Assembly (NCBI RefSeq): GCF_023746555.1
Contig: NZ_CP098755.1
Span: 1,578,001 to 1,642,000 of the forward strand
Length of the DNA stretch: 64,000 bases
Source of the DNA: Brevibacillus ruminantium
Lineage (GTDB): Bacteria; Bacillota; Bacilli; Brevibacillales; Brevibacillaceae
Reading direction: 5' to 3'
A program made the position numbers and the translations under genes. Below are positions 1 through 64,000 of this stretch, one piece after another. Under the pieces are notes generated by a model. It was not told the DNA's origin. It did not search any database and saw nothing but the letters and a program-made list of their open reading frames with translations. Position 1 is the stretch's first letter, and the number at the start of each line of letters is the position of its first letter.

Positions 1-459
1 GAGAAGTATCACCGAGTTTTTGAAACGATTTTGTACACTCCCGTCCTCTATCGCATCGTCCAGGAGCTGCTTTTATTTATCTATGAACTGCTGGACTCGG
101 CTACAGTCCACCGGGAGGAATCGCGCCGCGATCTGATCGAGCAAGCGATCCGCTATCTGGAGGAAAACTACGCGCGCGCCGACCTGCGGCTGGAAGAGGT
201 GGCTCGTCATGTCGACCGCAGTCCGGCTTACTTCAGCTCGCTGTTGACCAAACGGCAGGGCGTTTCCTTTCGCCAGCTGCTCACCACCATCCGCTTGCGG
301 GAAGCGGAACGGCTGCTGCTTGAAAGCAGATTGTCTGTACAGGAGATTGCAGAGCGGACAGGCTTTGTCAATGCCAATTACTTTAGCAAAATTTTTAAGG
401 AAAAGAGTGGGACAACCCCACGTTCATTTCGAAATCAAAAGAAAAGAGAGAAATCGTAA
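1..459 (+). CDS. AraC-family transcriptional regulator, C-terminal part (truncated by window edge)
   Basis: The reading frame is open from base 1 with no stop, so the gene begins upstream of the window. The visible part carries the two helix-turn-helix units of an AraC/XylS DNA-binding domain (about 100 residues): the first around [19 protein letters not shown], the second around [20 protein letters not shown], ending with the usual TPRSFR. Such domains end both classical AraC regulators and YesN-type response regulators; the missing N-terminus would tell which. It lies directly upstream of and co-directional with hutU, about 150 bp away, but a link to histidine control is only inference from position. 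Confidence 0.85.
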
Positions 460-476
460 ATTTTTACCCTTTTTGT

Positions 477-490
477 TGGAAGCGCTTACG
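477..490. promoter_or_regulatory. Probable CcpA-binding site (cre) upstream of hutU
   Basis: TGGAAGCGCTTACG matches the cre consensus TGWAANCGNTNWCA except at position 3 and the last base, and contains the central palindrome AAGCGCTT. It lies 120 bp before the hutU start in the gap after the AraC gene. Catabolite repression of hut genes by CcpA is known in Bacillus, and ccpA is in this window at 51,964. A -10-like TATACT stands at 566-571 with no convincing -35. Confidence 0.6.
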
Positions 491-610
491 TTTTCGTGGA
501 ATTGTGCGAAAAAACAGAAAGAAAATCGAAATTTGCACGCCTGTTTTGCCCCAATTTGCCTCTTCTATACTAGAGTTACAAAGACAATTTGGGAGAGGAC
601 AGGTGGCAGG

Positions 611-2275
611 ATGACAAATACACAAAAAATTCAGGACCTGATCAAGCAATATTCCGGAACAGCGCTGCATACAAAAGGATGGGTGCAGGAGGCGGCGCTG
701 CGGATGCTGCTCAACAACCTAAGCGAGGAAGTAGCGGAACGCCCGGAAGACCTGGTCGTCTACGGTGGCATCGGAAAGGCTGCGCGGAACTGGGAGTGTT
801 TCGATGCCATTGTCAAAACATTGGCAACCCTGGAATCTGACGAAACCCTGCTCGTGCAATCCGGCAAACCGGTAGCCGTTTTCAAGACGCATACTGACGC
901 GCCGCGCGTACTTTTGGCCAACTCCAATCTGGTGCCAAACTGGGCGACATGGGAGCATTTTCACGAGCTGGATCAAAAGGGCCTGATGATGTACGGGCAG
1001 ATGACGGCGGGCAGCTGGATTTACATCGGCAGTCAGGGCATTGTGCAGGGGACTTACGAGACGTTTGCAGAGTGCGCACGCCAGCACTTCGGCGGTACAC
1101 TGGCCGGCACCATCACCGTGACGGCAGGTCTTGGCGGCATGGGTGGCGCGCAGCCGCTGGCAGTGTCGCTCAATGGCGGTGTCAGCATCAACATCGAGAT
1201 CGATCGCACGCGGATTCAGCGCCGTTTGGATACGCGCTATGTCGACGTGATGACAGAGAGTCTGGATGAAGCCCTGAAGCTGGCTGCCGAGGCGAAGGAA
1301 GCGAAAAAAGACCTATCCATCGGCCTGCTCGGCAATGCCGTGGATGTGCTGAATGAGATGCTGGAGCGCGGCTTCATCCCGGACGTGTTGACCGACCAGA
1401 CCTCTTCCCACGACCCGCTGAACGGCTATATTCCTGTCGGGATGACACTGGAAGAGGCAGCAGCCCTCCGCAAGGCAGATCCGCAAGCCTATGTAGCCAA
1501 AGCGAAGGCGAGCATCGCGGAACATGTCCGCGCCATGCTGAAGCTGCAAGAGCGGGGAGCGGTCACCTTTGACTATGGAAACAACATCCGCCAGGTGGCA
1601 AAAAATGAAGGGGTAGAGGATGCTTTCCGCTTCCCGGGTTTTGTTCCCGCCTATATCCGTCCGCAGTTTTGCGAAGGCAAAGGGCCGTTCCGCTGGGCGG
1701 CGCTCTCCGGCGACCCGGAGGACATCTACAAGACAGATGAAGTGATTTTGCGGGAGTTTGCCTACAACACCCATCTGTGCAACTGGATTCGCATGGCGAG
1801 GGAAAGAGTGTCGTTCCAGGGACTTCCGGCGCGTATCTGCTGGTTGGGCTACGGCGAGCGGGCACGCTTCGGCAAAATCATCAACGACATGGTAGCCCGC
1901 GGTGAATTGAGCGCACCGATCGTGATTGGACGTGATCACCTCGACTCCGGCTCCGTGGCTTCCCCGAACCGGGAGACAGAAGCGATGAAGGACGGCAGCG
2001 ACGCGGTTGCCGACTGGCCGATTCTCAACGCGTTGGTCAACGCGGTTGGCGGAGCAAGCTGGGTATCCGTTCACCACGGCGGCGGTGTCGGTATGGGTTA
2101 TTCCCTCCACGCCGGCATGGTTATCGTCGCGGACGGGACGCCGGAAGCTGAGAAGCGTCTGGAGCGCGTCCTGACCACGGACCCGGGGATGGGGGTCGTG
2201 CGCCATGTGGACGCCGGTTATGAGCTGGCTGTGAAAACCGCCAAGGAAAAAGGCGTCAACATCCCGATGCTATAA
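611..2275 (+). CDS. hutU: Urocanate hydratase
   Basis: Second enzyme of histidine degradation: adds water to urocanate to give imidazolone propionate, using tightly bound NAD as electrophile, in the cytosol. The 554 residues fit the usual 550-560. The family's glycine-rich stretch [12 protein letters not shown] and the conserved [11 protein letters not shown] block are intact. The ATG at 611 is chosen because the protein then starts at the family's normal N-terminus ([11 protein letters not shown]) after a GGGAGAGG/GGTGGC purine stretch; a longer open frame upstream overlaps the AraC gene and has no homology. hutI follows after 14 bp, so the two are an operon. hutH and hutG are not seen in this window. 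Confidence 0.97.
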
Positions 2276-2289
2276 GGAGGTAGTTCGCC

Positions 2290-3585
2290 ATGACGAACAA
2301 ACCCGTATGGATTCGCCGCGCCAGCCAGCTAGTAACGCTGGCCGGCGGTTCTTCGGCACCTGTCACCGGCAAGCGCATGAACGAGCTGGGACTCATCGAA
2401 AACGGTAGTCTCTGGTTGGAAAATGGACGAATTGAAAAGGTGGGCACAGACGAGGAACTGCAGGCCATCTACGGCGAGCGGGCTGCGGAAGCGGAGATGG
2501 TCGACGCTTCCGGCAAGCTGGTCACGCCTGGTCTGGTCGACCCGCATACGCATCTGGTCTATGCCGGAAGCCGTCCGAATGAATTCAACATGCGGCTGAA
2601 CGGCGCCACCTACATGGAGATCATGAACAACGGGGGAGGCATTCACGCCACAACAACTGCCACCCGCGCGGCTGATCATGCGACGCTGTATGCGGAAAGC
2701 AAGAAGCGGCTGGATGCATTCCTGCTGCATGGGGTGACCACAGTCGAAGCAAAAAGCGGCTACGGTCTGACTCTCGAAGACGAGATCAAACAGCTGGAGG
2801 TCGCCCGGGAGCTGAACGAACAGCATCCGGTAGACATCGTCAGCACCTTTATGGGCGCACATGCCATCCCGCGCGAATACAAGCACGACCCGGATGCGTT
2901 TGTCGAGCTGGTGATTCGCGAGATGCTCCCGGAGGTGGCACGTCGCGGGCTGGCTGAGTTTAATGACGTCTTCTGTGAGCGGGGTGTCTTCACGCCGCAG
3001 CAGTCTCGCCGCATCCTGGAAGCAGGAGTCGAGTACGGACTGAAGGCCAAGATTCACGCCGACGAGATTGAGCCCTATGAAGGCGCCGAGCTGGCTGCCT
3101 CCATCGGAGCGGTTTCCGCCGACCATCTCCTGCGCGCATCCGATCAGGGCATTCAGATGATGGCTGAGGCAGGAGTGATCGGCGTTCTCCTGCCGGGTAC
3201 CGCCTTTTTCCTGATGGCAGAGTCGGCCAACGGACGCAAGATGATTGACGCCGGTATGGCGGTGGCCATCTCCACCGACTGCAATCCCGGCTCATCACCA
3301 ACGGTCTCCATGCCGCTGATCATGAATCTCGGCTGCCTGAAAATGGGCATGACCCCTGCAGAGGTGCTGACCGCCGCGACGATCAACGCGGCCCACGCGA
3401 TTGGTCGCGGTGATCAAATCGGCAGTCTGGAGCCGGGGAAACAGGCAGATGTCACGATTTTCGACGTGCCCGACTATATGACCCTGCAATACCGCTATGG
3501 CGTCAACCATGTGCACACGGTCCTGAAAAAGAGTGTGACCCTGGTCCAGAATGGGCGGTTGACGGACTTTGTGGAGAGAGTGTAG
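2290..3585 (+). CDS. hutI: Imidazolonepropionase
   Basis: Third step of histidine degradation: hydrolyses imidazolone-5-propionate to formiminoglutamate. It is an amidohydrolase-fold metalloenzyme of 431 residues, a normal family length. The metal-binding HxH is seen in DPHTHLVYAG (about residues 84-88), further ligands in IHADEI and SADH, and the distal Asp in STDCNPGSS. The start ATG follows AAGGAGG with an 8 base spacer and lies 14 bp after hutU, so it is co-transcribed with it. A strong hairpin overlaps its stop codon. Confidence 0.97.
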   Translation: MTNKPVWIRRASQLVTLAGGSSAPVTGKRMNELGLIENGSLWLENGRIEKVGTDEELQAIYGERAAEAEMVDASGKLVTPGLVDPHTHLVYAGSRPNEFNMRLNGATYMEIMNNGGGIHATTTATRAADHATLYAESKKRLDAFLLHGVTTVEAKSGYGLTLEDEIKQLEVARELNEQHPVDIVSTFMGAHAIPREYKHDPDAFVELVIREMLPEVARRGLAEFNDVFCERGVFTPQQSRRILEAGVEYGLKAKIHADEIEPYEGAELAASIGAVSADHLLRASDQGIQMMAEAGVIGVLLPGTAFFLMAESANGRKMIDAGMAVAISTDCNPGSSPTVSMPLIMNLGCLKMGMTPAEVLTAATINAAHAIGRGDQIGSLEPGKQADVTIFDVPDYMTLQYRYGVNHVHTVLKKSVTLVQNGRLTDFVERV

Positions 3586-3600
3586 TACCACACTCTCTCC
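3573..3600 (+). other. 11-bp perfect inverted repeat over the hutI stop codon
   Basis: Arms GGAGAGAGTGT and ACACTCTCTCC enclose a 6 base loop, and the hutI TAG lies at the loop edge. No T-run follows, so it is not a normal intrinsic terminator. It could stabilise the hutUI message or lower readthrough into the transporter gene 140 bp downstream. Confidence 0.6.
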
Positions 3601-3726
3601 GCGCCCCGCGGAAAGAACACAGACCGGACAAGCAGAATAGAGAAAGGTCCTCGACAAGGGATCTGGGATCAGGCAGTGGAGAAGTCAGAATAATCAGTCC
3701 TAAACAATCAACAGAGGAGGAGCCTT

Positions 3727-5073
3727 ATGGAATACAATCCGCAAAAAGGGCTTGCGATCGAATCTCAGCCGCCGACAGTCCCGGCAACACCTGCCAATGT
3801 GTGGAAATTTATCATTTTCAGTTTGATCGGCATTTTCATGTTTTTTATTCCTATTACCGTCAATGATAAATCCTCCATCCCGCTTGATCACATCGTGACC
3901 TGGCTGCGCGCTGTTGTCCCCGGAGCCGTTCCGCTGTACGCTTTTATCGTGATTTTGCTGGGAGCCATCTATCCCTTTGCCACGAGGACCTGGAGAAAGA
4001 ATCGGGTCAATCTCGTCTTTTCGCTGTTAAAAGTAGTTGGCGCCGTTGTAGCTGCTTTGATCTACTTTCAAATAGGACCGGCATGGCTGATGGACAAGGA
4101 CATGGGGCCGTACCTGTTTGAGAAATTGGTGATCCCGGTCGGACTCGTCGTGCCGATTGGTTCGATCTTTCTGGCGATGCTGGTCGGCTATGGCCTGCTG
4201 GAGTTTATTGGCGTGCTGGTGCAGCCGGTCATGCGTCCCGTTTGGAAAACGCCGGGCCGCTCCGCCGTTGACGCAGTCGCCTCTTTTGTAGGCAGTTATT
4301 CGATTGGTCTGCTGATTACCAACCGCGTGTTCAAGGAAGGAAAGTATACAATCAAGGAAGCGGCAATCATCGCCACTGGTTTTTCCACCGTTTCCGCTAC
4401 ATTTATGATCGTCGTCGCCAAGACGCTCGATCTGATGGCCTATTGGAATCTCTATTTCTGGGTGACGCTGGTGGTGACGTTCTTGGTGACGGCCGTCACG
4501 GTCCGCATCTGGCCGCTGAGCAAGATGAGCGATGAGTATTATAACGGAAAGGGTGACCCGGAGAAGGTGATCACCGGCCGCCGCCTTCAGCACGCCTGGA
4601 GCGATGCGATGAACGCTGCCGATCATTCTCTGTCGCTGGGCCGGAACATCTGGGAAAACCTGCGTGACGGCTTTATCATGACGATGGGTATTTTGCCTTC
4701 GATCATGTCCGTGGGATTGATCGGTATGGTGCTGGCTCAGTTCACGCCGGTCTTCGATTGGCTCGCTGTCTTGTTTTATCCCTTTACCTGGCTGCTGCAG
4801 ATACCGGAGCCGTTTTTGGCGGCGAAGGCTTCTGCGATTGAGATTGCCGAAATGTTCCTGCCCGCGTTGATCGTGACAGGCGCGCCGCTGGTGACCAAGT
4901 TTGTCATCGCAGTCGTATCCGTTTCGTCCATTTTGTTTTTCTCTGCAACGATCCCGTGCATTTTGTCCACAGAGATTCCGATCAGTATTCCCAAACTGAT
5001 CGTGATCTGGTTTGAACGCACGGTGTTGACGCTTATTTTTGTAACACCGATTGCTTATCTGTTTTTGTCCTAG
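3727..5073 (+). CDS. YjiH-family multi-spanning membrane protein (nucleoside-recognition/gate domain)
   Basis: A 448-residue polytopic membrane protein with about ten hydrophobic segments. It resembles the YjiH family, which carries the Gate (nucleoside recognition) domain; the central FVGSYSIGLLITNRVFKEGKYT block and the GAPLVTKFVIAVVS stretch near the end are typical. The ATG follows GAGGAGG. It lies 141 bp after hutI on the same strand, so uptake or exchange of histidine, urocanate or a breakdown product is a reasonable guess, but the substrates of this family are not established. Confidence 0.75.
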   Translation: MEYNPQKGLAIESQPPTVPATPANVWKFIIFSLIGIFMFFIPITVNDKSSIPLDHIVTWLRAVVPGAVPLYAFIVILLGAIYPFATRTWRKNRVNLVFSLLKVVGAVVAALIYFQIGPAWLMDKDMGPYLFEKLVIPVGLVVPIGSIFLAMLVGYGLLEFIGVLVQPVMRPVWKTPGRSAVDAVASFVGSYSIGLLITNRVFKEGKYTIKEAAIIATGFSTVSATFMIVVAKTLDLMAYWNLYFWVTLVVTFLVTAVTVRIWPLSKMSDEYYNGKGDPEKVITGRRLQHAWSDAMNAADHSLSLGRNIWENLRDGFIMTMGILPSIMSVGLIGMVLAQFTPVFDWLAVLFYPFTWLLQIPEPFLAAKASAIEIAEMFLPALIVTGAPLVTKFVIAVVSVSSILFFSATIPCILSTEIPISIPKLIVIWFERTVLTLIFVTPIAYLFLS

Positions 5074-5120
5074 GATTGTTGTGAATATTAGAAAATTATT
5101 ACAGACTGGCTGCCCTGATA

Positions 5121-5642
5121 TGCTCCCCATTAAGTAGACAGGTGAAACCATAAAACCTTCTACTTAAGGGGAGTTTTTTCATGTCCAAAGTACAATATAG
5201 TGCGTCAATGAAACTTGCCATCCTGCAGGAAATTGAAAGCGGCCAAATTGGTGTTATGGCTGCAGCTAAAAAATACGGTATTACCAAAACAACCCTGGCG
5301 AAATGGCGACGTCGTTATGAGACGGAATTTAGATACGGCAATGGGCAGAAGGCTTATTTAAGCGCTATCCTTGACCTTCACGATAACACGATTGTCTCTT
5401 ATGTTGGAAGATGCATCGATAATGGTCCAATGGAAGCGTTCTGGGGAATATTGAAATGAGAGAGGTATTATTTGCATACATACAGTACCTTTGAGGAGCT
5501 AGAAAAAGACATTACTGACTACATCCATTTTTACAATAACGAGCGATTACAGGCAAAATTAGACGGCCTTAGCCCCATGGAATTCAGGACTAAGGCCGCT
5601 TAACCAATTTTTATTATTGTACTGTCTACTTGACGGGGTGCA
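5121..5642 (+). mobile_element. Deletion remnant of an IS3-family (IS150-like) insertion sequence
   Basis: Bounded by imperfect 21-bp terminal inverted repeats: the left end (5121-5141) begins TGCTCCCCATTAAG and the right end (5622-5642), read inward on the minus strand, begins TGCACCCCGTCAAG; both then share TAGACAG, giving 18 matches in 21. Ends are TG...CA. The element is 522 bp against roughly 1.2-1.5 kb for intact relatives, so more than half is lost. No matching 3-4 bp direct repeat flanks it. It sits between the yjiH-like gene and the glycerophosphodiesterase gene. Confidence 0.85.
5181..5603 (+). pseudogene. Collapsed IS3 transposase (orfA HTH joined to orfB fragments)
   Basis: Residues 1-46 are the orfA helix-turn-helix (AAKKYGITKTTLAKWRRRYE). 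The frame then jumps directly into the orfB DDE domain (TEFRYGNGQKAYLSAILDLHD), jumps again to IDNGPMEAFWGILK, and meets TGA at 5457 where relatives have a Cys codon (TGY before GAG-AGG-TAT-TAT). Beyond the stop the same frame continues through FYNNERLQAKLDGLSPMEF to TAA at 5601-5603. So there are at least two in-frame internal deletions plus one nonsense change. Most DDE catalytic spacing is missing and the protein cannot transpose. A 92-residue HTH-containing peptide could still be made. Confidence 0.85.
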
Positions 5643-5816
5643 GTTCACCCCACGAAGAGGGAGCCAGTCTTATTTTTCCCTTTGGAATCCGATTCTTGCA
5701 ACGATAGGATCGTGAAGGAAGGGAAAGCTCATTTCAGACATGGGGTCGCCAGAGAGAGTGAAGTGTGCTATCCTGCAAAAACCGAGGTGCGATTTTCTAC
5801 ACAACAGGAGGATACG

Positions 5817-6800
5817 ATGAACAAGAAGAGGAAAATAGGACGCAAAAAGCTCTTCGGGCTGTTGTTTCTGCTCCTGATCAGCTTCGTCTATCTAAATAAC
5901 ACCTCCTTTTTTGCGAAAGGACAAGAGAAAGCGCCGTGGTTGCTCGCGCATCGGGGGCTGGCACAAACCTTTCATATGGAAGGCATTACCGGCGAGATGT
6001 GTACCGCAGAGCGAATATATGAACCAGAGCATCCGTTTCTGGAAAATACCATACCTTCGATGGACGCTGCCTTTCAAGCTGGAGCGGATGTGGTTGAGTT
6101 GGACATTCAGCCCACCAAAGACGGTACATTTGCTGTATTTCATGACTGGACACTGGACTGCAGAACCAACGGGAAGGGCGTCACGAGAGAGTATACGCTG
6201 GAAGAGCTGAAGCAGCTGGATATCGGGTACGGCTATACGGCGGATCAGGGGAAAAGCTATCCCTTTCGGGGGAAAGGGGTCGGGATGATGCCCTCGCTGG
6301 ATGAGGTTCTAACCCACTTTCCGGACAAGGAATTTCTCATCCACGTAAAAAGCAATGATCCGCATGAAGGGGAGCAGTTGGCCGGGTTCCTGGCGAAATT
6401 GCCTTCGAGCAGATTGTCACAATTGACAGTGTACGGCGGAGATGAACCGATCCGCGCTCTTCAAGAGAGGATGCCGGAGCTGCGGGTGATGTCAAAAGCA
6501 ACGTTAAAGAGCTGTCTGATCCCGTACATAGCAGTAGGCTGGACAGGTTATGTTCCGTCGGCGTGCAGCCACACCCAGCTGCAAATCCCTGAAAAAATTG
6601 GCCCTTGGCTTTGGGGATGGCCGCATCGCTTCCAGGAACGGATGGAGGCGGCAGATACCCGAGTAATTGTCGTAGGGGGAGACGGGAGCGATTTTTCCAG
6701 CGGCTTTGATTCTCCTGAGGATATCAAGCGATTGCCTGCCGGGTATTCGGGAGGAATCTGGACCAACCGGATTGACCGGATTGCACCGCTCTTTCGATAG
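5817..6800 (+). CDS. Glycerophosphodiester phosphodiesterase, membrane-anchored or secreted
   Basis: Hydrolyses glycerophosphodiesters to glycerol-3-phosphate and an alcohol. The 327-residue product starts with a basic patch and one hydrophobic segment (KLFGLLFLLLISFVYL, residues 11-26), so the catalytic domain is probably extracytoplasmic. GDPD signatures: LAHRG with His45-Arg46, ENTIPS, ELDIQ with Glu94/Asp96, and FHDWTLD with His109. ATG 5817 is preferred over a longer frame because it follows AGGAGG at normal spacing and gives a clean signal-anchor. A terminator hairpin follows immediately. It stands alone; nothing nearby suggests a pathway partner. Confidence 0.9.
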   Translation: MNKKRKIGRKKLFGLLFLLLISFVYLNNTSFFAKGQEKAPWLLAHRGLAQTFHMEGITGEMCTAERIYEPEHPFLENTIPSMDAAFQAGADVVELDIQPTKDGTFAVFHDWTLDCRTNGKGVTREYTLEELKQLDIGYGYTADQGKSYPFRGKGVGMMPSLDEVLTHFPDKEFLIHVKSNDPHEGEQLAGFLAKLPSSRLSQLTVYGGDEPIRALQERMPELRVMSKATLKSCLIPYIAVGWTGYVPSACSHTQLQIPEKIGPWLWGWPHRFQERMEAADTRVIVVGGDGSDFSSGFDSPEDIKRLPAGYSGGIWTNRIDRIAPLFR

Positions 6801-6804
6801 ATAA

Positions 6805-6843
6805 AGAACCCTTCCCAGGCTGGGGAAGGGTTCTGCTGTTTTT
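6805..6843. terminator. Intrinsic terminator between convergent genes
   Basis: GAACCCTTCCC and GGGAAGGGTTC form a GC-rich stem with a short loop, followed by TGCTGTTTTT on the plus strand; the minus strand reads TTTATC after the stem. It probably serves both the GDPD gene and the convergent GH18-like gene. Confidence 0.85.
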
Positions 6844-6855
6844 AGCAAGCGGCTT

Positions 6856-8100
6856 TTACCGTACACTCTGCTTGATCTGTTCCATCGCGGCCTGACTGAT
6901 CAGACCGAGTCTCCACAAGGCGTAGCCTTTGAGATTGTAGCGCTTGGCGAGGCCGAGCTTCTGTTTGACGGAGTGTTCGTTCTCACTGCCCATCGAGATG
7001 CCGAGAATCAGCTTTTCTTTGGGGACGTGGGCCAGGGCCAAGCGGATTGCTTCGTCCACTCGGTTCATTGGCTCCGGACTTTTCTCATTTTCGTAAGCAT
7101 AGGCCATCACCACGATATCGTCTGCCAGTTGGCCCAGCGTGGCGTAATCATAGCCTTGGAATGCTCCGTTCAGCGGGTGGAGGATCAAGGTAAGCTGCAT
7201 GCCGCGCTGTCTGGTTTCGGCAGAGAGCAAGCGTACGAAATCATTGTATTTATTTTTGACTCCCGTCGTATCTCCGTTCATGCCCAGACCTTCGAAATCC
7301 AGGGCAATGCCGGACATTCCTTTTTCCTGTGCGAGGGCGATCATTTGGGCAATTGCCTTTTGTCGCAAGCTTTCGTTTTCGAGCAGCGCAGTCAACTCTC
7401 CGCTGCCATCCCCGGCAAACACCATCAGGTAGGGCGTGGAAGCTTTCATTTTGGCTTCATCAATAATCGCTTCCGGCGTCGTGTCCCCGGCTGGCTTCGG
7501 CCAGTAAAAATCCTTGCCCGTCGTAGTGAGGTTGCCGTCCTGGTCAATCCGGCTCCAGCCAAATGCCACGGAGTCAAAGGACGAGATCAGCTCCCTTTGA
7601 GAGAAAGACGAGATGGCATAAAAAGCGAGACCATACATATCCCGAACCGGTGAGGTAATGGAGACGGCCCGGGCGGCAGGATCCCAGCCGACCTGTGCGC
7701 CAAACTGTTCACTGAAGAAACGAAGCGGGATCAAGGTGCTTCCGTTGGTTTCATACGGGGCGACCGGCAGTGTGATCGTTTGTCCATTTACCGTTACCAG
7801 CGGATTGTTAAGCTGCATCCATACGGTTTTGTCCCCTTGAGCTGTTGCCTGAATCGCCGTAATCGAACGGGAATTCGGTTCCCATTGTACCTGGATGCCC
7901 ATCGCTTCCGAAATCACGCGAAACGGAACCATGGTCGTTCCATTGATAATCGTCGGCGGAGTCGGGAAGGCGAGCGGGTATTCATCCAGAAGGATCGTTG
8001 TCTGAGGTGTTGCGGCTGACGCGGGCTGATGAATGCCGATCAGCGATACGCAGCAAAGTGCGAGAGAGAGTAGCAGCTTTCGAAAGTTTTTCACGATCAA
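6856..8100 (-). CDS. Secreted GH18-like glycosidase with copper-amine-oxidase-N (stalk) domains
   Basis: Signal peptide (LLLSLALCCVSLIGIHQPASA, cleavage near residue 29), then two copies of the copper amine oxidase N-terminal-like stalk motif (NGTTMVPFRVISEAMG and NGSTLIPLRFFSEQFG), then a GH18-type barrel. The strand with the catalytic acid reads GIALDFEGL, a short form of the DxxDxDxE motif as in spore cortex-lytic YaaH/YdhD-type enzymes. It likely acts on peptidoglycan or another N-acetylglucosamine polymer at the cell surface. The start is uncertain: TTG at 8100 sits 5 bases after AAAGGA and GTG at 8094 sits 11 bases after; both give the same mature protein. Confidence 0.8.
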   Translation of the reverse strand: MIVKNFRKLLLSLALCCVSLIGIHQPASAATPQTTILLDEYPLAFPTPPTIINGTTMVPFRVISEAMGIQVQWEPNSRSITAIQATAQGDKTVWMQLNNPLVTVNGQTITLPVAPYETNGSTLIPLRFFSEQFGAQVGWDPAARAVSITSPVRDMYGLAFYAISSFSQRELISSFDSVAFGWSRIDQDGNLTTTGKDFYWPKPAGDTTPEAIIDEAKMKASTPYLMVFAGDGSGELTALLENESLRQKAIAQMIALAQEKGMSGIALDFEGLGMNGDTTGVKNKYNDFVRLLSAETRQRGMQLTLILHPLNGAFQGYDYATLGQLADDIVVMAYAYENEKSPEPMNRVDEAIRLALAHVPKEKLILGISMGSENEHSVKQKLGLAKRYNLKGYALWRLGLISQAAMEQIKQSVR

Positions 8101-8227
8101 ACAAATCCTTTCGCTTCTGGCTCGTATTTACACGAATAGGTATATCAGTTCTCCTGCCGGGATGCAATGAAAAACTTCCAACAATATTTAATTTACATAA
8201 TATCCCAATAAACGATCCCAACATGAA

Positions 8228-8257
8228 AGGTCCCTTCCAACTGGTTGGAGGGGACCT
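8228..8257 (-). terminator. Probable terminator of the EamA transporter gene
   Basis: AGGTCCC-TTCCAA / TTGGA-GGGGACCT forms a long stem about 40 bp beyond the stop of the minus-strand transporter gene. The T-run after it on the minus strand is weak (TTTCATGTT). The rest of 8101-8297 is AT-rich and holds the start signals of the GH18-like gene. Confidence 0.6.
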
Positions 8258-8297
8258 GCATGGTGCAAACAATGACCGTTCTCTCGATCAGTCACCA

Positions 8298-9251
8298 TCA
8301 ATGCGAAGCAGCTCTGTTTGACACAGGCAGCTTGATCCGGCGGCGCTGAAAAAGGTTGTTGCTGATCAGGGCCATAATGATGAAAAACGTGCCGCCTGCG
8401 TCGTAGACGGTGATCGAATGTCCTTGGGCAAGGGAGATGAGAAAAGTCGTAACCGGTACAAAATTGATAAACAGGATACCGTTGATCGGCGAGAGCAGCT
8501 TGATCCCGGCATTCCAGCAAAGCAGAGCAAGGATGCCGGCGAAGATGATCATAAAGCTGAGTTCCAACCCGACAGAGCTGATCGTCTCCAGCGTGGGGAC
8601 CCGCAAAACCCCCAGGGCTGTCAGCAGCAGGACGATGGTCAGGGAGGTAGCTGTCCCCAGTACACAGCTCAAGGCTGAGTAGCGCAGAACCGACCAGGAA
8701 CCAAACTGATTGCCGCCGATCGTATAGATGACCCAGCCGAGCACTCCCAGGAGGATCAGGAGTACAGGAAAAAGCCTGTCTCCGCCGAGAAGAAACGAGC
8801 GGAAATCACCCTTGGTGATCACCATAAAGCAGCCCACGAGAGCAAGCGCGATGCAGCCGATGGTAAAGGGCTGAGGCTTCTGTCCTCGATAAAGCCATAG
8901 GACGAGTACGGAAAGCATCGGCATGAGCGCTTCCATGACAGAGGCGAGAATTACCCCGGAGCTGCCGAGCTGATTTTGCCCCCAGAATACAAGCAGATTA
9001 TATATCGTAAAGGCCATCGTACCGAAAAACCAGAGAGACACGCCCCGGCCTTCCAGCCGCAGTGCCGCTTTGCCTTCTTTGATCCAGAGGAGTGCGAGCA
9101 AGATCAAGGAGACGACGGTGTAACGGATGACGGAAAAATAAAACGGGTCAAGATGGACAAACGCGTTTTCTGCAACCGGAAACATAGCTCCCCAGGCTAC
9201 GCTGGCAAACAGGCAGAGAAAGGCTCCTTTGATAAGATGTTGCTTGTTCAT
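8298..9251 (-). CDS. EamA/DMT-superfamily transporter
   Basis: A 317-residue inner-membrane protein with about ten hydrophobic segments arranged as two EamA halves (first SVAWGAMFPVAENAF, second GVLGWVIYTIGGNQFGSW). DMT members usually export amino acids, nucleosides or other metabolites; the substrate cannot be read from sequence. ATG at 9251 follows AAAGGTAGG. It is divergent from a LysR-type gene with 161 bp between starts, a common arrangement in which the LysR protein controls the exporter. Confidence 0.88.
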   Translation of the reverse strand: MNKQHLIKGAFLCLFASVAWGAMFPVAENAFVHLDPFYFSVIRYTVVSLILLALLWIKEGKAALRLEGRGVSLWFFGTMAFTIYNLLVFWGQNQLGSSGVILASVMEALMPMLSVLVLWLYRGQKPQPFTIGCIALALVGCFMVITKGDFRSFLLGGDRLFPVLLILLGVLGWVIYTIGGNQFGSWSVLRYSALSCVLGTATSLTIVLLLTALGVLRVPTLETISSVGLELSFMIIFAGILALLCWNAGIKLLSPINGILFINFVPVTTFLISLAQGHSITVYDAGGTFFIIMALISNNLFQRRRIKLPVSNRAASH

Positions 9252-9412
9252 AACGATGCTGCCTACCTTTCGATTTCACAAATACTAACAAAATTCACGA
9301 AGATAATCATATTGCGGATTTGTCATCATGTAAAATGATTGAAAATGATGAAACATATCGTTTTCACTGATACAATGAGGGTATTAAGCGCAGGGAGAGA
9401 GGAAGAAATCAG

Positions 9413-10294
9413 ATGGAGATCAGCGATTTGCGGATTTTTCAAGCAGTTGCCGAATGCGGGAGTGTGAGCAAAGCGGCAAAAACGCTAAGTTATGTGCAAT
9501 CCAATGTAACGGCACGCATCCAGCAGCTGGAGCTGAAGCTGGATACAGAGCTGTTTTATCGCCATCGAAAAGGCATGACGTTAACTGCCGACGGGAAAAA
9601 GCTGCTTGCGTATTCACAAAAAATTCTCGCCATGATGGAAGAGGTGGAGTGCGCCTTTCAGAATGACGAAGATCCATCCGGTCCGCTGCTGGTCGGTTCG
9701 GTCGAGACTGTCAGTTGTCTGCCTTCGATTCTCTCTCTTTATCACAAGAAATACCCGCGGGTGGATCTCTCCCTGATGAGCGGTGTGACGGAGCATCTCA
9801 TCCAGGATGTTTTGCAATATGAACTGGATGGGGCCTTCGTCAGCGGGCCTGTTCAACATCCGGAGATTGTGCAGGAGCTGCTGATTGAAGAAGAATTGGT
9901 TCTGATCGCCAAAGCGGAGGGCGGGCCTCAGACGCTGGAAGAATGCAGCAGCAGACCGCTGCTGGTGTTTCGCTCCGGATGCGGCTATCGGGCCAGACTG
10001 GTGCAATGGTTAAAGAGTCGGGGGGTGGAACCCACGAAGATAATGGAATTGGGTACGCTGGAGACGATCCTTGCCATGGTCGCATCCGGATTGGGCGTTA
10101 CACTGGTCCCGAGAGCGACGATTTCCCGCCTGGAGCATGAGGGGAGCATCCGTTTATTTTCCATACCAGCCGACTACGCAACGGTATCTACGGTTTTTAT
10201 CTATCGCAGGGATTCGCATACGACAGGAGCGATGAAAAGGTTCCTGGAGACCCTTCATCTGTTTCGGCAGGAACGGGGTGCCTCTACTGCTTGA
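9413..10294 (+). CDS. LysR-family transcriptional regulator
   Basis: 293 residues, typical LTTR size. N-terminal winged HTH (residues 1-65: DLRIFQAVAECGSVSKAAKTL, QSNVTARIQQLE) followed by the two-lobed co-inducer-binding domain (MASGLGVTLVPRATI near the end). The most likely target is the divergent EamA transporter, with the operator in the 161-bp AT-rich gap 9252-9412. The ligand is unknown. Confidence 0.93.
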   Translation: MEISDLRIFQAVAECGSVSKAAKTLSYVQSNVTARIQQLELKLDTELFYRHRKGMTLTADGKKLLAYSQKILAMMEEVECAFQNDEDPSGPLLVGSVETVSCLPSILSLYHKKYPRVDLSLMSGVTEHLIQDVLQYELDGAFVSGPVQHPEIVQELLIEEELVLIAKAEGGPQTLEECSSRPLLVFRSGCGYRARLVQWLKSRGVEPTKIMELGTLETILAMVASGLGVTLVPRATISRLEHEGSIRLFSIPADYATVSTVFIYRRDSHTTGAMKRFLETLHLFRQERGASTA

Positions 10295-10411
10295 GAGGGT
10301 TTGTCCTGGGAGCAAGCAGGTCGATGACTTCGGAAAAGGCGATGTAGTACCGGGTCATACTGTGCTACCATAAAAGAAAAGAGGGAAAATTATGTAAAGC
10401 GGGGAGATCAG

Positions 10412-11056
10412 ATGACACAGGAGAGACAAGAGGTTTTTCGGGATATCGTTTCCAGCGAGGCCGAATTGCGCGAGTTTATGGGGGAATCCAGTGAAGTTGT
10501 CAAGAGGAAGGTCATTGGGCATCTGGACGAGCACTGTCTGAATTATATTGCCAAGACGCCTTTTTTGGTTGTAGCGACTGCTGACAAGAACGGCAATTGT
10601 GATGCCTCGCCAAGAGGTGATGCGCCGGGTTTTGTCCATGTGATCGATGAGCATCATCTGGTTATTCCCGAGCGTCCTGGCAACCGTCGCATGGACTCCA
10701 TGCGCAATATCCTGGAAAACCCGCAGGTGGGGCTGATCTTCATTATTCCGGGACTGGAGGAAACCCTGCGGATCAACGGACGAGCCTACGTGATTCGCGA
10801 TGCGGACTACCTCGAAAAAATGCAGGTAAACGGCAAGGTACCGGTGATCGGCATCGGCGTCCGGGTAGAGGAGTGCTACGTTCATTGTGCGAAGGCCTTT
10901 AAACGCTCCAGTCTGTGGATGCCGGACAAATGGCTGGCGAAAGAAGAACTGCCTTCGATGGCCAGAGTGCTAGCCGACCATGCGAAGCTTCCCGGCACAA
11001 CGGAGAAAGAGATGGCCAGCTTTTTGGAAGAGTCCTACACGAAGCGTCTCTATTAA
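10412..11056 (+). CDS. PPOX-type FMN-binding flavoprotein (MSMEG_1061-like)
   Basis: A 214-residue split-barrel protein of the pyridoxamine-phosphate-oxidase superfamily. Visible blocks are FLVVATADKNGNCDASPRGDAPGF, the PGNRRMDSMRNILENP loop and the RINGRAYVI strand, which in relatives contact FMN or F420. The C-terminus HCAKAFKRSSLW resembles the MSMEG_1061 subgroup, whose physiological reaction is unknown; a flavin-dependent oxidoreductase is likely. Preceded by GGGGAGATCAG. Monocistronic by spacing. Confidence 0.8.
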   Translation: MTQERQEVFRDIVSSEAELREFMGESSEVVKRKVIGHLDEHCLNYIAKTPFLVVATADKNGNCDASPRGDAPGFVHVIDEHHLVIPERPGNRRMDSMRNILENPQVGLIFIIPGLEETLRINGRAYVIRDADYLEKMQVNGKVPVIGIGVRVEECYVHCAKAFKRSSLWMPDKWLAKEELPSMARVLADHAKLPGTTEKEMASFLEESYTKRLY

Positions 11057-11134
11057 TCCCTTTCCTACATCGGACCATGTTCGTTACCCGAGTAAAGTCT
11101 ACGATTTTACTGGCTTTCCCCGGGCTTTTCAATT

Positions 11135-11168
11135 GGGAAGCCGTTTGCAAGGGGCGTTCCCTTTTTTT
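11135..11168 (+). terminator. Intrinsic terminator after the PPOX gene
   Basis: GGGAAGCCG ... GGGCGTTCCC forms a bulged stem followed by seven T residues. Confidence 0.7.
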
Positions 11169-11232
11169 GGGGGAGCAGTTGTGCTACACTAACCATCGTG
11201 ATACATAAACCATCTGAACGGGAGGAAATCGA

Positions 11233-12060
11233 ATGGCAACTCATCTGGCAGATACCACCGTTTTAAACAATGGAGTCAAAATGCCCTGGCTGGGGCTGGG
11301 GGTATGGAAGGTAAAAGAGGGAGATGAGGTACAGCGTGCCATCTTGTCGGCGCTCGAGACGGGATACCGTGCCATCGACACTGCTGCCGTCTATGGAAAT
11401 GAAGCAGGTGTAGGGGATGCGATTCGAGACAGTGGGATTGCCCGCGACCAGCTGTTCATCACGACAAAGGTATGGAATTCCGATCAAGGCTACGAGACGA
11501 CACTCAAGGCGTTTGACGAAAGCATGAAAAAGCTTCGACTGGATTACCTCGACCTGTATCTCGTACACTGGCCAGTGAAGGGCAAGTATGTAGACACGTG
11601 GAAGGCGCTGGAAAAGCTGTATCGTGACGGCTATGTTCGCTCAATTGGGGTCAGTAATTTCAAGGTCCACCATCTGCAGGACTTGAAACAGCACAGCGAG
11701 ATCGTGCCCGCTGTCGATCAGGTGGAATACCATCCTCTGTTGACACAAAATGAATTATTGGCTTACTGCAAAGAAAACGGGATTCAGATGGAAGCGTGGA
11801 GCCCGCTGATGCAAGGCAATCTCGATCAGCCGGTGCTGGCGGAAATCGGGCAGAAGTACGGAAAGTCTGCTGCGCAAGTCGTCCTCCGCTGGGACCTGCA
11901 AAACGGCGTTGTCACGATCCCTAAGTCCGTCACTCCGGAGCGCATTCGCCAAAATGCCGACGTGTTTGATTTTACACTGACCAGTGAAGAGATGGAGCGA
12001 ATCAGCGCATTGAACCAGGATAAGCGGTTTGGCCCGGACCCGGATCACATTGATTTCTAG
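11233..12060 (+). CDS. Aldo/keto reductase
   Basis: A 275-residue NADPH-dependent carbonyl reductase of the AKR5-like group (YvgN/YtbE relatives). Catalytic tetrad visible: Asp in AIDTAAVYGNE, Tyr in the same motif, Lys in TTKVWNSDQGY, His in YLVHWPVKG. The cofactor loop IPKSVTPERIRQNADVFDF is present. Likely role is detoxification of small aldehydes such as methylglyoxal, known for close relatives. ATG follows GGGAGG. It has its own terminator. Confidence 0.93.
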   Translation: MATHLADTTVLNNGVKMPWLGLGVWKVKEGDEVQRAILSALETGYRAIDTAAVYGNEAGVGDAIRDSGIARDQLFITTKVWNSDQGYETTLKAFDESMKKLRLDYLDLYLVHWPVKGKYVDTWKALEKLYRDGYVRSIGVSNFKVHHLQDLKQHSEIVPAVDQVEYHPLLTQNELLAYCKENGIQMEAWSPLMQGNLDQPVLAEIGQKYGKSAAQVVLRWDLQNGVVTIPKSVTPERIRQNADVFDFTLTSEEMERISALNQDKRFGPDPDHIDF

Positions 12061-12100
12061 AAACGAAGAAAAAACGATAGAGAGCACGGAAAACGTGCAG

Positions 12101-12135
12101 AAAGCCCCGACTGGCGAAAATCAGGCGGGGCTTTC
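12101..12135 (+). terminator. Intrinsic terminator after the aldo/keto reductase gene
   Basis: AAAGCCCCGACTG and CAGGCGGGGCTTT form a stem with loop GCGAAAAT, followed by a short T-rich tail. Confidence 0.85.
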
Positions 12136-12252
12136 TATCTGACTAATCCCTACTTTACTCTTACCTGTCTTTTTTCGTATACTTAAAAATAGAACCTAAT
12201 TTCGTCTAGTGAAACTCTGGTGAACTGACTTTACAGTGAGCAGGTGGAGTAA

Positions 12253-12996
12253 ATGGAAGAACAAAAAGCAAACGTCCGAGCCGTTGAGCGAGCGTTGGAT
12301 ATTTTGCTCTGCTTTACCGATTCGACAGATTTGAGCTTAAGTGAAATTGCCGGGCGTCTGTCCCTTCATAAGAGTACAGTGCATCGTTTGCTTGCCACGC
12401 TGGAAAACAAGGGATTTTTGATTCGGAACACACAAACGGAAAAATATCGGCTGGGCTTTCGCTTGTGGGAGCTCTCTGCCAACATGAGTCACTCTGACGA
12501 TCCGGCCACGATTTGGCTTCCCGAGATGGAGCGTCTGCAGGATGTCGTCGGAGAAACGATCAGCCTGTATGTGCGTGACGGACTGGAGCGTATCCGCATC
12601 CAGGCGATCCAGAGCAATCAAGCGATTCGCCGGGTGGCCCCGATCGGAGCACGGATGCCGCTGTCTGTAGGGGCATCCAGCAAGGTGCTGGTTGCGTATG
12701 CGGAACCGGATGTCAAAAATGAGGTGCTCAGTGACCCGCTCTGGCCTGTTTCCATCGATCAGGCAGCGTACATCGAACAGCTTGAGCAGATCCGGATGCT
12801 GGGCTATGCAACCAGTGTCGAAGAGAGGGAGCTGGGAGCGGCGGCGGCGGCGGCCCCGATATTTAACCGCAATGGCAAATTGGTGGCTGCGCTGGCTGTT
12901 TCAGGACCGTCCAACCGGCTGACGCTGGAGAGAATGATAGAGATATCCGAACCGATTAAAGAAGCAGCCTATCGGATGGGCAAAATGCTGAAGTAA
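12253..12996 (+). CDS. IclR-family transcriptional regulator
   Basis: 247 residues. N-terminal winged HTH (AVERALDILLCF, LSLSEIAGRLSLHKSTVHRLLATLENKGFL, residues about 8-60), then the GAF-like effector domain with the family ending (GAAAAAAPIFNRNGKLVAALAVSGPSNRL). IclR proteins sense small carbon acids. The neighbours on both sides are closed off by terminators, so no target is obvious; self-control is likely. Confidence 0.92.
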   Translation: MEEQKANVRAVERALDILLCFTDSTDLSLSEIAGRLSLHKSTVHRLLATLENKGFLIRNTQTEKYRLGFRLWELSANMSHSDDPATIWLPEMERLQDVVGETISLYVRDGLERIRIQAIQSNQAIRRVAPIGARMPLSVGASSKVLVAYAEPDVKNEVLSDPLWPVSIDQAAYIEQLEQIRMLGYATSVEERELGAAAAAAPIFNRNGKLVAALAVSGPSNRLTLERMIEISEPIKEAAYRMGKMLK

Positions 12997-13012
12997 ATTC
13001 AGCAAGAAATCA

Positions 13013-13046
13013 AAGCAAAGCTGCACTGGCAGTTTTGCTTTTTTCT
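13013..13046 (+). terminator. Intrinsic terminator after the IclR gene
   Basis: AAGCAAAGCTGC and GCAGTTTTGCTT enclose a 4 base loop (ACTG), followed by TTTTTC. Confidence 0.85.
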
Positions 13047-13157
13047 ATTTCATCCAATTCCACTCTACATTCACTTTTTCCCGGATAACGGGGGATGCCC
13101 CACGCAGCGAATGGGCATCCGCTTCCAAAAGGTAGCCCCAAAAACTGGAGATACTTA

Positions 13158-13200
13158 TTGACAAAAAACTTAACTCAAGTTAACTTTATAACTAAAGTTA
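13158..13200 (+). promoter_or_regulatory. Promoter with TetR operators upstream of the TetR-DUF4188 pair
   Basis: TTGACA (-35) lies at 13158-13163. Two palindromes follow: AACTT-AACTC-AAGTT (13167-13181 region) and the perfect 8-bp inverted repeat TAACTTTA-TAAC-TAAAGTTA at 13181-13200, which covers the expected -10. The shared AAGTTA half-site and the position right before the TetR gene point to autorepression. Confidence 0.75.
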
Positions 13201-13223
13201 CGTTATTGAAAGGAGCCGACACC

Positions 13224-13856
13224 ATGGTGCAAAAGGTTCCATTGCGTGAATGGAAAAAGGCCAAAACCAAACAGGCCCTGTTGCAGGCTTGTTTAGAGCT
13301 GGTGGGTGAAAAATCGTTTCGCGAGGTCTATGTGGATGAGCTCTGTCGCAAGGTGGAAATCTCCAAGGTCACGTTTTTTCGATTTTTTCCCAAAAAGGAA
13401 GACCTGCTTCTGTATTTCATGCGTCTATGGCTGACAGATCGGTTGCTGGAGTTGGCCGAATCGCCGAAGCGCGGACTGCAGGCATTGCGTCATCTGTTTC
13501 AAAAACTGGACGAGGATGCAAAAGAAAATCCGGGAATCATGCTCAGCCTGATCGGCTTTTTGACGGAGGAAAAAATGCATCCCTGCATGCCGGAGCTGAC
13601 AGAAGCAGAATACCATCTCTACTACCCGGGAAAAGAGGAACGGGCGGCTTCCCTTGCGCCCAGTCTGTATGAGCTGTTTCAGCGATGCGTGGAGGAAGCC
13701 ATGGAGGACAGGGAAATCGCCGCTGATCGGGATGTGAATGAATTGGTGATCGGACTGTTCACGATTTTCTACGGCGCTTACTTGACCACACATCTGTATC
13801 AATCGCAGGATTTTATCAGCTTTTATGAGCTTCATCTTAAATTACTGCTGAGGTAG
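13224..13856 (+). CDS. TetR/AcrR-family transcriptional regulator
   Basis: 210 residues. The N-terminal HTH is clear (ALLQACLELVGEKSFREVYVDELCRKVEISKVTFFRFFPKKEDLL, residues about 18-62), then an all-helical ligand domain. ATG 13224 is used because AAAGGAG precedes it at good spacing; the longer open frame upstream runs through the operator. Its stop is followed within 10 bp by the DUF4188 gene, so the two are translated from one message and that protein is the likely regulated product. Confidence 0.9.
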   Translation: MVQKVPLREWKKAKTKQALLQACLELVGEKSFREVYVDELCRKVEISKVTFFRFFPKKEDLLLYFMRLWLTDRLLELAESPKRGLQALRHLFQKLDEDAKENPGIMLSLIGFLTEEKMHPCMPELTEAEYHLYYPGKEERAASLAPSLYELFQRCVEEAMEDREIAADRDVNELVIGLFTIFYGAYLTTHLYQSQDFISFYELHLKLLLR

Positions 13857-13865
13857 GTGTTTCTC

Positions 13866-14372
13866 ATGGGGAAATTTTTGCAGGGGCGGTATACCGCAGA
13901 AATCGAAGGACCGTTTGTCGTATTTGTGATTGGTTTGCATGTAAACAGCTGGTGGGCGGTTCATCAATGGCTGCCTGTTGCCCGAGCAATGAATGGAATG
14001 CTGCGTGAGCTTTATCAAAACAAGGAGCTGGGATTCCTCGATACCACCCAGTTTTGGGGATCACGCGGTCCGGTGCTCATCCAATACTGGCGATCCTTTG
14101 AACATCTGGAGCAGTACGCCAGGGGCAGCGATGCGCATCTGACAGCCTGGAGAAAGTTTAACCAAACCATCGCCAAAACAGGAAACGTAGGCTTTTTCCA
14201 TGAGACCTATCTGGTCGATGCCGGAAAATACGAGTGCATGTACGTGAATATGCCGGTCTACGGCTTGGCAAAAGCAGGAGCGCATGTAGCGGCTGTGGGA
14301 AAAAAGGAAACGGCCAGACGCCGACTGGGCGGGGAGAACGAACCGGCGGTACCGACGCCAGAAGTGGGGTGA
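13866..14372 (+). CDS. DUF4188 domain protein (monooxygenase-like ferredoxin fold)
   Basis: 168 residues matching the DUF4188 pattern: VVFVIGLHVNSWWAVHQWLPVARAMNGML near the start, FWGSRGPVLIQYWRSFEHLEQYAR in the middle, GFFHETYLVDAGKYECMYVNMP later. The fold is related to antibiotic-biosynthesis-type monooxygenases; no reaction is established. ATG 13866 follows AGGTAGGTG, overlapping the end of the TetR gene; an in-frame GTG at 13857 has poorer spacing. It is a typical TetR-controlled stress target. Confidence 0.85.
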   Translation: MGKFLQGRYTAEIEGPFVVFVIGLHVNSWWAVHQWLPVARAMNGMLRELYQNKELGFLDTTQFWGSRGPVLIQYWRSFEHLEQYARGSDAHLTAWRKFNQTIAKTGNVGFFHETYLVDAGKYECMYVNMPVYGLAKAGAHVAAVGKKETARRRLGGENEPAVPTPEVG

Positions 14373-14465
14373 GCGATGCAACGGCTGTCGGGATTTCAGA
14401 ACTGTAGCTAGAGACTCGTTGGCTGTCGACTCCAAACGCGGTTCATTACCGTACGCTGGGAACGA

Positions 14466-14524
14466 GGAACAACCCTTTTAGACAAACCGCAAAAGGCCTC
14501 GGCTTATCTTGGAAGGGTTGTTCC
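14466..14524. repeat. 12-bp perfect inverted repeat, possible terminator without T-run
   Basis: GGAACAACCCTT (14466-14477) and AAGGGTTGTTCC (14513-14524) are perfect complements with a 35 base loop that holds a weaker inner stem. It lies between convergent genes. Neither strand has a strong T-run, so it is a weak terminator at best. Confidence 0.5.
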
Positions 14525-14557
14525 CCAAAGGTTTACTTGTTCCCAAGAAAAATACAG

Positions 14558-17500
14558 TTACCCAATCATCAAAATCTCTCGGATATCCTGCTCGGTTAAA
14601 GAAGAAAAAGCCTCCTGACCGGGACGGATGACTTCCTCGATCAAATTCTTCTTTTTTTGCTGTAGCTCAAACATTTTCTCTTCGACCGTACCTTGTGACA
14701 CAAGACGGATGACTTGTACGACATTTTTCTGGCCGATGCGGTGGGCGCGATCCATCGCTTGCTCCTCCACGGCTGGATTCCACCAGAGATCATACAAGAT
14801 GACGGTATCGGCGCCGGTCAGATTGAGTCCCGTGCCGCCCGCTTTCAGAGAGAGCAAAAATAAATCACGCTCGCCGTCGTTGAATCGGCTGCACAGCTCG
14901 ACGCGTTCGGCTGCTGGCGTGTTGCCGTCGAGGTAGAAAAAAGGCACGCCCTGGTAGCCCAGTTCTCTTGCAATCAGACCGAGCATTTCGGTAAATTGGG
15001 AGAAAATCAGCGGCCGCTTTCCCGCACGCCGACACTCTGCCACAATTTCCAGCAATTGCTCGAACTTGGCTGAGCTGCCGCTGTAGTCCTCCACGAACAA
15101 GGCGGGATGACAGCAAAGCTGGCGAAGGCGGGTAAGTCCGGCCAAAATTTTGATCCGGTTTTGCTCAAAAGTGTCATCGTCGAGATGCTTGAGTGTCTCC
15201 TGCTGCAGTTTGGACAGATAAGCCAGATACAGCTTTTTCTGCTCAGGGAGCAGCTCGGAGGCTTGGAGCATCTCAATTTTATCGGGCAGCTCCTTCAGCA
15301 CATCCGATTTTACGCGGCGGAGAAGGAATGGACGAATCCGTTTGGCTACATGCTCCCGGGACAACTCCTGAAATGACTTCCTGTCTGTAAACAAAGCCGG
15401 AAAGACGGCGTCAAAGATCGACCAAAGCTCTTCCAGATTGTTTTCAACAGGCGTGCCGGTGAGGGCGAAACGGTAATCCGCCTCCAGCGATTTTACGGCT
15501 TGGGCGGTCTGTGTCGTATAGTTTTTAAATGCTTGAGCCTCGTCCAGAATCAGTGTCTGAAAGCGGTGTTCTGTGTACAGGTCCAGGTCCCGGCGCAGAA
15601 GCGGATAGGAGGTGATCACGACATCTGCTTCTCCTGCCTGCTGCAAGGCTTTTCGGCGTTCCGCTTTCTCTCCGTCAGCGATGACAGCGCGGATCGCGGG
15701 AGCGAATTTTTTCAATTCATTTCGCCAGTTGTACATCAGCGAAGCAGGTGAGACCACGAGTGCCGGCCGTCCCTGTTCCCGGATATCCGCCAACATTGAA
15801 ACCAGAAAGGCAATGCTTTGCAACGTTTTCCCCAGCCCCATATCGTCAGCCAGGATGCCGCCAAAGCGGTAATGGGCCATCGTCTTCATCCATTGAAAGC
15901 CATATACCTGGTATTCGCGCAGCACAGGAGCCAGACTCTCGGGAACAGGAAAATCAAGATGGTCAGGGTTCCGCAGGTTTTCCAGCAGCCGGCGCAGGCT
16001 TTTGCCCAAGGTCAGGGTATGGCTCCGTCGCTCGGTATCCACTACATGAAGGGCATGCATGAGCGGCAGGCGAAATACTGCGTCCCGCGCATCACTTTTG
16101 TGAATGGCGATTCCGTTTAAAATCTCGGTTATTTCATCAAAGGCCTGATTTTCCAGCGGGAGCAAAGCGCCGTTTGCCAGGCGATGGTATCTGCGCTTTT
16201 CCTCTAGCGATTGGAGCAGGCTCCGAATCTCTTTTTCCGGGATTCCGTCAACATCAAAACGAAACTCCAGCCAATCCGTCCGCCCGTCAACATCTACATT
16301 GATTTTGGGAATGACAGGGCCACGGTACAATCTCGTTTTCACAGCGGAGGTCGCGTATACTTTCACCAGTCGCTCCAACAGCGGAACGTGATGGTAGAGA
16401 AATTCGTATTCGGCCTCTTCGTCATCCAGAAAATACCCGCTCTCCGTCCGGGTGAATCGACCTTGCTCCATCAGTTCCAGGATTTTGCGCTCCTGCTCTC
16501 CGTCCCTCATCAGGATACGGTCGCTGCCGCGGCTTTGTCCGGTCCCCTCAAGCGGATTGATGACGATATCTCCATATTGAAACTCAAGTCCGGCCAGTAA
16601 TCGGTCACGGACGCGATCCAGATACAGGCGGGCCTGCAAAGGGGTATGCAAAATACGTTCTGACACGGATTTTGCGATCTGGACACTCCCTAGCTTCTTC
16701 AGTCCGGGGATGACCTGTACCAGGAAAGGCTCCATTTGTCTGGACGCAATCTGGATCGAGTGTTTGCCGGAAGCGTCCAGCATCGATTTTATGGCAGCGA
16801 GACGCTGGCAGGCTTCCGCTCCGAGGCGCAGCAGCTTGCCATCGTAGAGAACGAGGCCGTACGCCTCCATGACGATCAGTTGTTCCAATCCGTCGACTTC
16901 CAACTGATAGTCGTCTCCCGCTGCTTCGTCGAAAGAAAAGCGGAGGGGGAGCGGTTCTTCGGAGAGCTGGAGACCGTCATGGCTGTGGTCATCCTGCAGG
17001 AGCTGTACCGAAGGGGCCGCCATGAGCAGAGGAAGCAGAACCTCCCAGGAATCAGGAGGGATGAGCAGCATTCGCTCTCCCCCGATATTTTTGGCAGGAG
17101 CGGCGTAGAGGCTCTCCCGAAACAGCTTTTCATTCTGGTAAATATGCAGGAGTTGTGTGAGGACTGCGTGATCTTCCGGACAAAAGCGATGCAGTCCGGG
17201 ATCGTATGTGAAATACCTGGAGAAAACAAAAGCGGCCCTCTGCTGGTACCGCTCCAGAAACTCCCGGACCCTTTGGACGATATAAAGCCGTTTGGGGCCA
17301 ACCTTCATTTCCAGGCCAAACATCTGCTTGCGGTACCCGTATGAAAAGGGCTTGAGGACAAACTGCACAGCGAGCGCTTCTCTGGTATCGAACAAGGGGC
17401 GGATACGGCTTTCAGGGGACTGCTCGCCACCCTGAAACAGAGTAAGCAGTTGATCGGTCAGTTGAACATCTTTCCGTGTCATCCCGGATGGTTGGTCGGA

Positions 17501-17869
17501 TGAATCCGAAAATAAGGCTGACCCCTTCCCGGTTTGGGACGGGAGAGAATCTTTCGAATCATGGATTCTGCCGTCCTGCTGGAGCTCGTACAGAGTGAAC
17601 AGCACGGCTGCCGTATGCTGGCAATATGCGGCGAAAGAATCAAGCGAGGGACAGGTGCATGAAGCCTCCACATCGCCGTTGTAGTGAAAATGCACGGCTA
17701 CCTGGAAGCGGTCGCCGCTGCCTTTAACCGTGCCATGGTAAGAAGCAGAGGCGGGATCGACAGTCGTCAGCATGACTTTTCCCGCCTGGTAAAAGGCTTT
17801 TCCTTTTTCATATGAGATGCGCCCGCACAGCGCTCTGATCTTCTCGAGGGTGAGTGAAACGCTCATCAT
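14558..17869 (-). CDS. SNF2-family DNA-dependent ATPase with N-terminal SWIM zinc finger
   Basis: 1103 residues. A SWIM finger CxC-n-CxH is near residues 70-85 (SCTCPSLDSFAAYCQH), then about 500 residues of Bacillales SNF2-associated region, then the Swi2/Snf2 motor: motif I ADDMGLGKT near residue 675, DEAQ (motif II) near 776, motif III LTGTPVENNLEELWS, and motifs V-VI LKAGGTGLNLTGADTVI and QAMDRAHRIGQ close to the end. This is the HepA/RapA-like bacterial group, thought to remodel nucleic-acid-protein complexes. GAAAGGA precedes two adjacent ATGs; the first is used. It is probably transcribed with the DUF3892 gene just upstream. Confidence 0.92.
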   Translation of the reverse strand: MMSVSLTLEKIRALCGRISYEKGKAFYQAGKVMLTTVDPASASYHGTVKGSGDRFQVAVHFHYNGDVEASCTCPSLDSFAAYCQHTAAVLFTLYELQQDGRIHDSKDSLPSQTGKGSALFSDSSDQPSGMTRKDVQLTDQLLTLFQGGEQSPESRIRPLFDTREALAVQFVLKPFSYGYRKQMFGLEMKVGPKRLYIVQRVREFLERYQQRAAFVFSRYFTYDPGLHRFCPEDHAVLTQLLHIYQNEKLFRESLYAAPAKNIGGERMLLIPPDSWEVLLPLLMAAPSVQLLQDDHSHDGLQLSEEPLPLRFSFDEAAGDDYQLEVDGLEQLIVMEAYGLVLYDGKLLRLGAEACQRLAAIKSMLDASGKHSIQIASRQMEPFLVQVIPGLKKLGSVQIAKSVSERILHTPLQARLYLDRVRDRLLAGLEFQYGDIVINPLEGTGQSRGSDRILMRDGEQERKILELMEQGRFTRTESGYFLDDEEAEYEFLYHHVPLLERLVKVYATSAVKTRLYRGPVIPKINVDVDGRTDWLEFRFDVDGIPEKEIRSLLQSLEEKRRYHRLANGALLPLENQAFDEITEILNGIAIHKSDARDAVFRLPLMHALHVVDTERRSHTLTLGKSLRRLLENLRNPDHLDFPVPESLAPVLREYQVYGFQWMKTMAHYRFGGILADDMGLGKTLQSIAFLVSMLADIREQGRPALVVSPASLMYNWRNELKKFAPAIRAVIADGEKAERRKALQQAGEADVVITSYPLLRRDLDLYTEHRFQTLILDEAQAFKNYTTQTAQAVKSLEADYRFALTGTPVENNLEELWSIFDAVFPALFTDRKSFQELSREHVAKRIRPFLLRRVKSDVLKELPDKIEMLQASELLPEQKKLYLAYLSKLQQETLKHLDDDTFEQNRIKILAGLTRLRQLCCHPALFVEDYSGSSAKFEQLLEIVAECRRAGKRPLIFSQFTEMLGLIARELGYQGVPFFYLDGNTPAAERVELCSRFNDGERDLFLLSLKAGGTGLNLTGADTVILYDLWWNPAVEEQAMDRAHRIGQKNVVQVIRLVSQGTVEEKMFELQQKKKNLIEEVIRPGQEAFSSLTEQDIREILMIG

Positions 17870-17937
17870 CGTATCCTTTCTGCGAACAGCGAAGAAAATC
17901 GTCTGTCTCTATCATATCAGAAAGGGGAAGGGGGCAA

Positions 17938-18402
17938 TCAAAACGGGGGCAGATTGTCCAAATTATTTTCCTTGATGCCGTCGGGCTCGCTGCGTAGAAT
18001 ATCGCGGCCATATTTGTGAAACACATCGACATGGGCGAGACGTCCGGCTTTTGCGTCTTCCAGAGCCGTTACATAGTCCAGCTCTCGGCCTGTATTCGTT
18101 TTAAAGGCAATCAGATCGCCGTCCTCGTTTTTCCGCACGGCCACAATCTGTTCCTTGCCCGCCGTCATCTCTCTGCCCAGGCTTGTAGACGGAGCTGCCA
18201 TCAGCCTGGTGACAGGAGAGGTACTCAATTCAGCGGCTGCAGCGCCTATGCCCTGTCCCGTTGCAGATTCACCACCTAGACCCGTCATCTGTGCCTGAGG
18301 GGCCGCTCCACTTGATCCTCTGCTCTGTGCGTCTTGCATTGCCTGCTGCTCGCCAGCCGCCTTGTAGGCTGCGTAAATTTCTTCAAAGTTCTTTTGATCC
18401 AT
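17938..18402 (-). CDS. DUF3892 domain protein
   Basis: 154 residues. The first 90 are low-complexity Ala/Gln/Gly/Ser and probably disordered. The C-terminus is a DUF3892 unit: IVAVRKNEDGDLIAFKTNTGRELDY, ALEDAKAGRLAHVDVFH, ending LRSEPDGIKENNLDNLPPF. The family is common in Bacillales and has no assigned role. It lies 68 bp upstream of the SNF2 gene on the same strand, so the two may share a transcript. Confidence 0.8.
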   Translation of the reverse strand: MDQKNFEEIYAAYKAAGEQQAMQDAQSRGSSGAAPQAQMTGLGGESATGQGIGAAAAELSTSPVTRLMAAPSTSLGREMTAGKEQIVAVRKNEDGDLIAFKTNTGRELDYVTALEDAKAGRLAHVDVFHKYGRDILRSEPDGIKENNLDNLPPF

Positions 18403-18485
18403 GTCAAATCCCTCCTCAACTTATAGAGTGCCTCATTCGAATCAGAACATACATTCGATGATCATGGCTCGAGGGATCGTCTTCA

Positions 18486-18539
18486 TTTGAGATGTTTGAG
18501 ATGGTTGAGATGTTTGAGATGTTTGAACAGCTTGAGCAT
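18486..18539. repeat. Six 9-bp tandem units (TTTGAGATG type)
   Basis: Consecutive units read TTTGAGATG, TTTGAGATG, GTTGAGATG, TTTGAGATG, TTTGAACAG, CTTGAGCAT. They lie in the 231-bp gap between the divergent DUF3892 and membrane-protein genes. They could encode an FEM-type peptide repeat but no ribosome site precedes them. Confidence 0.75.
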
Positions 18540-18633
18540 GCGGGCAACTCAGAGCGTCTTTTCTTTTTTCGGAAAGAATGGTATCTTCAATCTTTCAAGC
18601 GGACATCATCTAGGAAGATAAAGGAGGAGTCTC

Positions 18634-19146
18634 ATGGATAAAAAAATTCAAGGGAAGTTATTTCGATTATGTGCAGGTGAGTTTTTTGCTGCGGTGATGT
18701 TCCCCGTCCTGTGGATCATGTATCTGCAAATAATCGAGTGGACAGAACCCTACCTCACTTCCATTCCGTCCATCTACGCTTTCGTTTTGCTCGAATTCAT
18801 TTTGCTGCAAGGCAGCTTGTATTGGTTCTTGAAATGGAAGCAAGCCAAACAAGGAAACTTCTATAGGTTGCCCAATCGGCAACTCTGCATTTTTGTATGG
18901 TGCAAACGGGTGAATTTCTTGCTGATCGGGATTGGATTCCTTTTCTTTTTTTATCAAATCACAACGTCCGCAGTTGACTTGTATTGGTTTGTCTTTCTGT
19001 TCCTCTTTGCCATCATTGAACACGTCAACTACTACCATATTCGCATTTCGTATCTAAGCTGGGAGGAGATAAAAGAGTTTATCGGTCAACGAGGCTTTCG
19101 GCGTTCAAGATTGGCGAGAGAAATGCAGCAGCGGTCCAGTGAGTAG
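18634..19146 (+). CDS. Hypothetical membrane protein
   Basis: 170 residues with about four hydrophobic segments (FFAAVMFPVLWIMYLQII, IYAFVLLEFILLQGSLYWFL, VNFLLIGIGFLFFFYQI, DLYWFVFLFLFAIIEHVNYYHI) and a positively charged cytosolic tail rich in Arg. The ATG follows AAAGGAGG, a strong ribosome site, so the gene is probably real. I do not recognise the family. Confidence 0.75.
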   Translation: MDKKIQGKLFRLCAGEFFAAVMFPVLWIMYLQIIEWTEPYLTSIPSIYAFVLLEFILLQGSLYWFLKWKQAKQGNFYRLPNRQLCIFVWCKRVNFLLIGIGFLFFFYQITTSAVDLYWFVFLFLFAIIEHVNYYHIRISYLSWEEIKEFIGQRGFRRSRLAREMQQRSSE

Positions 19147-19157
19147 GGGGCACAGCC

Positions 19158-19177
19158 AAAAAAAGGCGTGCCTTTTT
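19158..19177. terminator. Short AT-flanked hairpin after the membrane-protein gene
   Basis: AAAAAGGC-GT-GCCTTTTT forms an 8-bp inverted repeat with a very small loop, 14 bp past the stop. A weak bidirectional terminator. The rest of 19178-19428 shows no convincing gene; a 78-codon frame at 19253 has no recognisable domain. Confidence 0.5.
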
Positions 19178-19428
19178 CCTTTGACAAAAGGGTTTACTGA
19201 GCTTTTTCAAATCAGCTGAGATCACCCAGATAAGCGTATATGCAATATCCATATGCCGATCCTGGATTTCATGTGGCCCCATACCTCCAAAGTGAACTTT
19301 CCTTCATACAAAGGACGAATTCAGCCGGGAATCGTTACCCGCGATCCGGAAAAGCTGTCGCGGCGGGAGAGGGCAATATGCAATCTAGTGCAAGAGGGCG
19401 GTACTCCAGAACTCCTGGTTATGCCTCC

Positions 19429-19472
19429 AAAAAAACAGGCAGCACACCGTCAAAAAGACGATGGCTGCCTGT
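19429..19472 (-). terminator. Intrinsic terminator of acnA
   Basis: On the minus strand ACAGGCAGC and GCTGCCTGT form the outer stem with an inner CGTC-AAAAA-GACG hairpin, followed by seven T residues. It lies 47 bp past the acnA stop. Confidence 0.88.
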
Positions 19473-19518
19473 ATGGGTGGGTGCTGTAAGGAAATCTTGG
19501 TTTGACTCAGCTACTGGC

Positions 19519-22248
19519 TTACGCCGTAACTGGTTTGCCTTCGTCGAGCAGTTGACGCAGAACGGTTTGCAGAATACCACCGTTGCGGTAGTAGTCAACG
19601 TCTACGAGGCTGTCGAGACGAACGATCACGTCGAATTCAAAGCTGCTGCCGTCTTGGCGAGTCGCTTTTACCTTGACGCGTTGACCAGGCTGAACTTCGT
19701 CAGACAGGCCGAGGATGTCGAAGGTTTCGCTGCCGTCGATGCCCAGGGACTTCCAGCCTTGATCATCTGCAAATTGCAGCGGCAGTACGCCCATACCAAC
19801 CAGGTTGGAACGGTGAATACGCTCGAAGCTCTCTGCAATGACCGCTTTGATGCCGAGCAGGAAGGTACCTTTGGCTGCCCAGTCACGGGAAGAACCGGTA
19901 CCGTACTCTTTACCAGCCAGAACGACCAGCGGAGTACCGTCAGCTTGATACTTCATGCACGCATCGTAGATGGACATGATTTCATCAGTCGGCAGGTATT
20001 TGGTTACGCCGCCCTCGGTGCCAGGAGCCACTTGGTTGCGGATGCGGATGTTGGCAAACGTACCGCGCATCATGACGTCATGGCTACCGCGACGAGCGCC
20101 GTAGGAGTTGAAGTCTTTGCGTTCTACGCCGTTTTCCTGGAGGTATTTTCCTGCAGGGCTGGTCGGCGAGATGTTTCCTGCCGGGGAGATGTGGTCTGTT
20201 GTGACGGAATCACCGAACAGCGCGATGGTGCGTGCTTTCAGGACTTCGTCGATATGACCTACGTCGCCAGTCAGGTTTTGGAAGAATGGAGGCTCTTGGA
20301 TGTAGGTGGATTTTTCATCCCACTCGTACAGATCGCCAGTTGGAGCATCGATCTTGTTCCACTCTTCGTTTTGGGTGAATACTTTTGCGTATTGAGCACG
20401 GAACAGCTCTGGATTCATCGCTTTGCCCATTGCTTCGTTCAGCTCTTGCGGTGTTGGCCAGATATCTTTCAGGTAAACCGGTTGACCATCGTTGCCGATA
20501 CCGAGTGGTTCGGTTGTCAGGTCGACGTTCACGTTACCAGCCAGCGCATAAGCGATAACCAGCGGAGGAGAAGCGAGGTAGTTCGCTTTCACCAGGGCGT
20601 GAATACGGCCTTCAAAGTTGCGGTTACCAGAGAGTACAGCCGCTACAGTCAGATCGTTGTCCGCAATCGCCTTGCTGGTTTCTTCCGGCAGTGGACCGGA
20701 GTTACCGATACAAGTGGTGCAACCATAGCCGACGACGTTGAAGCCGAGGGTGTTCAGGGAATCGATCAGACCAGCGTCGATCAGATATTGGGTAACGACA
20801 CGGGAACCAGGAGCCAGAGAGCTCTTCACGAACGGAGGCTTTTTCAGGCCTTTTTCAACCGCTTTCTTGGCCAGAATACCTGCGCCCAGCATAACGCTTG
20901 GGTTGGAGGTATTGGTACAAGAAGTGATCGCCGCGATGACAACAGAGCCTGTTTTCAGGGTTGCCGATTCACCGGTCGGATAGTTTACTTGTGCTTCCGC
21001 AGCAATTTTCTCTTCGGATAGACCAAAGCCGCCTTTTTCGATTGGAGCACGCAGGCTTTCGTTGAACGCTTCCTTCATGGAAGTCAGCTCTACGCGGTCT
21101 TGCGGGCGTTTCGGACCAGCCAGGCTCGGTACGACTGTGGACAGATCCAGTTCCAGTGTTTCGGAGAATACAGGATCTGGAGTATCGTCGGTACGGAAGA
21201 GACCTTGTGCTTTGGTGTAGCTTTCAACCAGGTTGATCAGGGATTCTTCACGGCCTGTTTGACGCATGTAGTTCAGTGTTTCCGCGTCAACTGGGAAGAA
21301 GCCCATAGTTGCACCGTACTCAGGAGCCATGTTGGCTACAGTTGCACGGTCAGCCAGCGAGATGTTGGACAGGCCAGGGCCGTAGAACTCTACGAATTTG
21401 CCGACAACGCCTTTTTTACGCAGCATTTGTGTAACAGTCAGCGCCAGGTCAGTAGCCGTGGAGCCTTCTTTCAGGGTGCCAGTCAGTTTGAAACCGACAA
21501 CCTCTGGTGTTACGAAATAAAGCGGTTGGCCGAGCATTCCTGCTTCCGCCTCGATACCGCCGACACCCCAGCCGAGAACACCCAGACCGTTGATCATGGT
21601 GGTGTGGGAGTCAGTACCTACGAGAGAGTCAGGGAAAGCAACTAGTTCGCCATCTACTTCGCGAGTAGCGATCACAGATGCGAGGTACTCCAGGTTTACC
21701 TGGTGAACGATACCGGTAGCCGGAGGAACCGCACGGAAATTGTCAAAAGCAGTTTGCGCCCAGCGCAGGAAGCGGTAGCGCTCTTGGTTGCGTTCGAATT
21801 CCAGCTTCATGTTGTTGTCGAGCGCTTTATCGTTACCGAAATCGTCAACCATGACGGAGTGGTCAATAACTAGATCAACAGGTACGAGCGGGTTGATACG
21901 CTTCGGATCGCCACCGGCGCGTTTCATCGCGATACGCATGGCAGCCAGGTCTACGACTGCTGGTACACCGGTAAAGTCTTGCAGGACGATACGGGCTGGA
22001 GCCAGCGGTACTTCCTGGTTGCTGTCGCGGCCTTTTGTCCAGTTTGCCAGTTGTTGTACATGTTCTTTGGTGATGGCACGGCCGTCAAATTGACGAACAG
22101 CCGCTTCCAGCAGCACTTTAATGGAGAACGGCAGCTTGGAAATTTCGCCGATTCCTTGCTCTTCCAGGCCTTGCAGGCGGTAGTAAGCGTACGCTTTATC
22201 GCCGACTTGGAGGGAAGACTTCACGTTGTAAGCATCGTGTTTAGCCAA
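19519..22248 (-). CDS. acnA: Aconitate hydratase
   Basis: TCA-cycle enzyme interconverting citrate and isocitrate through a [4Fe-4S] cluster; in Bacillus it also binds RNA when the cluster is lost. At 909 residues it is exactly the usual AcnA/CitB size. Cluster ligands are Cys444 (SCTNTSNPS) and Cys510/Cys513 ([10 protein letters not shown]); the swivel-domain [10 protein letters not shown] active-site block is present. The TTG at 22248 is chosen because GGGAGG precedes it by 9 bases and the product then begins [12 protein letters not shown] like relatives; the frame extends 11 codons further without support. Divergent from an ABC exporter. Confidence 0.96.
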
Positions 22249-22274
22249 TGTGCACAACCTCCCTATTCTTCGGA

Positions 22275-22291
22275 GTTTCATCAGATGAAAC
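22275..22291. promoter_or_regulatory. 17-bp perfect palindrome in the acnA leader
   Basis: GTTTCATC-A-GATGAAAC lies 27-43 bp upstream of the acnA start, downstream of a TATAAT-type -10 (22319-22324, minus strand). It could be a repressor operator or an mRNA hairpin next to the ribosome site. It does not match the ATAA-type CcpC sites known for B. subtilis citB. The rest of the 372-bp gap holds AT-rich promoter DNA for the two divergent genes. Confidence 0.6.
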
Positions 22292-22620
22292 TTAGTTTCG
22301 TTTCTTCGTTACGACCCTATTATAAACGATTTGTTTCTTGTCTTCTACCCTAAATTCGTCATTCTGTATGCAAAAAATCTTAGATTAATCCGAGTCACTT
22401 TATTCATGGCAGAGGAAGGAAGAATAACCAGACTCCAAGTATTATCCCGTTTATATTCTGTTTACATTCATGCCGTATCTTTTCTGGTGAAAGGTAAAAA
22501 CAAGGGCAGAAAAACCAAGCAGGATCTGGGATGGAGTGTAAATGCAACGTTCCCGCACAAAAAAGGTGTAAAGTGTTATGTAGATCCGGCGAAAATTTTC
22601 GGGATAGGAGATATAGTGGT

Positions 22621-24378
22621 ATGAAACAGACTTATACAGAATCTAAATCGGGCAACTGGCGTGCGTTTTATCAGTTGATCAAACAGACGAAGCCGTCCAA
22701 GCTGAAAATCAGCATTGCGCTGTTCATGAGTATTGCGACGACGCTTGTCAGTCTGGTTATCCCGCTGTTCACGGGAAAATTTGTGGACAGCTTCACCCTC
22801 GATTCAATCAGCAGCGGACAAATCATCCTTTTGGTCTTGGCCTTCGTCGCGCAAGCCGTCGCCGGAGGATTGTCGATCTACCTGTTAAATGATGTGGGGC
22901 AAAGCATCGTGGCCGCTCTCCGGGACCGGCTGTGGAAAAAGCTGCTGGTGCTGCCGGTCGCGTACTACGACAATCAGCGGACAGGAGAAACTATCAGCCG
23001 GATGACGAATGATACCGGAGTGGTAAAAGGGCTGATCACCGATCATTTGACCAGCTTCTTTACCGGGATCATTTCCATCATCGGTTCAGTCGCGGTCCTG
23101 TTGTATCTGGACTGGCAGATGACGCTCACCATGCTGATCACGGTCCCGTTGACGCTATTAGTTCTGATCCCGCTGGGGCGGCAGATGTACAAGATTTCCA
23201 AAGGCCTGCAAGATGAGACGGCCAGCTTTACCACGGTGATGAGCCAGGTCTTGTCGGAAATCCGCCTGGTCAAGGCATCTAATGCCGAGCCCCACGAGTA
23301 CGCAAGCGGGAAGCAAGGGATCGATAACCTGCTGCTCTTCGGGCTGAAAGAAGGCCGGGTGCGGGCGTTGATTGGACCGCTCATCTCGTTTGTCCTGATG
23401 GTGATGCTGGTGGTCATCATGGGGTACGGGGGGATGCGGGTTTCCTCCGGCACATTGACGGCGGGAGAACTGGTCGCCTTCATTCTTTATCTCGTCCAGA
23501 TTGTGATGCCGCTGGGACAGTTCACCCAGTTTTTCACCCAACTGCAAAAAGCCATGGGGGCCACGGAACGAATTATTTACACGCTGGAAGCGGACGAAGA
23601 GGATCAACTGTCCGGCCGTGAGCTGGAAGATGCGAGATTGCCGATCCGCGTGGAGCAGGTGACGTTTGCCTATGAAAACGGGGAGACGATTCTGGAGGAT
23701 GTGAGCTTCCAGATCGAGCCGGGCAAAGTAACCGCGATCGTCGGGCCGAGCGGCAGCGGGAAAACGACGATGTTCTCCCTGATCGAACGCTTTTATCAGC
23801 CGATAAACGGCACCATCCGGCTCGGCAGCGATCCGATCAGTAACTTTACGTTGTCATCCTGGCGGAATAAAATCGGGTACGTATCCCAGGAAAGCCCGTT
23901 GATCGGCGGTACCATTCGGGAAAATATCTGCTACGGTGTTTCCCGTGACGTCACTGACGAGGAACTGAGGCAGGCTGCTGCGATGGCATACGCCGACCAA
24001 TTCATCGACGAACTGCCGAATGGCTATGAGACACAGGTGGGGGAAAGAGGCGTCAAGCTCTCAGGCGGACAACGGCAGCGAATCGGCATCGCCCGTGCCC
24101 TTTTGCGGAACCCGCAAATCCTGATGCTCGATGAAGCGACCTCCAGTCTCGACAGCAAATCGGAAATCATCGTGCAGCAGGCCCTGAACAATCTAATGAA
24201 GGGACGCACCACGCTCGTCATTGCCCATCGCTTGTCGACGGTCGTGGATGCGGATCAGATTATCTTTATGGAAAAAGGAAAAATCACGGGCAGAGGAACG
24301 CATGAAGAGCTGTTTGCAACCCATGCGATGTACCGCGAATTTGCCATCCAGCAACTGCGGATGTACGAGGAGGTGTGA
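22621..24378 (+). CDS. ABC exporter, fused permease-ATPase (MsbA/BmrA type)
   Basis: 585 residues: six membrane helices (residues about 25-310; [38 protein letters not shown]) joined to a nucleotide-binding domain with Walker [10 protein letters not shown] near 373, signature [16 protein letters not shown] near 480, Walker B ILMLDEAT near 500 and the H-loop IAHRL near 534. It works as a homodimer, exporting lipids or drugs. ATG 22621 follows ATAGGAG; a longer frame lacks support. The response-regulator start is 4 bp past the stop, so transporter and two-component system form one operon and the sensor may respond to the exported compound. Confidence 0.93.
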
Positions 24379-24382
24379 GCCG

Positions 24383-25057
24383 ATGACCAAACTGCTGATT
24401 GTCGATGATGATCCGCATATTCGCGAGCTGGTCCGCGTCTTTTTGCAGCGGGAGGGGTTCGACATCCTGGAGGCGGCTGATGGAAAGGAAGCATTGTCTA
24501 TCATGGAGTCTGACCCGGCGGAGCTGGTCATCCTCGATATCATGATGCCCCAGATGGACGGCTGGGAGCTGTGCCGCGAGCTCAGGAAGCATTACGACAT
24601 TCCGTTGCTCATGCTGACCGCAAAGGGGGAGACTGCCCAGAAAATCAAAGGCTTTGAGCTGGGGACCGATGATTACCTCGTCAAGCCGTTTGAGCCAGCC
24701 GAGCTGGTAGTCCGTGTAAAAGCGCTCCTGAAACGGTATCGGATCGCCGCCTCCCATACCGTACAGGTCGGATGTCTGCAGATGAACAGAAAAACCTTTG
24801 AAATTACCAGCGGCGACAAGATGTTGACGATTCCGCTGAAGGAATTTGAACTCTTGTTTAAACTGGCCAGCTATCCGGGGCAGACGATCTCCCGCGAACA
24901 ATTGATCGAGCAGATATGGGGATATGATTTCGAGGGGAACGAGCGGACGGTCGATGTGCATATCAACCGCCTGCGCGAACGATTTCCCGAAGCTGCATAC
25001 GGTTTTCAGATTCGCACTGTCCGAGGGCTGGGGTATCGATTGGAGATATGTCCATGA
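24383..25057 (+). CDS. OmpR/PhoB-family response regulator
   Basis: 224 residues. Receiver domain with acidic pocket DDD (residues 8-10), phospho-acceptor Asp52 (VILDIMMPQMDG) and Lys101 (DDYLVKPFEP); the C-terminal winged helix ends TVDVHINRLRERF...IRTVRGLGYRLE. ATG 24383 follows GAGGAGGTG, which overlaps the end of the ABC gene. Its stop overlaps the kinase start (ATGA), so the two are translationally coupled. Confidence 0.95.
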   Translation: MTKLLIVDDDPHIRELVRVFLQREGFDILEAADGKEALSIMESDPAELVILDIMMPQMDGWELCRELRKHYDIPLLMLTAKGETAQKIKGFELGTDDYLVKPFEPAELVVRVKALLKRYRIAASHTVQVGCLQMNRKTFEITSGDKMLTIPLKEFELLFKLASYPGQTISREQLIEQIWGYDFEGNERTVDVHINRLRERFPEAAYGFQIRTVRGLGYRLEICP

Positions 25058-26130
25058 GAGCACACCCGAACCGGAAAATATGGCTCCGCGTGCTTGGCGT
25101 CATCGGCTTTCTTCTCTACATCAATCTTTGCTGGTCGGCAGCGTACTGGTTGACGTCTTACCTGTACCGCCAGGCGGGTGTCGAGCCATCCGAGTTTGTC
25201 AGGGGATTGGTCAACTCCCTGTCCGGCTTTCTTCTTTTCTTTATCACCATGTTTCTCATTTCCCGCTTCATCAGACCGCGGCACTTGGAACTGTTCCAGT
25301 TGCTGATTGATGCTCTGCGGCGGATTGCCAAAGGAGATTTCAGCGTCAAGCTGGATATCAAAATGGAGCATCAGTGGGGACTGCTGGTTGACAACATTAA
25401 CCATATGGCAGAGCAATTAAACCAAATGGAGCAGCTGCGCCAGGAGTTTATCTCCAATGTGTCCCATGAAATCCAGTCCCCTTTGACGTCGATCAGCGGT
25501 TTTGCCCGTGCTTTGCGCAGCGAGCATCTTACCCGGGAGGAGCGGCTGCATTACCTGGATATCATCGAAACGGAAAGCAAACGGCTGTCAAAGTTAAGCG
25601 ACAACCTGCTGAAGCTTACATCGCTCGAGGCCAAACATCATCCCATGGAGCGGAAACGGTACCGCCTCGATAAACAGCTTCGCAACATCATCCTGGCCTA
25701 TGAACCGCAGTGGCTGGAAAAGGAGATTGAACTGGATGTGGCCTTGGAGAAGCTGGAGATCATTGCGGATGAAGACTTGATGAGTCAGGTTTGGAACAAT
25801 CTCTTTGCCAACAGCATCAAATTCACCCCGAACGGCGGAAGTATCAGCATGCGGGCAGAACAGCAAGGAGAAGAATTGATCGTAAAGATTTCCGACACCG
25901 GCATCGGGATTTCCGAGGAAGATCTGGAGCGGATTTTTGAACGGTTTTTCAAGGCGGACAAATCGCGTAACCGAACCGGGGGCGGCAGCGGACTGGGGCT
26001 GTCCATCGTAAAGAAAATCGTCAGTATGCATCACGGAAAGATTTCTGTCCAAAGCCGTATTGGCGAAGGGACAACCTTTACCATCATTCTGCCGGTTGAC
26101 ACTACCCCAAAAGTGGAGAGTAACCCATAA
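25054..26130 (+). CDS. Membrane sensor histidine kinase
   Basis: 358 residues: two membrane helices (about residues 11-33 and 54-72) with only about 20 residues between them, a HAMP linker, HisKA with phospho-His138 (NVSHEIQSPLTSIS), then HATPase with N, G1 and G2 boxes (NNLFANSIKFT, DTGIGI, GGGSGLGLSI). The very short external loop is like intramembrane-sensing kinases that detect envelope or peptide stress, often next to ABC exporters. ATG 25054 has GGAG at 8 bases; ATG 25048 is too close to it. Confidence 0.93.
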   Translation: MRAHPNRKIWLRVLGVIGFLLYINLCWSAAYWLTSYLYRQAGVEPSEFVRGLVNSLSGFLLFFITMFLISRFIRPRHLELFQLLIDALRRIAKGDFSVKLDIKMEHQWGLLVDNINHMAEQLNQMEQLRQEFISNVSHEIQSPLTSISGFARALRSEHLTREERLHYLDIIETESKRLSKLSDNLLKLTSLEAKHHPMERKRYRLDKQLRNIILAYEPQWLEKEIELDVALEKLEIIADEDLMSQVWNNLFANSIKFTPNGGSISMRAEQQGEELIVKISDTGIGISEEDLERIFERFFKADKSRNRTGGGSGLGLSIVKKIVSMHHGKISVQSRIGEGTTFTIILPVDTTPKVESNP

Positions 26131-26131
26131 T

Positions 26132-26166
26132 TTTGCGATTCACAAAAAAATTTGCGATTCACAAAA
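26132..26166 (+). repeat. 16-bp direct repeat before a terminator
   Basis: TTTGCGATTCACAAAA occurs at 26132-26147 and 26151-26166 (period 19), immediately after the kinase stop. It looks like a short tandem duplication. Confidence 0.8.
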
Positions 26167-26168
26167 GG

Positions 26169-26200
26169 AAGTCCTCTTTCAAAGGAAAGAGGACTTATTT
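26169..26200 (+). terminator. Intrinsic terminator of the ABC/two-component operon
   Basis: AAGTCCTCTTTC and GAAAGAGGACTT form a perfect 12-bp stem with loop AAAG, followed by ATTTG. Confidence 0.82.
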
Positions 26201-26284
26201 GCGTACAGTTGATCGTGACTCGGTCAAAGCTCGACCGCAGCTCATCCGCATCTCGACTGCAGTTTATTCACAACGGCACCACAC

Positions 26285-27310
26285 TCAGGCGCCGATATAC
26301 CTGGCATGAAGCGTCCGTGCCAGGCTGACATCATCCGTTCCCTGCACCAGCACGCGTCCATCGGGAAAGATGACGAGCGTATGCGAATCGGCGTGGAAAC
26401 GAAGCAGGAACTTGTTTTTCTCCACCACGCCGAGCGGAGCGAGCCGGCCGGCGAGCACGTCCAGATCCAGTGCCGCACCCTCCACAGGTGAGATCTGCAC
26501 TGTATCGCGGCCACACAGGGAGGCGGCTTGGCCGTCCTGAGAATCCGGCTGCAAAAAGGAAAACTGGCGCTGTCCGCAGGTCAGACAATCCGGGCGTTTG
26601 CCTCCTGCAACCTTGATTTGTTGATGCTGATTGTTCCAGAGATCAAAATGCTCCAGATGAGGATTGAGCGCGTCCTCGGCCCCGACGAGCAGCTTAAACG
26701 CCTCCGTCGCCTGATAGGAAGCAATGATGTGAATGATTGGTCCGATCACGCCAGCCGTGTCACACGTGGCCATTTCACCGGGATTGGGCGCTTCCGGGAA
26801 CAGGCAGCGCAGACAAGGGGTGACGCCGGGCCGGATCGCCGTAAAGGTTCCGGTCGCGCTGACGGCGCCGCCGTAGACCCAGGGAATCCCGTGCTTGACG
26901 CAAACATCATTGACCAGATAGCGGACTTGAAAGTTGTCAGTCGCATCCAGCACGAGATCGACATCAGCGAGCAGGGACTCGGCGTTGCGGGCGGTCAGAT
27001 CGGCTACGACAGGCTCGATCTGGACCTCGGAATTGATCCGCGTCAGCTTGGCATGGGCCGCGATGGCCTTGGGCAAATGCTGGCGGGCGTCTTCTTCATC
27101 GTAGAGCATCTGACGCTGCAGGTTGCTCGGCTCGACGAAGTCACGGTCAATGATCCGCACGAAACCGACACCGGCACGAACCATATGGTTGGCCGAAACG
27201 GTGCCCAGCGCTCCCATGCCGACGATAGCGACGCGGCTTTGCGCGAGCTTCTCCTGTCCCGCGCGGCCGATCGGGGCAAACAGGATTTGACGGGAATAGC
27301 GGGTTTGCAA
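26285..27310 (-). CDS. moeB: MoeB/ThiF-type adenylyltransferase
   Basis: 341 residues of the E1-like family that adenylates the C-terminal glycine of ubiquitin-fold sulfur carriers. Nucleotide-binding VGMGALGT at residues 30-37, DRDFVEPSNLQRQ, LDATDNFQVRYL, and two zinc CxxC pairs (CLRC and CLTC). The C-terminal beta-rich tail ends DVSLARTLHARYIG as in ThiF/MoeB of Bacillales. It starts with TTG 5 bp after the moaD-moaE gene; its ribosome site GAAAGGAGC is inside the end of that gene, so the two are coupled. Context makes MoaD activation the likely role rather than thiamine. Confidence 0.88.
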   Translation of the reverse strand: MQTRYSRQILFAPIGRAGQEKLAQSRVAIVGMGALGTVSANHMVRAGVGFVRIIDRDFVEPSNLQRQMLYDEEDARQHLPKAIAAHAKLTRINSEVQIEPVVADLTARNAESLLADVDLVLDATDNFQVRYLVNDVCVKHGIPWVYGGAVSATGTFTAIRPGVTPCLRCLFPEAPNPGEMATCDTAGVIGPIIHIIASYQATEAFKLLVGAEDALNPHLEHFDLWNNQHQQIKVAGGKRPDCLTCGQRQFSFLQPDSQDGQAASLCGRDTVQISPVEGAALDLDVLAGRLAPLGVVEKNKFLLRFHADSHTLVIFPDGRVLVQGTDDVSLARTLHARYIGA

Positions 27311-27315
27311 AGAGG

Positions 27316-28023
27316 TTAGCTCCTTTCTCCGTCATCCGGGAACGCAGTTGGATTCCACGGCCCTTGCTGGTGGCCCTTCCACTCGCTGCCGTCTTCCCAG
27401 ATTTCCTTTTTCCAGATAGGGACGATCTGCTTCAGTCTTTCGATAGCATACTCGCCCGCTTCAAAAGCCGCTTTTCGATGAGGGGTGGCCACTACGGCAA
27501 TCACCGCGATTTCTTCGATGTCAAGCTGACCGATGCGATGATGCATCGCCACCTGCGCTTCGGGCCAACGCTCCTCGATTTCAGCGGCAATCTGTTTCAT
27601 TTTTTCCACGGCCATCGGCTCATACGCTTCATAAGCGAGAGAGACGGTCCGCTGCCCTTGCGTAAATTCCCGGACGGTTCCGACAAAGGAGAGAATGGCA
27701 CCGGCCCGAGGATTGGAAACCAGCTTCATCAATGCGTCCACCCGCAGGGGCTCAGTCGTGATGGCGAAGCGAGGATCTTGGCCGCCGCTGACTGGGGGAA
27801 GAATCGCGATTTCGTCACCAGCCTGGATCGGTTTATCGGGTGTTGCGTACTCCTGATTTACAGAGATGAAACAGCTTCCCAGAAGCGAAGACAAGGCGGG
27901 ATACTGCGTGGATACAGCCAGCAGGAGGTCCTGGACGGTGGCTCCCTCTGGCAGGGTAAGCGAAATGCTCCGCGTGCCTGCCCGCTCGGCCAAACCCGCA
28001 AATAACAGTACGGAAATTTGCAT
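27316..28023 (-). CDS. MoaD-MoaE fusion (molybdopterin synthase, MoaX-like)
   Basis: 235 residues. Residues 1-81 are the small sulfur carrier MoaD, ending PPVSGG (Gly80-Gly81); residues from about 85 are the large catalytic subunit MoaE (RFAITTEPL, GAILSFVGTVR, MHHRIGQL, ATPHRKAAFEAGEYAIERLK, PIWKKEIWEDG). Normally MoaD is separate and its terminal glycine carries a thiocarboxylate; here the glycines are internal, so proteolytic release after Gly81 would be needed. That is known for the mycobacterial MoaX fusion. ATG 28023 follows GAGGAG at 6 bases; an open frame upstream adds 24 residues unlike MoaD. Confidence 0.93.
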   Translation of the reverse strand: MQISVLLFAGLAERAGTRSISLTLPEGATVQDLLLAVSTQYPALSSLLGSCFISVNQEYATPDKPIQAGDEIAILPPVSGGQDPRFAITTEPLRVDALMKLVSNPRAGAILSFVGTVREFTQGQRTVSLAYEAYEPMAVEKMKQIAAEIEERWPEAQVAMHHRIGQLDIEEIAVIAVVATPHRKAAFEAGEYAIERLKQIVPIWKKEIWEDGSEWKGHQQGPWNPTAFPDDGERS

Positions 28024-28257
28024 CTGACACTCCTCGTTTCCCAAACGATAATAAATGAAGAAAAAAGTGAATCTCTCTACCTGTGAAGATATCATAATTG
28101 CAGGGAACTGCCAAATGCCGGTGTGTTCTTTTCAGCAGATTGGCGATTGATTTCTGCCAGTGTCGCAGGTAAGGTTAAAGTAGCAGCCCGCAGAAAAGAC
28201 AGCAGGGCATCGCAGCTTGAGCGGATACCCCGCAAACAGAAAGGAAAATCAAAAGAG

Positions 28258-28740
28258 ATGAGCGACCAATTGACCCATTTCAACGAACAGCAGCGCGCCC
28301 AAATGGTGGATGTGTCCGACAAGGATAATACCAAACGCGAGGCGCTGGCTGTCAGCAAAATTACGATGAAGCCGGAAACCCTGGAGCGCATTCGCGAGGG
28401 ACAGATCGCCAAGGGAGATGTACTGGCAGTCGCGCAGGTGGCTGGAGTGATGGCCGCCAAAAAAACCTGGGAGATCATCCCGATGTGTCATCCGCTTCCG
28501 CTCACCGGAATCGATATCCGTTTTTCCTATGAAGACGAGATGACGCTGGGAATTGAGGCGACCGTCAAAACGACCGGGAAAACCGGCGTAGAGATGGAAG
28601 CATTGACCGCAGCCTCTGCTGCCGCACTCACCGTCTATGATATGTGCAAAGCGATGGATAAAGGCATGGTCATCGGGCCTACTTATCTGGAGCGAAAGAC
28701 CGGCGGGAAAAGCGGAGATTTCTATCGGAGCGAGGCCTAA
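28258..28740 (+). CDS. moaC: Cyclic pyranopterin monophosphate synthase
   Basis: 160 residues, normal MoaC length. With MoaA it turns GTP into cyclic pyranopterin monophosphate, the first molybdenum-cofactor intermediate. Conserved [29 protein letters not shown] and the active-site [10 protein letters not shown] (Asp and Lys) are intact. ATG 28258 is chosen because the protein begins at the family's start; a longer frame is open upstream. Divergent from the moaX-moeB pair with 234 bp between starts. Confidence 0.95.
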
Positions 28741-28746
28741 CCCGAG

Positions 28747-30024
28747 ATGAACCGATTATGGAATTCCTATCCGCGCAGCATTCGGCTGTTGGCCATTGCT
28801 GCCGTTATCCATTCTACAGGCATGGCCTGTATCTGGCCGTTGGTCACCATCTACATCCACGATGTCCTGGGAAAGTCGCTTGCAGTGGCGGGCGGCGTGC
28901 TTATGCTGAACCAGGGGGCATATCTTGTGGGCAGTGTGGTTGGCGGCTTTCTTTTTGACCGCTGGGGAAAACTCCTGACCTTATGCGCTGCCACGGTGGG
29001 AGCCGTAGCAGTGGCGATCGGACTTGGGTTCACCACAGACTTCTCGGTTTATACCGTCTTGCTTCCTTTGAACGGATTTTTCTCCGGCATCATGTTTCCT
29101 GTGCTGAACGCCCTGATTGGCCTGTTGTGGCCGGAGGGCGGCCGCAAGGGTTTAAACATGGTCTATGTCGCCCTCAATATCGGAGGCGCGATTGGTGCAG
29201 GAGCTGCCGGAATCTTGGCAAGCATCTCATTTGCCTGGACGTTTTTTGGCAATGCCGCGCTTCAGGTGGCTGTGCTTGGTCTGTTTCTCATGTTGAGCCG
29301 TGCCGCGGATATCGAGCATGGTCCCGTAAAAGACCGGAGACCAACACCAGAATCAGCGGAAGGCTTGGATAGTCTGGATCGCCCGGCAACCATGGACAGC
29401 CATTCGGCCATCCACGCCACCCGGTCTGTAGCCTGGATGGCTCTCGGCTTTTTATCCATGGGCTTGTTGGTCTGCTGGATCATTTACGTGCAGTGGACAA
29501 CGGTGCTGTCTGCGTACATGCAGACGCTGGGCATCTCGCTGAAACAATACAGCCTGCTGTGGACATTGAACGGCGCCCTGATTCTTTTGGGACAGCCGTT
29601 AATCGCCTGGGTGATCAAGCATGTCGCCCAATCCTTGAAAGCGCAGATGCTGCTGGGCGGCTGTCTCTTTTCGCTGTCCATGCTGATCCTGTCGCAGACG
29701 ACTGTTTACGCTGGCTTTTTTGCAGCCATGTTTGTCCTAACGCTGGGAGAAATGCTGGTATGGCCGGCTGTTCCGACAATCGCTGCGGAGTTGTCGCCTC
29801 CCGGCAGAGAGGGCATGATTCAGGGGCTGGTTGGCGGCGTTGGTTCGGCAGGACGCATGGTGGGACCGCTTATGGGAGCCGTGGCCTTTGAAGTGCTGAA
29901 GGCACAGGGATTGTTTTATGCGATGGCGGCCTTTGCTTTGCTCGCAGTGGTCTGTTTTGGGGTGTACACCTCCTTTATTAAGCGGTCGGAGCTGTCGGCG
30001 GCACTTACCGTCCAAAAGCATTGA
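28747..30024 (+). CDS. Major facilitator superfamily transporter
   Basis: 425 residues with about twelve membrane helices in two halves and a charged central loop (residues about 190-225). The MFS inter-helix motif appears as GGFLFDRWGKLLTL, and GPLMGAVAFEVL resembles helix-11 motifs of drug efflux members. The start is 6 bp after moaC, so it is co-transcribed with it. A link to molybdenum or nitrate metabolism is only positional; a drug or metabolite exporter is equally possible. Confidence 0.85.
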   Translation: MNRLWNSYPRSIRLLAIAAVIHSTGMACIWPLVTIYIHDVLGKSLAVAGGVLMLNQGAYLVGSVVGGFLFDRWGKLLTLCAATVGAVAVAIGLGFTTDFSVYTVLLPLNGFFSGIMFPVLNALIGLLWPEGGRKGLNMVYVALNIGGAIGAGAAGILASISFAWTFFGNAALQVAVLGLFLMLSRAADIEHGPVKDRRPTPESAEGLDSLDRPATMDSHSAIHATRSVAWMALGFLSMGLLVCWIIYVQWTTVLSAYMQTLGISLKQYSLLWTLNGALILLGQPLIAWVIKHVAQSLKAQMLLGGCLFSLSMLILSQTTVYAGFFAAMFVLTLGEMLVWPAVPTIAAELSPPGREGMIQGLVGGVGSAGRMVGPLMGAVAFEVLKAQGLFYAMAAFALLAVVCFGVYTSFIKRSELSAALTVQKH

Positions 30025-30087
30025 CACATGATTGAAAGGTAGCCTGCACGCTCCTTAGTATGGGGAGCAGGATGGTTTGTATGGTTC

Positions 30088-30117
30088 TTGACACCTCAGT
30101 ATTCACTCAAGTAGTAT
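30088..30117 (+). promoter_or_regulatory. Promoter of the SAM-riboswitch leader
   Basis: TTGACA at 30088-30093 and TAGTAT at 30112-30117, separated by 18 bases, end about 35 bp before the riboswitch. Confidence 0.75.
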
Positions 30118-30150
30118 GAAAGCAATTCAAATGAATACGAATTCTGTAAC

Positions 30151-30262
30151 CTTATCCAGAGAGGCGGAGGGACTGGCCCGATGAAGCCCGGCAGCGGATT
30201 CGCGATGGAATACCAACGCGGGTGCTGTGCCAATTCCAGCAGGAGCCTACCTGACAGATAAG
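30151..30262 (+). promoter_or_regulatory. SAM-I (S-box) riboswitch upstream of mtnE
   Basis: The stretch beginning CTTATCCAGAGAGGCGGAGG matches the S-box P1/P2 consensus, followed by GACTGGCCC, GATGAAGCCCGGCAGC and GTGCTGTGCCAATTCCAGC; the aptamer closes with GACAGATAAG, which pairs with the starting CTTATC. A terminator follows at 30279. With SAM bound, transcription should stop before mtnE; when SAM is scarce the salvage gene is read. Confidence 0.96.
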
Positions 30263-30278
30263 AACGCGGACTTTTACC

Positions 30279-30312
30279 GCCCCTTTTTCTGTACAGGAAA
30301 AGGGGCTTTTTC
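30279..30312 (+). terminator. Riboswitch-controlled terminator
   Basis: GCCCCTTTTTC and GAAAAGGGGC enclose a short loop and are followed by a T-run. This is the expression platform of the SAM riboswitch. Confidence 0.92.
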
Positions 30313-30419
30313 ACTGAATCGGTACGGATAAACTTCCGGGGCTTCTTTCTGATACAGCAAGAAAATCATTCCGTTAACTCGCGTTTGCGATACGAAAAAG
30401 GAAAGGAAAGAAAAAACGA

Positions 30420-31595
30420 ATGCGCATTCAACCCTCTGCTATGATTGACCGGCTGCCGACGCAGTTTTTTGCGACGCTCGTAGCCAAAACAAACAAGGCC
30501 ATTGCGGCTGGACATGACATCATCAATCTCGGGCAAGGAAATCCCGATCTGCCGACACCTGCGCATATTGTGGAAGAGCTGGGCGTGCAGGCAGCTCGTC
30601 CCGTCCATCATAAATACCCGCCATTTAGCGGCAGGCTTGAATTGAAGCAGGCTGTCGCTCACTGGTACCGCGAAGAATTCGGCGTGGAGCTGGACCCGGA
30701 GGAAGAGGTAGCGATCCTGTTCGGCAGCAAGACCGGTTTGGTGGAGATTTGCCAGGTGCTGCTCAACCCGGGAGATGTCGCCCTGGTCCCCGATCCGGGC
30801 TACCCGGATTACTGGTCTGGCGTTGCCGTAGCAGACGGCCGCATGGTGATGATGCCGCTTCGGGCAGAGAACGCGTTTCTCCCCGATTACGGCAAGCTCC
30901 CAGCCGAAGACCTGGAAAAAGCCAAGCTGATGTTTCTGAACTACCCGAACAACCCCACAGCGGTGAATGCGCCTGTGGAATTTTTCGAAGAGACAATCCG
31001 TTTCGCGCGCAAGCATGAGATCGTCGTCTGCCATGACTTTGCGTACGGTGCGATCAGCTTTGACGGCAAAAAGCCGGTCAGCTTCATGCAAGTACCGGGT
31101 GCCAAAGAGGTGGGGGTTGAGTTTTACACCTTGTCCAAGACTTACAACATGGCAGGCTGGCGCGTCGGGGCGATGGTCGGAAACAAAGAGCTGGTGCGTC
31201 TGATTAATTTGATTCAGGACCATTACTTCGTCAGTATGTTCGGTGCGGTCCAGATGGCAGCGGCCAAGGCGATGACGGACTCCCAGCAGTGCGTACGCGA
31301 TCTGGTCAACGTTTACCAAAGCCGCCGCGACGTCCTGTTTTCCCAGTTACACCGGATCGGCTGGCAGGCCAAGCCTTCAGAGGGGTCGTTTTTTAGCTGG
31401 CTGCCCGTCCCAAAAGGGTTTACATCGGTAGAGTTCTCCGATTTGCTCCTGGAAAAAGCTCACGTGGTCGTCGCGCCCGGCGTCGGCTTTGGACCGACGG
31501 GCGAGGGGTATGTGCGGGCAGCACTTCTGTCTAATGAAGAACGGCTGGCAGAGGCAGTGCGGCGGATTGAGAAGCTGGGGCTGTTTGTTCGCTAG
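30420..31595 (+). CDS. mtnE: Methionine-salvage aminotransferase (2-keto-4-methylthiobutyrate to methionine)
   Basis: 391-residue PLP-dependent class I aminotransferase. It resembles B. subtilis MtnE throughout (QFFASLV-like start, HDIINLGQGNPDLPTP, VPDPGYPDYWSG, LNYPNNPT, VCHDFAYGA, PLP-lysine in TLSKTYNMAGWR). It completes recycling of methylthioadenosine by transaminating ketomethylthiobutyrate. The S-box upstream supports this assignment over a general aspartate aminotransferase. The nucleosidase for the first step is encoded at 53,023. Confidence 0.9.
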   Translation: MRIQPSAMIDRLPTQFFATLVAKTNKAIAAGHDIINLGQGNPDLPTPAHIVEELGVQAARPVHHKYPPFSGRLELKQAVAHWYREEFGVELDPEEEVAILFGSKTGLVEICQVLLNPGDVALVPDPGYPDYWSGVAVADGRMVMMPLRAENAFLPDYGKLPAEDLEKAKLMFLNYPNNPTAVNAPVEFFEETIRFARKHEIVVCHDFAYGAISFDGKKPVSFMQVPGAKEVGVEFYTLSKTYNMAGWRVGAMVGNKELVRLINLIQDHYFVSMFGAVQMAAAKAMTDSQQCVRDLVNVYQSRRDVLFSQLHRIGWQAKPSEGSFFSWLPVPKGFTSVEFSDLLLEKAHVVVAPGVGFGPTGEGYVRAALLSNEERLAEAVRRIEKLGLFVR

Positions 31596-31764
31596 GCGTG
31601 CTAGTGGTCTCTAGGTTACTTGGTCACGTTGCCGAGGGGCCGCGGTGGCAAGAAGCCCGTTTCCAGGCTCCGCTCCGGTCTTCGTCCTGCACGGGAGCAT
31701 AGACTGTCCGCTCCCCAATGATCCCGAGGAAATCGCAAAACTCGCGCAGCATAGCTTCTCAGCA

Positions 31765-31797
31765 AAAGGCCCGGAGCGCTCATGGCTCCGGGCCTTT
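31765..31797. terminator. Bidirectional intrinsic terminator after mtnE
   Basis: AAAGGCCCGGAGC and GCTCCGGGCCTTT are perfect 13-bp arms with a 7 base loop; each strand has T residues after the stem. It separates mtnE from the convergent anti-sigma gene. The DNA between 31,596 and 31,764 shows nothing else convincing. Confidence 0.88.
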
Positions 31798-31838
31798 ATG
31801 ATGGCGTGATGGAATGCAGGTGCTGCCCACGACCAGCT

Positions 31839-33494
31839 TCACGGATTAGGCGGGATCGGCACTTGCCAGTTCAAATCCATGTACCTCGTTTTGACGGTTT
31901 GCAAAGCGAGCGTAAGCTTTTGCGGAGGCTGCTGCATTCCTTTGACAATGAGGGTTTGGACCAACACGACCCCATCGGGTGAATTCTTCATGTGCGTTTT
32001 GCCAAAATCGGTCTGGACGTCGAAGCGCTTGCCGCTCTTGTCATACAGATTCCAGTAGGGGAAGCTGTCCAGTTTACCCAAGCCCTTCAGCTCGATCGTC
32101 CAGACGGGCTCCTGCGTTTCTGGGTCCATGCCTTTGGCCATGTCGGTGATCGTGAAAGTCTCTTCCAGCTCTCCGTATGTTTTTGAGACAGGCTGCTGCT
32201 TGAGGCTATCAGGAGAGTAGGAGATGGAAAAATCTGCTGGCTCGAGCAATTCCACTCCATCCAGAACGAATGTCAGTTCTTCCGGCTGATCAGCAGGCAC
32301 ATACGAGCCATGCCAATTTATTATGTCAGGATCGATTCCCCGGACATCGCGGGACTGGGTAAAGGAGATCCGTCGGCCTTGTTTTTCGTTTGGCTCATAT
32401 TCGGACTTGGCGACGACGTTTCCGCTTTGATCGACGATATGGTAAAAGAAGCGGTGAGTGCCGAACTCCCGTATGCTGTCAGCGTCCGTTCTTCCAGTCG
32501 GCGCCGCAGCCATTTCTCTCAGTTGCTTCTTCTTCTCCGGCGTAAAGCTGGTCGTCAGGTCAATCCGGGTGGCACTGGGAGCGTAGACTACCTTGTCGAA
32601 GGTAAAGACAATACCCTGTGGAGACTCATAGATCGCGTTGACCGGGACACTTTTCGTCGCCGCCATGCTTTTTTGGATATTAACGGGTATATCCAGCTTC
32701 CATACTGCTTTTCGCGGTTCATTGCTTCCGAAATGACTGATGTCAAAATGCAGGACTAGCTCATTTGGCGGGTTGTTCAATGAAAACAGAAAATCCGCAT
32801 ATTGATCGCCGCGTCTGAAGATTTGTGGCCCGCTATTTAGGATGTTCCCTTGCTTGTCGGTGAGGTAAATATTGTTACCGTTGTAATGAGGGATAAACAG
32901 GTCAGGCAGAATCTGTCCGGTTTCATCCTCCAGGACATACGTGGCGACGAGCCGCGTGGGATCTGCGATGATCTCCTTGACGCGCAAAGTCACCCCCTGA
33001 TCAGTTGCTGCCATATTTACCGGGGTGTTGAAGCCTTGCTCTGCTGCCTTTTTCAATCCCAGCTCTCCGCCGATTCTACTGACAAACGTTGAAATGTACG
33101 CGGCAAAGGTAGGGGAGACAAACATGCCGAGCGAAAATGCCACGAACAGCGCGGCAATCGATGCTGCTGTCATACGAGCCCATCGCTTTGATCTTTGTAC
33201 AGGAGTCCTGCTGCAAGCGTGTCGCGAAGGCGCTGAATTGGTTTCCATTTCGACCGGGCTTTCTGTGGCTGGGTAAGGCTCCAATTGATTCATGATGCCG
33301 GCGGTAAAATCATCTGTTAAAGGAGAATAGGGCACAGCCTGTTTCAGGACGATCGCTTCCGCCGCAAGCTTATCCCGCATGACTCTGCAAGCGGCGCAGT
33401 CCAGCAGGTGTGTTTCAATCTCAATGTTTTCACTTACGCTCGTTTCTTTCTCCACATAGCGTTCCAGCTTTTGACGGATCTCATAGCACCTCAT
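31839..33494 (-). CDS. Membrane anti-sigma factor (zf-HC2, DUF4179-type)
   Basis: 551 residues. An N-terminal cytosolic zinc anti-sigma domain has the HxxxCxxC pattern in HLLDCAACR (about residues 29-37); a single membrane helix (MTAASIAALFVAFSLGMFVS, about residue 110-130) is followed by FAAYISTFVSRIGGELGLKKAAEQG, typical of DUF4179, and an external region of about 400 residues. It holds the adjacent ECF sigma factor inactive until an envelope signal arrives. Its start lies within the end of the sigma gene (14 bp overlap), as in most sigma/anti-sigma pairs. Confidence 0.9.
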   Translation of the reverse strand: MRCYEIRQKLERYVEKETSVSENIEIETHLLDCAACRVMRDKLAAEAIVLKQAVPYSPLTDDFTAGIMNQLEPYPATESPVEMETNSAPSRHACSRTPVQRSKRWARMTAASIAALFVAFSLGMFVSPTFAAYISTFVSRIGGELGLKKAAEQGFNTPVNMAATDQGVTLRVKEIIADPTRLVATYVLEDETGQILPDLFIPHYNGNNIYLTDKQGNILNSGPQIFRRGDQYADFLFSLNNPPNELVLHFDISHFGSNEPRKAVWKLDIPVNIQKSMAATKSVPVNAIYESPQGIVFTFDKVVYAPSATRIDLTTSFTPEKKKQLREMAAAPTGRTDADSIREFGTHRFFYHIVDQSGNVVAKSEYEPNEKQGRRISFTQSRDVRGIDPDIINWHGSYVPADQPEELTFVLDGVELLEPADFSISYSPDSLKQQPVSKTYGELEETFTITDMAKGMDPETQEPVWTIELKGLGKLDSFPYWNLYDKSGKRFDVQTDFGKTHMKNSPDGVVLVQTLIVKGMQQPPQKLTLALQTVKTRYMDLNWQVPIPPNP

Positions 33495-34047
33495 GCAAGC
33501 CGCCTCCTTTCTCTGCCGATTGGAAGTAATTTCGCAACCGCTGCTTGGCTCTGTGCAGCCTGATTTGCACTTGGTGCAGGGGGATCTCCAGGATGTCGCT
33601 GATCTCCTGATAGCTAAGCTCGTCTACGTAGCGCAGCAGTAGGACAACCCGGTACTTTTCCGGCAGTTGGCCAATCAGTTCATGCAATTCCGAGGCGTGT
33701 TCTTCCTGCAGATACATCGTTTCCGGACTATTCCCGTCCGAGAGCGTATTCTCCTCGATTTCTACGAGAGAGACTTGCTTCTTTTGCAGCGAACGCTGCG
33801 TGTCGACATAGACATTGACGGCAATCCGGTACAGCCAGGAGGAAAATTTCCGGTTCTCATCATAGCTGTGCAAATACCGGTAAGCGCGGATGAAGCATTC
33901 CTGCGCCAGATCCTGGGCATCGTGCGGATTGCCGGTCATCCGATACAGCAGGGAAAAGACCTTGTTCCTGTATTTATTGATCAGGTGGGCGTACGCCTGC
34001 TTCTCGCCGGACAAGACTTGTCTGACCCACTCTTTGTCTTCCTCCAT
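33481..34047 (-). CDS. ECF (extracytoplasmic function) sigma factor
   Basis: 188 residues. Region 2 (FSLLYRMTGNPHDAQDLAQECFIRAYRYLHSYDENRKFSSWLYRIAVNVYVD) and region 4 (LPEKYRVVLLLRYVDELSYQEISDILEIPLHQVQIRLHRAKQRLR) are complete. It directs RNA polymerase to stress promoters, probably SigX/SigW-like. ATG 34047 follows GGGAGG at 7 bases; a 17-codon-shorter start than the longest frame. Likely self-transcribed with its anti-sigma partner; I could not fit a clean ECF promoter with normal spacing upstream. Confidence 0.93.
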   Translation of the reverse strand: MEEDKEWVRQVLSGEKQAYAHLINKYRNKVFSLLYRMTGNPHDAQDLAQECFIRAYRYLHSYDENRKFSSWLYRIAVNVYVDTQRSLQKKQVSLVEIEENTLSDGNSPETMYLQEEHASELHELIGQLPEKYRVVLLLRYVDELSYQEISDILEIPLHQVQIRLHRAKQRLRNYFQSAEKGGGLHEVL

Positions 34048-34225
34048 TCCCGATCCTCCCATGAGTCTGAAAGTAGTCACTCATTTGCTACTACTGTCGG
34101 TTATCGATCTATGTTACATAATAATTTCCTTTTTTTAATTTTTTTTTTTGCAGGTGTAAGGGAATGGATAGTGCTTCGGTAGTAAAGGGGTGAAACGACA
34201 AATTGAGAAAGGGAAGTGAATCGCG

Positions 34226-35188
34226 ATGAAACAAATTCAAACGGTTCTGCTGGCGACAGCGACTCTGTTGGCGGGAAATACTTTTACAGGAGATGCCCTG
34301 GCTTTGGCCCAAGCTGCAGCCACTCAATCTACGCCGGAATCCGGCGATCTCATCATGGACTTGACCCCGGCCGAAGCAACCAAACAGGCAGGATTTTCTG
34401 TCAAAGTGCCAAAGTACCTGCCGGAGGGCAACTATTATCCGACACTGTCCTATAAGCGCTCAGCCAGCCAGGTAGTCATCTCTTACCACGGGAATGCGGG
34501 CAATCCGTTCTTCCTGCGAATCCATCCGGGAGAAGCCGCAAAGGAACGGGGAGAGTTGAAGGAGGTGTCTTTTGCCAAAGGCAAAGCGTACATGGGAAAA
34601 CAGCCCGATAAATATGACAAAATGAACGTATTCATATGGGAAGAAGAAAAAGGGCTTGTTTACGAGCTTGCCAGCGGACTTTCTGCCGATGAACTAAAAA
34701 AAATCGCCGAGTCCGTCGATGTGTGGGACCCGGCTGTGATCGAATGGCCGGAAGTGAAGGGGCAGGCTGAGACTACCCAAGAGCTGACTCGGGAAGAAGC
34801 TGAGCAAAAATTCGGCTCCTCCTTCAAAGTCCCTACGCTTTTGCCTCTGGGCGCCACGCTGAGCTACGGATATACCAAGGGCAAAGAATCGTCGTCTGTT
34901 GATATATTCAATGAAACGCCAGGGAACGCGGCCGCATTCTTGAGCATCGTCATCAGCAAAGAAAGCCTGGAGGAGAGAAAGAAATCCGTGATGCAGCCTA
35001 AAACAATCAAACCGGTCAAAATAGGCACCAGCGAGGGCATCAGCTTCCACACCCCCGGGTCGAGCTACCGCAATCCGGATTTAACCCATTTTAACGGTCT
35101 TCTCTGGGAAGACAAAGGAATCACTTATATGATGACTTCTGACATGACGGTGGAACAGATGATCACCGTAGCCGAATGGTTTAGGTAA
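34226..35188 (+). CDS. Secreted protein with two DUF4367-like repeats
   Basis: 320 residues with a signal peptide (IQTVLLATATLLAG, cleavage near residue 30). Two related halves follow: AGFSVKVPKYLPEG-NYYPTLSYK (about 50-70) and FGSSFKVPTLLPLGATLSYGYTKG (about 190-215), each ending with an IWEEEKG/LWEDKGITYMM strand. This FxVPxxLPxG pattern is typical of DUF4367, otherwise found as the outer part of anti-sigma factors. Divergent from the ECF sigma gene (178 bp between starts), so it may be a regulon member or a sensing partner. Confidence 0.75.
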   Translation: MKQIQTVLLATATLLAGNTFTGDALALAQAAATQSTPESGDLIMDLTPAEATKQAGFSVKVPKYLPEGNYYPTLSYKRSASQVVISYHGNAGNPFFLRIHPGEAAKERGELKEVSFAKGKAYMGKQPDKYDKMNVFIWEEEKGLVYELASGLSADELKKIAESVDVWDPAVIEWPEVKGQAETTQELTREEAEQKFGSSFKVPTLLPLGATLSYGYTKGKESSSVDIFNETPGNAAAFLSIVISKESLEERKKSVMQPKTIKPVKIGTSEGISFHTPGSSYRNPDLTHFNGLLWEDKGITYMMTSDMTVEQMITVAEWFR

Positions 35189-35209
35189 AGAAAACCGAGT
35201 AAAGCAGGG

Positions 35210-35240
35210 GCCGCAAGCGATGAAAAGCTTGCGGCTTCGT
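35210..35240 (+). terminator. Terminator after the DUF4367-like gene
   Basis: GCCGCAAGC and GCTTGCGGC form a 9-bp stem, followed by TTCGTTAT. Confidence 0.75.
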
Positions 35241-35416
35241 TATATGCCATTCTGTAGTTGTTGTACATCCCTGTGGAACTGATCCCTTACGGGCGATTTC
35301 GACCGAACCCTCGCTCGACATAGTCAAAACCTATTCCACCCATAGCTTTGTGAGATTGGACTTATCCTCGACGCAGTGATAAAACAGGAATAAGCTCAAT
35401 CAAGGGGGAACATAGG

Positions 35417-36619
35417 ATGGAGTATTCATTCTCACAATCGACCAATGCACTGACCTCATCGGCTGTGCGTGAAATTTTGAAATTAACGCAGGGAAATCAA
35501 GTGCTGTCACTGGCCGGAGGCTTGCCTGCCGAGGATTCTTTTCCGATCCAAGAGATGCGGGAAGCATTTAACCGGGCGCTTGATCTGGGACCCAAATCCC
35601 TGCAATACGGCTTGACCGATGGCTATATTCCGCTCCGGGAATGGGTCGCGTCACGCATGAAACAAAAGCATATGAACGTTGGCGTAGAAAACATGCTGAT
35701 CACTACCGGCTCCCAGCAGGCCGTCGACTTGCTCTGTCGCGTCTACCTGGACGAAGGCGACGTCGTGCTGGTAGAAAATCCGACCTATCTCGCGGCTGTA
35801 CAGCTCTTCCAGTTCCGCGGCATCCGTGCAATTCCGGTGGATGGAGACGCTGAGGGAATGGATATGGACGATCTTGCCAGAAAAATCGCACAATTCTGTC
35901 CGAAGATGGTTTACGTGATCCCAACGTTTGCCAACCCGACGGGCAAGGTATGGAGTCTGGAAAGACGTCTCGGCCTTTTGCGCCAATGCCGGGAAAACAA
36001 TATTTTGATTTTGGAAGACGATCCCTACGGCGAAATCCAGTTTGACGGTGAAGCGCAGTATCGCAGCATTTTCTCGCTTGACCAACACCCGCAGGGGTCT
36101 GCCGTGGTGTACACCAGCACCTTCTCCAAAATTGTTGCTCCTGGACTGCGCACAGGCTGGGCAATCGGGGACAGTCAGGTGATTCAGATGATGGTCAAGG
36201 CAAAACAGGCCATCGACCTGCAGTCCAGTACGATCGACCAGATTGCCTTGCATCAGCTGCTGGCCAACTTTGATTTGGAAGCGCACATCGAGAAAATCCG
36301 CAGTTCCTATCGGGAGCGGATGGAGTGGATGCATGAGCTGCTTTCGCGTCTGGAATGGAGCGGCATGAAGTGGAACAAACCAAGAGGCGGCATGTTCCTG
36401 TGGGTGGAGCTGCCCGAGCATGTTCACTCGGAAAAGCTGCTGGCCCAGGCCGTAAAGGAAGGCGTCGCCTTTGTACCCGGCATTCCGTTTTATGCAGAGG
36501 AGCCGAAGACCAATACCATGCGGCTTAACTACACACTGCTGGATCGGGAACATACCGAGCTTGCTATCCAGCGACTTGGCAAAGCACTGTCCGAGTACAG
36601 CCAGGTTGTTGCCCGGTAG
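35417..36619 (+). CDS. PLP-dependent aminotransferase, 2-aminoadipate/LysN-like group
   Basis: 400 residues, fold type I. N-terminus SSAVREILKLTQGNQVLSLAGGLP and TTGSQQAVDLLCRVYLDEGD are typical of the MocR/LysN aminotransferase family, here without the GntR DNA-binding domain. PLP contacts: NPTG (FANPTGKVWS), EDDPYGEIQF, and the Schiff-base Lys in YTSTFSKIVAPGLRTGW. Relatives transaminate 2-aminoadipate, aromatic or branched amino acids; the substrate is unclear. Monocistronic by its terminator. The gap 35,241-35,416 has no other feature. Confidence 0.88.
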   Translation: MEYSFSQSTNALTSSAVREILKLTQGNQVLSLAGGLPAEDSFPIQEMREAFNRALDLGPKSLQYGLTDGYIPLREWVASRMKQKHMNVGVENMLITTGSQQAVDLLCRVYLDEGDVVLVENPTYLAAVQLFQFRGIRAIPVDGDAEGMDMDDLARKIAQFCPKMVYVIPTFANPTGKVWSLERRLGLLRQCRENNILILEDDPYGEIQFDGEAQYRSIFSLDQHPQGSAVVYTSTFSKIVAPGLRTGWAIGDSQVIQMMVKAKQAIDLQSSTIDQIALHQLLANFDLEAHIEKIRSSYRERMEWMHELLSRLEWSGMKWNKPRGGMFLWVELPEHVHSEKLLAQAVKEGVAFVPGIPFYAEEPKTNTMRLNYTLLDREHTELAIQRLGKALSEYSQVVAR

Positions 36620-36680
36620 TTCGGGCGACAGACAGTTGCAATCGAAAACCGTACAAGAACAATATGTTTACGAGCAAAAA

Positions 36681-36721
36681 GTGCCCGCACGTCTCATGCA
36701 GACGGAGCGGGCACTTTTTTT
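36681..36721 (+). terminator. Intrinsic terminator after the aminotransferase gene
   Basis: GTGCCCGC and GCGGGCAC enclose an 18 base loop with an inner GTCT/AGAC stem, followed by seven T residues. Confidence 0.9.
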
Positions 36722-36823
36722 GATGAGCGATGAAAAATTTGAAATCCGCATTCCTGATTTTAAACGCCTTTCAAACAAATTCAAACCTGCTTGTCCCCGC
36801 CCAAAAAACTTGCTGGCAGAGTA

Positions 36824-36852
36824 TTGTCAAAGGCAAATGGGAATGATAATAT
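36824..36852 (+). promoter_or_regulatory. Promoter of the DUF2325 gene
   Basis: TTGTCA at 36824-36829 and TAATAT at 36847-36852 are separated by exactly 17 bases. The -10 is inside the first Fur box. Confidence 0.8.
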
Positions 36853-36880
36853 TTATCAATAAGAGTGATATTCATTATCA
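36844..36880. promoter_or_regulatory. Two Fur boxes over the promoter
   Basis: TGATAATATTTATCA (36844-36858) and TGATATTCATTATCA (36866-36880) each match the Bacillus Fur 7-1-7 consensus TGATAAT-N-ATTATCA at 13 of 14 informative positions. They are 7 bases apart; the first covers the -10. Iron-dependent repression of the next gene is expected. Confidence 0.8.
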
Positions 36881-36950
36881 ATTAGAAAAAATCAGCCGTA
36901 CCTATACAGTTCCACACTCATTTTTTCATACCAGCAAAGGAGGAAAGAGC

Positions 36951-37232
36951 ATGTCTTCTATACTTGTCATCGGCGGAGACCGCCTGGGAAATATCGTTGA
37001 CTTATTACAAGGCCAGGGGTTTACGGATATCCATCATGTAACGGGGAGAAAAAACTCCCAAGCCGGCGTAAAAATTCCCACAGGAACCCATATGATTTTG
37101 GTTTTGACCGATTTCGTCAATCACAATCTGGCCAAGACGGTGAAAAGCCAGGCGAAGGATAAGGAAGTGCCGATCCTGTTTTGCAAGCGTTCTTGTTCGG
37201 CGATTGCCAAAGCTTTGGTTCAGGGGGCGTAA
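36951..37232 (+). CDS. DUF2325 domain protein, Fur-regulated
   Basis: 93 residues: ILVIGGDRLGNIVDLLQGQGF, then VTGRKNSQAGVKIPTGTHMILVLTDFVNHNLAKTVKSQAK, ending ILFCKRSCSAIAKALV. This fits DUF2325, a small Rossmann-like family of unknown function widespread in Firmicutes. The start ATG follows AAAGGAGGAAAGAGC. Tandem Fur boxes upstream indicate iron starvation induction, which points to a role in metal homeostasis; C-terminal Lys-Arg-Ser-Cys is conserved-looking but its role is unknown. Confidence 0.85.
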   Translation: MSSILVIGGDRLGNIVDLLQGQGFTDIHHVTGRKNSQAGVKIPTGTHMILVLTDFVNHNLAKTVKSQAKDKEVPILFCKRSCSAIAKALVQGA

Positions 37233-37294
37233 ATACATACTCTCCGCTGTGGACAGACTACCAACTGTCAGCACACCAAACGGAGGAATGACCA

Positions 37295-37441
37295 GTGAAA
37301 TGGAACCATTTGGATGAACTGCCGATTGCCAATCTGACGGAGCAACAGTTGCAGCAGCTGCGCGAAGCAGAAAAAGAAATGACCAAAGATGGAACAGATA
37401 TCTATCTGATTGCCTTTGAAAAGCGGGCCCCGTCCAAGTGA
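37295..37441 (+). CDS. Small hypothetical protein (48 residues)
   Basis: GTG start with CGGAGG 8 bases upstream, 62 bp after the DUF2325 gene. The peptide begins MKWNHLDELPIANLTEQQLQ, then LREAEKEMTKDGTDIYLIAFEK, and is strongly acidic and helical in its centre. The good ribosome site and protein-like composition support a real gene. It may share the Fur-controlled transcript. Function unknown. Confidence 0.65.
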   Translation: MKWNHLDELPIANLTEQQLQQLREAEKEMTKDGTDIYLIAFEKRAPSK

Positions 37442-37454
37442 CGGGGCTGATTTG

Positions 37455-37718
37455 TTAAAAAATGAATTTCCCCAAATGCTGCTTCAGCGCATCGATTCCA
37501 ATGGCAAACCCCAGGCATTGACTGGACTGAATAATGAAGGCGTTGAGCCCGACTACTTCTCCGTTAAGATTGATTAATGGGCCGCCGCTATTGCCCGGAT
37601 TGATGGCCGCATCGGTTTGAAAAATCTCGTCGTAGACACGTTTTGCTACCTGCAACCGACGATTTTTGGCACTGATGATTCCGGCCGTCACAGAGTTTTC
37701 CAAACCAAGAGGGGAACC
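37455..37718 (-). pseudogene. C-terminal part of a split trypsin-like (HtrA/S1C) protease
   Basis: From the junction the frame reads [20 protein letters not shown], then [25 protein letters not shown] with the catalytic Ser in GNSGGP, and ends [15 protein letters not shown]. This is the second half of an HtrA-type protease domain; no PDZ domain follows. It has no proper start of its own (an in-frame TTG lies within GLEN). The missing first half is at 41166-41620 on the same strand, on the other side of the recombinase element. The frame is also open upstream to the recombinase's TAG stop. It is one exon-like piece of an interrupted gene. Confidence 0.88.
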
Positions 37719-37754
37719 GTCTGCTCCTGTAGAGGCAAAAGATGGGGCAACCTG

Positions 37755-39266
37755 CTAGCGGTACGCGATTATCCTCAAAGCAACTGTCTGGTTTTTACAA
37801 TTCTCGATGGATGGACAAGTCTCTGCTTCCAGGCGCTCCAGGAGCAGGGCGGCCAACTGCCTGCGTTCCTCTCGAGATGCCTGCTCCCAAAGCCAGCTCC
37901 ACTCCATCGTTACCGGATATGACCGATCCCGCATGGGTCCAAGCTCGAAAGGAGAGACAGAGATGCTGTCCATTTGCTGTTTGGCGGCGTCTTGCTCTGC
38001 CATGATACGCAGCTGATGTTGTTTGGCAGTCTGCCGTTCTGCCATGACGTTTAGTTGCTGTTGTTTGGCGGCTAACTCCTCCAGGGTGATGATCCCTGCC
38101 TCGTACGCTTCCATCCAGCGTTGCCGCCGCTTCTTCCATTGCGCGTGATCATCCATCTCTTGTGCCGTAGAGGCATGGAGACGTTGCAGCTTTCGATCCA
38201 AAGCAGACTGCAGCACTGGCTGAAAGGCTGCGAGCTGCTCCAGCAGCGCAGCTTCCAATCGATCCTCGCGAATGGCCGGCGCGCGGCACAAGCCCAGCCG
38301 CCGATTTTTACACAGGTAGTAGTAATGTCGATAATGCTTGCCGCTTTTTCGGACGGAGGCCGTCTTTCCCCGCATTTCGCTTTGACAGCGGGCGCAGTAC
38401 AGAATACCGGAGAACACAAAAGGAGAGGAGAGGACGCGGGGGTGTACCTTCCGGCGCATCTTCAATCTTGCCTGTACCTGATCGAACGTATCCTGATCGA
38501 TAATCGCGGGGTGAGAATCTTCGGCCAGAATCCAATCATCAGCGCGCTTTTGCTTCCCACCGGACGCAGCGTAATTCCAGCGGAGAGCGCCGTAATAGAC
38601 CGGGTTGCGCAGCAGACGCGTGACGGTACTGCCGCTCCATTTGCCGCCGTGCTTCCCCAGATATCCCTTCTGGTTGAAGCTTTCGGCGATTTGACCAGGT
38701 GTAAAGCCGGATACGTAATGCTGAAACATCAGCTTGACGACCTTGGCTTCCACGGGATGTGGGGCAAGCTCCCCGTGCAGCAGGTGGTAGCCATAAGGGG
38801 GAGGCCCCCCTGGACGTTTTCGCTCCCGTGCCATCTGTTCCATCCCCAGTTTGACCCTCTCTCCCAGATTTTCTCGTTCCCATTGGGCCAAGGCCGCTAC
38901 CAGGGTGATAAATAATCTGCCAATCGCGGTAGTCGTATCATAAACCTCCGTGCAGCTTTTAAAGCGGACGTCGTATTTTTCAAACTCCTGCAGCAATTGA
39001 TATAAATCAAGGACAGATCGTGTCAGTCGATCCAGCCGATACACCAGAACGACATCCAGCTTCCTGCTTTTTACATCAGTCAGCAAGCGCTGCAGAGCGG
39101 GCCGGCTGATGCTTTTAGCGCTGATGCCCTCGTCGGTGTAGATGCCAGCAAGTGACCAATCCTGTGATCGTGTATACGCCAGCAGCCGTTCTTTTTGTGC
39201 GGCGATGGAAAAACCTTCGGCAGCCTGTTCCTCTGTACTCACACGAATGTAAATCGCTGTCCTCAA
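37755..39266 (-). CDS. Large serine recombinase (SpoIVCA/CisA-like architecture)
   Basis: 503 residues. Resolvase catalytic domain with nucleophile Ser10 (IYIRVSTEEQAAEG), VYRLDRLTRSVLDLY and GRLFITLVAALAQWERENLGER; then the recombinase domain (GGPPPYGYHL, PVYYGALRWNY); a zinc ribbon with CARC and later two Cys (YYLCKNRRLGLCRAP); and a coiled-coil tail with 14-residue tandem repeats. Length and order match sporulation and phage integrases such as SpoIVCA (about 500 residues). TTG start follows GGGAGGGGG at 5 bases. All key residues appear intact, so it may be active on the GGTTC junctions. Confidence 0.93.
   Translation of the reverse strand: MRTAIYIRVSTEEQAAEGFSIAAQKERLLAYTRSQDWSLAGIYTDEGISAKSISRPALQRLLTDVKSRKLDVVLVYRLDRLTRSVLDLYQLLQEFEKYDVRFKSCTEVYDTTTAIGRLFITLVAALAQWERENLGERVKLGMEQMARERKRPGGPPPYGYHLLHGELAPHPVEAKVVKLMFQHYVSGFTPGQIAESFNQKGYLGKHGGKWSGSTVTRLLRNPVYYGALRWNYAASGGKQKRADDWILAEDSHPAIIDQDTFDQVQARLKMRRKVHPRVLSSPFVFSGILYCARCQSEMRGKTASVRKSGKHYRHYYYLCKNRRLGLCRAPAIREDRLEAALLEQLAAFQPVLQSALDRKLQRLHASTAQEMDDHAQWKKRRQRWMEAYEAGIITLEELAAKQQQLNVMAERQTAKQHQLRIMAEQDAAKQQMDSISVSPFELGPMRDRSYPVTMEWSWLWEQASREERRQLAALLLERLEAETCPSIENCKNQTVALRIIAYR
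37979..38069 (-). repeat. 42-bp tandem repeats inside the recombinase gene
   Basis: GTTTGGC recurs at 37979, 38021 and 38063 with a period of 42 bp. In protein the units are AKQQQLNVMAERQT, AKQHQLRIMAEQDA and AKQQMDSI, within the predicted coiled coil that in large serine integrases controls directionality. Confidence 0.8.
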
Positions 39267-39356
39267 GGCGTCCCCCTCCCGAAATGCGAATTGCTAGAGT
39301 GTACACCGGAAGGGGCTTTTCCTATGCCATCACGCACAAAACTTTTGACAAAACAA

Positions 39357-39394
39357 AAGCCTGCAGCGCTTCAAACAGAAGACGCGGCAGGCTT
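39357..39394 (-). terminator. Terminator between the HxlR and recombinase genes
   Basis: AAGCCTGC and GCAGGCTT form a stem; on the minus strand TTTGTTTTG follows. It lies 21 bp past the HxlR stop, so the recombinase is probably transcribed from its own promoter. Confidence 0.7.
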
Positions 39395-39414
39395 TACGGG
39401 ATGCAGCAGAGAGG

Positions 39415-39735
39415 CTACATCCATTTTTGGCCCCATTCATGAATGGAATCGATCACAGGGCGCAGCTCTTTTCCCTTTACCGTCAGCTCGTACTCGATCC
39501 GAACAGGGATTTCCGGATACACTTTCCGCTCCAGGATCCCCTGCTCTTCCAATTCCTTCAATCGCTCTGAAAGCATTTTATCGCTCATCTGCGGAACCAT
39601 TTCCCGGATATCCTTGAATCGCACAGCGCCGCGCAGCAGCACATTGACAATCAGACCTGTCCATCTCTTCCCGAGAATATTGATGGCCCCTTCATATTTC
39701 GGGCAGGTTTGTTCATTCCCAAATTCATGAGCCAT
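39415..39735 (-). CDS. HxlR-family regulator, YodB-like
   Basis: 106 residues, winged HTH: TCPKYEGAINILGKRWTGLIVNVLL, RFKDIREMVPQMSDKMLSERLKELEEQGILERKVYPEIPVRIEYELT. It is similar along its length to B. subtilis YodB, in which the Cys of the CPKxE motif senses quinones and diamide; the same Cys is present here (Cys11). It lies inside the recombinase element, divergent from the YheC/YheD gene, with 236 bp between them that probably holds the operator. Confidence 0.9.
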   Translation of the reverse strand: MAHEFGNEQTCPKYEGAINILGKRWTGLIVNVLLRGAVRFKDIREMVPQMSDKMLSERLKELEEQGILERKVYPEIPVRIEYELTVKGKELRPVIDSIHEWGQKWM

Positions 39736-39971
39736 GTTGTTGTCACCTCTGAGGAACTTCTCTTATTAGTTTCATTGTAGCATATCCACTTGAAAAAGGT
39801 AAGTAACACGCATTGACTTTGTACCTATTGTTTTGTCCAGATTGTGCTTGATTATGCGTGTTTCGGCTGAGAGCGAAGGCCAGGCAAGGGCCCGATTTTT
39901 CCCTGTCTATCTCCATTCTTTTCGTTGATGGCATAAGCTATCACTGAAATTAGAAGGAAGAGGGTAACTGG

Positions 39972-41087
39972 ATGAGAACAAAACCCGTACTTGGGATCCT
40001 GACTTGGCGAGAGGGCAAGCGGTTTTCAGAGCCGAAATACCTGCGACGGCTGGTGCTTGCCGGACAGCGTTTGGGAGCGGAAACGTTTCTCTTTTCCCAT
40101 CAAGATGTAAATTCCGCTGAAAAGAAAATCAGGGGATTTGTTCCTGTAAAGGGAGGTGGTTGGGAAAGCCGTCTCTTTCCCTGGCCAGATGTTGTGATTG
40201 ACCGATACCGAAAACGAGTGGACACGTACTTGCGGCTGCGCCATAGCGGGCTGTTTCAATTTGCCAACAGTCCCTTTGGGAAAAAGTGGCGGGTGACGGA
40301 GATGTTGGCAAAAGAAGAACGCGTCAAACACTGGATTCCGAAAACAGTGGTCTATGCAGCAGGCAAGGTAAAAGCGATGCTCAAACACCATAAAATCGTC
40401 TACGTGAAGCCGGGCAATGGGACAGGGGGACGAAGCATCGTCAAAATTATGGCGCAGGGAGATCATTTTCTGATTCGTGGCCGTAATCGACGGCTGTCGC
40501 AAGTAGAGACAAAGCTTGGCAGCGTGGAGTCAGTAGAAAAATGGATACGCCGCTGGGTCCGGGAGCAGCGGATCGGCGATGGCAACTTCCTTGTCCAGCA
40601 AGGGCTCGATCTGGAATTGGTCCCTGATCGAGTAGCAGATGTGCGCCTTCTGATACAGAAAAAGGGCGACGGCGAGTGGGATGTGACTGGAAGCGGCGTT
40701 CGCCTCGGTCCGGCCGGAAGCTCCATCTCCAATTTGCACGGGGGCGGCAAACCGATTTCGTTTTCGGCCTTCATGAATAAATGCTTTGGAGAGGAGAGAG
40801 CGCTGGAGATACATCAGGAATGCCAGCATCTGGCGCATGAGGTAGCCGTCGTTCTTGAGCAGAAATTCGGCCGGATGATGGAGTTTGGATTAGATGTGGG
40901 AGTGGATGTTCTGGGGGCAGTTTGGCTCATTGAGGTTAATCCCAAGCCTGGTCGGGAGATCTTTAGCCAGATGGGCGATAGCCAAACCTATGCCGAAGCG
41001 ATTGCTCGGCCCGTTTCCTTTGCGCTGCACCTCGTTTCGGCAAGCGGGAGCGAGGAAAACAGTGACCCAAAACAAGGACGTGAGTAA
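39972..41087 (+). CDS. YheC/YheD-family ATP-grasp protein (spore coat associated)
   Basis: 371 residues. N-terminus LGILTWREGKRFSEPKYLRRLVLAG; the ATP-grasp region has VYVKPGNGTGGRSIVKI and the metal-binding acidic/Asn pair in VWLIEVNPKPGRE near the end. In B. subtilis YheC and YheD are associated with the spore coat; their chemistry is unknown but ATP-grasp folds usually ligate a carboxylate to an amine. ATG follows AGGAAGAGG. It is cargo of the recombinase element and ends 78 bp before the right junction. Confidence 0.88.
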   Translation: MRTKPVLGILTWREGKRFSEPKYLRRLVLAGQRLGAETFLFSHQDVNSAEKKIRGFVPVKGGGWESRLFPWPDVVIDRYRKRVDTYLRLRHSGLFQFANSPFGKKWRVTEMLAKEERVKHWIPKTVVYAAGKVKAMLKHHKIVYVKPGNGTGGRSIVKIMAQGDHFLIRGRNRRLSQVETKLGSVESVEKWIRRWVREQRIGDGNFLVQQGLDLELVPDRVADVRLLIQKKGDGEWDVTGSGVRLGPAGSSISNLHGGGKPISFSAFMNKCFGEERALEIHQECQHLAHEVAVVLEQKFGRMMEFGLDVGVDVLGAVWLIEVNPKPGREIFSQMGDSQTYAEAIARPVSFALHLVSASGSEENSDPKQGRE

Positions 41088-41165
41088 ACACGAAGGCGCA
41101 TGGTTTATTTAGGGTGTTTTTGGCAGCTCCTCATCAGACGGTTTGCCGCTATAGCAACAGGCGGT

Positions 41166-41620
41166 GAACCAATGCTGATGACCCACTCGCCTACCTTGGT
41201 GTCTGAAGAGGTGCCAAGAGGCAAGGGGAACAGTTTGCAATCTGCGTCAATCTTGATCACGGCGTAATCACGAACGCGATCAGCCAGTACCCGTTGCGCT
41301 TCAAATACACGCCCATTGAATAGTTTGACGAGAATGGTGCGCGATTTTCCGATGACGTGTTCACTGGTCAGGATATATCCTTTGGGATGAAAGAGAAAAC
41401 CGGAACCGTAACTCCGCTCGGAAGCAAAGGGCTGTTGATCGGAGACGAGGCTGCGTATGAGATCTTCTACGTTATCTGTTTGATGTGTATCTTCCGTAAC
41501 GATGGACACGACGCCGTCCCTGACGCGCTCAACAATGGGTACGAAGAAGTTGAAGGGATGCAAACTGCTGCTCACAGGGTACTTGACTCGGGCGTAGCCG
41601 TTCCATTTTTTACTTTTCAC
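41166..41620 (-). pseudogene. N-terminal part of a split trypsin-like (HtrA/S1C) protease
   Basis: GTG start at 41620 after GGGGGAGA. The frame shows SYGSGFLFHPKGYILTSEHVI with the catalytic His (about residue 87), RDYAVIKID with the catalytic Asp (about 119), and GEWVISIGS up to the junction at residue 151. Beyond the junction the frame runs 20 codons into unrelated element DNA and stops at 41105. No signal peptide or membrane helix is evident. Joined to the 37455-37718 piece it makes a 237-residue, PDZ-less protease with a complete triad. Confidence 0.88.
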
Positions 41621-41704
41621 GTTTCTCTCCCCCTACAGCAGATAGGTATGTATCATCTTATGGCAAGAAGGGGGGGATGGAACGCCCAAAATATGAGGCT
41701 TGGA

Positions 41705-41729
41705 TATATCAATATTTTTAATTGATATA
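41705..41729. promoter_or_regulatory. Inverted repeat in the AT-rich promoter region of the PadR gene
   Basis: TATATCAAT and ATTGATATA are perfect 9-bp arms with a 7 base spacer, overlapping a TATAAT at 41726-41731. A likely operator, perhaps for PadR itself. The gap 41621-41884 is otherwise AT-rich promoter DNA. Confidence 0.6.
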
Positions 41730-41884
41730 ATAAAGAATTAGCATTGGTATATTTATAATGAAAAGTTTATAATGACATTAATAAAGAATATTTCGAACAT
41801 ATAAGCAGTTTCACAGAAACGGAGCGTACCGCTTTTGATGATCCTGCGCAAAAACAGGTAATGCCAGGGTGGAGGAGTAGAGAA

Positions 41885-42421
41885 ATGGATGTAAAAACAA
41901 TTATTCTTGGTTTTCTTAATTACGGGGAAATGAGCGGGTACGATATTAAACAGGCTTTTACCAATAGTATTGGCTTTTTCTATGACGCCAGTTTTGGTGC
42001 GATTTATCCAGCCCTCCGCAAGCTGGAGGAAGAAGGATATGTGACCAAACAGGAGATCATCCAGTCTGGAAAGCCGAACAAAATTTTGTACCGGATTACG
42101 GAAGCGGGCAAAGCCGGATTCAAACAGGAGCTGCAAACGCCGATCCTGCCGCCTGTACTTCGTTCTGACATGCTGGTGAAAATCTTCTTCAGCAACAACC
42201 GTACGGGAGCTGAAAAGCAAGAGCTCCTGGAAAACTGTATGGAGCTCCAGCGCAACATGCTGAAACAAAGTCGCGAATCATATTCAAAATTGATCGATAC
42301 CTTTGACGATTATCAAAAGTTTTGTTGGGAGTACACGATTCATCATCTGGAGTCGACGATCTCGTTCCTGGAAGAGAAAATGCCTGCCCTTCAGAAGAAA
42401 GAGCCCGCCTATTCCATGTAG
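41885..42421 (+). CDS. PadR-family transcriptional regulator
   Basis: 178 residues. PadR winged helix (TIILGFLNYGEMSGYDIKQAF, ASFGAIYPALRKLEEEGYVTKQEI, LYRITEAGKAGF) plus the C-terminal helical Vir_act_alpha_C-type dimerisation region (residues about 95-175). ATG 41885 follows GGAGGAGTAG. It often represses an adjacent efflux gene, but none is next to it here; the downstream DNA is a group II intron. Confidence 0.9.
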   Translation: MDVKTIILGFLNYGEMSGYDIKQAFTNSIGFFYDASFGAIYPALRKLEEEGYVTKQEIIQSGKPNKILYRITEAGKAGFKQELQTPILPPVLRSDMLVKIFFSNNRTGAEKQELLENCMELQRNMLKQSRESYSKLIDTFDDYQKFCWEYTIHHLESTISFLEEKMPALQKKEPAYSM

Positions 42422-42465
42422 TGGACAGGTGCGCTTGAAAAGCGGACAGGTACGGTGGAAAAAAG

Positions 42466-42505
42466 AAAAAGCGAAAGGTTTCCATGCGGACCTTTCGCTT
42501 TTTTT
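42466..42505 (+). terminator. Intrinsic terminator of padR, used as intron target
   Basis: AAAAAGCGAAAGG and CCTTTCGCTTTTT form a 13-bp stem followed by a T-run ending at 42505. The group II intron starts at 42507. Confidence 0.9.
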
Positions 42506-42506
42506 A

Positions 42507-44398
42507 GTGCGCCCAGCATGGGCGATAGCTATAGGGTGGAAGTCCCGAACGGGGGGTGGCTGTCCCAACCGTTAGCTCAAGGCAAGGGTGTCGACCGTGA
42601 GGTCGAATCTGAAGGAAGCCAGCGGCAAAATCCCGACCTGAGGTACACGAACCCAATTTGAGGCTGTTGTATTCGGGCGAGTCTGCTAAACAAGACAAAG
42701 CCCCATACAGCCAAGGGATACAGCAGTAAACTTGGGCAGGTACATGGGATGAAAGTTATCGTTCTTACCTGGGGAGGTCTGCATGGAACGCCTTCAACTG
42801 TTGGTAACCGCCTCCGTAAGGAGGCGCTGAACATGCAGAAGTCAGCAGAGGCCATAGTACCCGAGTAGAGGACGCTTGAATGGGGAAGGGCTGAACATCA
42901 AGTCAGCACGCGATCCATGTCTTTTGTTACGATACGTCGAAGCAGAATTCCAGAAAGGAACTACTTTTGAAGAGCAGGGGTGAAGCCCCGAGGGTACAAA
43001 AAGAGGGCTGAGTATCGTTCAGCAAACACGGAACCCGCATGTGCGAAGGAAGGAATATCGTTATGGACTTGCTGGAGAAAGTTTTATCACGGGAAAACTT
43101 ACGGATGGCACTTCAACGAGTAGAAGCAAACAAAGGTGTTGGTGGAGTCGATGGTGTTTCAACCGAACAACTACGCGACTATCTACACGAACACTGGCAA
43201 ACTATCCGTGAGGAATTGGAAAGAGGAACCTATCGACCTTCACCTGTCCGCAGAGTCGAAATCCCGAAACCTGACGGAGGCGTAAGGTTATTAGGCATTC
43301 CCACCGTGGTGGACCGCTTCATCCAGCAAGCCATCCTCCAAGTATTAACACCGATCTTCGATCCCACCTTCTCGGAGTCCAGTTACGGATTTCGCCCGAA
43401 ACGTAGCGCCCACATGGCAGTAAGGAAAGCGCAAGCGTATATCAGGGAAGGATACAGATTCGTGGTGGACATCGATCTAGAGAAATTCTTTGATCGTGTC
43501 AACCATGATATCCTGATGAGCCGCGTGGCTCGTAAAATCCAAGACAAGCGCCTTCTAAAGCTGATTCGATCCTATCTAAACGCAGGTGTCATGATAAAAG
43601 GAATCTGTACTACCTCAAGTGAGGGGACACCGCAAGGTGGACCGCTAAGCCCACTATTAGCAAATATCTTGCTTGATGATCTGGATAAGGAATTAGAAAA
43701 GAGGGGACATCGCTTTTGCCGCTATGCGGACGATTGCAACGTCTACGTGAAAACAAGACGAGCAGGAGAACGGGTTAAGAAGAGCATGAAAGATTACTTG
43801 GAAAAGGTGCTTAGGCTAAAAGTAAATGAGGAGAAAAGTGCGGTGGACCGGCCGTGGAAACGTAAATTCCTTGGCTTTAGTTTTACTTTCGTAAAACAGA
43901 CAACGGTTCGTATCCACCCAAAATCCCTTCTCAAGTTAAAAGAGAAAATCCGCACGATCACGAATCCAGTGTGGAGTATCTCGCTTGAGGAACGGGTTGA
44001 AAGGTTAAACCAGTATCTCATGGGTTGGATTGGATATTTTGCCCTTGCAGACGCAAAGGGAATCTTACAATCCATTGAGGAATGGACAAGGCGTAGGCTC
44101 CGTCTTTGCTTGTGGACGCAGTGGAAACGAGTGAGAACCAGATATCGAGAACTCCGTTCTCTTGGTATATCTCACACAAAAGCAATTGAAATTGCAAACA
44201 CCCGCAAGGGGGCATGGCGTACTACAAAGACTCCGCATATACACAAAGCCCTCGGCATTGCCTACTGGCAACAACAAGGGCTCAAAAGCTTAACACAGCG
44301 ATATTTTGACATTCGTCAAGCTTGGTGAACCGCCGTATACCGAACGGTACGTACGGTGGTGTGAGAGGACGGGGGTTAGCCACCCCCTCCTACTCGAT
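42507..44398 (+). mobile_element. Group IIC intron
   Basis: The 5' end GTGCGCCCAGCATGGGCGAT matches the group II GUGYG start, and the 3' end CCTACTCGAT ends in AT. Before the end lies a domain V-like hairpin: ACCGCCGTATACC-GAAC-GGTACGTACGGTGGT, with a CGC where the catalytic triad sits, typical of group IIC. The element lies directly behind a terminator hairpin, the preferred IIC target. It encodes its maturase and is 1,892 bp. The 42507-43062 part is structured RNA (domains I-III) without another gene. Confidence 0.9.
43063..44328 (+). CDS. ltrA: Group II intron reverse transcriptase/maturase
   Basis: 421 residues. RT blocks: VRLLGIPTVVDRFIQQAI, SSYGFRPKRSAHMAV, FVVDIDLEKFFDRVNHD, EGTPQGGPLSPLLANILLDDLD, and the catalytic FCRYADDCNVYV (YADD); then the maturase/thumb region ending AWRTTKTPHIHKALG-IAYWQQQGL. 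There is no HNH endonuclease, as usual for class C. ATG 43063 follows GAAGGAAGGAA; an in-frame ATG at 43039 has no ribosome site. All active-site residues are present. Confidence 0.95.
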   Translation: MDLLEKVLSRENLRMALQRVEANKGVGGVDGVSTEQLRDYLHEHWQTIREELERGTYRPSPVRRVEIPKPDGGVRLLGIPTVVDRFIQQAILQVLTPIFDPTFSESSYGFRPKRSAHMAVRKAQAYIREGYRFVVDIDLEKFFDRVNHDILMSRVARKIQDKRLLKLIRSYLNAGVMIKGICTTSSEGTPQGGPLSPLLANILLDDLDKELEKRGHRFCRYADDCNVYVKTRRAGERVKKSMKDYLEKVLRLKVNEEKSAVDRPWKRKFLGFSFTFVKQTTVRIHPKSLLKLKEKIRTITNPVWSISLEERVERLNQYLMGWIGYFALADAKGILQSIEEWTRRRLRLCLWTQWKRVRTRYRELRSLGISHTKAIEIANTRKGAWRTTKTPHIHKALGIAYWQQQGLKSLTQRYFDIRQAW

Positions 44399-44402
44399 TC
44401 TC

Positions 44403-45515
44403 TTACTTCAGATTTTCCGGATTGAGGCATTCCAGCTCAGGAACGACAAAGCGGCCGTCTTTGCGGATCAGGCGATCATCAAACCAGATCTCGCCGCCGC
44501 CCCATTCCGGGCGTTGAATGCAGACCAGATCCCAGTGAATGGAGGACTTGTTGCCGTTAAATGCTTCGTCATAGGCTTGGCCCGGCGTGAAGTGGAAGCT
44601 TCCGTCAATTTTTTCGTCAAACAGGATATCCTTCATCGGATTTTGGATATATGGATTTACCCCGATGGCAAATTCGCCGACGTAGCGAGCCCCTTCGTCC
44701 GTGTCAAATACTTCGTTGATCTTTTCCGTATCGTTTGCAGTCGCCTCAACGATTTTTCCATCTTTAAACGTCAGCTTGATGTTGTCATATGTAAAGCCCT
44801 GATAAGGTGATGGTGTGTTGTAGGTGATGACGCCGTTCACCGAATCGCGTACTGGAGCGGTAAATACTTCACCGTCCGGAATGTTGTTTTGGCCGGAACA
44901 TTTGATTGCCGGGATTCCTTTGATGGAGAAAGTCAAATCTGTTCCTGGACCGGTGATGCGCACCTTGTCTGTTTTTTCCATCAGCGTGACCAGATTGACC
45001 ATCGCTTTGTCCATCTTGCTGTAGTCAAGCGTGCACACCTTGAAATAAAAATCTTCAAAAGCGGCGGTGCTCATATTGGCAAGCTGGGCCATAGAAGCAT
45101 TGGGATAGCGCAGTATAACCCACTTGGTTTCCGGTACGCGTACATCGAGAACCGGGCGAGTCAGCAGGCGTTGGTATTGCTGCATCTTGTCACCAGGGAC
45201 GTCTGCGTATTCATTAATGTTGTCGCCTCCGCGAATCCCGACATAGGCATCCATCTGTTTCATGAACGATACATCCGCTTCCCGCATAATCTCCAGTTGC
45301 TTTTCATTGGTTCCCAAAAGCAGCTCCCGCTGGATGGCCGGGTCGATCAGTTGCACGTAGGGATTGCCACCTGCTTTATACACTTCTTTGATCACAGCGC
45401 GCGTCAGCTCGGAGACGGAGCCTACCGCATAGATGAGAACGTTTTCACCAGCTTGAATGCGTGTAGAGTAGTTGACCAGCACTTCCGCGAGCTGTTCAAT
45501 ACGTGGATCTTTCAT
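44403..45515 (-). CDS. M29-family aminopeptidase (AmpS/thermophilic aminopeptidase)
   Basis: A dinuclear metal aminopeptidase releasing N-terminal residues from peptides in the cytosol. 370 residues from the ATG at 45515 (MKDPRIEQLAEVLVNYS, the usual family start); GAGGT lies 10 bases before it, while in-frame ATG 45521 is only 4 bases away. The metal-ligand region includes GDNINEY, IPDGEVFTAPVRDSVNG, EFAIGVNP and the final SIHWDLVCIQ. Its stop is 5 bp past the intron's 3' end, so the insertion just missed the coding region. Confidence 0.9.
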   Translation of the reverse strand: MKDPRIEQLAEVLVNYSTRIQAGENVLIYAVGSVSELTRAVIKEVYKAGGNPYVQLIDPAIQRELLLGTNEKQLEIMREADVSFMKQMDAYVGIRGGDNINEYADVPGDKMQQYQRLLTRPVLDVRVPETKWVILRYPNASMAQLANMSTAAFEDFYFKVCTLDYSKMDKAMVNLVTLMEKTDKVRITGPGTDLTFSIKGIPAIKCSGQNNIPDGEVFTAPVRDSVNGVITYNTPSPYQGFTYDNIKLTFKDGKIVEATANDTEKINEVFDTDEGARYVGEFAIGVNPYIQNPMKDILFDEKIDGSFHFTPGQAYDEAFNGNKSSIHWDLVCIQRPEWGGGEIWFDDRLIRKDGRFVVPELECLNPENLK

Positions 45516-45727
45516 GGGCATGTTGACCTCGCTTTCCATTGCGTCTCATTCTGTATTGTACATGAGAAAAACCGGCTTCGCTAGGAAGGGTTCGCGCAAA
45601 CGCTCTAAGTAAGAATGATGGGAATAGTCTGAATAAAAATGGATCGATAAAAGTATCTTAAAAGGACGAAACGATTCCCTAGTTGCAAACGTATGTAGGA
45701 GAAAACAGGAAAAAGGAGTTCAAAGAA

Positions 45728-46027
45728 ATGAGCGATCTGTTGGCTATCATGATGTTTGCCGGCGCCTTGGTTTCTTTCCTCTTGCAGCATCGAAAAGCGA
45801 TGGCGAAATTAACAGCCTTGCAACTGGCAGGCTGTGTCTTTTTCTACGCGATCACCATCGCGCTGGCGTTTGTCGTCATTTATTTTGGCGGGCGCTGGAT
45901 TGCCCCTTTTTTCTCAAGCGACATGCTCCTCATGATTGTGCGTATTCTGCTGGTGGTCATCACGATCTGGGGATGCCGCATGCTTTTGGGAGGCATTGTC
46001 CAGTGGATTACCAGTCCACGCCAATAG
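45728..46027 (+). CDS. Small hypothetical membrane protein
   Basis: 99 residues with three hydrophobic segments (LLAIMMFAGALVSFLL, LQLAGCVFFYAITIALAFVVIYFGG, MLLMIVRILLVVITIWGCRMLLGGIV). ATG 45728 follows AAAGGAG at 8 bases. No family recognised. Alone on its strand between the aminopeptidase and the YjcZ-type gene. Confidence 0.7.
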   Translation: MSDLLAIMMFAGALVSFLLQHRKAMAKLTALQLAGCVFFYAITIALAFVVIYFGGRWIAPFFSSDMLLMIVRILLVVITIWGCRMLLGGIVQWITSPRQ

Positions 46028-46054
46028 AAAAAAGCTACCCGCGGGCAGGGTAGC
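46028..46054 (-). terminator. Terminator of the YjcZ-type gene
   Basis: GCTACCC and GGGTAGC enclose a 7 base loop; on the minus strand a run of six T follows. It lies about 80 bp past the stop of the minus-strand small gene and directly after the plus-strand membrane gene. Confidence 0.7.
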
Positions 46055-46132
46055 ATGCGTATGAAACGCGCTTATCAGGATCCGGTCCTAATGTATATGC
46101 AGTCATCCGCGCAAATGTGCGCTTATTAGTGT

Positions 46133-46228
46133 TTAATTATCGCAAGAGCAACCTACAATCACCAACAGGATGAATAAAATCAAAACGAGAGTAAATGCCT
46201 CGAAGGTTCCATTAAAGATACTGCTCAT
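46133..46228 (-). CDS. YjcZ-family small sporulation membrane protein
   Basis: A 31-residue peptide starting MSSIFNGTFEAFTLVL and ending ILLVIVGCSCDN. The hydrophobic (L/I/V)LFILLVIVGCSC ending is the hallmark of the YjcZ/YczN/SscA-like small spore proteins of Bacillales. The ATG follows AAAGGAGG at 7 bases, a strong ribosome site. It is expected to be made in the mother cell during spore assembly. Confidence 0.85.
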   Translation of the reverse strand: MSSIFNGTFEAFTLVLILFILLVIVGCSCDN

Positions 46229-46400
46229 AAAACATCCTCCTTTGTTTTTTTAGCATTAGTGGCTTACACCCATAACATATGGGTTTTCGCACAGAGCCGT
46301 AACGGGCAAACGCCTATTTTTGCGAAGTATATTATTCTGAAAACATGGAAAAGCTAGAGGATACGAAAGTACTACGCGAAACGAAAGGATGGCATTTGTC

Positions 46401-46637
46401 ATGCGCAAAGCCTTGTCCGGCATGGACCACTATTTTTTGGAACCTGTTATGATCAACGTTGGGGAAGACTTCAAGTCAATCGTATGGAAGGCCCAGTACG
46501 ATATGGATTTTAATACGGAGTGTCTGTTCTGCTTTTCGGAAAGTATCACGGGATACCGCGTGGAGGACGAAGCAGGCCGCTCTGGAAAGGTCGCTGTCTG
46601 CCCGCATTGTGAAAAAGTAAACGCGATTTACGCTTGA
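46401..46637 (+). CDS. Small zinc-ribbon-like hypothetical protein
   Basis: 78 residues. Two Cys pairs, CLFCF and CPHCEKV, separated by about 30 residues, suggest one zinc site. The rest (MDHYFLEPVMINVGEDFKSIVWKAQYD) is not recognised. ATG 46401 follows AAAGGA at 11 bases; an in-frame ATG at 46389 overlaps that site. Function unknown. Confidence 0.65.
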   Translation: MRKALSGMDHYFLEPVMINVGEDFKSIVWKAQYDMDFNTECLFCFSESITGYRVEDEAGRSGKVAVCPHCEKVNAIYA

Positions 46638-46791
46638 GGCTCATTCAGGTAATTTCTTCCTTGCATCAGGCTGCGAATGTTGCGTTCGCAAATGTGATAA
46701 CAGAGAGTGTCGCTTCCAGCGTTTAGCGCTACCTGTCGATTCTACAGGGCTGGTGCCTGTTTGCCCAATTTTCCCGAGCTTTCAACAGACG

Positions 46792-46822
46792 GAAACGATG
46801 TCACATGGGGGCATCGTTTTTG
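46792..46822 (+). terminator. Intrinsic terminator in the gap 46638-46931
   Basis: AAACGATG and CATCGTTT form a stem with an 11 base loop, followed by TTTGC. The rest of this gap shows no convincing gene; a 63-codon frame at 46707 has no ribosome site or domain. Confidence 0.7.
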
Positions 46823-46931
46823 CTTGTGTCTGCCACTCTATCCACCAAGTACCACCCCTCGTTTAGCAGGATTGAATCTGGTGAAATCGAATAGATAGGG
46901 GAGCATACATAAGCAGGATAGAGGTGAACTC

Positions 46932-47330
46932 ATGCACAAGAAATGCAGCCGCTGTGGTGATGACATGGAGGTGATTCTGCGCAACGTCATGTACCGAAAA
47001 AAGGTAAAAATTATGAATGTTCCGGTACAGGTTTGTCAGAATGATCACTGCTCTCACTTGCAGGTTGTCGATGTGGTCAAGGAAGATTTGAAACAACTGA
47101 TGGAAAATCTGGGCCACAATCCACAGCGGCAAAACATCGAATTTGATGAAGTATCCGAGCTTTCTCACCTGCTGGTATTGATGGCGAATCAGGAAGAGGA
47201 CGGGGCGGTTCGAGAAGCTTTGGAAGGGAAAGTAAACGAGCTGCTGGATCTGTTCTTGCTGGCCCAATCGCTAGGAGACGAGGAATGGATGCGGGAGCTG
47301 CGTCAGCGCCTGACCAAAATCATGATCTAA
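46932..47330 (+). CDS. YgiT-type zinc-finger protein
   Basis: 132 residues. N-terminal YgiT-like zinc module: CSRCGDDMEV, a beta strand YRKKVKIMNVPVQVC, and QNDHCSHLQVVDVV giving a CxxC and a C-x4-C. The C-terminal half is helical and acidic (VLMANQEEDGAVREALEGKVNELLDLF). In MqsA-type antitoxins such a finger is fused to an HTH; none is seen here and no toxin gene is adjacent. ATG follows GAGGTGAACTC. Confidence 0.75.
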   Translation: MHKKCSRCGDDMEVILRNVMYRKKVKIMNVPVQVCQNDHCSHLQVVDVVKEDLKQLMENLGHNPQRQNIEFDEVSELSHLLVLMANQEEDGAVREALEGKVNELLDLFLLAQSLGDEEWMRELRQRLTKIMI

Positions 47331-47426
47331 AAACTTGCGGTCACGTTGGCACCTGCTACATGGACTTCCGCTCTGCTTTTCCGTATACTAAAGCCACATA
47401 CGCGTATCGAGAGGAGTGAAGTACAG

Positions 47427-47753
47427 GTGTCAGCAGGTCAATTGCACTCCCTGGAGGAGTTGGATCAATTCGTCTCACAGGCGGGAAAACGGCTGTTGTT
47501 CAAGCACAGCACCATTTGTCCAATCAGCACGACGGCTCATGAGGAATTTTTATCCTTTCTACAGGAACAAGATGTACCGGCGGCGGTGATTCTGGTTCGG
47601 GAGGATCGTCCCGTGTCCAATGAAGTTGCTGAGCGCTATTCCATCAAACACGAGTCCCCGCAGATTTTTCTGCTGGAGGACGGACAGGTAAAATGGCACA
47701 CGTCGCATTGGAAAATCACCAAAGCAGCGATTGCCGAAGCCATTCAAGGCTAA
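47427..47753 (+). CDS. ytxJ: YtxJ, bacillithiol-system thioredoxin-like protein
   Basis: 108 residues from GTG 47427, the same length as B. subtilis YtxJ. Thioredoxin-like fold with a monothiol CPIS active site (HSTICPIS) and the cis-Pro strand HESPQIFLLEDGQVKWHTSH. The family is proposed to reverse protein S-bacillithiolation. GAGGAG lies 10 bases upstream of the start. Its position near aroA and ccpA mirrors B. subtilis. Confidence 0.9.
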   Translation: MSAGQLHSLEELDQFVSQAGKRLLFKHSTICPISTTAHEEFLSFLQEQDVPAAVILVREDRPVSNEVAERYSIKHESPQIFLLEDGQVKWHTSHWKITKAAIAEAIQG

Positions 47754-47754
47754 T

Positions 47755-47789
47755 AAAAGAGGTTGGCTAGTGGAGCCAACCTCTTTTTT
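47755..47789. terminator. Bidirectional intrinsic terminator
   Basis: AAAAGAGGTTGGCT and AGCCAACCTCTTTT flank a 5 base loop, with T-runs on both strands. It separates ytxJ from the convergent FtsA-like gene. Confidence 0.92.
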
Positions 47790-47809
47790 GCTTACGAGCG
47801 AACACATTA

Positions 47810-49990
47810 TTATTCCCAGTACAGCTCCAGCTTGTCGCCTGCGTTCAGCTCGGTATGAAAGGAGGCAGGCTCCCCGTTTACCAGCATCACCAACCGGCTG
47901 ATACCTTCTGTTACCGGTTTTTCCAAAGAGACGTCGACGTATCGGAAAACGTCGCTAAACACAGGGGCGGTCGGCGTCGATGCTTTTACGCTGATCACGG
48001 CACCGTTTTCGACAATTTCATGCTGCTCTGCCGCTCTGCCGTTCATGGTGATGCTGAGGGAGGCAAGCGTAATGGTGACCGGCTGCCCGTTGAAATGGAC
48101 GGAGATCGTCTCCTGTACCCATTCTTCCGGAGGGATGACATCCCTGATTTCCGGTGCCTGAAAGGGCTCTTCACGGAAGGTCAACTGGTCGCCGGGTCGC
48201 ACAAAGTCGCTGAAAGCGGCATCCTTGCCGTTCACCTGCACGATTTTTTGCAGCGCCGGGAGCGTTGTTTCGTGACCGTTTACCTGAAAGTGGAATACCT
48301 CCACAGGCTCGTCAGCTCCATCAGCGGACCACACCCCGGATTCGCGCAGCACTTCTTCAACCGTTCGCGGCAAACGGATCACGATCTCGCTGCGGTCAGT
48401 AAGGCTTGCGTCCAGAGGGAGGGGAACGCCGTCCACGAGTGCGACAGGGCCAAGCGAGACAGGCTGTTCGTTGATGAACAGCTCCAGCGTGTCCAGCTTG
48501 TCCATCAGATCAATCACCTGCACCGTGGCATTTTCACCATCTTGCCCTGCGACGGCGACAATGCGGTCACCCTCTGCAATCGGTGTATCCAGTCCGCAGG
48601 CTTCCCCATTTTTTTCGATGACAGGCGGTGTGCCATGACCGCCGGGGATCATTTTCATCCGTCCATTCACTGTCAAGGTAATGGCCATTCCCGGCCTTCC
48701 GTGCAGGCGGCGAATATCCAGTCCGGAAGCGATCAAAGCGTCGCCGACAGTCATTTTTCGCAGATCAAAGATGCGAATCGAATGGTCATTTACCGTTACT
48801 GTTACATATTTCACCGGATGGCGCCGGGCTGCCACGGCAATCCCCACCGGTGTAACAAATTCAGGGCCATTGAGCAGCGGATGTTCCCCGACAAACTGGC
48901 GAATTGCATCTGCGCCTCGGACAGCCACACGTGCAGCAGGCAACCCGAGCGCCTCTGCCACACGTTCGGTCAGCTTGGGCGTCAGACTGCCGCCTCCGAT
49001 CAGCATGACCGCTTGCGGTGCCTTGCCGTTTAGCTCCAGGATTTTCACAGCGATCTTCCCGGCGAGATTGGTAATCTCCGGCATAATGGCCTTCACGACT
49101 TCCTCGGTGGAAAGCGTTTGCTCCAGTCCGAGGATATCGGTGAACGTAATCTCGTCGGAGGAGGTGAGAGCGCGCTTCACTTCCTCTGCCATCGGAAAGT
49201 CCAGCAGAAACGCATTCATCAGGGCATCGGTAATCTCATCGCCTGCGACTGGCACCATGCCGTACGCGGTGATGGCGCCTTCCTCGGTCAGCGCGACGTC
49301 GGAGGTTCCGGCACCAATATCCACCAGCGCGATATTCAGTCTGCGCATGGTCACCGGGATCAGGACGTTAATTGCGGCAATCGGCTCCAGTGTGAGCGCC
49401 TGCATATCCAGCCCGCAGCGGTTCAATGCAGCGAGCAGCGAGTCTACGACGACGCGCGGCAAAAAGGTTGCGATGACATCCACGCTGGCCTTCTCTCCGC
49501 GCTGATCGATCAGATTGCCGATCAATTCTTCATCGAGGAAATAATTGACTACACTGTACCCGACACAGTAATAGCGGGTGACGTCCTGTTCGTTCAGCTC
49601 CTGCGCGAGCAGGGATTGGGCTTCCTGGACAGCAGAAAATTCCAGGGTGAGCACGTCGTCACGGGTAACGGCTGCGTGCCGGGAGAGCTGAATATCCATC
49701 CGCACGCGCTTGGTGCGAAGCGAGCGGCCTGCAGCGGCTACAGCTACCTTGGTAAGCAGTCCGTGCTTGGCTTCCAGCTCCTCTTTGATTTTTCCAATAA
49801 CGCGGGACACGGCCATCACATCGTGGATCTGACCGTCCAGCATGGAGCGCTCGCTATGCTCGTGAACGGTGCAATCGATCACGCGAAACTGCTCGCCAGC
49901 CGGTTCTACGATCAGTCCAACCACTGTGCGCGTACCGATGTCCAAAGCAAATATCAGCTCATCAGAGGCTGCATGTTCATGGTCTGACAA
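47810..49990 (-). CDS. FtsA/PilM-like actin-fold ATPase with long modular C-terminus
   Basis: 726 residues, far longer than FtsA (about 420). Residues about 10-400 are an FtsA-type actin fold: phosphate-1 FALDIGTRTVVGLI, SHS2 region, phosphate-2 ALVDIGAGTSDVAL, adenosine motif VMLIGGGSLTPKL. The remaining 320 residues contain repeated short modules around (F/V)xVNGxxxxL: VTVNDHSIRIF, ITLTVNGRMKMIP, LELFINEQPVSLG, FHFQVNGHETTLP, ISVHFNGQPVTIT, LVMLVNGEPASFH, resembling beta-grasp or SLBB-like units. No membrane anchor helix at the end. Probably a second FtsA-like protein of Bacillales; its partner is unknown. Divergent from aroA. Confidence 0.85.
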   Translation of the reverse strand: MSDHEHAASDELIFALDIGTRTVVGLIVEPAGEQFRVIDCTVHEHSERSMLDGQIHDVMAVSRVIGKIKEELEAKHGLLTKVAVAAAGRSLRTKRVRMDIQLSRHAAVTRDDVLTLEFSAVQEAQSLLAQELNEQDVTRYYCVGYSVVNYFLDEELIGNLIDQRGEKASVDVIATFLPRVVVDSLLAALNRCGLDMQALTLEPIAAINVLIPVTMRRLNIALVDIGAGTSDVALTEEGAITAYGMVPVAGDEITDALMNAFLLDFPMAEEVKRALTSSDEITFTDILGLEQTLSTEEVVKAIMPEITNLAGKIAVKILELNGKAPQAVMLIGGGSLTPKLTERVAEALGLPAARVAVRGADAIRQFVGEHPLLNGPEFVTPVGIAVAARRHPVKYVTVTVNDHSIRIFDLRKMTVGDALIASGLDIRRLHGRPGMAITLTVNGRMKMIPGGHGTPPVIEKNGEACGLDTPIAEGDRIVAVAGQDGENATVQVIDLMDKLDTLELFINEQPVSLGPVALVDGVPLPLDASLTDRSEIVIRLPRTVEEVLRESGVWSADGADEPVEVFHFQVNGHETTLPALQKIVQVNGKDAAFSDFVRPGDQLTFREEPFQAPEIRDVIPPEEWVQETISVHFNGQPVTITLASLSITMNGRAAEQHEIVENGAVISVKASTPTAPVFSDVFRYVDVSLEKPVTEGISRLVMLVNGEPASFHTELNAGDKLELYWE

Positions 49991-50164
49991 TGGGGGGTCA
50001 CTCCTCGTACCGGTGGTAATTCCGGGAAATCATTCTGTCACCTAATTCGACTCGAAGACTGAAGAATCCTGTCGAAACAAGGAATCTTCTTCACTCTTCG
50101 CGAAAATTTAGAAAACGATAAAAAATACTTTATATTTACTTTCGCGCTTTTTGGCGCTAAACTG

Positions 50165-50193
50165 CTGACAAGGGAGTTTCGATCGATTATAAT
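50165..50193 (+). promoter_or_regulatory. Promoter of the DAHP synthase gene
   Basis: CTGACA at 50165-50170 and TATAAT at 50188-50193 with a 17 base spacer, 59 bp before the start codon. Confidence 0.8.
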
Positions 50194-50251
50194 AACCCTA
50201 ATTTATCGAAAAGACAAACAAAACTAGATGAGAAGAGGAGAGTGGAGACGA

Positions 50252-51349
50252 ATGGCACATGATCCAGTCGAAACCATGCGGAAACAAATTGACGAGATCA
50301 ATCTGGAGATTCTCGCCTTAATCAACAAGCGGGCTGCTCTTGTTCAAGACCTGGGCAAGGAAAAGCTGAAGCAGGGCATCAATCGTTTTGATCCAGAGCG
50401 TGAGCGCGAAATGCTCAACCTTTTGGTGGAAAACAATAACGGTCCTTTTACCGATAATACCATTCGTCATCTCTTCAAACAGATTTTTCAGGCATCTCTG
50501 GATTTGCAAAAGAGCGAGAACAAGAAAGTATTGCTGGTAAGCCGCAAAAAACAGCCGGAGGATACTGTTCTCTCCATTAAGGGTGTTGAATTTGGCGGCG
50601 GTGAACCGATTCTGATCGCCGGTCCATGTTCGGTAGAAAGCTACGAGCAGGTGCGTGCAGTAGCGGAGAACCACGTGAAGCGCGGACTTCGCGTGCTGCG
50701 CGGCGGTGCCTTCAAGCCACGTACTTCGCCATATGACTTCCAGGGCTTGGGTGAAGAAGGGCTGAAAATTCTGAAGCGCATCGGTGATGAATTCAACCTC
50801 GTAACCATCAGTGAAATTGTGACACCGTCTGATCTGGAGTTGGCGACCCAATACATCGATGTGATCCAAATCGGTGCTCGCAACATGCAGAACTTTGAAC
50901 TGCTGAAAGCCGCGGGACGCCTCAATCATCCCGTTCTGTTGAAACGCGGTCTGTCGGCGACGATCGAAGAGTTCATCTACGCTGCCGAGTACATTTTGTC
51001 CGAGGGAAATACGCAAGTGATGCTGTGTGAGCGCGGTATCCGCACCTATGAAAAAGCAACACGCAACACGCTGGATATCTCTGCTGTGCCGCTGTTGAAG
51101 CAGGAAACGCATTTGCCGGTATTCGTGGACGTTACCCACTCTACCGGACGCCGCGATCTGCTCCTGCCGACTGCCAAAGCCGGTCTTGCTGTTGGCGCAG
51201 ACGGAGTGATGCTGGAAGTTCACCCGGACCCGGATGTAGCACTTTCAGATGCCAAACAGCAGGTAAACATCCCGCAATTCAACGAAATTGTGGATGAACT
51301 GCTTGCTTCCGGCCTGTATAAGGAAGCGAAGGTCGCTGTCGAGAAATAG
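50252..51349 (+). CDS. aroA: Bifunctional chorismate mutase / 3-deoxy-7-phosphoheptulonate synthase
   Basis: 365 residues. Residues 1-90 are an AroQ-type chorismate mutase ([30 protein letters not shown]); the rest is a type I-beta DAHP synthase ([78 protein letters not shown]). It opens the shikimate pathway and the mutase domain acts as the sensor for chorismate/prephenate feedback in Bacillus. Symbol follows B. subtilis usage (elsewhere aroF/aroG). ATG 50252 has GGAG just upstream. It sits upstream of ccpA as in B. subtilis, with a terminator and csoR between. Confidence 0.96.
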
Positions 51350-51421
51350 GCTGCCCCTGCACGAGCGCTTTTTCATTGCCGGCGTCTGTCTGGTTTGAGT
51401 TTCAAGAAGTTTGCGATCGTA

Positions 51422-51457
51422 AAAGGCTTTCCCACGCGGTTGGGAAAGCTTTTTTTC
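51422..51457 (+). terminator. Intrinsic terminator after the DAHP synthase gene
   Basis: AAGGCTTTCCCA and TGGGAAAGCTTT flank a 6 base loop and a T-run follows. Confidence 0.9.
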
Positions 51458-51540
51458 TACGGTCTATGATTTGACGAAAAACGGTGCAAACAGTAAGCTA
51501 ACAGTAACAAGGGGATTTCTCGGAGAAGGGAGCACAACCT

Positions 51541-51849
51541 ATGAGTGAGCAGGATCACTGCTGTTCGCCTGAGCGGACGACGCCGCGGACAGAGAAAATC
51601 AAGGCAAACATGATTGCTCGATTGAATCGGGTAGAAGGTCAGGTTCGCGGCATCCGAGGGATGGTAGAGAAAGATGTGTACTGCGACGACATCCTGAACC
51701 AGATCGCTGCCGTCCAATCTGCGCTGAATGCCGTGGGCAAAATGCTTCTCGAGGGACACATGAAAAGCTGTGTCATGGAGCGGATTCAGCAGGGTGACAA
51801 CGAAGTGATTGACGAGCTGTTGAAGACCATGAATAAATTGATGAAATGA
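51541..51849 (+). CDS. CsoR-family metal-sensing repressor
   Basis: 102 residues, four-helix DUF156 fold: IARLNRVEGQVRGIRGMVEKDVYCDDILNQIAAVQSALN. The Cys48-His73-Cys77 set matches the Cu(I) ligands of CsoR, and an extra HCC at residues 6-8 could add a metal site. RcnR-type nickel sensors have His at other positions, so copper is the best guess. No copper exporter (copA/copZ) is adjacent; its target must lie elsewhere. Confidence 0.88.
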   Translation: MSEQDHCCSPERTTPRTEKIKANMIARLNRVEGQVRGIRGMVEKDVYCDDILNQIAAVQSALNAVGKMLLEGHMKSCVMERIQQGDNEVIDELLKTMNKLMK

Positions 51850-51963
51850 GCGGGGAGGGTGTCCGGAAAACAATTGCAACCGGACACACCTTGTCGTATC
51901 ATAGGTGCATACATTTATGAAAATACTATGAAAACCATAAAATAGGGAAAGCGAGGGTGTGTG

Positions 51964-52983
51964 ATGCCGGTAACAATCTATGATGTGGCACGGGAAGCAG
52001 GAGTTTCGATGGCGACCGTTTCCCGGGTGGTAAACGGGAACCCGAACGTAAAACCGCTGACGAGAAAAAAGGTGTTAAGTGCCATTGAACGCCTGGGGTA
52101 TCGGCCCAATGCAGTCGCACGCGGTTTGGCCAGCAAAAAGACAACAACGGTCGGTGTCATCATTCCGGATATTTCCAGTTTGTTTTTTTCTGAATTGGCT
52201 CGGGGCATTGAGGATATTGCCACCATGTACAAATACAACATCATTCTTTGCAATTCGGACCAGCGTCTGGAGAAAGAGCTGCAGCTCATCAATACGCTTT
52301 TGGAAAAACAGGTGGACGGGCTTTTGTTCATGGGGGCAGAGATTAAGGAAGATCATCTGCAAGCGCTCAAAACAGCTTCGGTCCCGACCGTTCTGGCTGC
52401 GACCCGCGATGCGGACAACACGCTTCCGTCTGTTACCATTGATCATTTCCAGGCGGCGTATGATGCGACCAAAGAACTGATTGATCACGGACACAAACGT
52501 ATCGCCATGATTACCGGGCCGATGAATGACCCGCTCGGCGGTTTGATGCGTTACGAAGGCTACAAGCGGGCCCTGTCTGATTCCGGTTTGCCGCTGGACG
52601 AGTCTTTGGTTGCTCACGGCAATCTGTTCTACGAGTCCGGTCTGCAGGCGACTGCCGGATTCCTCGCCTTGCAAGAGCGGCCTACGGCGGTGTTTTCGGC
52701 AAGTGACGAGATGGCGATCGGTGCCATTCATGCCGCGCAGGATGCAGGGCTTCATGTTCCGCGCGATCTGGAAGTGATCGGTCACGACAATATCCGTCTG
52801 GTCGAGATGGTGCGGCCGCGTCTTACCTCTGTCGTACAGCCGATGTATGATATCGGTGCCGTTGCCATGCGGTTGTTGACCAAGTACATGAACAACGAAC
52901 AGGTGGATGAACATGTCGTGCTCCTGCCGCATCGTATTGAGTATCGGGAAAGCACTCGTCCGCGCGAGACGACATCCAGCTAG
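51964..52983 (+). CDS. ccpA: Catabolite control protein A
   Basis: LacI/GalR-family global carbon regulator, 339 residues. HTH and hinge: [68 protein letters not shown], as in CcpA; the Ser46-P-HPr-binding core and C-terminal [24 protein letters not shown] follow. CcpA with HPr-Ser-P binds cre sites, such as the candidate at 477 before hutU. GAGGG precedes ATG 51964. Placement near aroA, csoR and acu genes supports the identification. Confidence 0.95.
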
Positions 52984-53022
52984 GGAGAGTGCTGCACATG
53001 CTGCGGCAAGAGGAGGACAGCA

Positions 53023-53958
53023 ATGAAAATCGGAATAATCGGGGCCATGGATGAAGAGATCGCCCTGTATGTAGACAATCTGGCAGAAACGGTCACCGTG
53101 GAAAAGGCCGGGATTACGTATTATGAAGGCAAATGGGAAGGAACATCCGTCGTCCTGTGCAAATCAGGCGTCGGCAAAGTAAACGCCGCAGTTACCACAC
53201 AAATCCTGATTGATCAGTTTAAAGTGGACAGCGTGATCTTCACAGGCGTGGCCGGTGCCGTGCATCCGACGCTGAACATCGGGGATATCGTCGTCTCTAC
53301 AGACTGTCTCCAGCATGATATCGATGTGACGCCGCTCGGCTTTGCGCCCGGTCAGATCCCGTTCACGGAAAAATCGGTCTGGGAGGCAGACCCGGGACTG
53401 ATCCAGCTTGCCGTACATGCAGGCCGGGAGCTGGAGGCAGGGGTTCAGGTCACGACCGGACGCATTCTCTCCGGGGATCAGTTCGTTGCCGACAGAGAAA
53501 AGGTTCAAAAGCTGCACGAGCAGTTTGCAGCTCATTGCATCGAGATGGAAGGGGCGGCTGTCGGACAAGTCTGCGCTATGAACCAGACGCCGTTTGTCGT
53601 CGTTCGCTCCATGTCTGACAAGGCAGACGGGTCCGCTCATGTCAACTTCGCCGAGTTCACCAAGCTGGCTTCCGAACGCTCCTACGCCATCGTCAGACAG
53701 ATGCTGAGAGCGATGACCCCGGCGGTCATCGTCTACTCGACGAAGAATTGCATCGATTGTGACATGGTCAAGAACTGGCTGACTGCCAAGGGACTTCGTT
53801 TTGAAGTCCGAGATGTGATGACCAGCCGGGCGTATCAGGAAGAGGTCGAACGCTTTGGTTTCATGGGGGTTCCCGTGACGGTTGTCGGTGAAAAGGCCGT
53901 CAAGGGCTTCCAGCCTGTCGAATTGGAACAGCTGGTTGCCGGGCTTGGCACTAAATAA
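53023..53958 (+). CDS. mtnN: MTA/SAH nucleosidase fused to a glutaredoxin domain
   Basis: 311 residues. Residues 1-230 are a complete 5'-methylthioadenosine/S-adenosylhomocysteine nucleosidase: IGIIGAMDEE with Glu12, VAGAVHPTLNIGDIVVS, and the active-site CIEMEGAAVGQV (Glu174) and SMSDKAD (Asp199). From 233 a glutaredoxin/NrdH-like domain follows: VIVYSTKNCIDCDMVKNWL with Cys243 and Cys246, cis-Pro in MGVPVTVVGEKAVKGF. No linker stop or frameshift separates them. It links SAM by-product removal to thiol redox. ATG follows AGAGGAGG, 39 bp after ccpA, probably one transcript; a terminator follows. Confidence 0.93.
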   Translation: MKIGIIGAMDEEIALYVDNLAETVTVEKAGITYYEGKWEGTSVVLCKSGVGKVNAAVTTQILIDQFKVDSVIFTGVAGAVHPTLNIGDIVVSTDCLQHDIDVTPLGFAPGQIPFTEKSVWEADPGLIQLAVHAGRELEAGVQVTTGRILSGDQFVADREKVQKLHEQFAAHCIEMEGAAVGQVCAMNQTPFVVVRSMSDKADGSAHVNFAEFTKLASERSYAIVRQMLRAMTPAVIVYSTKNCIDCDMVKNWLTAKGLRFEVRDVMTSRAYQEEVERFGFMGVPVTVVGEKAVKGFQPVELEQLVAGLGTK

Positions 53959-53993
53959 ACAGCCGAATAAACAACCAAAAAACAAGACAGATA

Positions 53994-54026
53994 AGCTCCG
54001 CCAGTTGGATTGGCGGAGCCTTTTTG
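53994..54026 (+). terminator. Intrinsic terminator after mtnN-glutaredoxin
   Basis: AGCTCCGCCA and TGGCGGAGC with a 7 base loop, followed by CTTTTTG. Confidence 0.88.
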
Positions 54027-54114
54027 TTAGGAAAGCTTTGCGGTTGCCAGCCAGAAGATTCTGGTGATTCAATCAAGTAAAGAGCACCGAATGTGCCCCA
54101 TTCGCTGTTCGTCC

Positions 54115-55272
54115 TCAGCTCTCCTCTGCAACCGGGGCATGCATCATGGCCCGCTCCAGGGTGATGCGATTTTTCTCCGAGATTTCAATACGTCGAGGCA
54201 TCGGCGGAAAGGCGGTATCAAACAGACGGTCAGGAAGCTTTTCTTCACTGAGCGGCTGCCACTGCGTCAGCCATTGTTCGGGCAGAGGGCCATCTGTCAG
54301 CGGTTGATCACTCATCTCACTCCAGAGCAACGTCCAGGCTCGAGGGACAACCCGCCAGATATCGTAGCCTCCGCCTCCCACCGCAATCCATTTTCCACCG
54401 CAGTACTGATGGGCCAACTGATGCGCTAGCCGAGGAATCTCCTGGTAGATTTTCATGGAGCAAGAAAGATGGGTAAGCGGATCAAAGGTGTGCGCATCAC
54501 AGCCGTTTTGGGTCAAGATCACGTCCGGCTTGAAGCCCCGTGCCAATTTGGGAAGCAGCTCCTGGTAGATGTGCAAAAAGGAATCATCCTCCGTAAAAGG
54601 ATCCAGAGGAACGTTAACCGAATAGCCGTAACCGCTTCCATCACCGCGTTCTGTTAAATTGCCGGTCCCGGGGAACAGGTATTTTCCCGTCTCATGGAGG
54701 GAGACCGTCAAGACCTCGGGATCGTCATAAAAAGCCCATTGCACCCCGTCGCCGTGGTGAGCATCCGTATCGATGTAAAGGACGCGGGCATTCCATTGCT
54801 TGCGCATGTAGGCGATCGCCACAGAACAGTCATTATAGATGCAAAAACCGGAGGCGCGTCCGCGGAAAGCGTGATGCAGGCCGCCAGCAGGGTTAAAGGC
54901 GTGGGCCGCTTGTCCCTTCATGACCGCGTCGACGGCCTGCAAGGTACCGCCGACAATCAAGGCTGCCGCTTCATGCATCTGGGGAAAGCAGGGCACATCC
55001 TCTGTTCCCAGGCCGTAACTGGCTGCTGCAGGAAGCTCCTGGCTGCTATGTCCTTGTTGGCGGACAAATTCGATGTAGCGCGGGTCGTGAACGAGCGCCA
55101 ATTCATCATCCGTCGCCATCCGCGGCGGCAGGAGATCGGCTTCTGTCAAAAGCCCGTAGGCGCTCATCAGATCATGGGTCAACAGCAGGCGGCGTTGGTT
55201 GAAAGGGTGTTCATCGTGAAAATAATACTGGGTGTAGTCCGGCGAGTAGATCAGACGAGCGTTGCGGCTCAA
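54115..55272 (-). CDS. acuC: Acetoin utilization protein AcuC (histone-deacetylase fold)
   Basis: 385 residues of the arginase/deacetylase fold. Zinc and catalytic motifs: DAHHGDGVQWAFY, NPAGGLHHAF, NGCDAHTFDPLTHL and GGGGYDIWRV. In B. subtilis AcuC removes the acetyl group that AcuA puts on acetyl-CoA synthetase, reactivating it. The TTG start overlaps the acuB stop (TTGA) with GGAGGG 8 bases upstream, so translation is coupled. Third gene of acuABC. Confidence 0.94.
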   Translation of the reverse strand: MSRNARLIYSPDYTQYYFHDEHPFNQRRLLLTHDLMSAYGLLTEADLLPPRMATDDELALVHDPRYIEFVRQQGHSSQELPAAASYGLGTEDVPCFPQMHEAAALIVGGTLQAVDAVMKGQAAHAFNPAGGLHHAFRGRASGFCIYNDCSVAIAYMRKQWNARVLYIDTDAHHGDGVQWAFYDDPEVLTVSLHETGKYLFPGTGNLTERGDGSGYGYSVNVPLDPFTEDDSFLHIYQELLPKLARGFKPDVILTQNGCDAHTFDPLTHLSCSMKIYQEIPRLAHQLAHQYCGGKWIAVGGGGYDIWRVVPRAWTLLWSEMSDQPLTDGPLPEQWLTQWQPLSEEKLPDRLFDTAFPPMPRRIEISEKNRITLERAMMHAPVAEES

Positions 55273-55916
55273 GGGTGCATCCCTCCTTCACCGGGGGCTA
55301 TGACAGTGAAGCCCTGTGTGCGAAGCTTCTGGACAAGTGGGCGGGGATCGATGGTTTGCGCTCGGAAAACCAGGCATTTTTTGGCCGGCTGTGAACCAGG
55401 GAAGACGACAATGCTGGATACGTTGACTTGGGCCTCGCGAAATACTTGGCTGACTTCTGCCAGCATTCCCACGCGATCATCCACTTCGACTTCGATATGA
55501 CAGCTTGGCTTGTTGACCCCAAATAGCTCGATCAAACTGGTAAACAAGTCCGATTCGGTGATGATGCCGACCAGCCGATTTCCTTCGACCACGGGAAGAG
55601 AGCCGACTTTATGTTCATAGATCTGCATGGCGGCGTCTTCGATGAAGTCAAGGGGGTGAGCCGTCAGGACCTGCCGCTTCATGATGGCGGAAACCGGCTG
55701 GTTCAAAATCGCAAGGCCGTCGTCTTCACGCGGCAGCAGGACAGAGGGAAGGGCTTCGCCCAGATCACGATCAGAGATAATGCCCACAAGCCGTTCCTGC
55801 TCGACAACGGGCAGATGACGTATCCGGTTTTCCTTTAATAGTTGCAAAGCCTCACCGATGGTGGTGGAGGGAGTCGCGGTGACGACCCGCTTGCGCATGA
55901 TATTTTCGATTCGCAT
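55269..55916 (-). CDS. acuB: Acetoin utilization protein AcuB (CBS pair plus ACT)
   Basis: 215 residues: two CBS domains (IGEALQLLKENRIRHLPVVEQERLVGIISDRDLGEA and DAAMQIYEHKVGSLPVVEGNRLVGIITESDLF, residues about 8-135) and a C-terminal ACT domain (DRVGMLAEVSQVFREAQVNVSSIVV, about 145-205). It probably senses an adenine nucleotide and an amino or keto acid to tune AcuA/AcuC. Middle gene of the operon; 84 bp after acuA. Confidence 0.94.
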   Translation of the reverse strand: MRIENIMRKRVVTATPSTTIGEALQLLKENRIRHLPVVEQERLVGIISDRDLGEALPSVLLPREDDGLAILNQPVSAIMKRQVLTAHPLDFIEDAAMQIYEHKVGSLPVVEGNRLVGIITESDLFTSLIELFGVNKPSCHIEVEVDDRVGMLAEVSQVFREAQVNVSSIVVFPGSQPAKKCLVFRAQTIDPRPLVQKLRTQGFTVIAPGEGGMHP

Positions 55917-56000
55917 GAATAATACCTCCCGATTTGTAGAGGGCTATAGACGTGCCTATGAGAATTGCCAGCGACCCGGTTGTTTTCAGTCTATGAGCCA

Positions 56001-56633
56001 CTAGAATAAATAGCGGTTTTGAAAACGCATTGCATCAAAGGCGACAATACTGTCTGGAGGCACCCGTTTGCCGATTCTTGCCATGAGACAGTTTGCCGGG
56101 TGCGAACAAATTTCAGGATCATCAGTAGCCATCCACATCATGTCGGCACTTCCCATGACCTTCTCCATGACTTTGCGATACTCCCAGACGTCTAGTCCGG
56201 TTCCTTTCAAATCCCAATGCCAGTAATACTCTGTCGTGATGACAATGTAATCCTCCATGGCATCGTCGGAGAAAGAGACTTCCAAGAGTCCTTTGGCGAC
56301 TCCGCCAGCCCGGATGCTGTGGCTGATCTCGATAGCGCCCAGCTCCAACAGATCGGGAAGCTGTGCCTGTGACCAGCGCTCCATAGGGTCCGGGTACAGG
56401 AGTGTGACGTACCCCAGGACGAGATCATCTTCGCGCGCAAGAATGATGCGGCCTTCAGGCAGTGCAGCGATTTCCACCAGGGCCTTCTGCTGTTCCTCCG
56501 GAATCCGAAATGCCTTCAACCCTTCGTCAAATCGCATGGCAGCCAGACGCTCTGCAGGCACGGGACCTTCCAGCAGCAATTTTCTTCCGTTCACAACCAT
56601 CTGCTTGGAGTGGTACCTTTTGATGTGTTCCAT
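56001..56633 (-). CDS. acuA: Acetoin utilization protein AcuA (GNAT protein acetyltransferase)
   Basis: 210 residues, GNAT fold (ILAREDDLVLGYVTLLYPDPMERW, LGAIEISHSIRAGGVAKGLLEVSF). In Bacillus it acetylates the active-site lysine of acetyl-CoA synthetase AcsA, switching it off. ATG follows AAGGGAGGTGACC. First gene of acuABC. In B. subtilis acsA lies divergently next to acuA; here a penicillin-binding-protein gene takes that place on the same strand. Confidence 0.94.
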   Translation of the reverse strand: MEHIKRYHSKQMVVNGRKLLLEGPVPAERLAAMRFDEGLKAFRIPEEQQKALVEIAALPEGRIILAREDDLVLGYVTLLYPDPMERWSQAQLPDLLELGAIEISHSIRAGGVAKGLLEVSFSDDAMEDYIVITTEYYWHWDLKGTGLDVWEYRKVMEKVMGSADMMWMATDDPEICSHPANCLMARIGKRVPPDSIVAFDAMRFQNRYLF

Positions 56634-56652
56634 ACGGTCACCTCCCTTGGTA

Positions 56653-56688
56653 GAAAAACAGAGATGGCAAGCTCGTTACCATCTCTGT
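56653..56688 (-). terminator. Intrinsic terminator of the PBP gene
   Basis: ACAGAGATGG and CCATCTCTGT form a 10-bp stem; TTTTTC follows on the minus strand. It separates the PBP gene from acuA, whose promoter must overlap this region. Confidence 0.85.
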
Positions 56689-56716
56689 TGTATACCTCTA
56701 TCTAGCAGTATTCAAT

Positions 56717-59700
56717 TTAGTTTGCTTTTACACTGTTGGATTGTGGCGATTCTCCGTAATTATTCACGGCGGTGACGTAATACGTGCCAGCCACATCGCT
56801 TACCTTGTGAATATAGCTGGTTGCTGTAACCGTGTCGAGCAGGAGGTAGCCGCTTGCGGGATCAGGACTAAAGTAGATGTTGTACGCAAGCACTTGATCA
56901 GAGCTTCGGCCCGCTTTCCACTCCAGCTTAAATCCGCCGGATGCGCTGGATACCTTTAGTGATTGAGGAGCAGTTGGCGGTGTAGCGGACGGTTGTTCTG
57001 CTCCGCCGCCGCTCGTATTGCCACCAGAACCTTCTCCGATCGGCACCCATGGGTCTGGAAGCGGATCAGGCAGGCCGCCGCTGTTATCCGGGTAAGGCGG
57101 CAGCTCCCAGGTCCCTGCCGAAGAGCCGGCAGAGGCAACAGGGGAAGGTGCTGATTCATGACCGTCGATGTCGACGGCGGTTACGTAATAGCCGCTGTTG
57201 GCACCGCTTCCTCCGGTCTCTGTATGTGTGAGGACAGAGGGGTCCTTGACGGTCGCGATCTGGAGGAAACCAGCGTACGGATCGGTGCGATACACGCGAT
57301 ACCCGAGCAAATCCGCTTCTCCACCGGATTGCCAGCTAATCACCGTCTGGTTGCCGGAATTAGAGACCTTCACGTTGCTCGGAGCAGAGGGAGTTCCTTC
57401 TACAGAAGTCCGAGGGTCCTCTTTATTGGGCAAACGCTGCTCCCAGTCTGGCGGCTTGACAGAGGCCTTCTTGTTTTGTTCGGTGACTTCCAGCACCTGC
57501 TTTCCGTCGGGTGCTGGATCTGGCGAACGGTAGAAGATCCCCTCGGTTACGAAGTCGTCAGGTGTTCCATCCTTGGCCAAATAACGTTCATTGTTGTAGA
57601 TGACGATGCGTGCCCGCGCATGGGCATCGTCCACTTTTGTCGGTACAAAGCGGCGATTGAAGATGTCTGTGATCAGATGACCCGCTTCCTTGGAAAGCTC
57701 GCTTGGCAGCATGCCTGATTTGCTGTCTACTGTAGCGCTGATGACACCGGCCGGCTTTTTAAAGGCAGCATCAGGTGCAGAGATTTCCGGATATTTTTCC
57801 CCAATCTCTTTCATCACCTTGCCCCATACGATCATCGGAACGTATTTGTCCTTGTCGGGCATGGGATAAGGCTCGTCATAGCCGACCCAGACGCCCATGG
57901 ACACCTCAGGCGTATACCCGACGAACCACAGGTCATTGGAGCTGTTCGTCGTACCTGTCTTGCCGGCGACGTCCACTTTGCGCGGAACGTATTTTCGAAC
58001 ATGGTTACCCGTTCCGGCGTTGACGACGTCGCGGAGTGTATCGGTGATCAGGTAGGCCGTTTCCTCGCTGTAGACCTGTACCGGCTGCGCTTCGTGGCGG
58101 AAGACCACTTTGCCCTGACTGTCTTCAATCCGGTCGATCAGGTAGGCATCGACAAATGAACCATGGTTGGCAAATGTCGCATAGGCATTCGTAATCTCTT
58201 CGACGGTCAGGCCGTAGCTGAGACCGCCGATAACTCCTGTGGCAGCGTAATTATCATTGTCCACAAGGGTAGTTACGCCCGTTTTCTTGACGTATTCCAA
58301 CGCGGTTGGGATCCCGACCTTGAGGTAGGTTTTAATCGCGGGGATATTCCACGATTGCCGCAAAGCTTCGCGGGCACTGACGATCCCCTGGAATTTGTTG
58401 TTCCAGTTCATCGGCGTATGCGACCCGTTGCGTCCGTCCGCCAGCACCAGTGGTGAGTCATCAATTGGAGATCCCGGCTGCAAAATGCCCAGCTCAAATG
58501 CGGGAGCGTAGGCTGCCAGCGGCTTCATAGCAGAACCTGGTTGTCGTGGTACGGTGGCGTGATTGGTCTGTTCTACAGTGAAGTCACGTCCGCCGATCAT
58601 CCCCAGGATGGCGCCGGTTTTGTTTTGGATGAGCATCGCACCGACTTCTTCCAGTGCATTCTCAATTTTTTCTGTCTTTCCATTCGAACGGCGAATGGTA
58701 TAAGTCGCATTTTTCCCGAAGTTTGCCGGGTCTGCTGCGATCTCCTGCATGAACTTGTAGATATTCTGATGAACTGTAGTGTGTACTTTGTAGCCTCGCG
58801 TCAGAATTTCGCGTCGCTTTTCTTCAATCAGTTGACGGTATTCATTGCGGCCGACTGTTTCCTTTTCGCGTCCTTTTGCCTTTAGTTCCGTATCGACGAG
58901 AGCCCGAGCTGCACGTTCTTCGATTTCCATCATCAGGAAAGGTACTTCTCTGTACGCCTGCTGAGTCGGTTTGGCCAAGCGAGGCTGTAAATCAGCTGCG
59001 AACGCTTCATCGTATTGGGTCTGGTTTATGTAGCCGTTCTCCTGCATGCGATCGAGAACCATTTTTTGCCGATCTTTTCCCCGTTGATACCCTTCCGACG
59101 AAAAAGGTGCATACATGCCCGGATTCTGAATCATCCCTGCCAGATAGGAGGCTTCTGCCAAATCAAGGTCTTTTACATCTTTGCCGAAAATCCCTTTGGC
59201 AGCGGCTTGTACACCGTAGACCACCGAACCGTTTATGTTTTTTCCGAGATAAATTTCGTTGAGATACGCTTCCAGGATTTGATCCTTGGAGAAAATGCGC
59301 TCGATTCGGATGGCGTTAAAGATTTCCCGCACTTTACGAGAGTGGCTTACTTCCTGGGACAGGATCGTGTTTTTGACCAACTGCTGGGTCAAAGTGCTTC
59401 CGCCCGTTACAACTGGCTGATTGGTGAAATCCTGGTAAGCTCCCCGCAGTGTGGACTGCAAGACCACTCCTTTGTGTTGTAAGAAATTTTTGTCTTCCGT
59501 CGCGATGATGGCATTGATTAGATAAGGTGATACCTCTGATTTTTTCACCAGTCGCCGGTCACCCTCGGCTGCGCGAAGTGGACCGATCAGCGTGCCGTCG
59601 TTGTAGTAGGCAAAGCCGGTCAGGTAGTTAGTAAAGATCTTCTCTGCCAGCTCTTCCTTGCTACGAATAGGCTCGTCCTTTACGAGGGCGGCCACGTAAC

Positions 59701-59842
59701 CTGCCAGAATTCCTCCTGCCAAAAAGCCGCCCATCAGCCCCAAAACAAGAAGGCCCGAGGCAATCAGCGTAAACAGGCGTCTGCGGCCTCGACGGCGCTT
59801 TTTCTTTGTCGACTCAGAGGAAGAAGTTTGGTTGTTCGACAT
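56717..59842 (-). CDS. Class A penicillin-binding protein (1A family) with C-terminal FN3 domains
   Basis: 1041 residues. Basic N-terminus and one membrane anchor (LFTLIASGLLVLGLMGGFLAGGILAGYVAAL); GT51 glycosyltransferase with EDKNFLQHKG, GGSTLTQQLVKN, KVREIFNAIRIER and AYLNEIYLG; transpeptidase with SAMK (RQPGSAMKPL, near residue 434), SWN (RQSWNIPAI) and KTG (AGKTGTTNSSNDLWFVGYTP, near 626). Two fibronectin type III domains follow (about 830-920 and 950-1041), each ending with YYVTAV; a Pro/Gly/Ser linker separates them. It polymerises and cross-links peptidoglycan outside the membrane. Alone on its transcript, divergent from tyrS. Confidence 0.94.
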   Translation of the reverse strand: MSNNQTSSSESTKKKRRRGRRRLFTLIASGLLVLGLMGGFLAGGILAGYVAALVKDEPIRSKEELAEKIFTNYLTGFAYYNDGTLIGPLRAAEGDRRLVKKSEVSPYLINAIIATEDKNFLQHKGVVLQSTLRGAYQDFTNQPVVTGGSTLTQQLVKNTILSQEVSHSRKVREIFNAIRIERIFSKDQILEAYLNEIYLGKNINGSVVYGVQAAAKGIFGKDVKDLDLAEASYLAGMIQNPGMYAPFSSEGYQRGKDRQKMVLDRMQENGYINQTQYDEAFAADLQPRLAKPTQQAYREVPFLMMEIEERAARALVDTELKAKGREKETVGRNEYRQLIEEKRREILTRGYKVHTTVHQNIYKFMQEIAADPANFGKNATYTIRRSNGKTEKIENALEEVGAMLIQNKTGAILGMIGGRDFTVEQTNHATVPRQPGSAMKPLAAYAPAFELGILQPGSPIDDSPLVLADGRNGSHTPMNWNNKFQGIVSAREALRQSWNIPAIKTYLKVGIPTALEYVKKTGVTTLVDNDNYAATGVIGGLSYGLTVEEITNAYATFANHGSFVDAYLIDRIEDSQGKVVFRHEAQPVQVYSEETAYLITDTLRDVVNAGTGNHVRKYVPRKVDVAGKTGTTNSSNDLWFVGYTPEVSMGVWVGYDEPYPMPDKDKYVPMIVWGKVMKEIGEKYPEISAPDAAFKKPAGVISATVDSKSGMLPSELSKEAGHLITDIFNRRFVPTKVDDAHARARIVIYNNERYLAKDGTPDDFVTEGIFYRSPDPAPDGKQVLEVTEQNKKASVKPPDWEQRLPNKEDPRTSVEGTPSAPSNVKVSNSGNQTVISWQSGGEADLLGYRVYRTDPYAGFLQIATVKDPSVLTHTETGGSGANSGYYVTAVDIDGHESAPSPVASAGSSAGTWELPPYPDNSGGLPDPLPDPWVPIGEGSGGNTSGGGAEQPSATPPTAPQSLKVSSASGGFKLEWKAGRSSDQVLAYNIYFSPDPASGYLLLDTVTATSYIHKVSDVAGTYYVTAVNNYGESPQSNSVKAN

Positions 59843-60039
59843 GATCTAAGACCCCCTAGCATCCTGATTATACCATAGGAAAAACCGCGTTCATAGCAGA
59901 CGTGTTGACAGCATGTGACTGTTGTGCAACAATAGCTCTATATTGCTTGATTCGCACATACGCAAAGGAGCGTTGAACGGCGACAGTAGCATGTGACAAG
60001 CGGAACTGCGATTTCGACAAATCCTCCCTGGTTTTGAGG

Positions 60040-60247
60040 AGGAGCGCGAAAATCGTCTTGCAGAGAGCTGATGGTTGGTGAGAATCAGCCCCTTCCACAT
60101 CGCGAAGTACACGTCGGGAGCTAGCCGGATATCCGGACGGTGCAGGCCGTTATCCTGTATTCGAGTGGAAAAAATGCCTGTCATTTTTTCAACTAGGGTG
60201 GTACCGCGGGTTCAATCTCGTCCCTACAGAGGGGCGAGATTTTTTAT
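60040..60247 (+). promoter_or_regulatory. Tyrosine-specific T-box leader of tyrS
   Basis: AGAGAGCTGATGGTTGGTGAGAATCAGC (first seen at 60062) is the conserved stem I segment; the specifier loop reads GAAG-TAC-ACGTCGGG, with TAC (Tyr) at 60108-60110; the T-box AGGGTGGTACCGCGG lies at 60195-60209; a terminator (ATCTCGTCCCT / AGGGGCGAGAT plus T6) ends at 60247. Uncharged tRNA-Tyr should pair with the specifier and T-box bulge and let transcription into tyrS. Confidence 0.95.
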
Positions 60248-60343
60248 GTTTTCCAAAAGTTTCGCTACCCTTTCACGGCTAACGTAGAAAAGGCGAGGAA
60301 AGCACCATTTGTATTCTGAAGAAAAAGAGGAGTTGGCAGAGCC

Positions 60344-61615
60344 ATGAGCACGGAACAAAACACGCAAACATTCACACTGAACGAAGCGCAAAAGCAGGAG
60401 GTTGAACGTCAACTGGCGATCATTCGCCGCGGTGTGATGGAGATTATTCCAGAAGAGGACTTGCGCCGCAAGCTGGAGAGATTCGTCGTCACCGGCCAGC
60501 CGCTGAAGGTGAAACTGGGTCTGGACCCATCCGCCCCGGATATTCACGTCGGCCATACGGTTGTGCTGCAAAAAATGCGCCAATTTCAGGAGCTGGGACA
60601 TACTGTGCAGCTGCTGATTGGTGATTTTACCGGACGGATCGGGGACCCCACCGGAAAATCAGAGACGCGCAAGCCGTTGACGGAAGAGCAAGTCAAAGAA
60701 AATGCAAAAAGCTATGTGGAACAATTTGGAAAGGTATTGGATGCGAGCCGTATCGAAATCCATTACAACTCTGCGTGGCTCTCTCCCTTGACCTTCGCCG
60801 ATATCGTGGAACTGGCCGCCAAGACGACGGTGGCGCGCATGCTGGAGCGTGACGATTTCGAGAAGCGCTACAAAAGTGAGCAGCCTATCTCCCTGCATGA
60901 GTTTTTCTACCCTTTGATGCAAGGCTACGATTCCGTCGCTCTGCAGTGTGATGTGGAGCTGGGGGGAACAGACCAGAAGTTCAACCTGTTGATGGGGCGC
61001 AACTTGCAAAAGGAATACGGGCAGGAGCAGCAGGTGATTATTACCATGCCGCTGTTGGAAGGTCTCGATGGCGTGCAGAAGATGTCCAAAAGCCTGGGCA
61101 ACTATATCGGCGTCAATGAGCCGGCGAATGAAATTTACGGCAAAGCCATGTCCGTCCCAGATGAGCTGATGGTTCGCTACTGGGAACTGGCTACCGATAT
61201 TTCCAATGAAGAGCTGGAAGCACTCCGCGCGGGACTTGCGGATGGCAGCATCCACCCGCGTGATGCCAAAATGAATCTGGCGAAAACCTTCGTACGGATG
61301 TACCACGGCGAAGAAGCAGCTGAAGCGGCCGAGAACTACTTTAAAACCGTCTTCCAGCAACGTGCATTGCCAACGGATATTCCTGAGGTCGCGGTGGATC
61401 TCTCCGCCTACGAAAACGGAGAAGCCAATATTGTCAACCTGGTATTTGACCTGAAGCTGGCAGACTCAAAAGGCGAGGCGCGCCGGATGGTGCAGCAGGG
61501 AGCGGTCAAAATCAATGAGGAAAAAGTAAGTGACATTAACCAGCAGGTAGCACTTGCTGACGAGATGGTGGTTCAGGTGGGCAAGCGCAAGTTTGCCAAA
61601 CTGAAGCTGGGATAA
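60344..61615 (+). CDS. tyrS: Tyrosyl-tRNA synthetase (TyrZ-type subgroup)
   Basis: 423 residues. Class I synthetase with HIGH variant HVGH ([16 protein letters not shown]), KMSKS (QKMSKSLGN) and a C-terminal S4 RNA-binding domain ([18 protein letters not shown]). The N-terminal [23 protein letters not shown] and [18 protein letters not shown] blocks look like the TyrZ/TyrRZ subgroup rather than the FDPTADSLHIGH type of B. subtilis TyrS. The T-box upstream confirms tyrosine specificity. ATG follows AGGAGTTGGCAGAGCC. Confidence 0.95.
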
Positions 61616-61653
61616 ATCGCACGGAAACAGTAAAAAACAGGAACCACAGCAGA

Positions 61654-61694
61654 GGCTCCAGCGCTAGGATACAGCTTAGCGCTGGGCCTTTTTT
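61654..61694 (+). terminator. Intrinsic terminator of tyrS
   Basis: GGCTCCAGCGCTA and TAGCGCTGGGCC enclose a 10 base loop, followed by six T residues. Confidence 0.92.
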
Positions 61695-61768
61695 CCTGTT
61701 TTCGAAACTTTTCCAGCTCTGTTGAGTCAAATTGTAGGAAGGCTCATATAGAAACGGAGTGGAAGCAG

Positions 61769-62311
61769 ATGATAACACTGGCCCAAGCCATTCCTTTACG
61801 CAGGTCGATTGAACGACAAATCGATGAGCTGAGGGAAGAGCGGATGGAGTTTTCTGCGGTCATCATTGCAAAAGGTGAAACACCGGAATTCCCTGAGCGC
61901 ACAGTTGAGATGATTACAGCGGAACTGAATCAGGCGCGCACCGATTATCTTCGTTTGAACAGATTGATCGCAGAGGCTAATTTGAAAGAGGTCGTAGAGT
62001 GGGATGGCCGTTTCATCTCCTTGATCGAAGCGATTGAGCTCGCCAAACAAATGAGGCAAGAAGCAGGGGAGTTTAAAAGTCTGGGGGTACGCAAAAAGAT
62101 TGAACGCGCTTCTTCCTCCCCTTACCACGGACGGCCCCGCTTTCATGAAGGGGGGAGCGATCTGATCAGCGTCGCTACCTACGATCCCGATACATATCGA
62201 GAATCAGGAAAGAAGCTGGAGCGTCGAGCCAACCTCTTGTCCAGTAAGATTGAGACGGCAAACCATTCTCTGACACTTGATTTTGACGCTGCCAGCTACA
62301 TGGGAGAATAG
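61769..62311 (+). CDS. DIP1984-family protein
   Basis: 180 residues, mostly helical. The pattern LAQAIPLRRSIERQIDELREER at the start, LNRLIAEANLKEVVEWDGRFISLIEAIELAKQMRQEA in the middle and DLISVATYDPDTYRESGKKLERRANLLSSKIETANHSLTLDF at the end fits the DIP1984 (septicolysin-like) family of unknown function, predicted to form long antiparallel helices. ATG follows GGAGTGGAAGCAG. No partner gene is evident. Confidence 0.75.
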   Translation: MITLAQAIPLRRSIERQIDELREERMEFSAVIIAKGETPEFPERTVEMITAELNQARTDYLRLNRLIAEANLKEVVEWDGRFISLIEAIELAKQMRQEAGEFKSLGVRKKIERASSSPYHGRPRFHEGGSDLISVATYDPDTYRESGKKLERRANLLSSKIETANHSLTLDFDAASYMGE

Positions 62312-62548
62312 CCGGACAGTCCGGCTTTGGGGAGAAAAGGGGACTTTTCTTTCGAAAGCTGGCTTGTCCAGCAAAGCAGGAGAGTGTGAGCGCCGCAGCT
62401 TCAGGCGTATTGAAGCACTTTTTTACAAAAGAGAACTGGTGATGAAAGTCAAACGGATCACGACTGACAACTGACTCTTGACGAGCTTACCTCTCACGGA
62501 CTTTTGATGATACAATCCTGCTCCGTCTCCTGCCTTTTCCCAAGTGAT

Positions 62549-62579
62549 GGGCCTCCACTTTTCAGAAGGGGGCCTTTTT
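62549..62579 (+). terminator. Weak terminator in the gap 62312-62634
   Basis: GGCCTCC and AGGGGGCC pair with one G-U and are followed by TTTTTG. The rest of this gap has no convincing gene; a 65-codon frame at 62277 has no ribosome site. Confidence 0.6.
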
Positions 62580-62634
62580 GATTGCTCAGTGTTTGTGGAA
62601 GGCGGCGTAAGAAATTCATCTGGTTCATAACAGC

Positions 62635-62672
62635 AAAAAAGAGCAGGCCGATGAACGGCGCTGCTCTTTTTT
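62635..62672. terminator. Bidirectional terminator downstream of rpsD
   Basis: AAAAGAGCAG and CTGCTCTTTT flank a 14 base loop with A/T runs on both sides; it lies 14 bp past the rpsD stop on the minus strand. Confidence 0.9.
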
Positions 62673-62685
62673 ATAAACCGAGAGA

Positions 62686-63282
62686 TTAACGGCTGTAGAA
62701 CTCAACGATCAGAACTTCGTTGATTTCAGCAGGCATTTCTTCGCGGTCTGGGAGGCGGTTGAATGTACCTTCCAGTTTGCTGTCGTTGAACGTGATGTAG
62801 TTCGGCAGGAAGTTGCGTGCTTCCACAGCATCCTTGATGATTTGCAGGCTGCTGGATTTTTCACGAACGGAGATCACGTCACCTGGTTGTACGCGGTAGG
62901 AAGGAATGTTCACTTTTTTACCGTTTACCAGGAAATGACCGTGGTTTACAAGCTGACGAGCTGCAGGGCGAGTAGGTGCGAAGCCCATGCGGTATACTAC
63001 GTTATCCAAACGGGATTCCAGCAGCTTCATGAAGTTTTCACCCAAAACGCCAGCCATTTTGCCAGCTTGATCGAATGTGCGACGGAATTGCTTCTCGTTT
63101 ACACCGAACATGTGGCGCAGCTTTTGTTTTTCTTGCAACTGGAGACCGTATTCGCTCAGCTTGCGACGGTTGTTGTGACCGTGTTGGCCTGGCGGGAAAT
63201 TACGTTTAATGTCTTTGCCTGTACCGTCCAGGGAGATACCCAGACGACGGGCCAGTTTGTGACGAGGTCCTGTGTAACGCAT
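62686..63282 (-). CDS. rpsD: 30S ribosomal protein S4
   Basis: 198 residues. Primary 16S rRNA-binding protein of the small subunit. [15 protein letters not shown] start, PPGQHG, and the S4 RNA-binding domain ([44 protein letters not shown]). It lacks the Cys4 zinc site, so is the zinc-independent form. AAAGGAG precedes the ATG. As in B. subtilis it stands alone near tyrS rather than in the alpha operon, and S4 there represses its own leader. Confidence 0.97.
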
Positions 63283-63480
63283 GTATTCATTCTCCTTTAA
63301 GTTGGATTCGCAGGTGTTTACTTCCGTGAGGCTAGTTTCATCTTTATCTACACGAACTTCGGACGGTAGCGTTTCCGCATCGTGCTCCTGGGCAGGAGTT
63401 CAGCCGCTGCCTGCAAAGGGACGAAACTAAGAGGGCTAACCTCCCGTTTTTACCTACAATCAATGCTACCCTGTACACAT
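63283..63480 (-). promoter_or_regulatory. rpsD leader, candidate S4 autoregulatory RNA
   Basis: About 200 nt of structured leader on the minus strand: CTCCTGCCCAGGAG hairpin, GGAAACGCTACCGTCC, and pairing GTTTCGTCC/… before the ribosome site. S4-controlled leaders precede rpsD in Bacillus; I infer this from position and structure and did not fold it. 63481-63598 holds the promoter region and the spacer to the SLH gene. Confidence 0.5.
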
Positions 63481-63598
63481 ACAATCAATATTATAGGTTT
63501 TGCAAGGAGAATGTCAAGAAAAAATGGGGAGCAGCATACTTGGCAGCACGCGGCTTAAGCTCTCTTGTTTCTCTATCAGCTACGAGCTTTCTTATCCG

Positions 63599-64000
63599 TT
63601 AAAACTGTAGGGAAGGCGGTGCTTCCAGTTGGCTGCGCTTCTCCAAGAATCGGACAAATGCGACGGCGGCGTCTGCCCGTGTAACGCTTTCGTCAGGCTG
63701 GAATTCCTTGTTGGCAGGCATGATGCCCAGCCCATTTACGATGATGATCGCGCCGCGATGCTTGGCTCCGGAAATATCAGTCAAATCCGATTGGAACATC
63801 TCCGAGTATTCGGCCAGCTTCCGGTAGCCGAGTGCGCGAACCAGCATGTCAGCCAGTTCTTCACGGGTGATCTTTTCGTCAGGCTTCAGCGAGGCAGCAT
63901 TCCGGTCCAAAAGTCCCCGGTCTACCGCTGCTTCCACGGCAGCGAAGAAGCGGGAGGTGTTGGCCACATCGGCAAAGCTCGCCTTGCGCTCTCCTGCAAC
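63599..64000 (-). CDS. S-layer homology (SLH) domain protein, C-terminal part (truncated by window edge)
   Basis: The frame is open to the right edge, so the start lies beyond the window. Two SLH motifs are visible: SFADV-(about 20)-AAVDRGLL...ITREELADMLVRALGY, and FQSDLTDISGAKHRGAIIIVNGLGI...FQPDESVTRADAAVAFVRFLEK. SLH domains anchor proteins to pyruvylated cell-wall polymer; S-layers are characteristic of Brevibacillus-like bacteria. The function of the missing part is unknown. Confidence 0.88.
   Translation of the reverse strand, partial: VAGERKASFADVANTSRFFAAVEAAVDRGLLDRNAASLKPDEKITREELADMLVRALGYRKLAEYSEMFQSDLTDISGAKHRGAIIIVNGLGIMPANKEFQPDESVTRADAAVAFVRFLEKRSQLEAPPSLQF

Follow-up and report, generated by a model that had tools for sequence, protein, structure and literature searches.

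MTA/SAH nucleosidase (MTAN), which clears by-products left over from the methyl donor, and glutaredoxin (Grx), a small thiol-repair module, carry out two housekeeping jobs that are considered separate. The bacillithiol system offers a setting in which the two could meet. S-bacillithiolated proteins are substrates of BrxC and Bdr action (PMC10950700), and MetE and AroA are conserved bacillithiolation targets (PMC4360819). In Deinococcus, a column carrying a BrxC-like protein released 25 proteins on elution with DTT, an SAH nucleosidase among them; the list is long and unspecific and the finding suggestive only (PMC8301015). No report of MTAN bacillithiolation was found in the open-access literature searched. 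The same literature returned no publication on an MTAN-Grx fusion, and this architecture may already be listed by automatic annotation. Both halves are of known kinds; their combination, and the association of the Grx subgroup with brxC, appear to be undescribed. Here, we describe a gene of Brevibacillus ruminantium in which the two proteins are joined, and we present evidence that these jobs are probably physically coupled in the Brevibacillaceae, a family of soil bacteria.

The gene lies on the + strand at 53023-53958 of the window, the whole 64,000-nucleotide stretch of DNA that was analysed, and is a single unbroken frame from ATG to TAA encoding 311 amino acids. Residues 1-231 form an MTAN, and a Grx domain follows without an intervening stop:

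53010..53016, + strand: ribosome-binding site GAGGAGG, seen in the sequence ahead of the ATG
53023..53715, + strand: MTA/SAH nucleosidase domain, residues 1-231
53056..53058, + strand: Glu12, the catalytic acid/base position of MTANs
53542..53544, + strand: Glu174, the ribose-binding position of MTANs
53617..53619, + strand: Asp199, equivalent to E. coli Asp197
53716..53724, + strand: short linker Met232-Thr-Pro, at about the position of the stop codon in six split relatives
53725..53955, + strand: NrdH-like dithiol glutaredoxin domain, residues 235-311
53749..53760, + strand: CIDC active-site motif with Cys243 and Cys246
53872..53874, + strand: Pro284, the cis-Pro of a GVPVT loop
53995..54019, + strand: intrinsic-terminator-like hairpin of 11 pairs with a CTTTTTG tail (T-run), 3' of the fusion gene, closing the transcript

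No Rfam element near the gene reached its gathering threshold. The initial annotation, made from the sequence alone, had proposed a complete nucleosidase and a complete dithiol glutaredoxin-like domain in one frame, and both domains, with the catalytic residues it had named, are where it placed them. The nucleosidase half exceeds the cut-offs of PF01048 (201.6 bits; cut-off 25.1), NF004079 (283.5; 169) and TIGR01704 (210.7; 73.8), and in Foldseek comparisons it matches solved MTANs with a TM(target) of about 0.9. Glu12, Glu174 and Asp199 are invariant in 33/33 fused proteins and in a 35-row alignment. An AlphaFold2 model built from a 35-sequence alignment (mean pLDDT 89.8) shows both folds formed, the last MTAN helix (209-231) passing into a Grx strand (235-239) within three residues. 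Among fused relatives the linker varies in composition and in length, from 3 to about 14 residues. An internal start at Met232 releasing a free Grx was considered and set aside as a general mechanism, as Met occupies this position in a minority of the fused genomes.

The Grx half scores 45.1 bits against PF00462 over residues 235-292 (gathering cut-off 22.9), and its nearest solved chains are glutaredoxins and NrdH. Both cysteines of the CIDC motif are invariant in the 33 fused proteins, with no exception among 21 aligned Grx rows that include stand-alone proteins; the cis-Pro is likewise invariant in all 33. Against the NrdH-redoxin model TIGR02194 and the YruB-family model TIGR02196 the domain scores 60.5 bits each, under the respective cut-offs of 85.75 and 88.55, and by sequence it is best placed as a member of an NrdH/YruB-like subgroup that fails both curated cut-offs. 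It retains a KG[FY]-x-P-like stretch, which we take to resemble the C-terminal motif of NrdH. The domain matches neither PF06491 nor PF11009, and its sequence is not that of a bacilliredoxin, the motif being CxxC rather than the CGC of BrxA/B or the TCPIS of BrxC. In the same genome (L001:1432-2630) a thioredoxin-reductase-like gene is immediately followed by one for a stand-alone NrdH/YruB-like glutaredoxin that shares 39% identity with the fused domain. Purifying selection is strong on both domains and holds both active sites: pairwise dN/dS (NG86) is 0.033-0.105 for MTAN and a similar 0.009-0.086 for Grx (13 usable pairs), values that are rough because several dS are high or saturated.

MTAN and Grx are contiguous in 39/39 Brevibacillaceae genomes examined, fused in 33 and encoded by adjacent genes in six. 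The fused state is fixed in the genus, where all 26 genomes carry it, and is present on the two deepest branches of the family. The initial annotation had named a stop near codon 232, or absence of the fusion from all relatives, as grounds for doubting its reading; the frame contains no such stop, the six relatives that do have one keep the two proteins as adjacent genes, and the remaining family genomes are fused. A sequencing or assembly artefact that deleted a stop codon can be excluded, the fusion being found in 33 distinct genomes with the reading frame conserved and purifying selection kept on either side of the junction; we attach practically no probability to it. The six split pairs lie on the same strand, with gaps of 0, 2, 3, 5, 5 and 18 bp, and three of them share one frame; in one of these (G030) an ATG directly follows the TAA. 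Near-abutting genes of this kind, three in frame, would be joined by loss of a stop codon.

Outside the family the fusion was not seen: of 101 sampled Bacilli genomes that lie beyond it and have an orthologous MTAN match (E<=1e-60), not one carries the fusion, nor does any genome of a Bacillota-wide sample or any of the plasmid records searched, in agreement with the earlier statement that the parts are separate in most bacteria. Both proteins are present in other Bacilli, at separate loci. A Grx at the end of a 790-amino-acid open frame (G260) proved to be of the usual kind, the stretch before it being open but unrelated in appearance. A record titled Anoxybacillus sediminis PCH 117 (NZ_CP064048.1; L044) contains the Brevibacillaceae fusion at 81% identity, in the same place as in a Brevibacillus genome (G010), and its name looks outdated or wrong. 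On a tree of MTAN plus CcpA at least three changes between the fused and split states are needed, the backbone near the split lineages being unresolved; either an early fusion was later re-split, or fusion occurred more than once. Among the matches listed for family genomes, a second MTAN (about 38-39% identity) appears only in the window's genome and two others (G009 and G023), so in most Brevibacillaceae the fusion is apparently the chief, or the sole, MTAN. The second, distant MTAN of the window's genome (38% identity; G000:C1:1842517-1843188, L008) has a LysR-like gene and an ORF resembling a transposase as neighbours; apparently missing from most family genomes, it was possibly acquired.

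Two neighbours of the fusion gene bear on its interpretation:

47427..47753, + strand: brxC, a monothiol bacilliredoxin with a CPIS motif (PF11009, 111 bits), 5.3 kb upstream of the fusion
51967..52983, + strand: ccpA-like LacI-family regulator (Pfam LacI and Peripla_BP), directly upstream of the fusion

The ccpA-like gene has the same neighbourhood in unfused outgroups; where the locus was read, their MTAN lies mostly directly or a few genes behind it. The ccpA-MTAN neighbourhood thus predates the fusion, MTAN being old at this locus and Grx the newcomer. The stretch from brxC to the fusion gene holds aroA, and a CsoR/RcnR-type repressor gene (PF02583; 51541-51849) sits between aroA and ccpA. 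Given ytxGHJ-aroA-ccpA in B. subtilis, brxC near aroA-ccpA is an old arrangement, and its nearness in the window is for that reason weak evidence.

Close stand-alone relatives of the Grx half (57-65% identity) from two other Bacilli families, f4 and f33, stand directly behind brxC in 8/8 genomes read (L067, L107, L108, L110, L111, L115, L116 and L117), the two genes overlapping by a few bases (e.g. L067:2805-3376, L108:1492-2054 and L117:1813-2375, and five more loci). The BrxC of the window is 63% identical to the BrxC beside the stand-alone Grx in L067. The CxxC glutaredoxin of the f4 and f33 pairs is a candidate dithiol partner of BrxC. Related Grx genes of families f12, f20, f18, f30 and f31 do not adjoin brxC in the loci read. 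Those of f12 (L068, L118, L119, L120, L121, L124 and L125) have a CSTC motif and a conserved place beside phoU-like and ftsW/rodA-like genes. With 78 columns the Grx-only tree is poorly resolved, so it does not establish the brxC-linked group as the sister group. BshC, BrxC and a BrxA/B protein are encoded in 39/39 Brevibacillaceae genomes, and Bdr/YpdA is above cut-off in the window's genome; this gene content makes a working bacillithiol system very probable.

We tentatively propose, at a little less than even confidence, that the fusion protein is a bifunctional enzyme whose Grx half belongs to the bacillithiol/bacilliredoxin thiol-repair network and is tethered to methyl-cycle recycling. 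Judged by family membership and the intact active site, the N-terminal half would hydrolyse MTA, SAH and probably 5'-deoxyadenosine. For the C-terminal half we predict an active dithiol glutaredoxin from an NrdH-like subfamily, which would reduce disulfides or, if it is specific for bacillithiol, bacillithiol mixed disulfides. To account for its origin, a grx gene may have landed directly behind the mtnN of the ccpA locus in the Brevibacillaceae, after which in-frame loss of the stop codon would have joined reductase and nucleosidase in one chain. What the cell would probably gain is co-expression together with local thiol repair of the nucleosidase, LuxS and MetE, putative targets that share the same recycling route. 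The strongest form of this proposal goes further: the Grx half would be a new bacillithiol-linked disulfide reductase, a dithiol partner of BrxC, whose physical link to SAH/MTA hydrolysis would bring thiol repair and methionine/cysteine recycling together in one place, and throughout the family the bacillithiol system would have the activated methyl cycle as a direct client. We regard this extended version as unlikely.

The main rival to a bifunctional enzyme is a near-neutral operon fusion, in which the stop between two co-transcribed housekeeping genes was lost, each protein keeps its own job, and the tether is tolerated without cooperation. The split pairs 0-18 bp apart, three in frame, fit such an origin, as does a short linker whose length and composition vary; the repeated changes of state on the family tree suggest that joining or splitting is easy, and in other Bacilli the two proteins are encoded at different loci. 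Against this stands the fixation of the fused form throughout the genus and on the deepest branches, and the pair is never apart within the family, which suggests that co-expression, at least, matters. We consider a purely tolerated tether possible but rather doubtful. The initial annotation had instead suggested that the fusion might tie methyl-cycle flux to thiol redox state. In such a redox switch the state of Cys243/Cys246 would alter nucleosidase activity and, with it, both methyl-cycle flux and AI-2 output. The fusion itself is real, the linker is very short in the window's clade, LuxS is encoded in the genome, and an invariant Cys172 sits two residues from catalytic Glu174, all of which would suit a switch of this kind. 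The cysteines of the MTAN domain (Cys46, 95, 172 and 184), however, are common in unfused orthologues too, and as none is specific to the fused forms nothing points to a switch within the protein; the unconserved, variable linker argues against rigid allosteric coupling. Redox control of methyl-cycle flux thus lacks specific support, the suggested link to LuxS oxidation is speculation, and we judge a switch improbable.

Least probable among the functional readings, and in our estimate very unlikely, is an NrdH-type partnership, in which the Grx would take electrons from thioredoxin reductase for a radical-SAM enzyme or ribonucleotide reductase (RNR) while the MTAN clears inhibitory 5'-deoxyadenosine. 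Radical SAM enzymes are inhibited by this compound (PMC8102628), and the Grx half does score against the NrdH and YruB models. The NrdH-like tail counts in the same direction. These scores nevertheless miss both cut-offs, no RNR or radical-SAM gene was seen adjoining the fusion locus in the window, and the genome has another NrdH/YruB-like protein beside a thioredoxin-reductase-like gene. Gene context points to bacillithiol/bacilliredoxin chemistry rather than to a redox switch of the nucleosidase.

Gene fusions often flag functional links, and this one is family-wide with adjacent-gene counterparts in close relatives; it unites an enzyme of SAH/MTA recycling with a redoxin that has stand-alone cousins overlapping brxC. 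Should the bacillithiol reading be true, bacillithiol-dependent repair has a dedicated, so far undescribed dithiol reductase, and the methyl cycle is among its clients. The natural fused and split versions in the Brevibacillaceae make the effect of tethering directly testable.

Compared with known systems, the protein shares with MtnN/Pfs (NF004079, TIGR01704) the entire domain, the catalytic triad and a closely matching fold, and is about 40% identical to the solved enzymes, but solved and curated forms stop at about residue 231, where the fusion continues into Grx. Like the bifunctional MTAN/phosphatases known in Bacillota (PRK06698, PRK14697), it adds a second function to an MTAN; their partner is a phosphatase, whereas the fusion falls under the NF005213 and NF011286 cut-offs (190.4 vs 768 and 195.6 vs 260). 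The Grx half shares its size, CxxC, cis-Pro and a similar C-terminal tail with NrdH-redoxins and YruB-family glutaredoxins, yet it is under the cut-offs of both models, lacks an RNR/TrxR neighbour and is fused to MTAN. With BrxA, BrxB and BrxC it shares a proposed context, that of bacillithiol-producing cells, and relatives that adjoin brxC; unlike them it carries CxxC in place of CGC or TCPIS, and they belong to other Pfam families, of which the Grx half is not a member.
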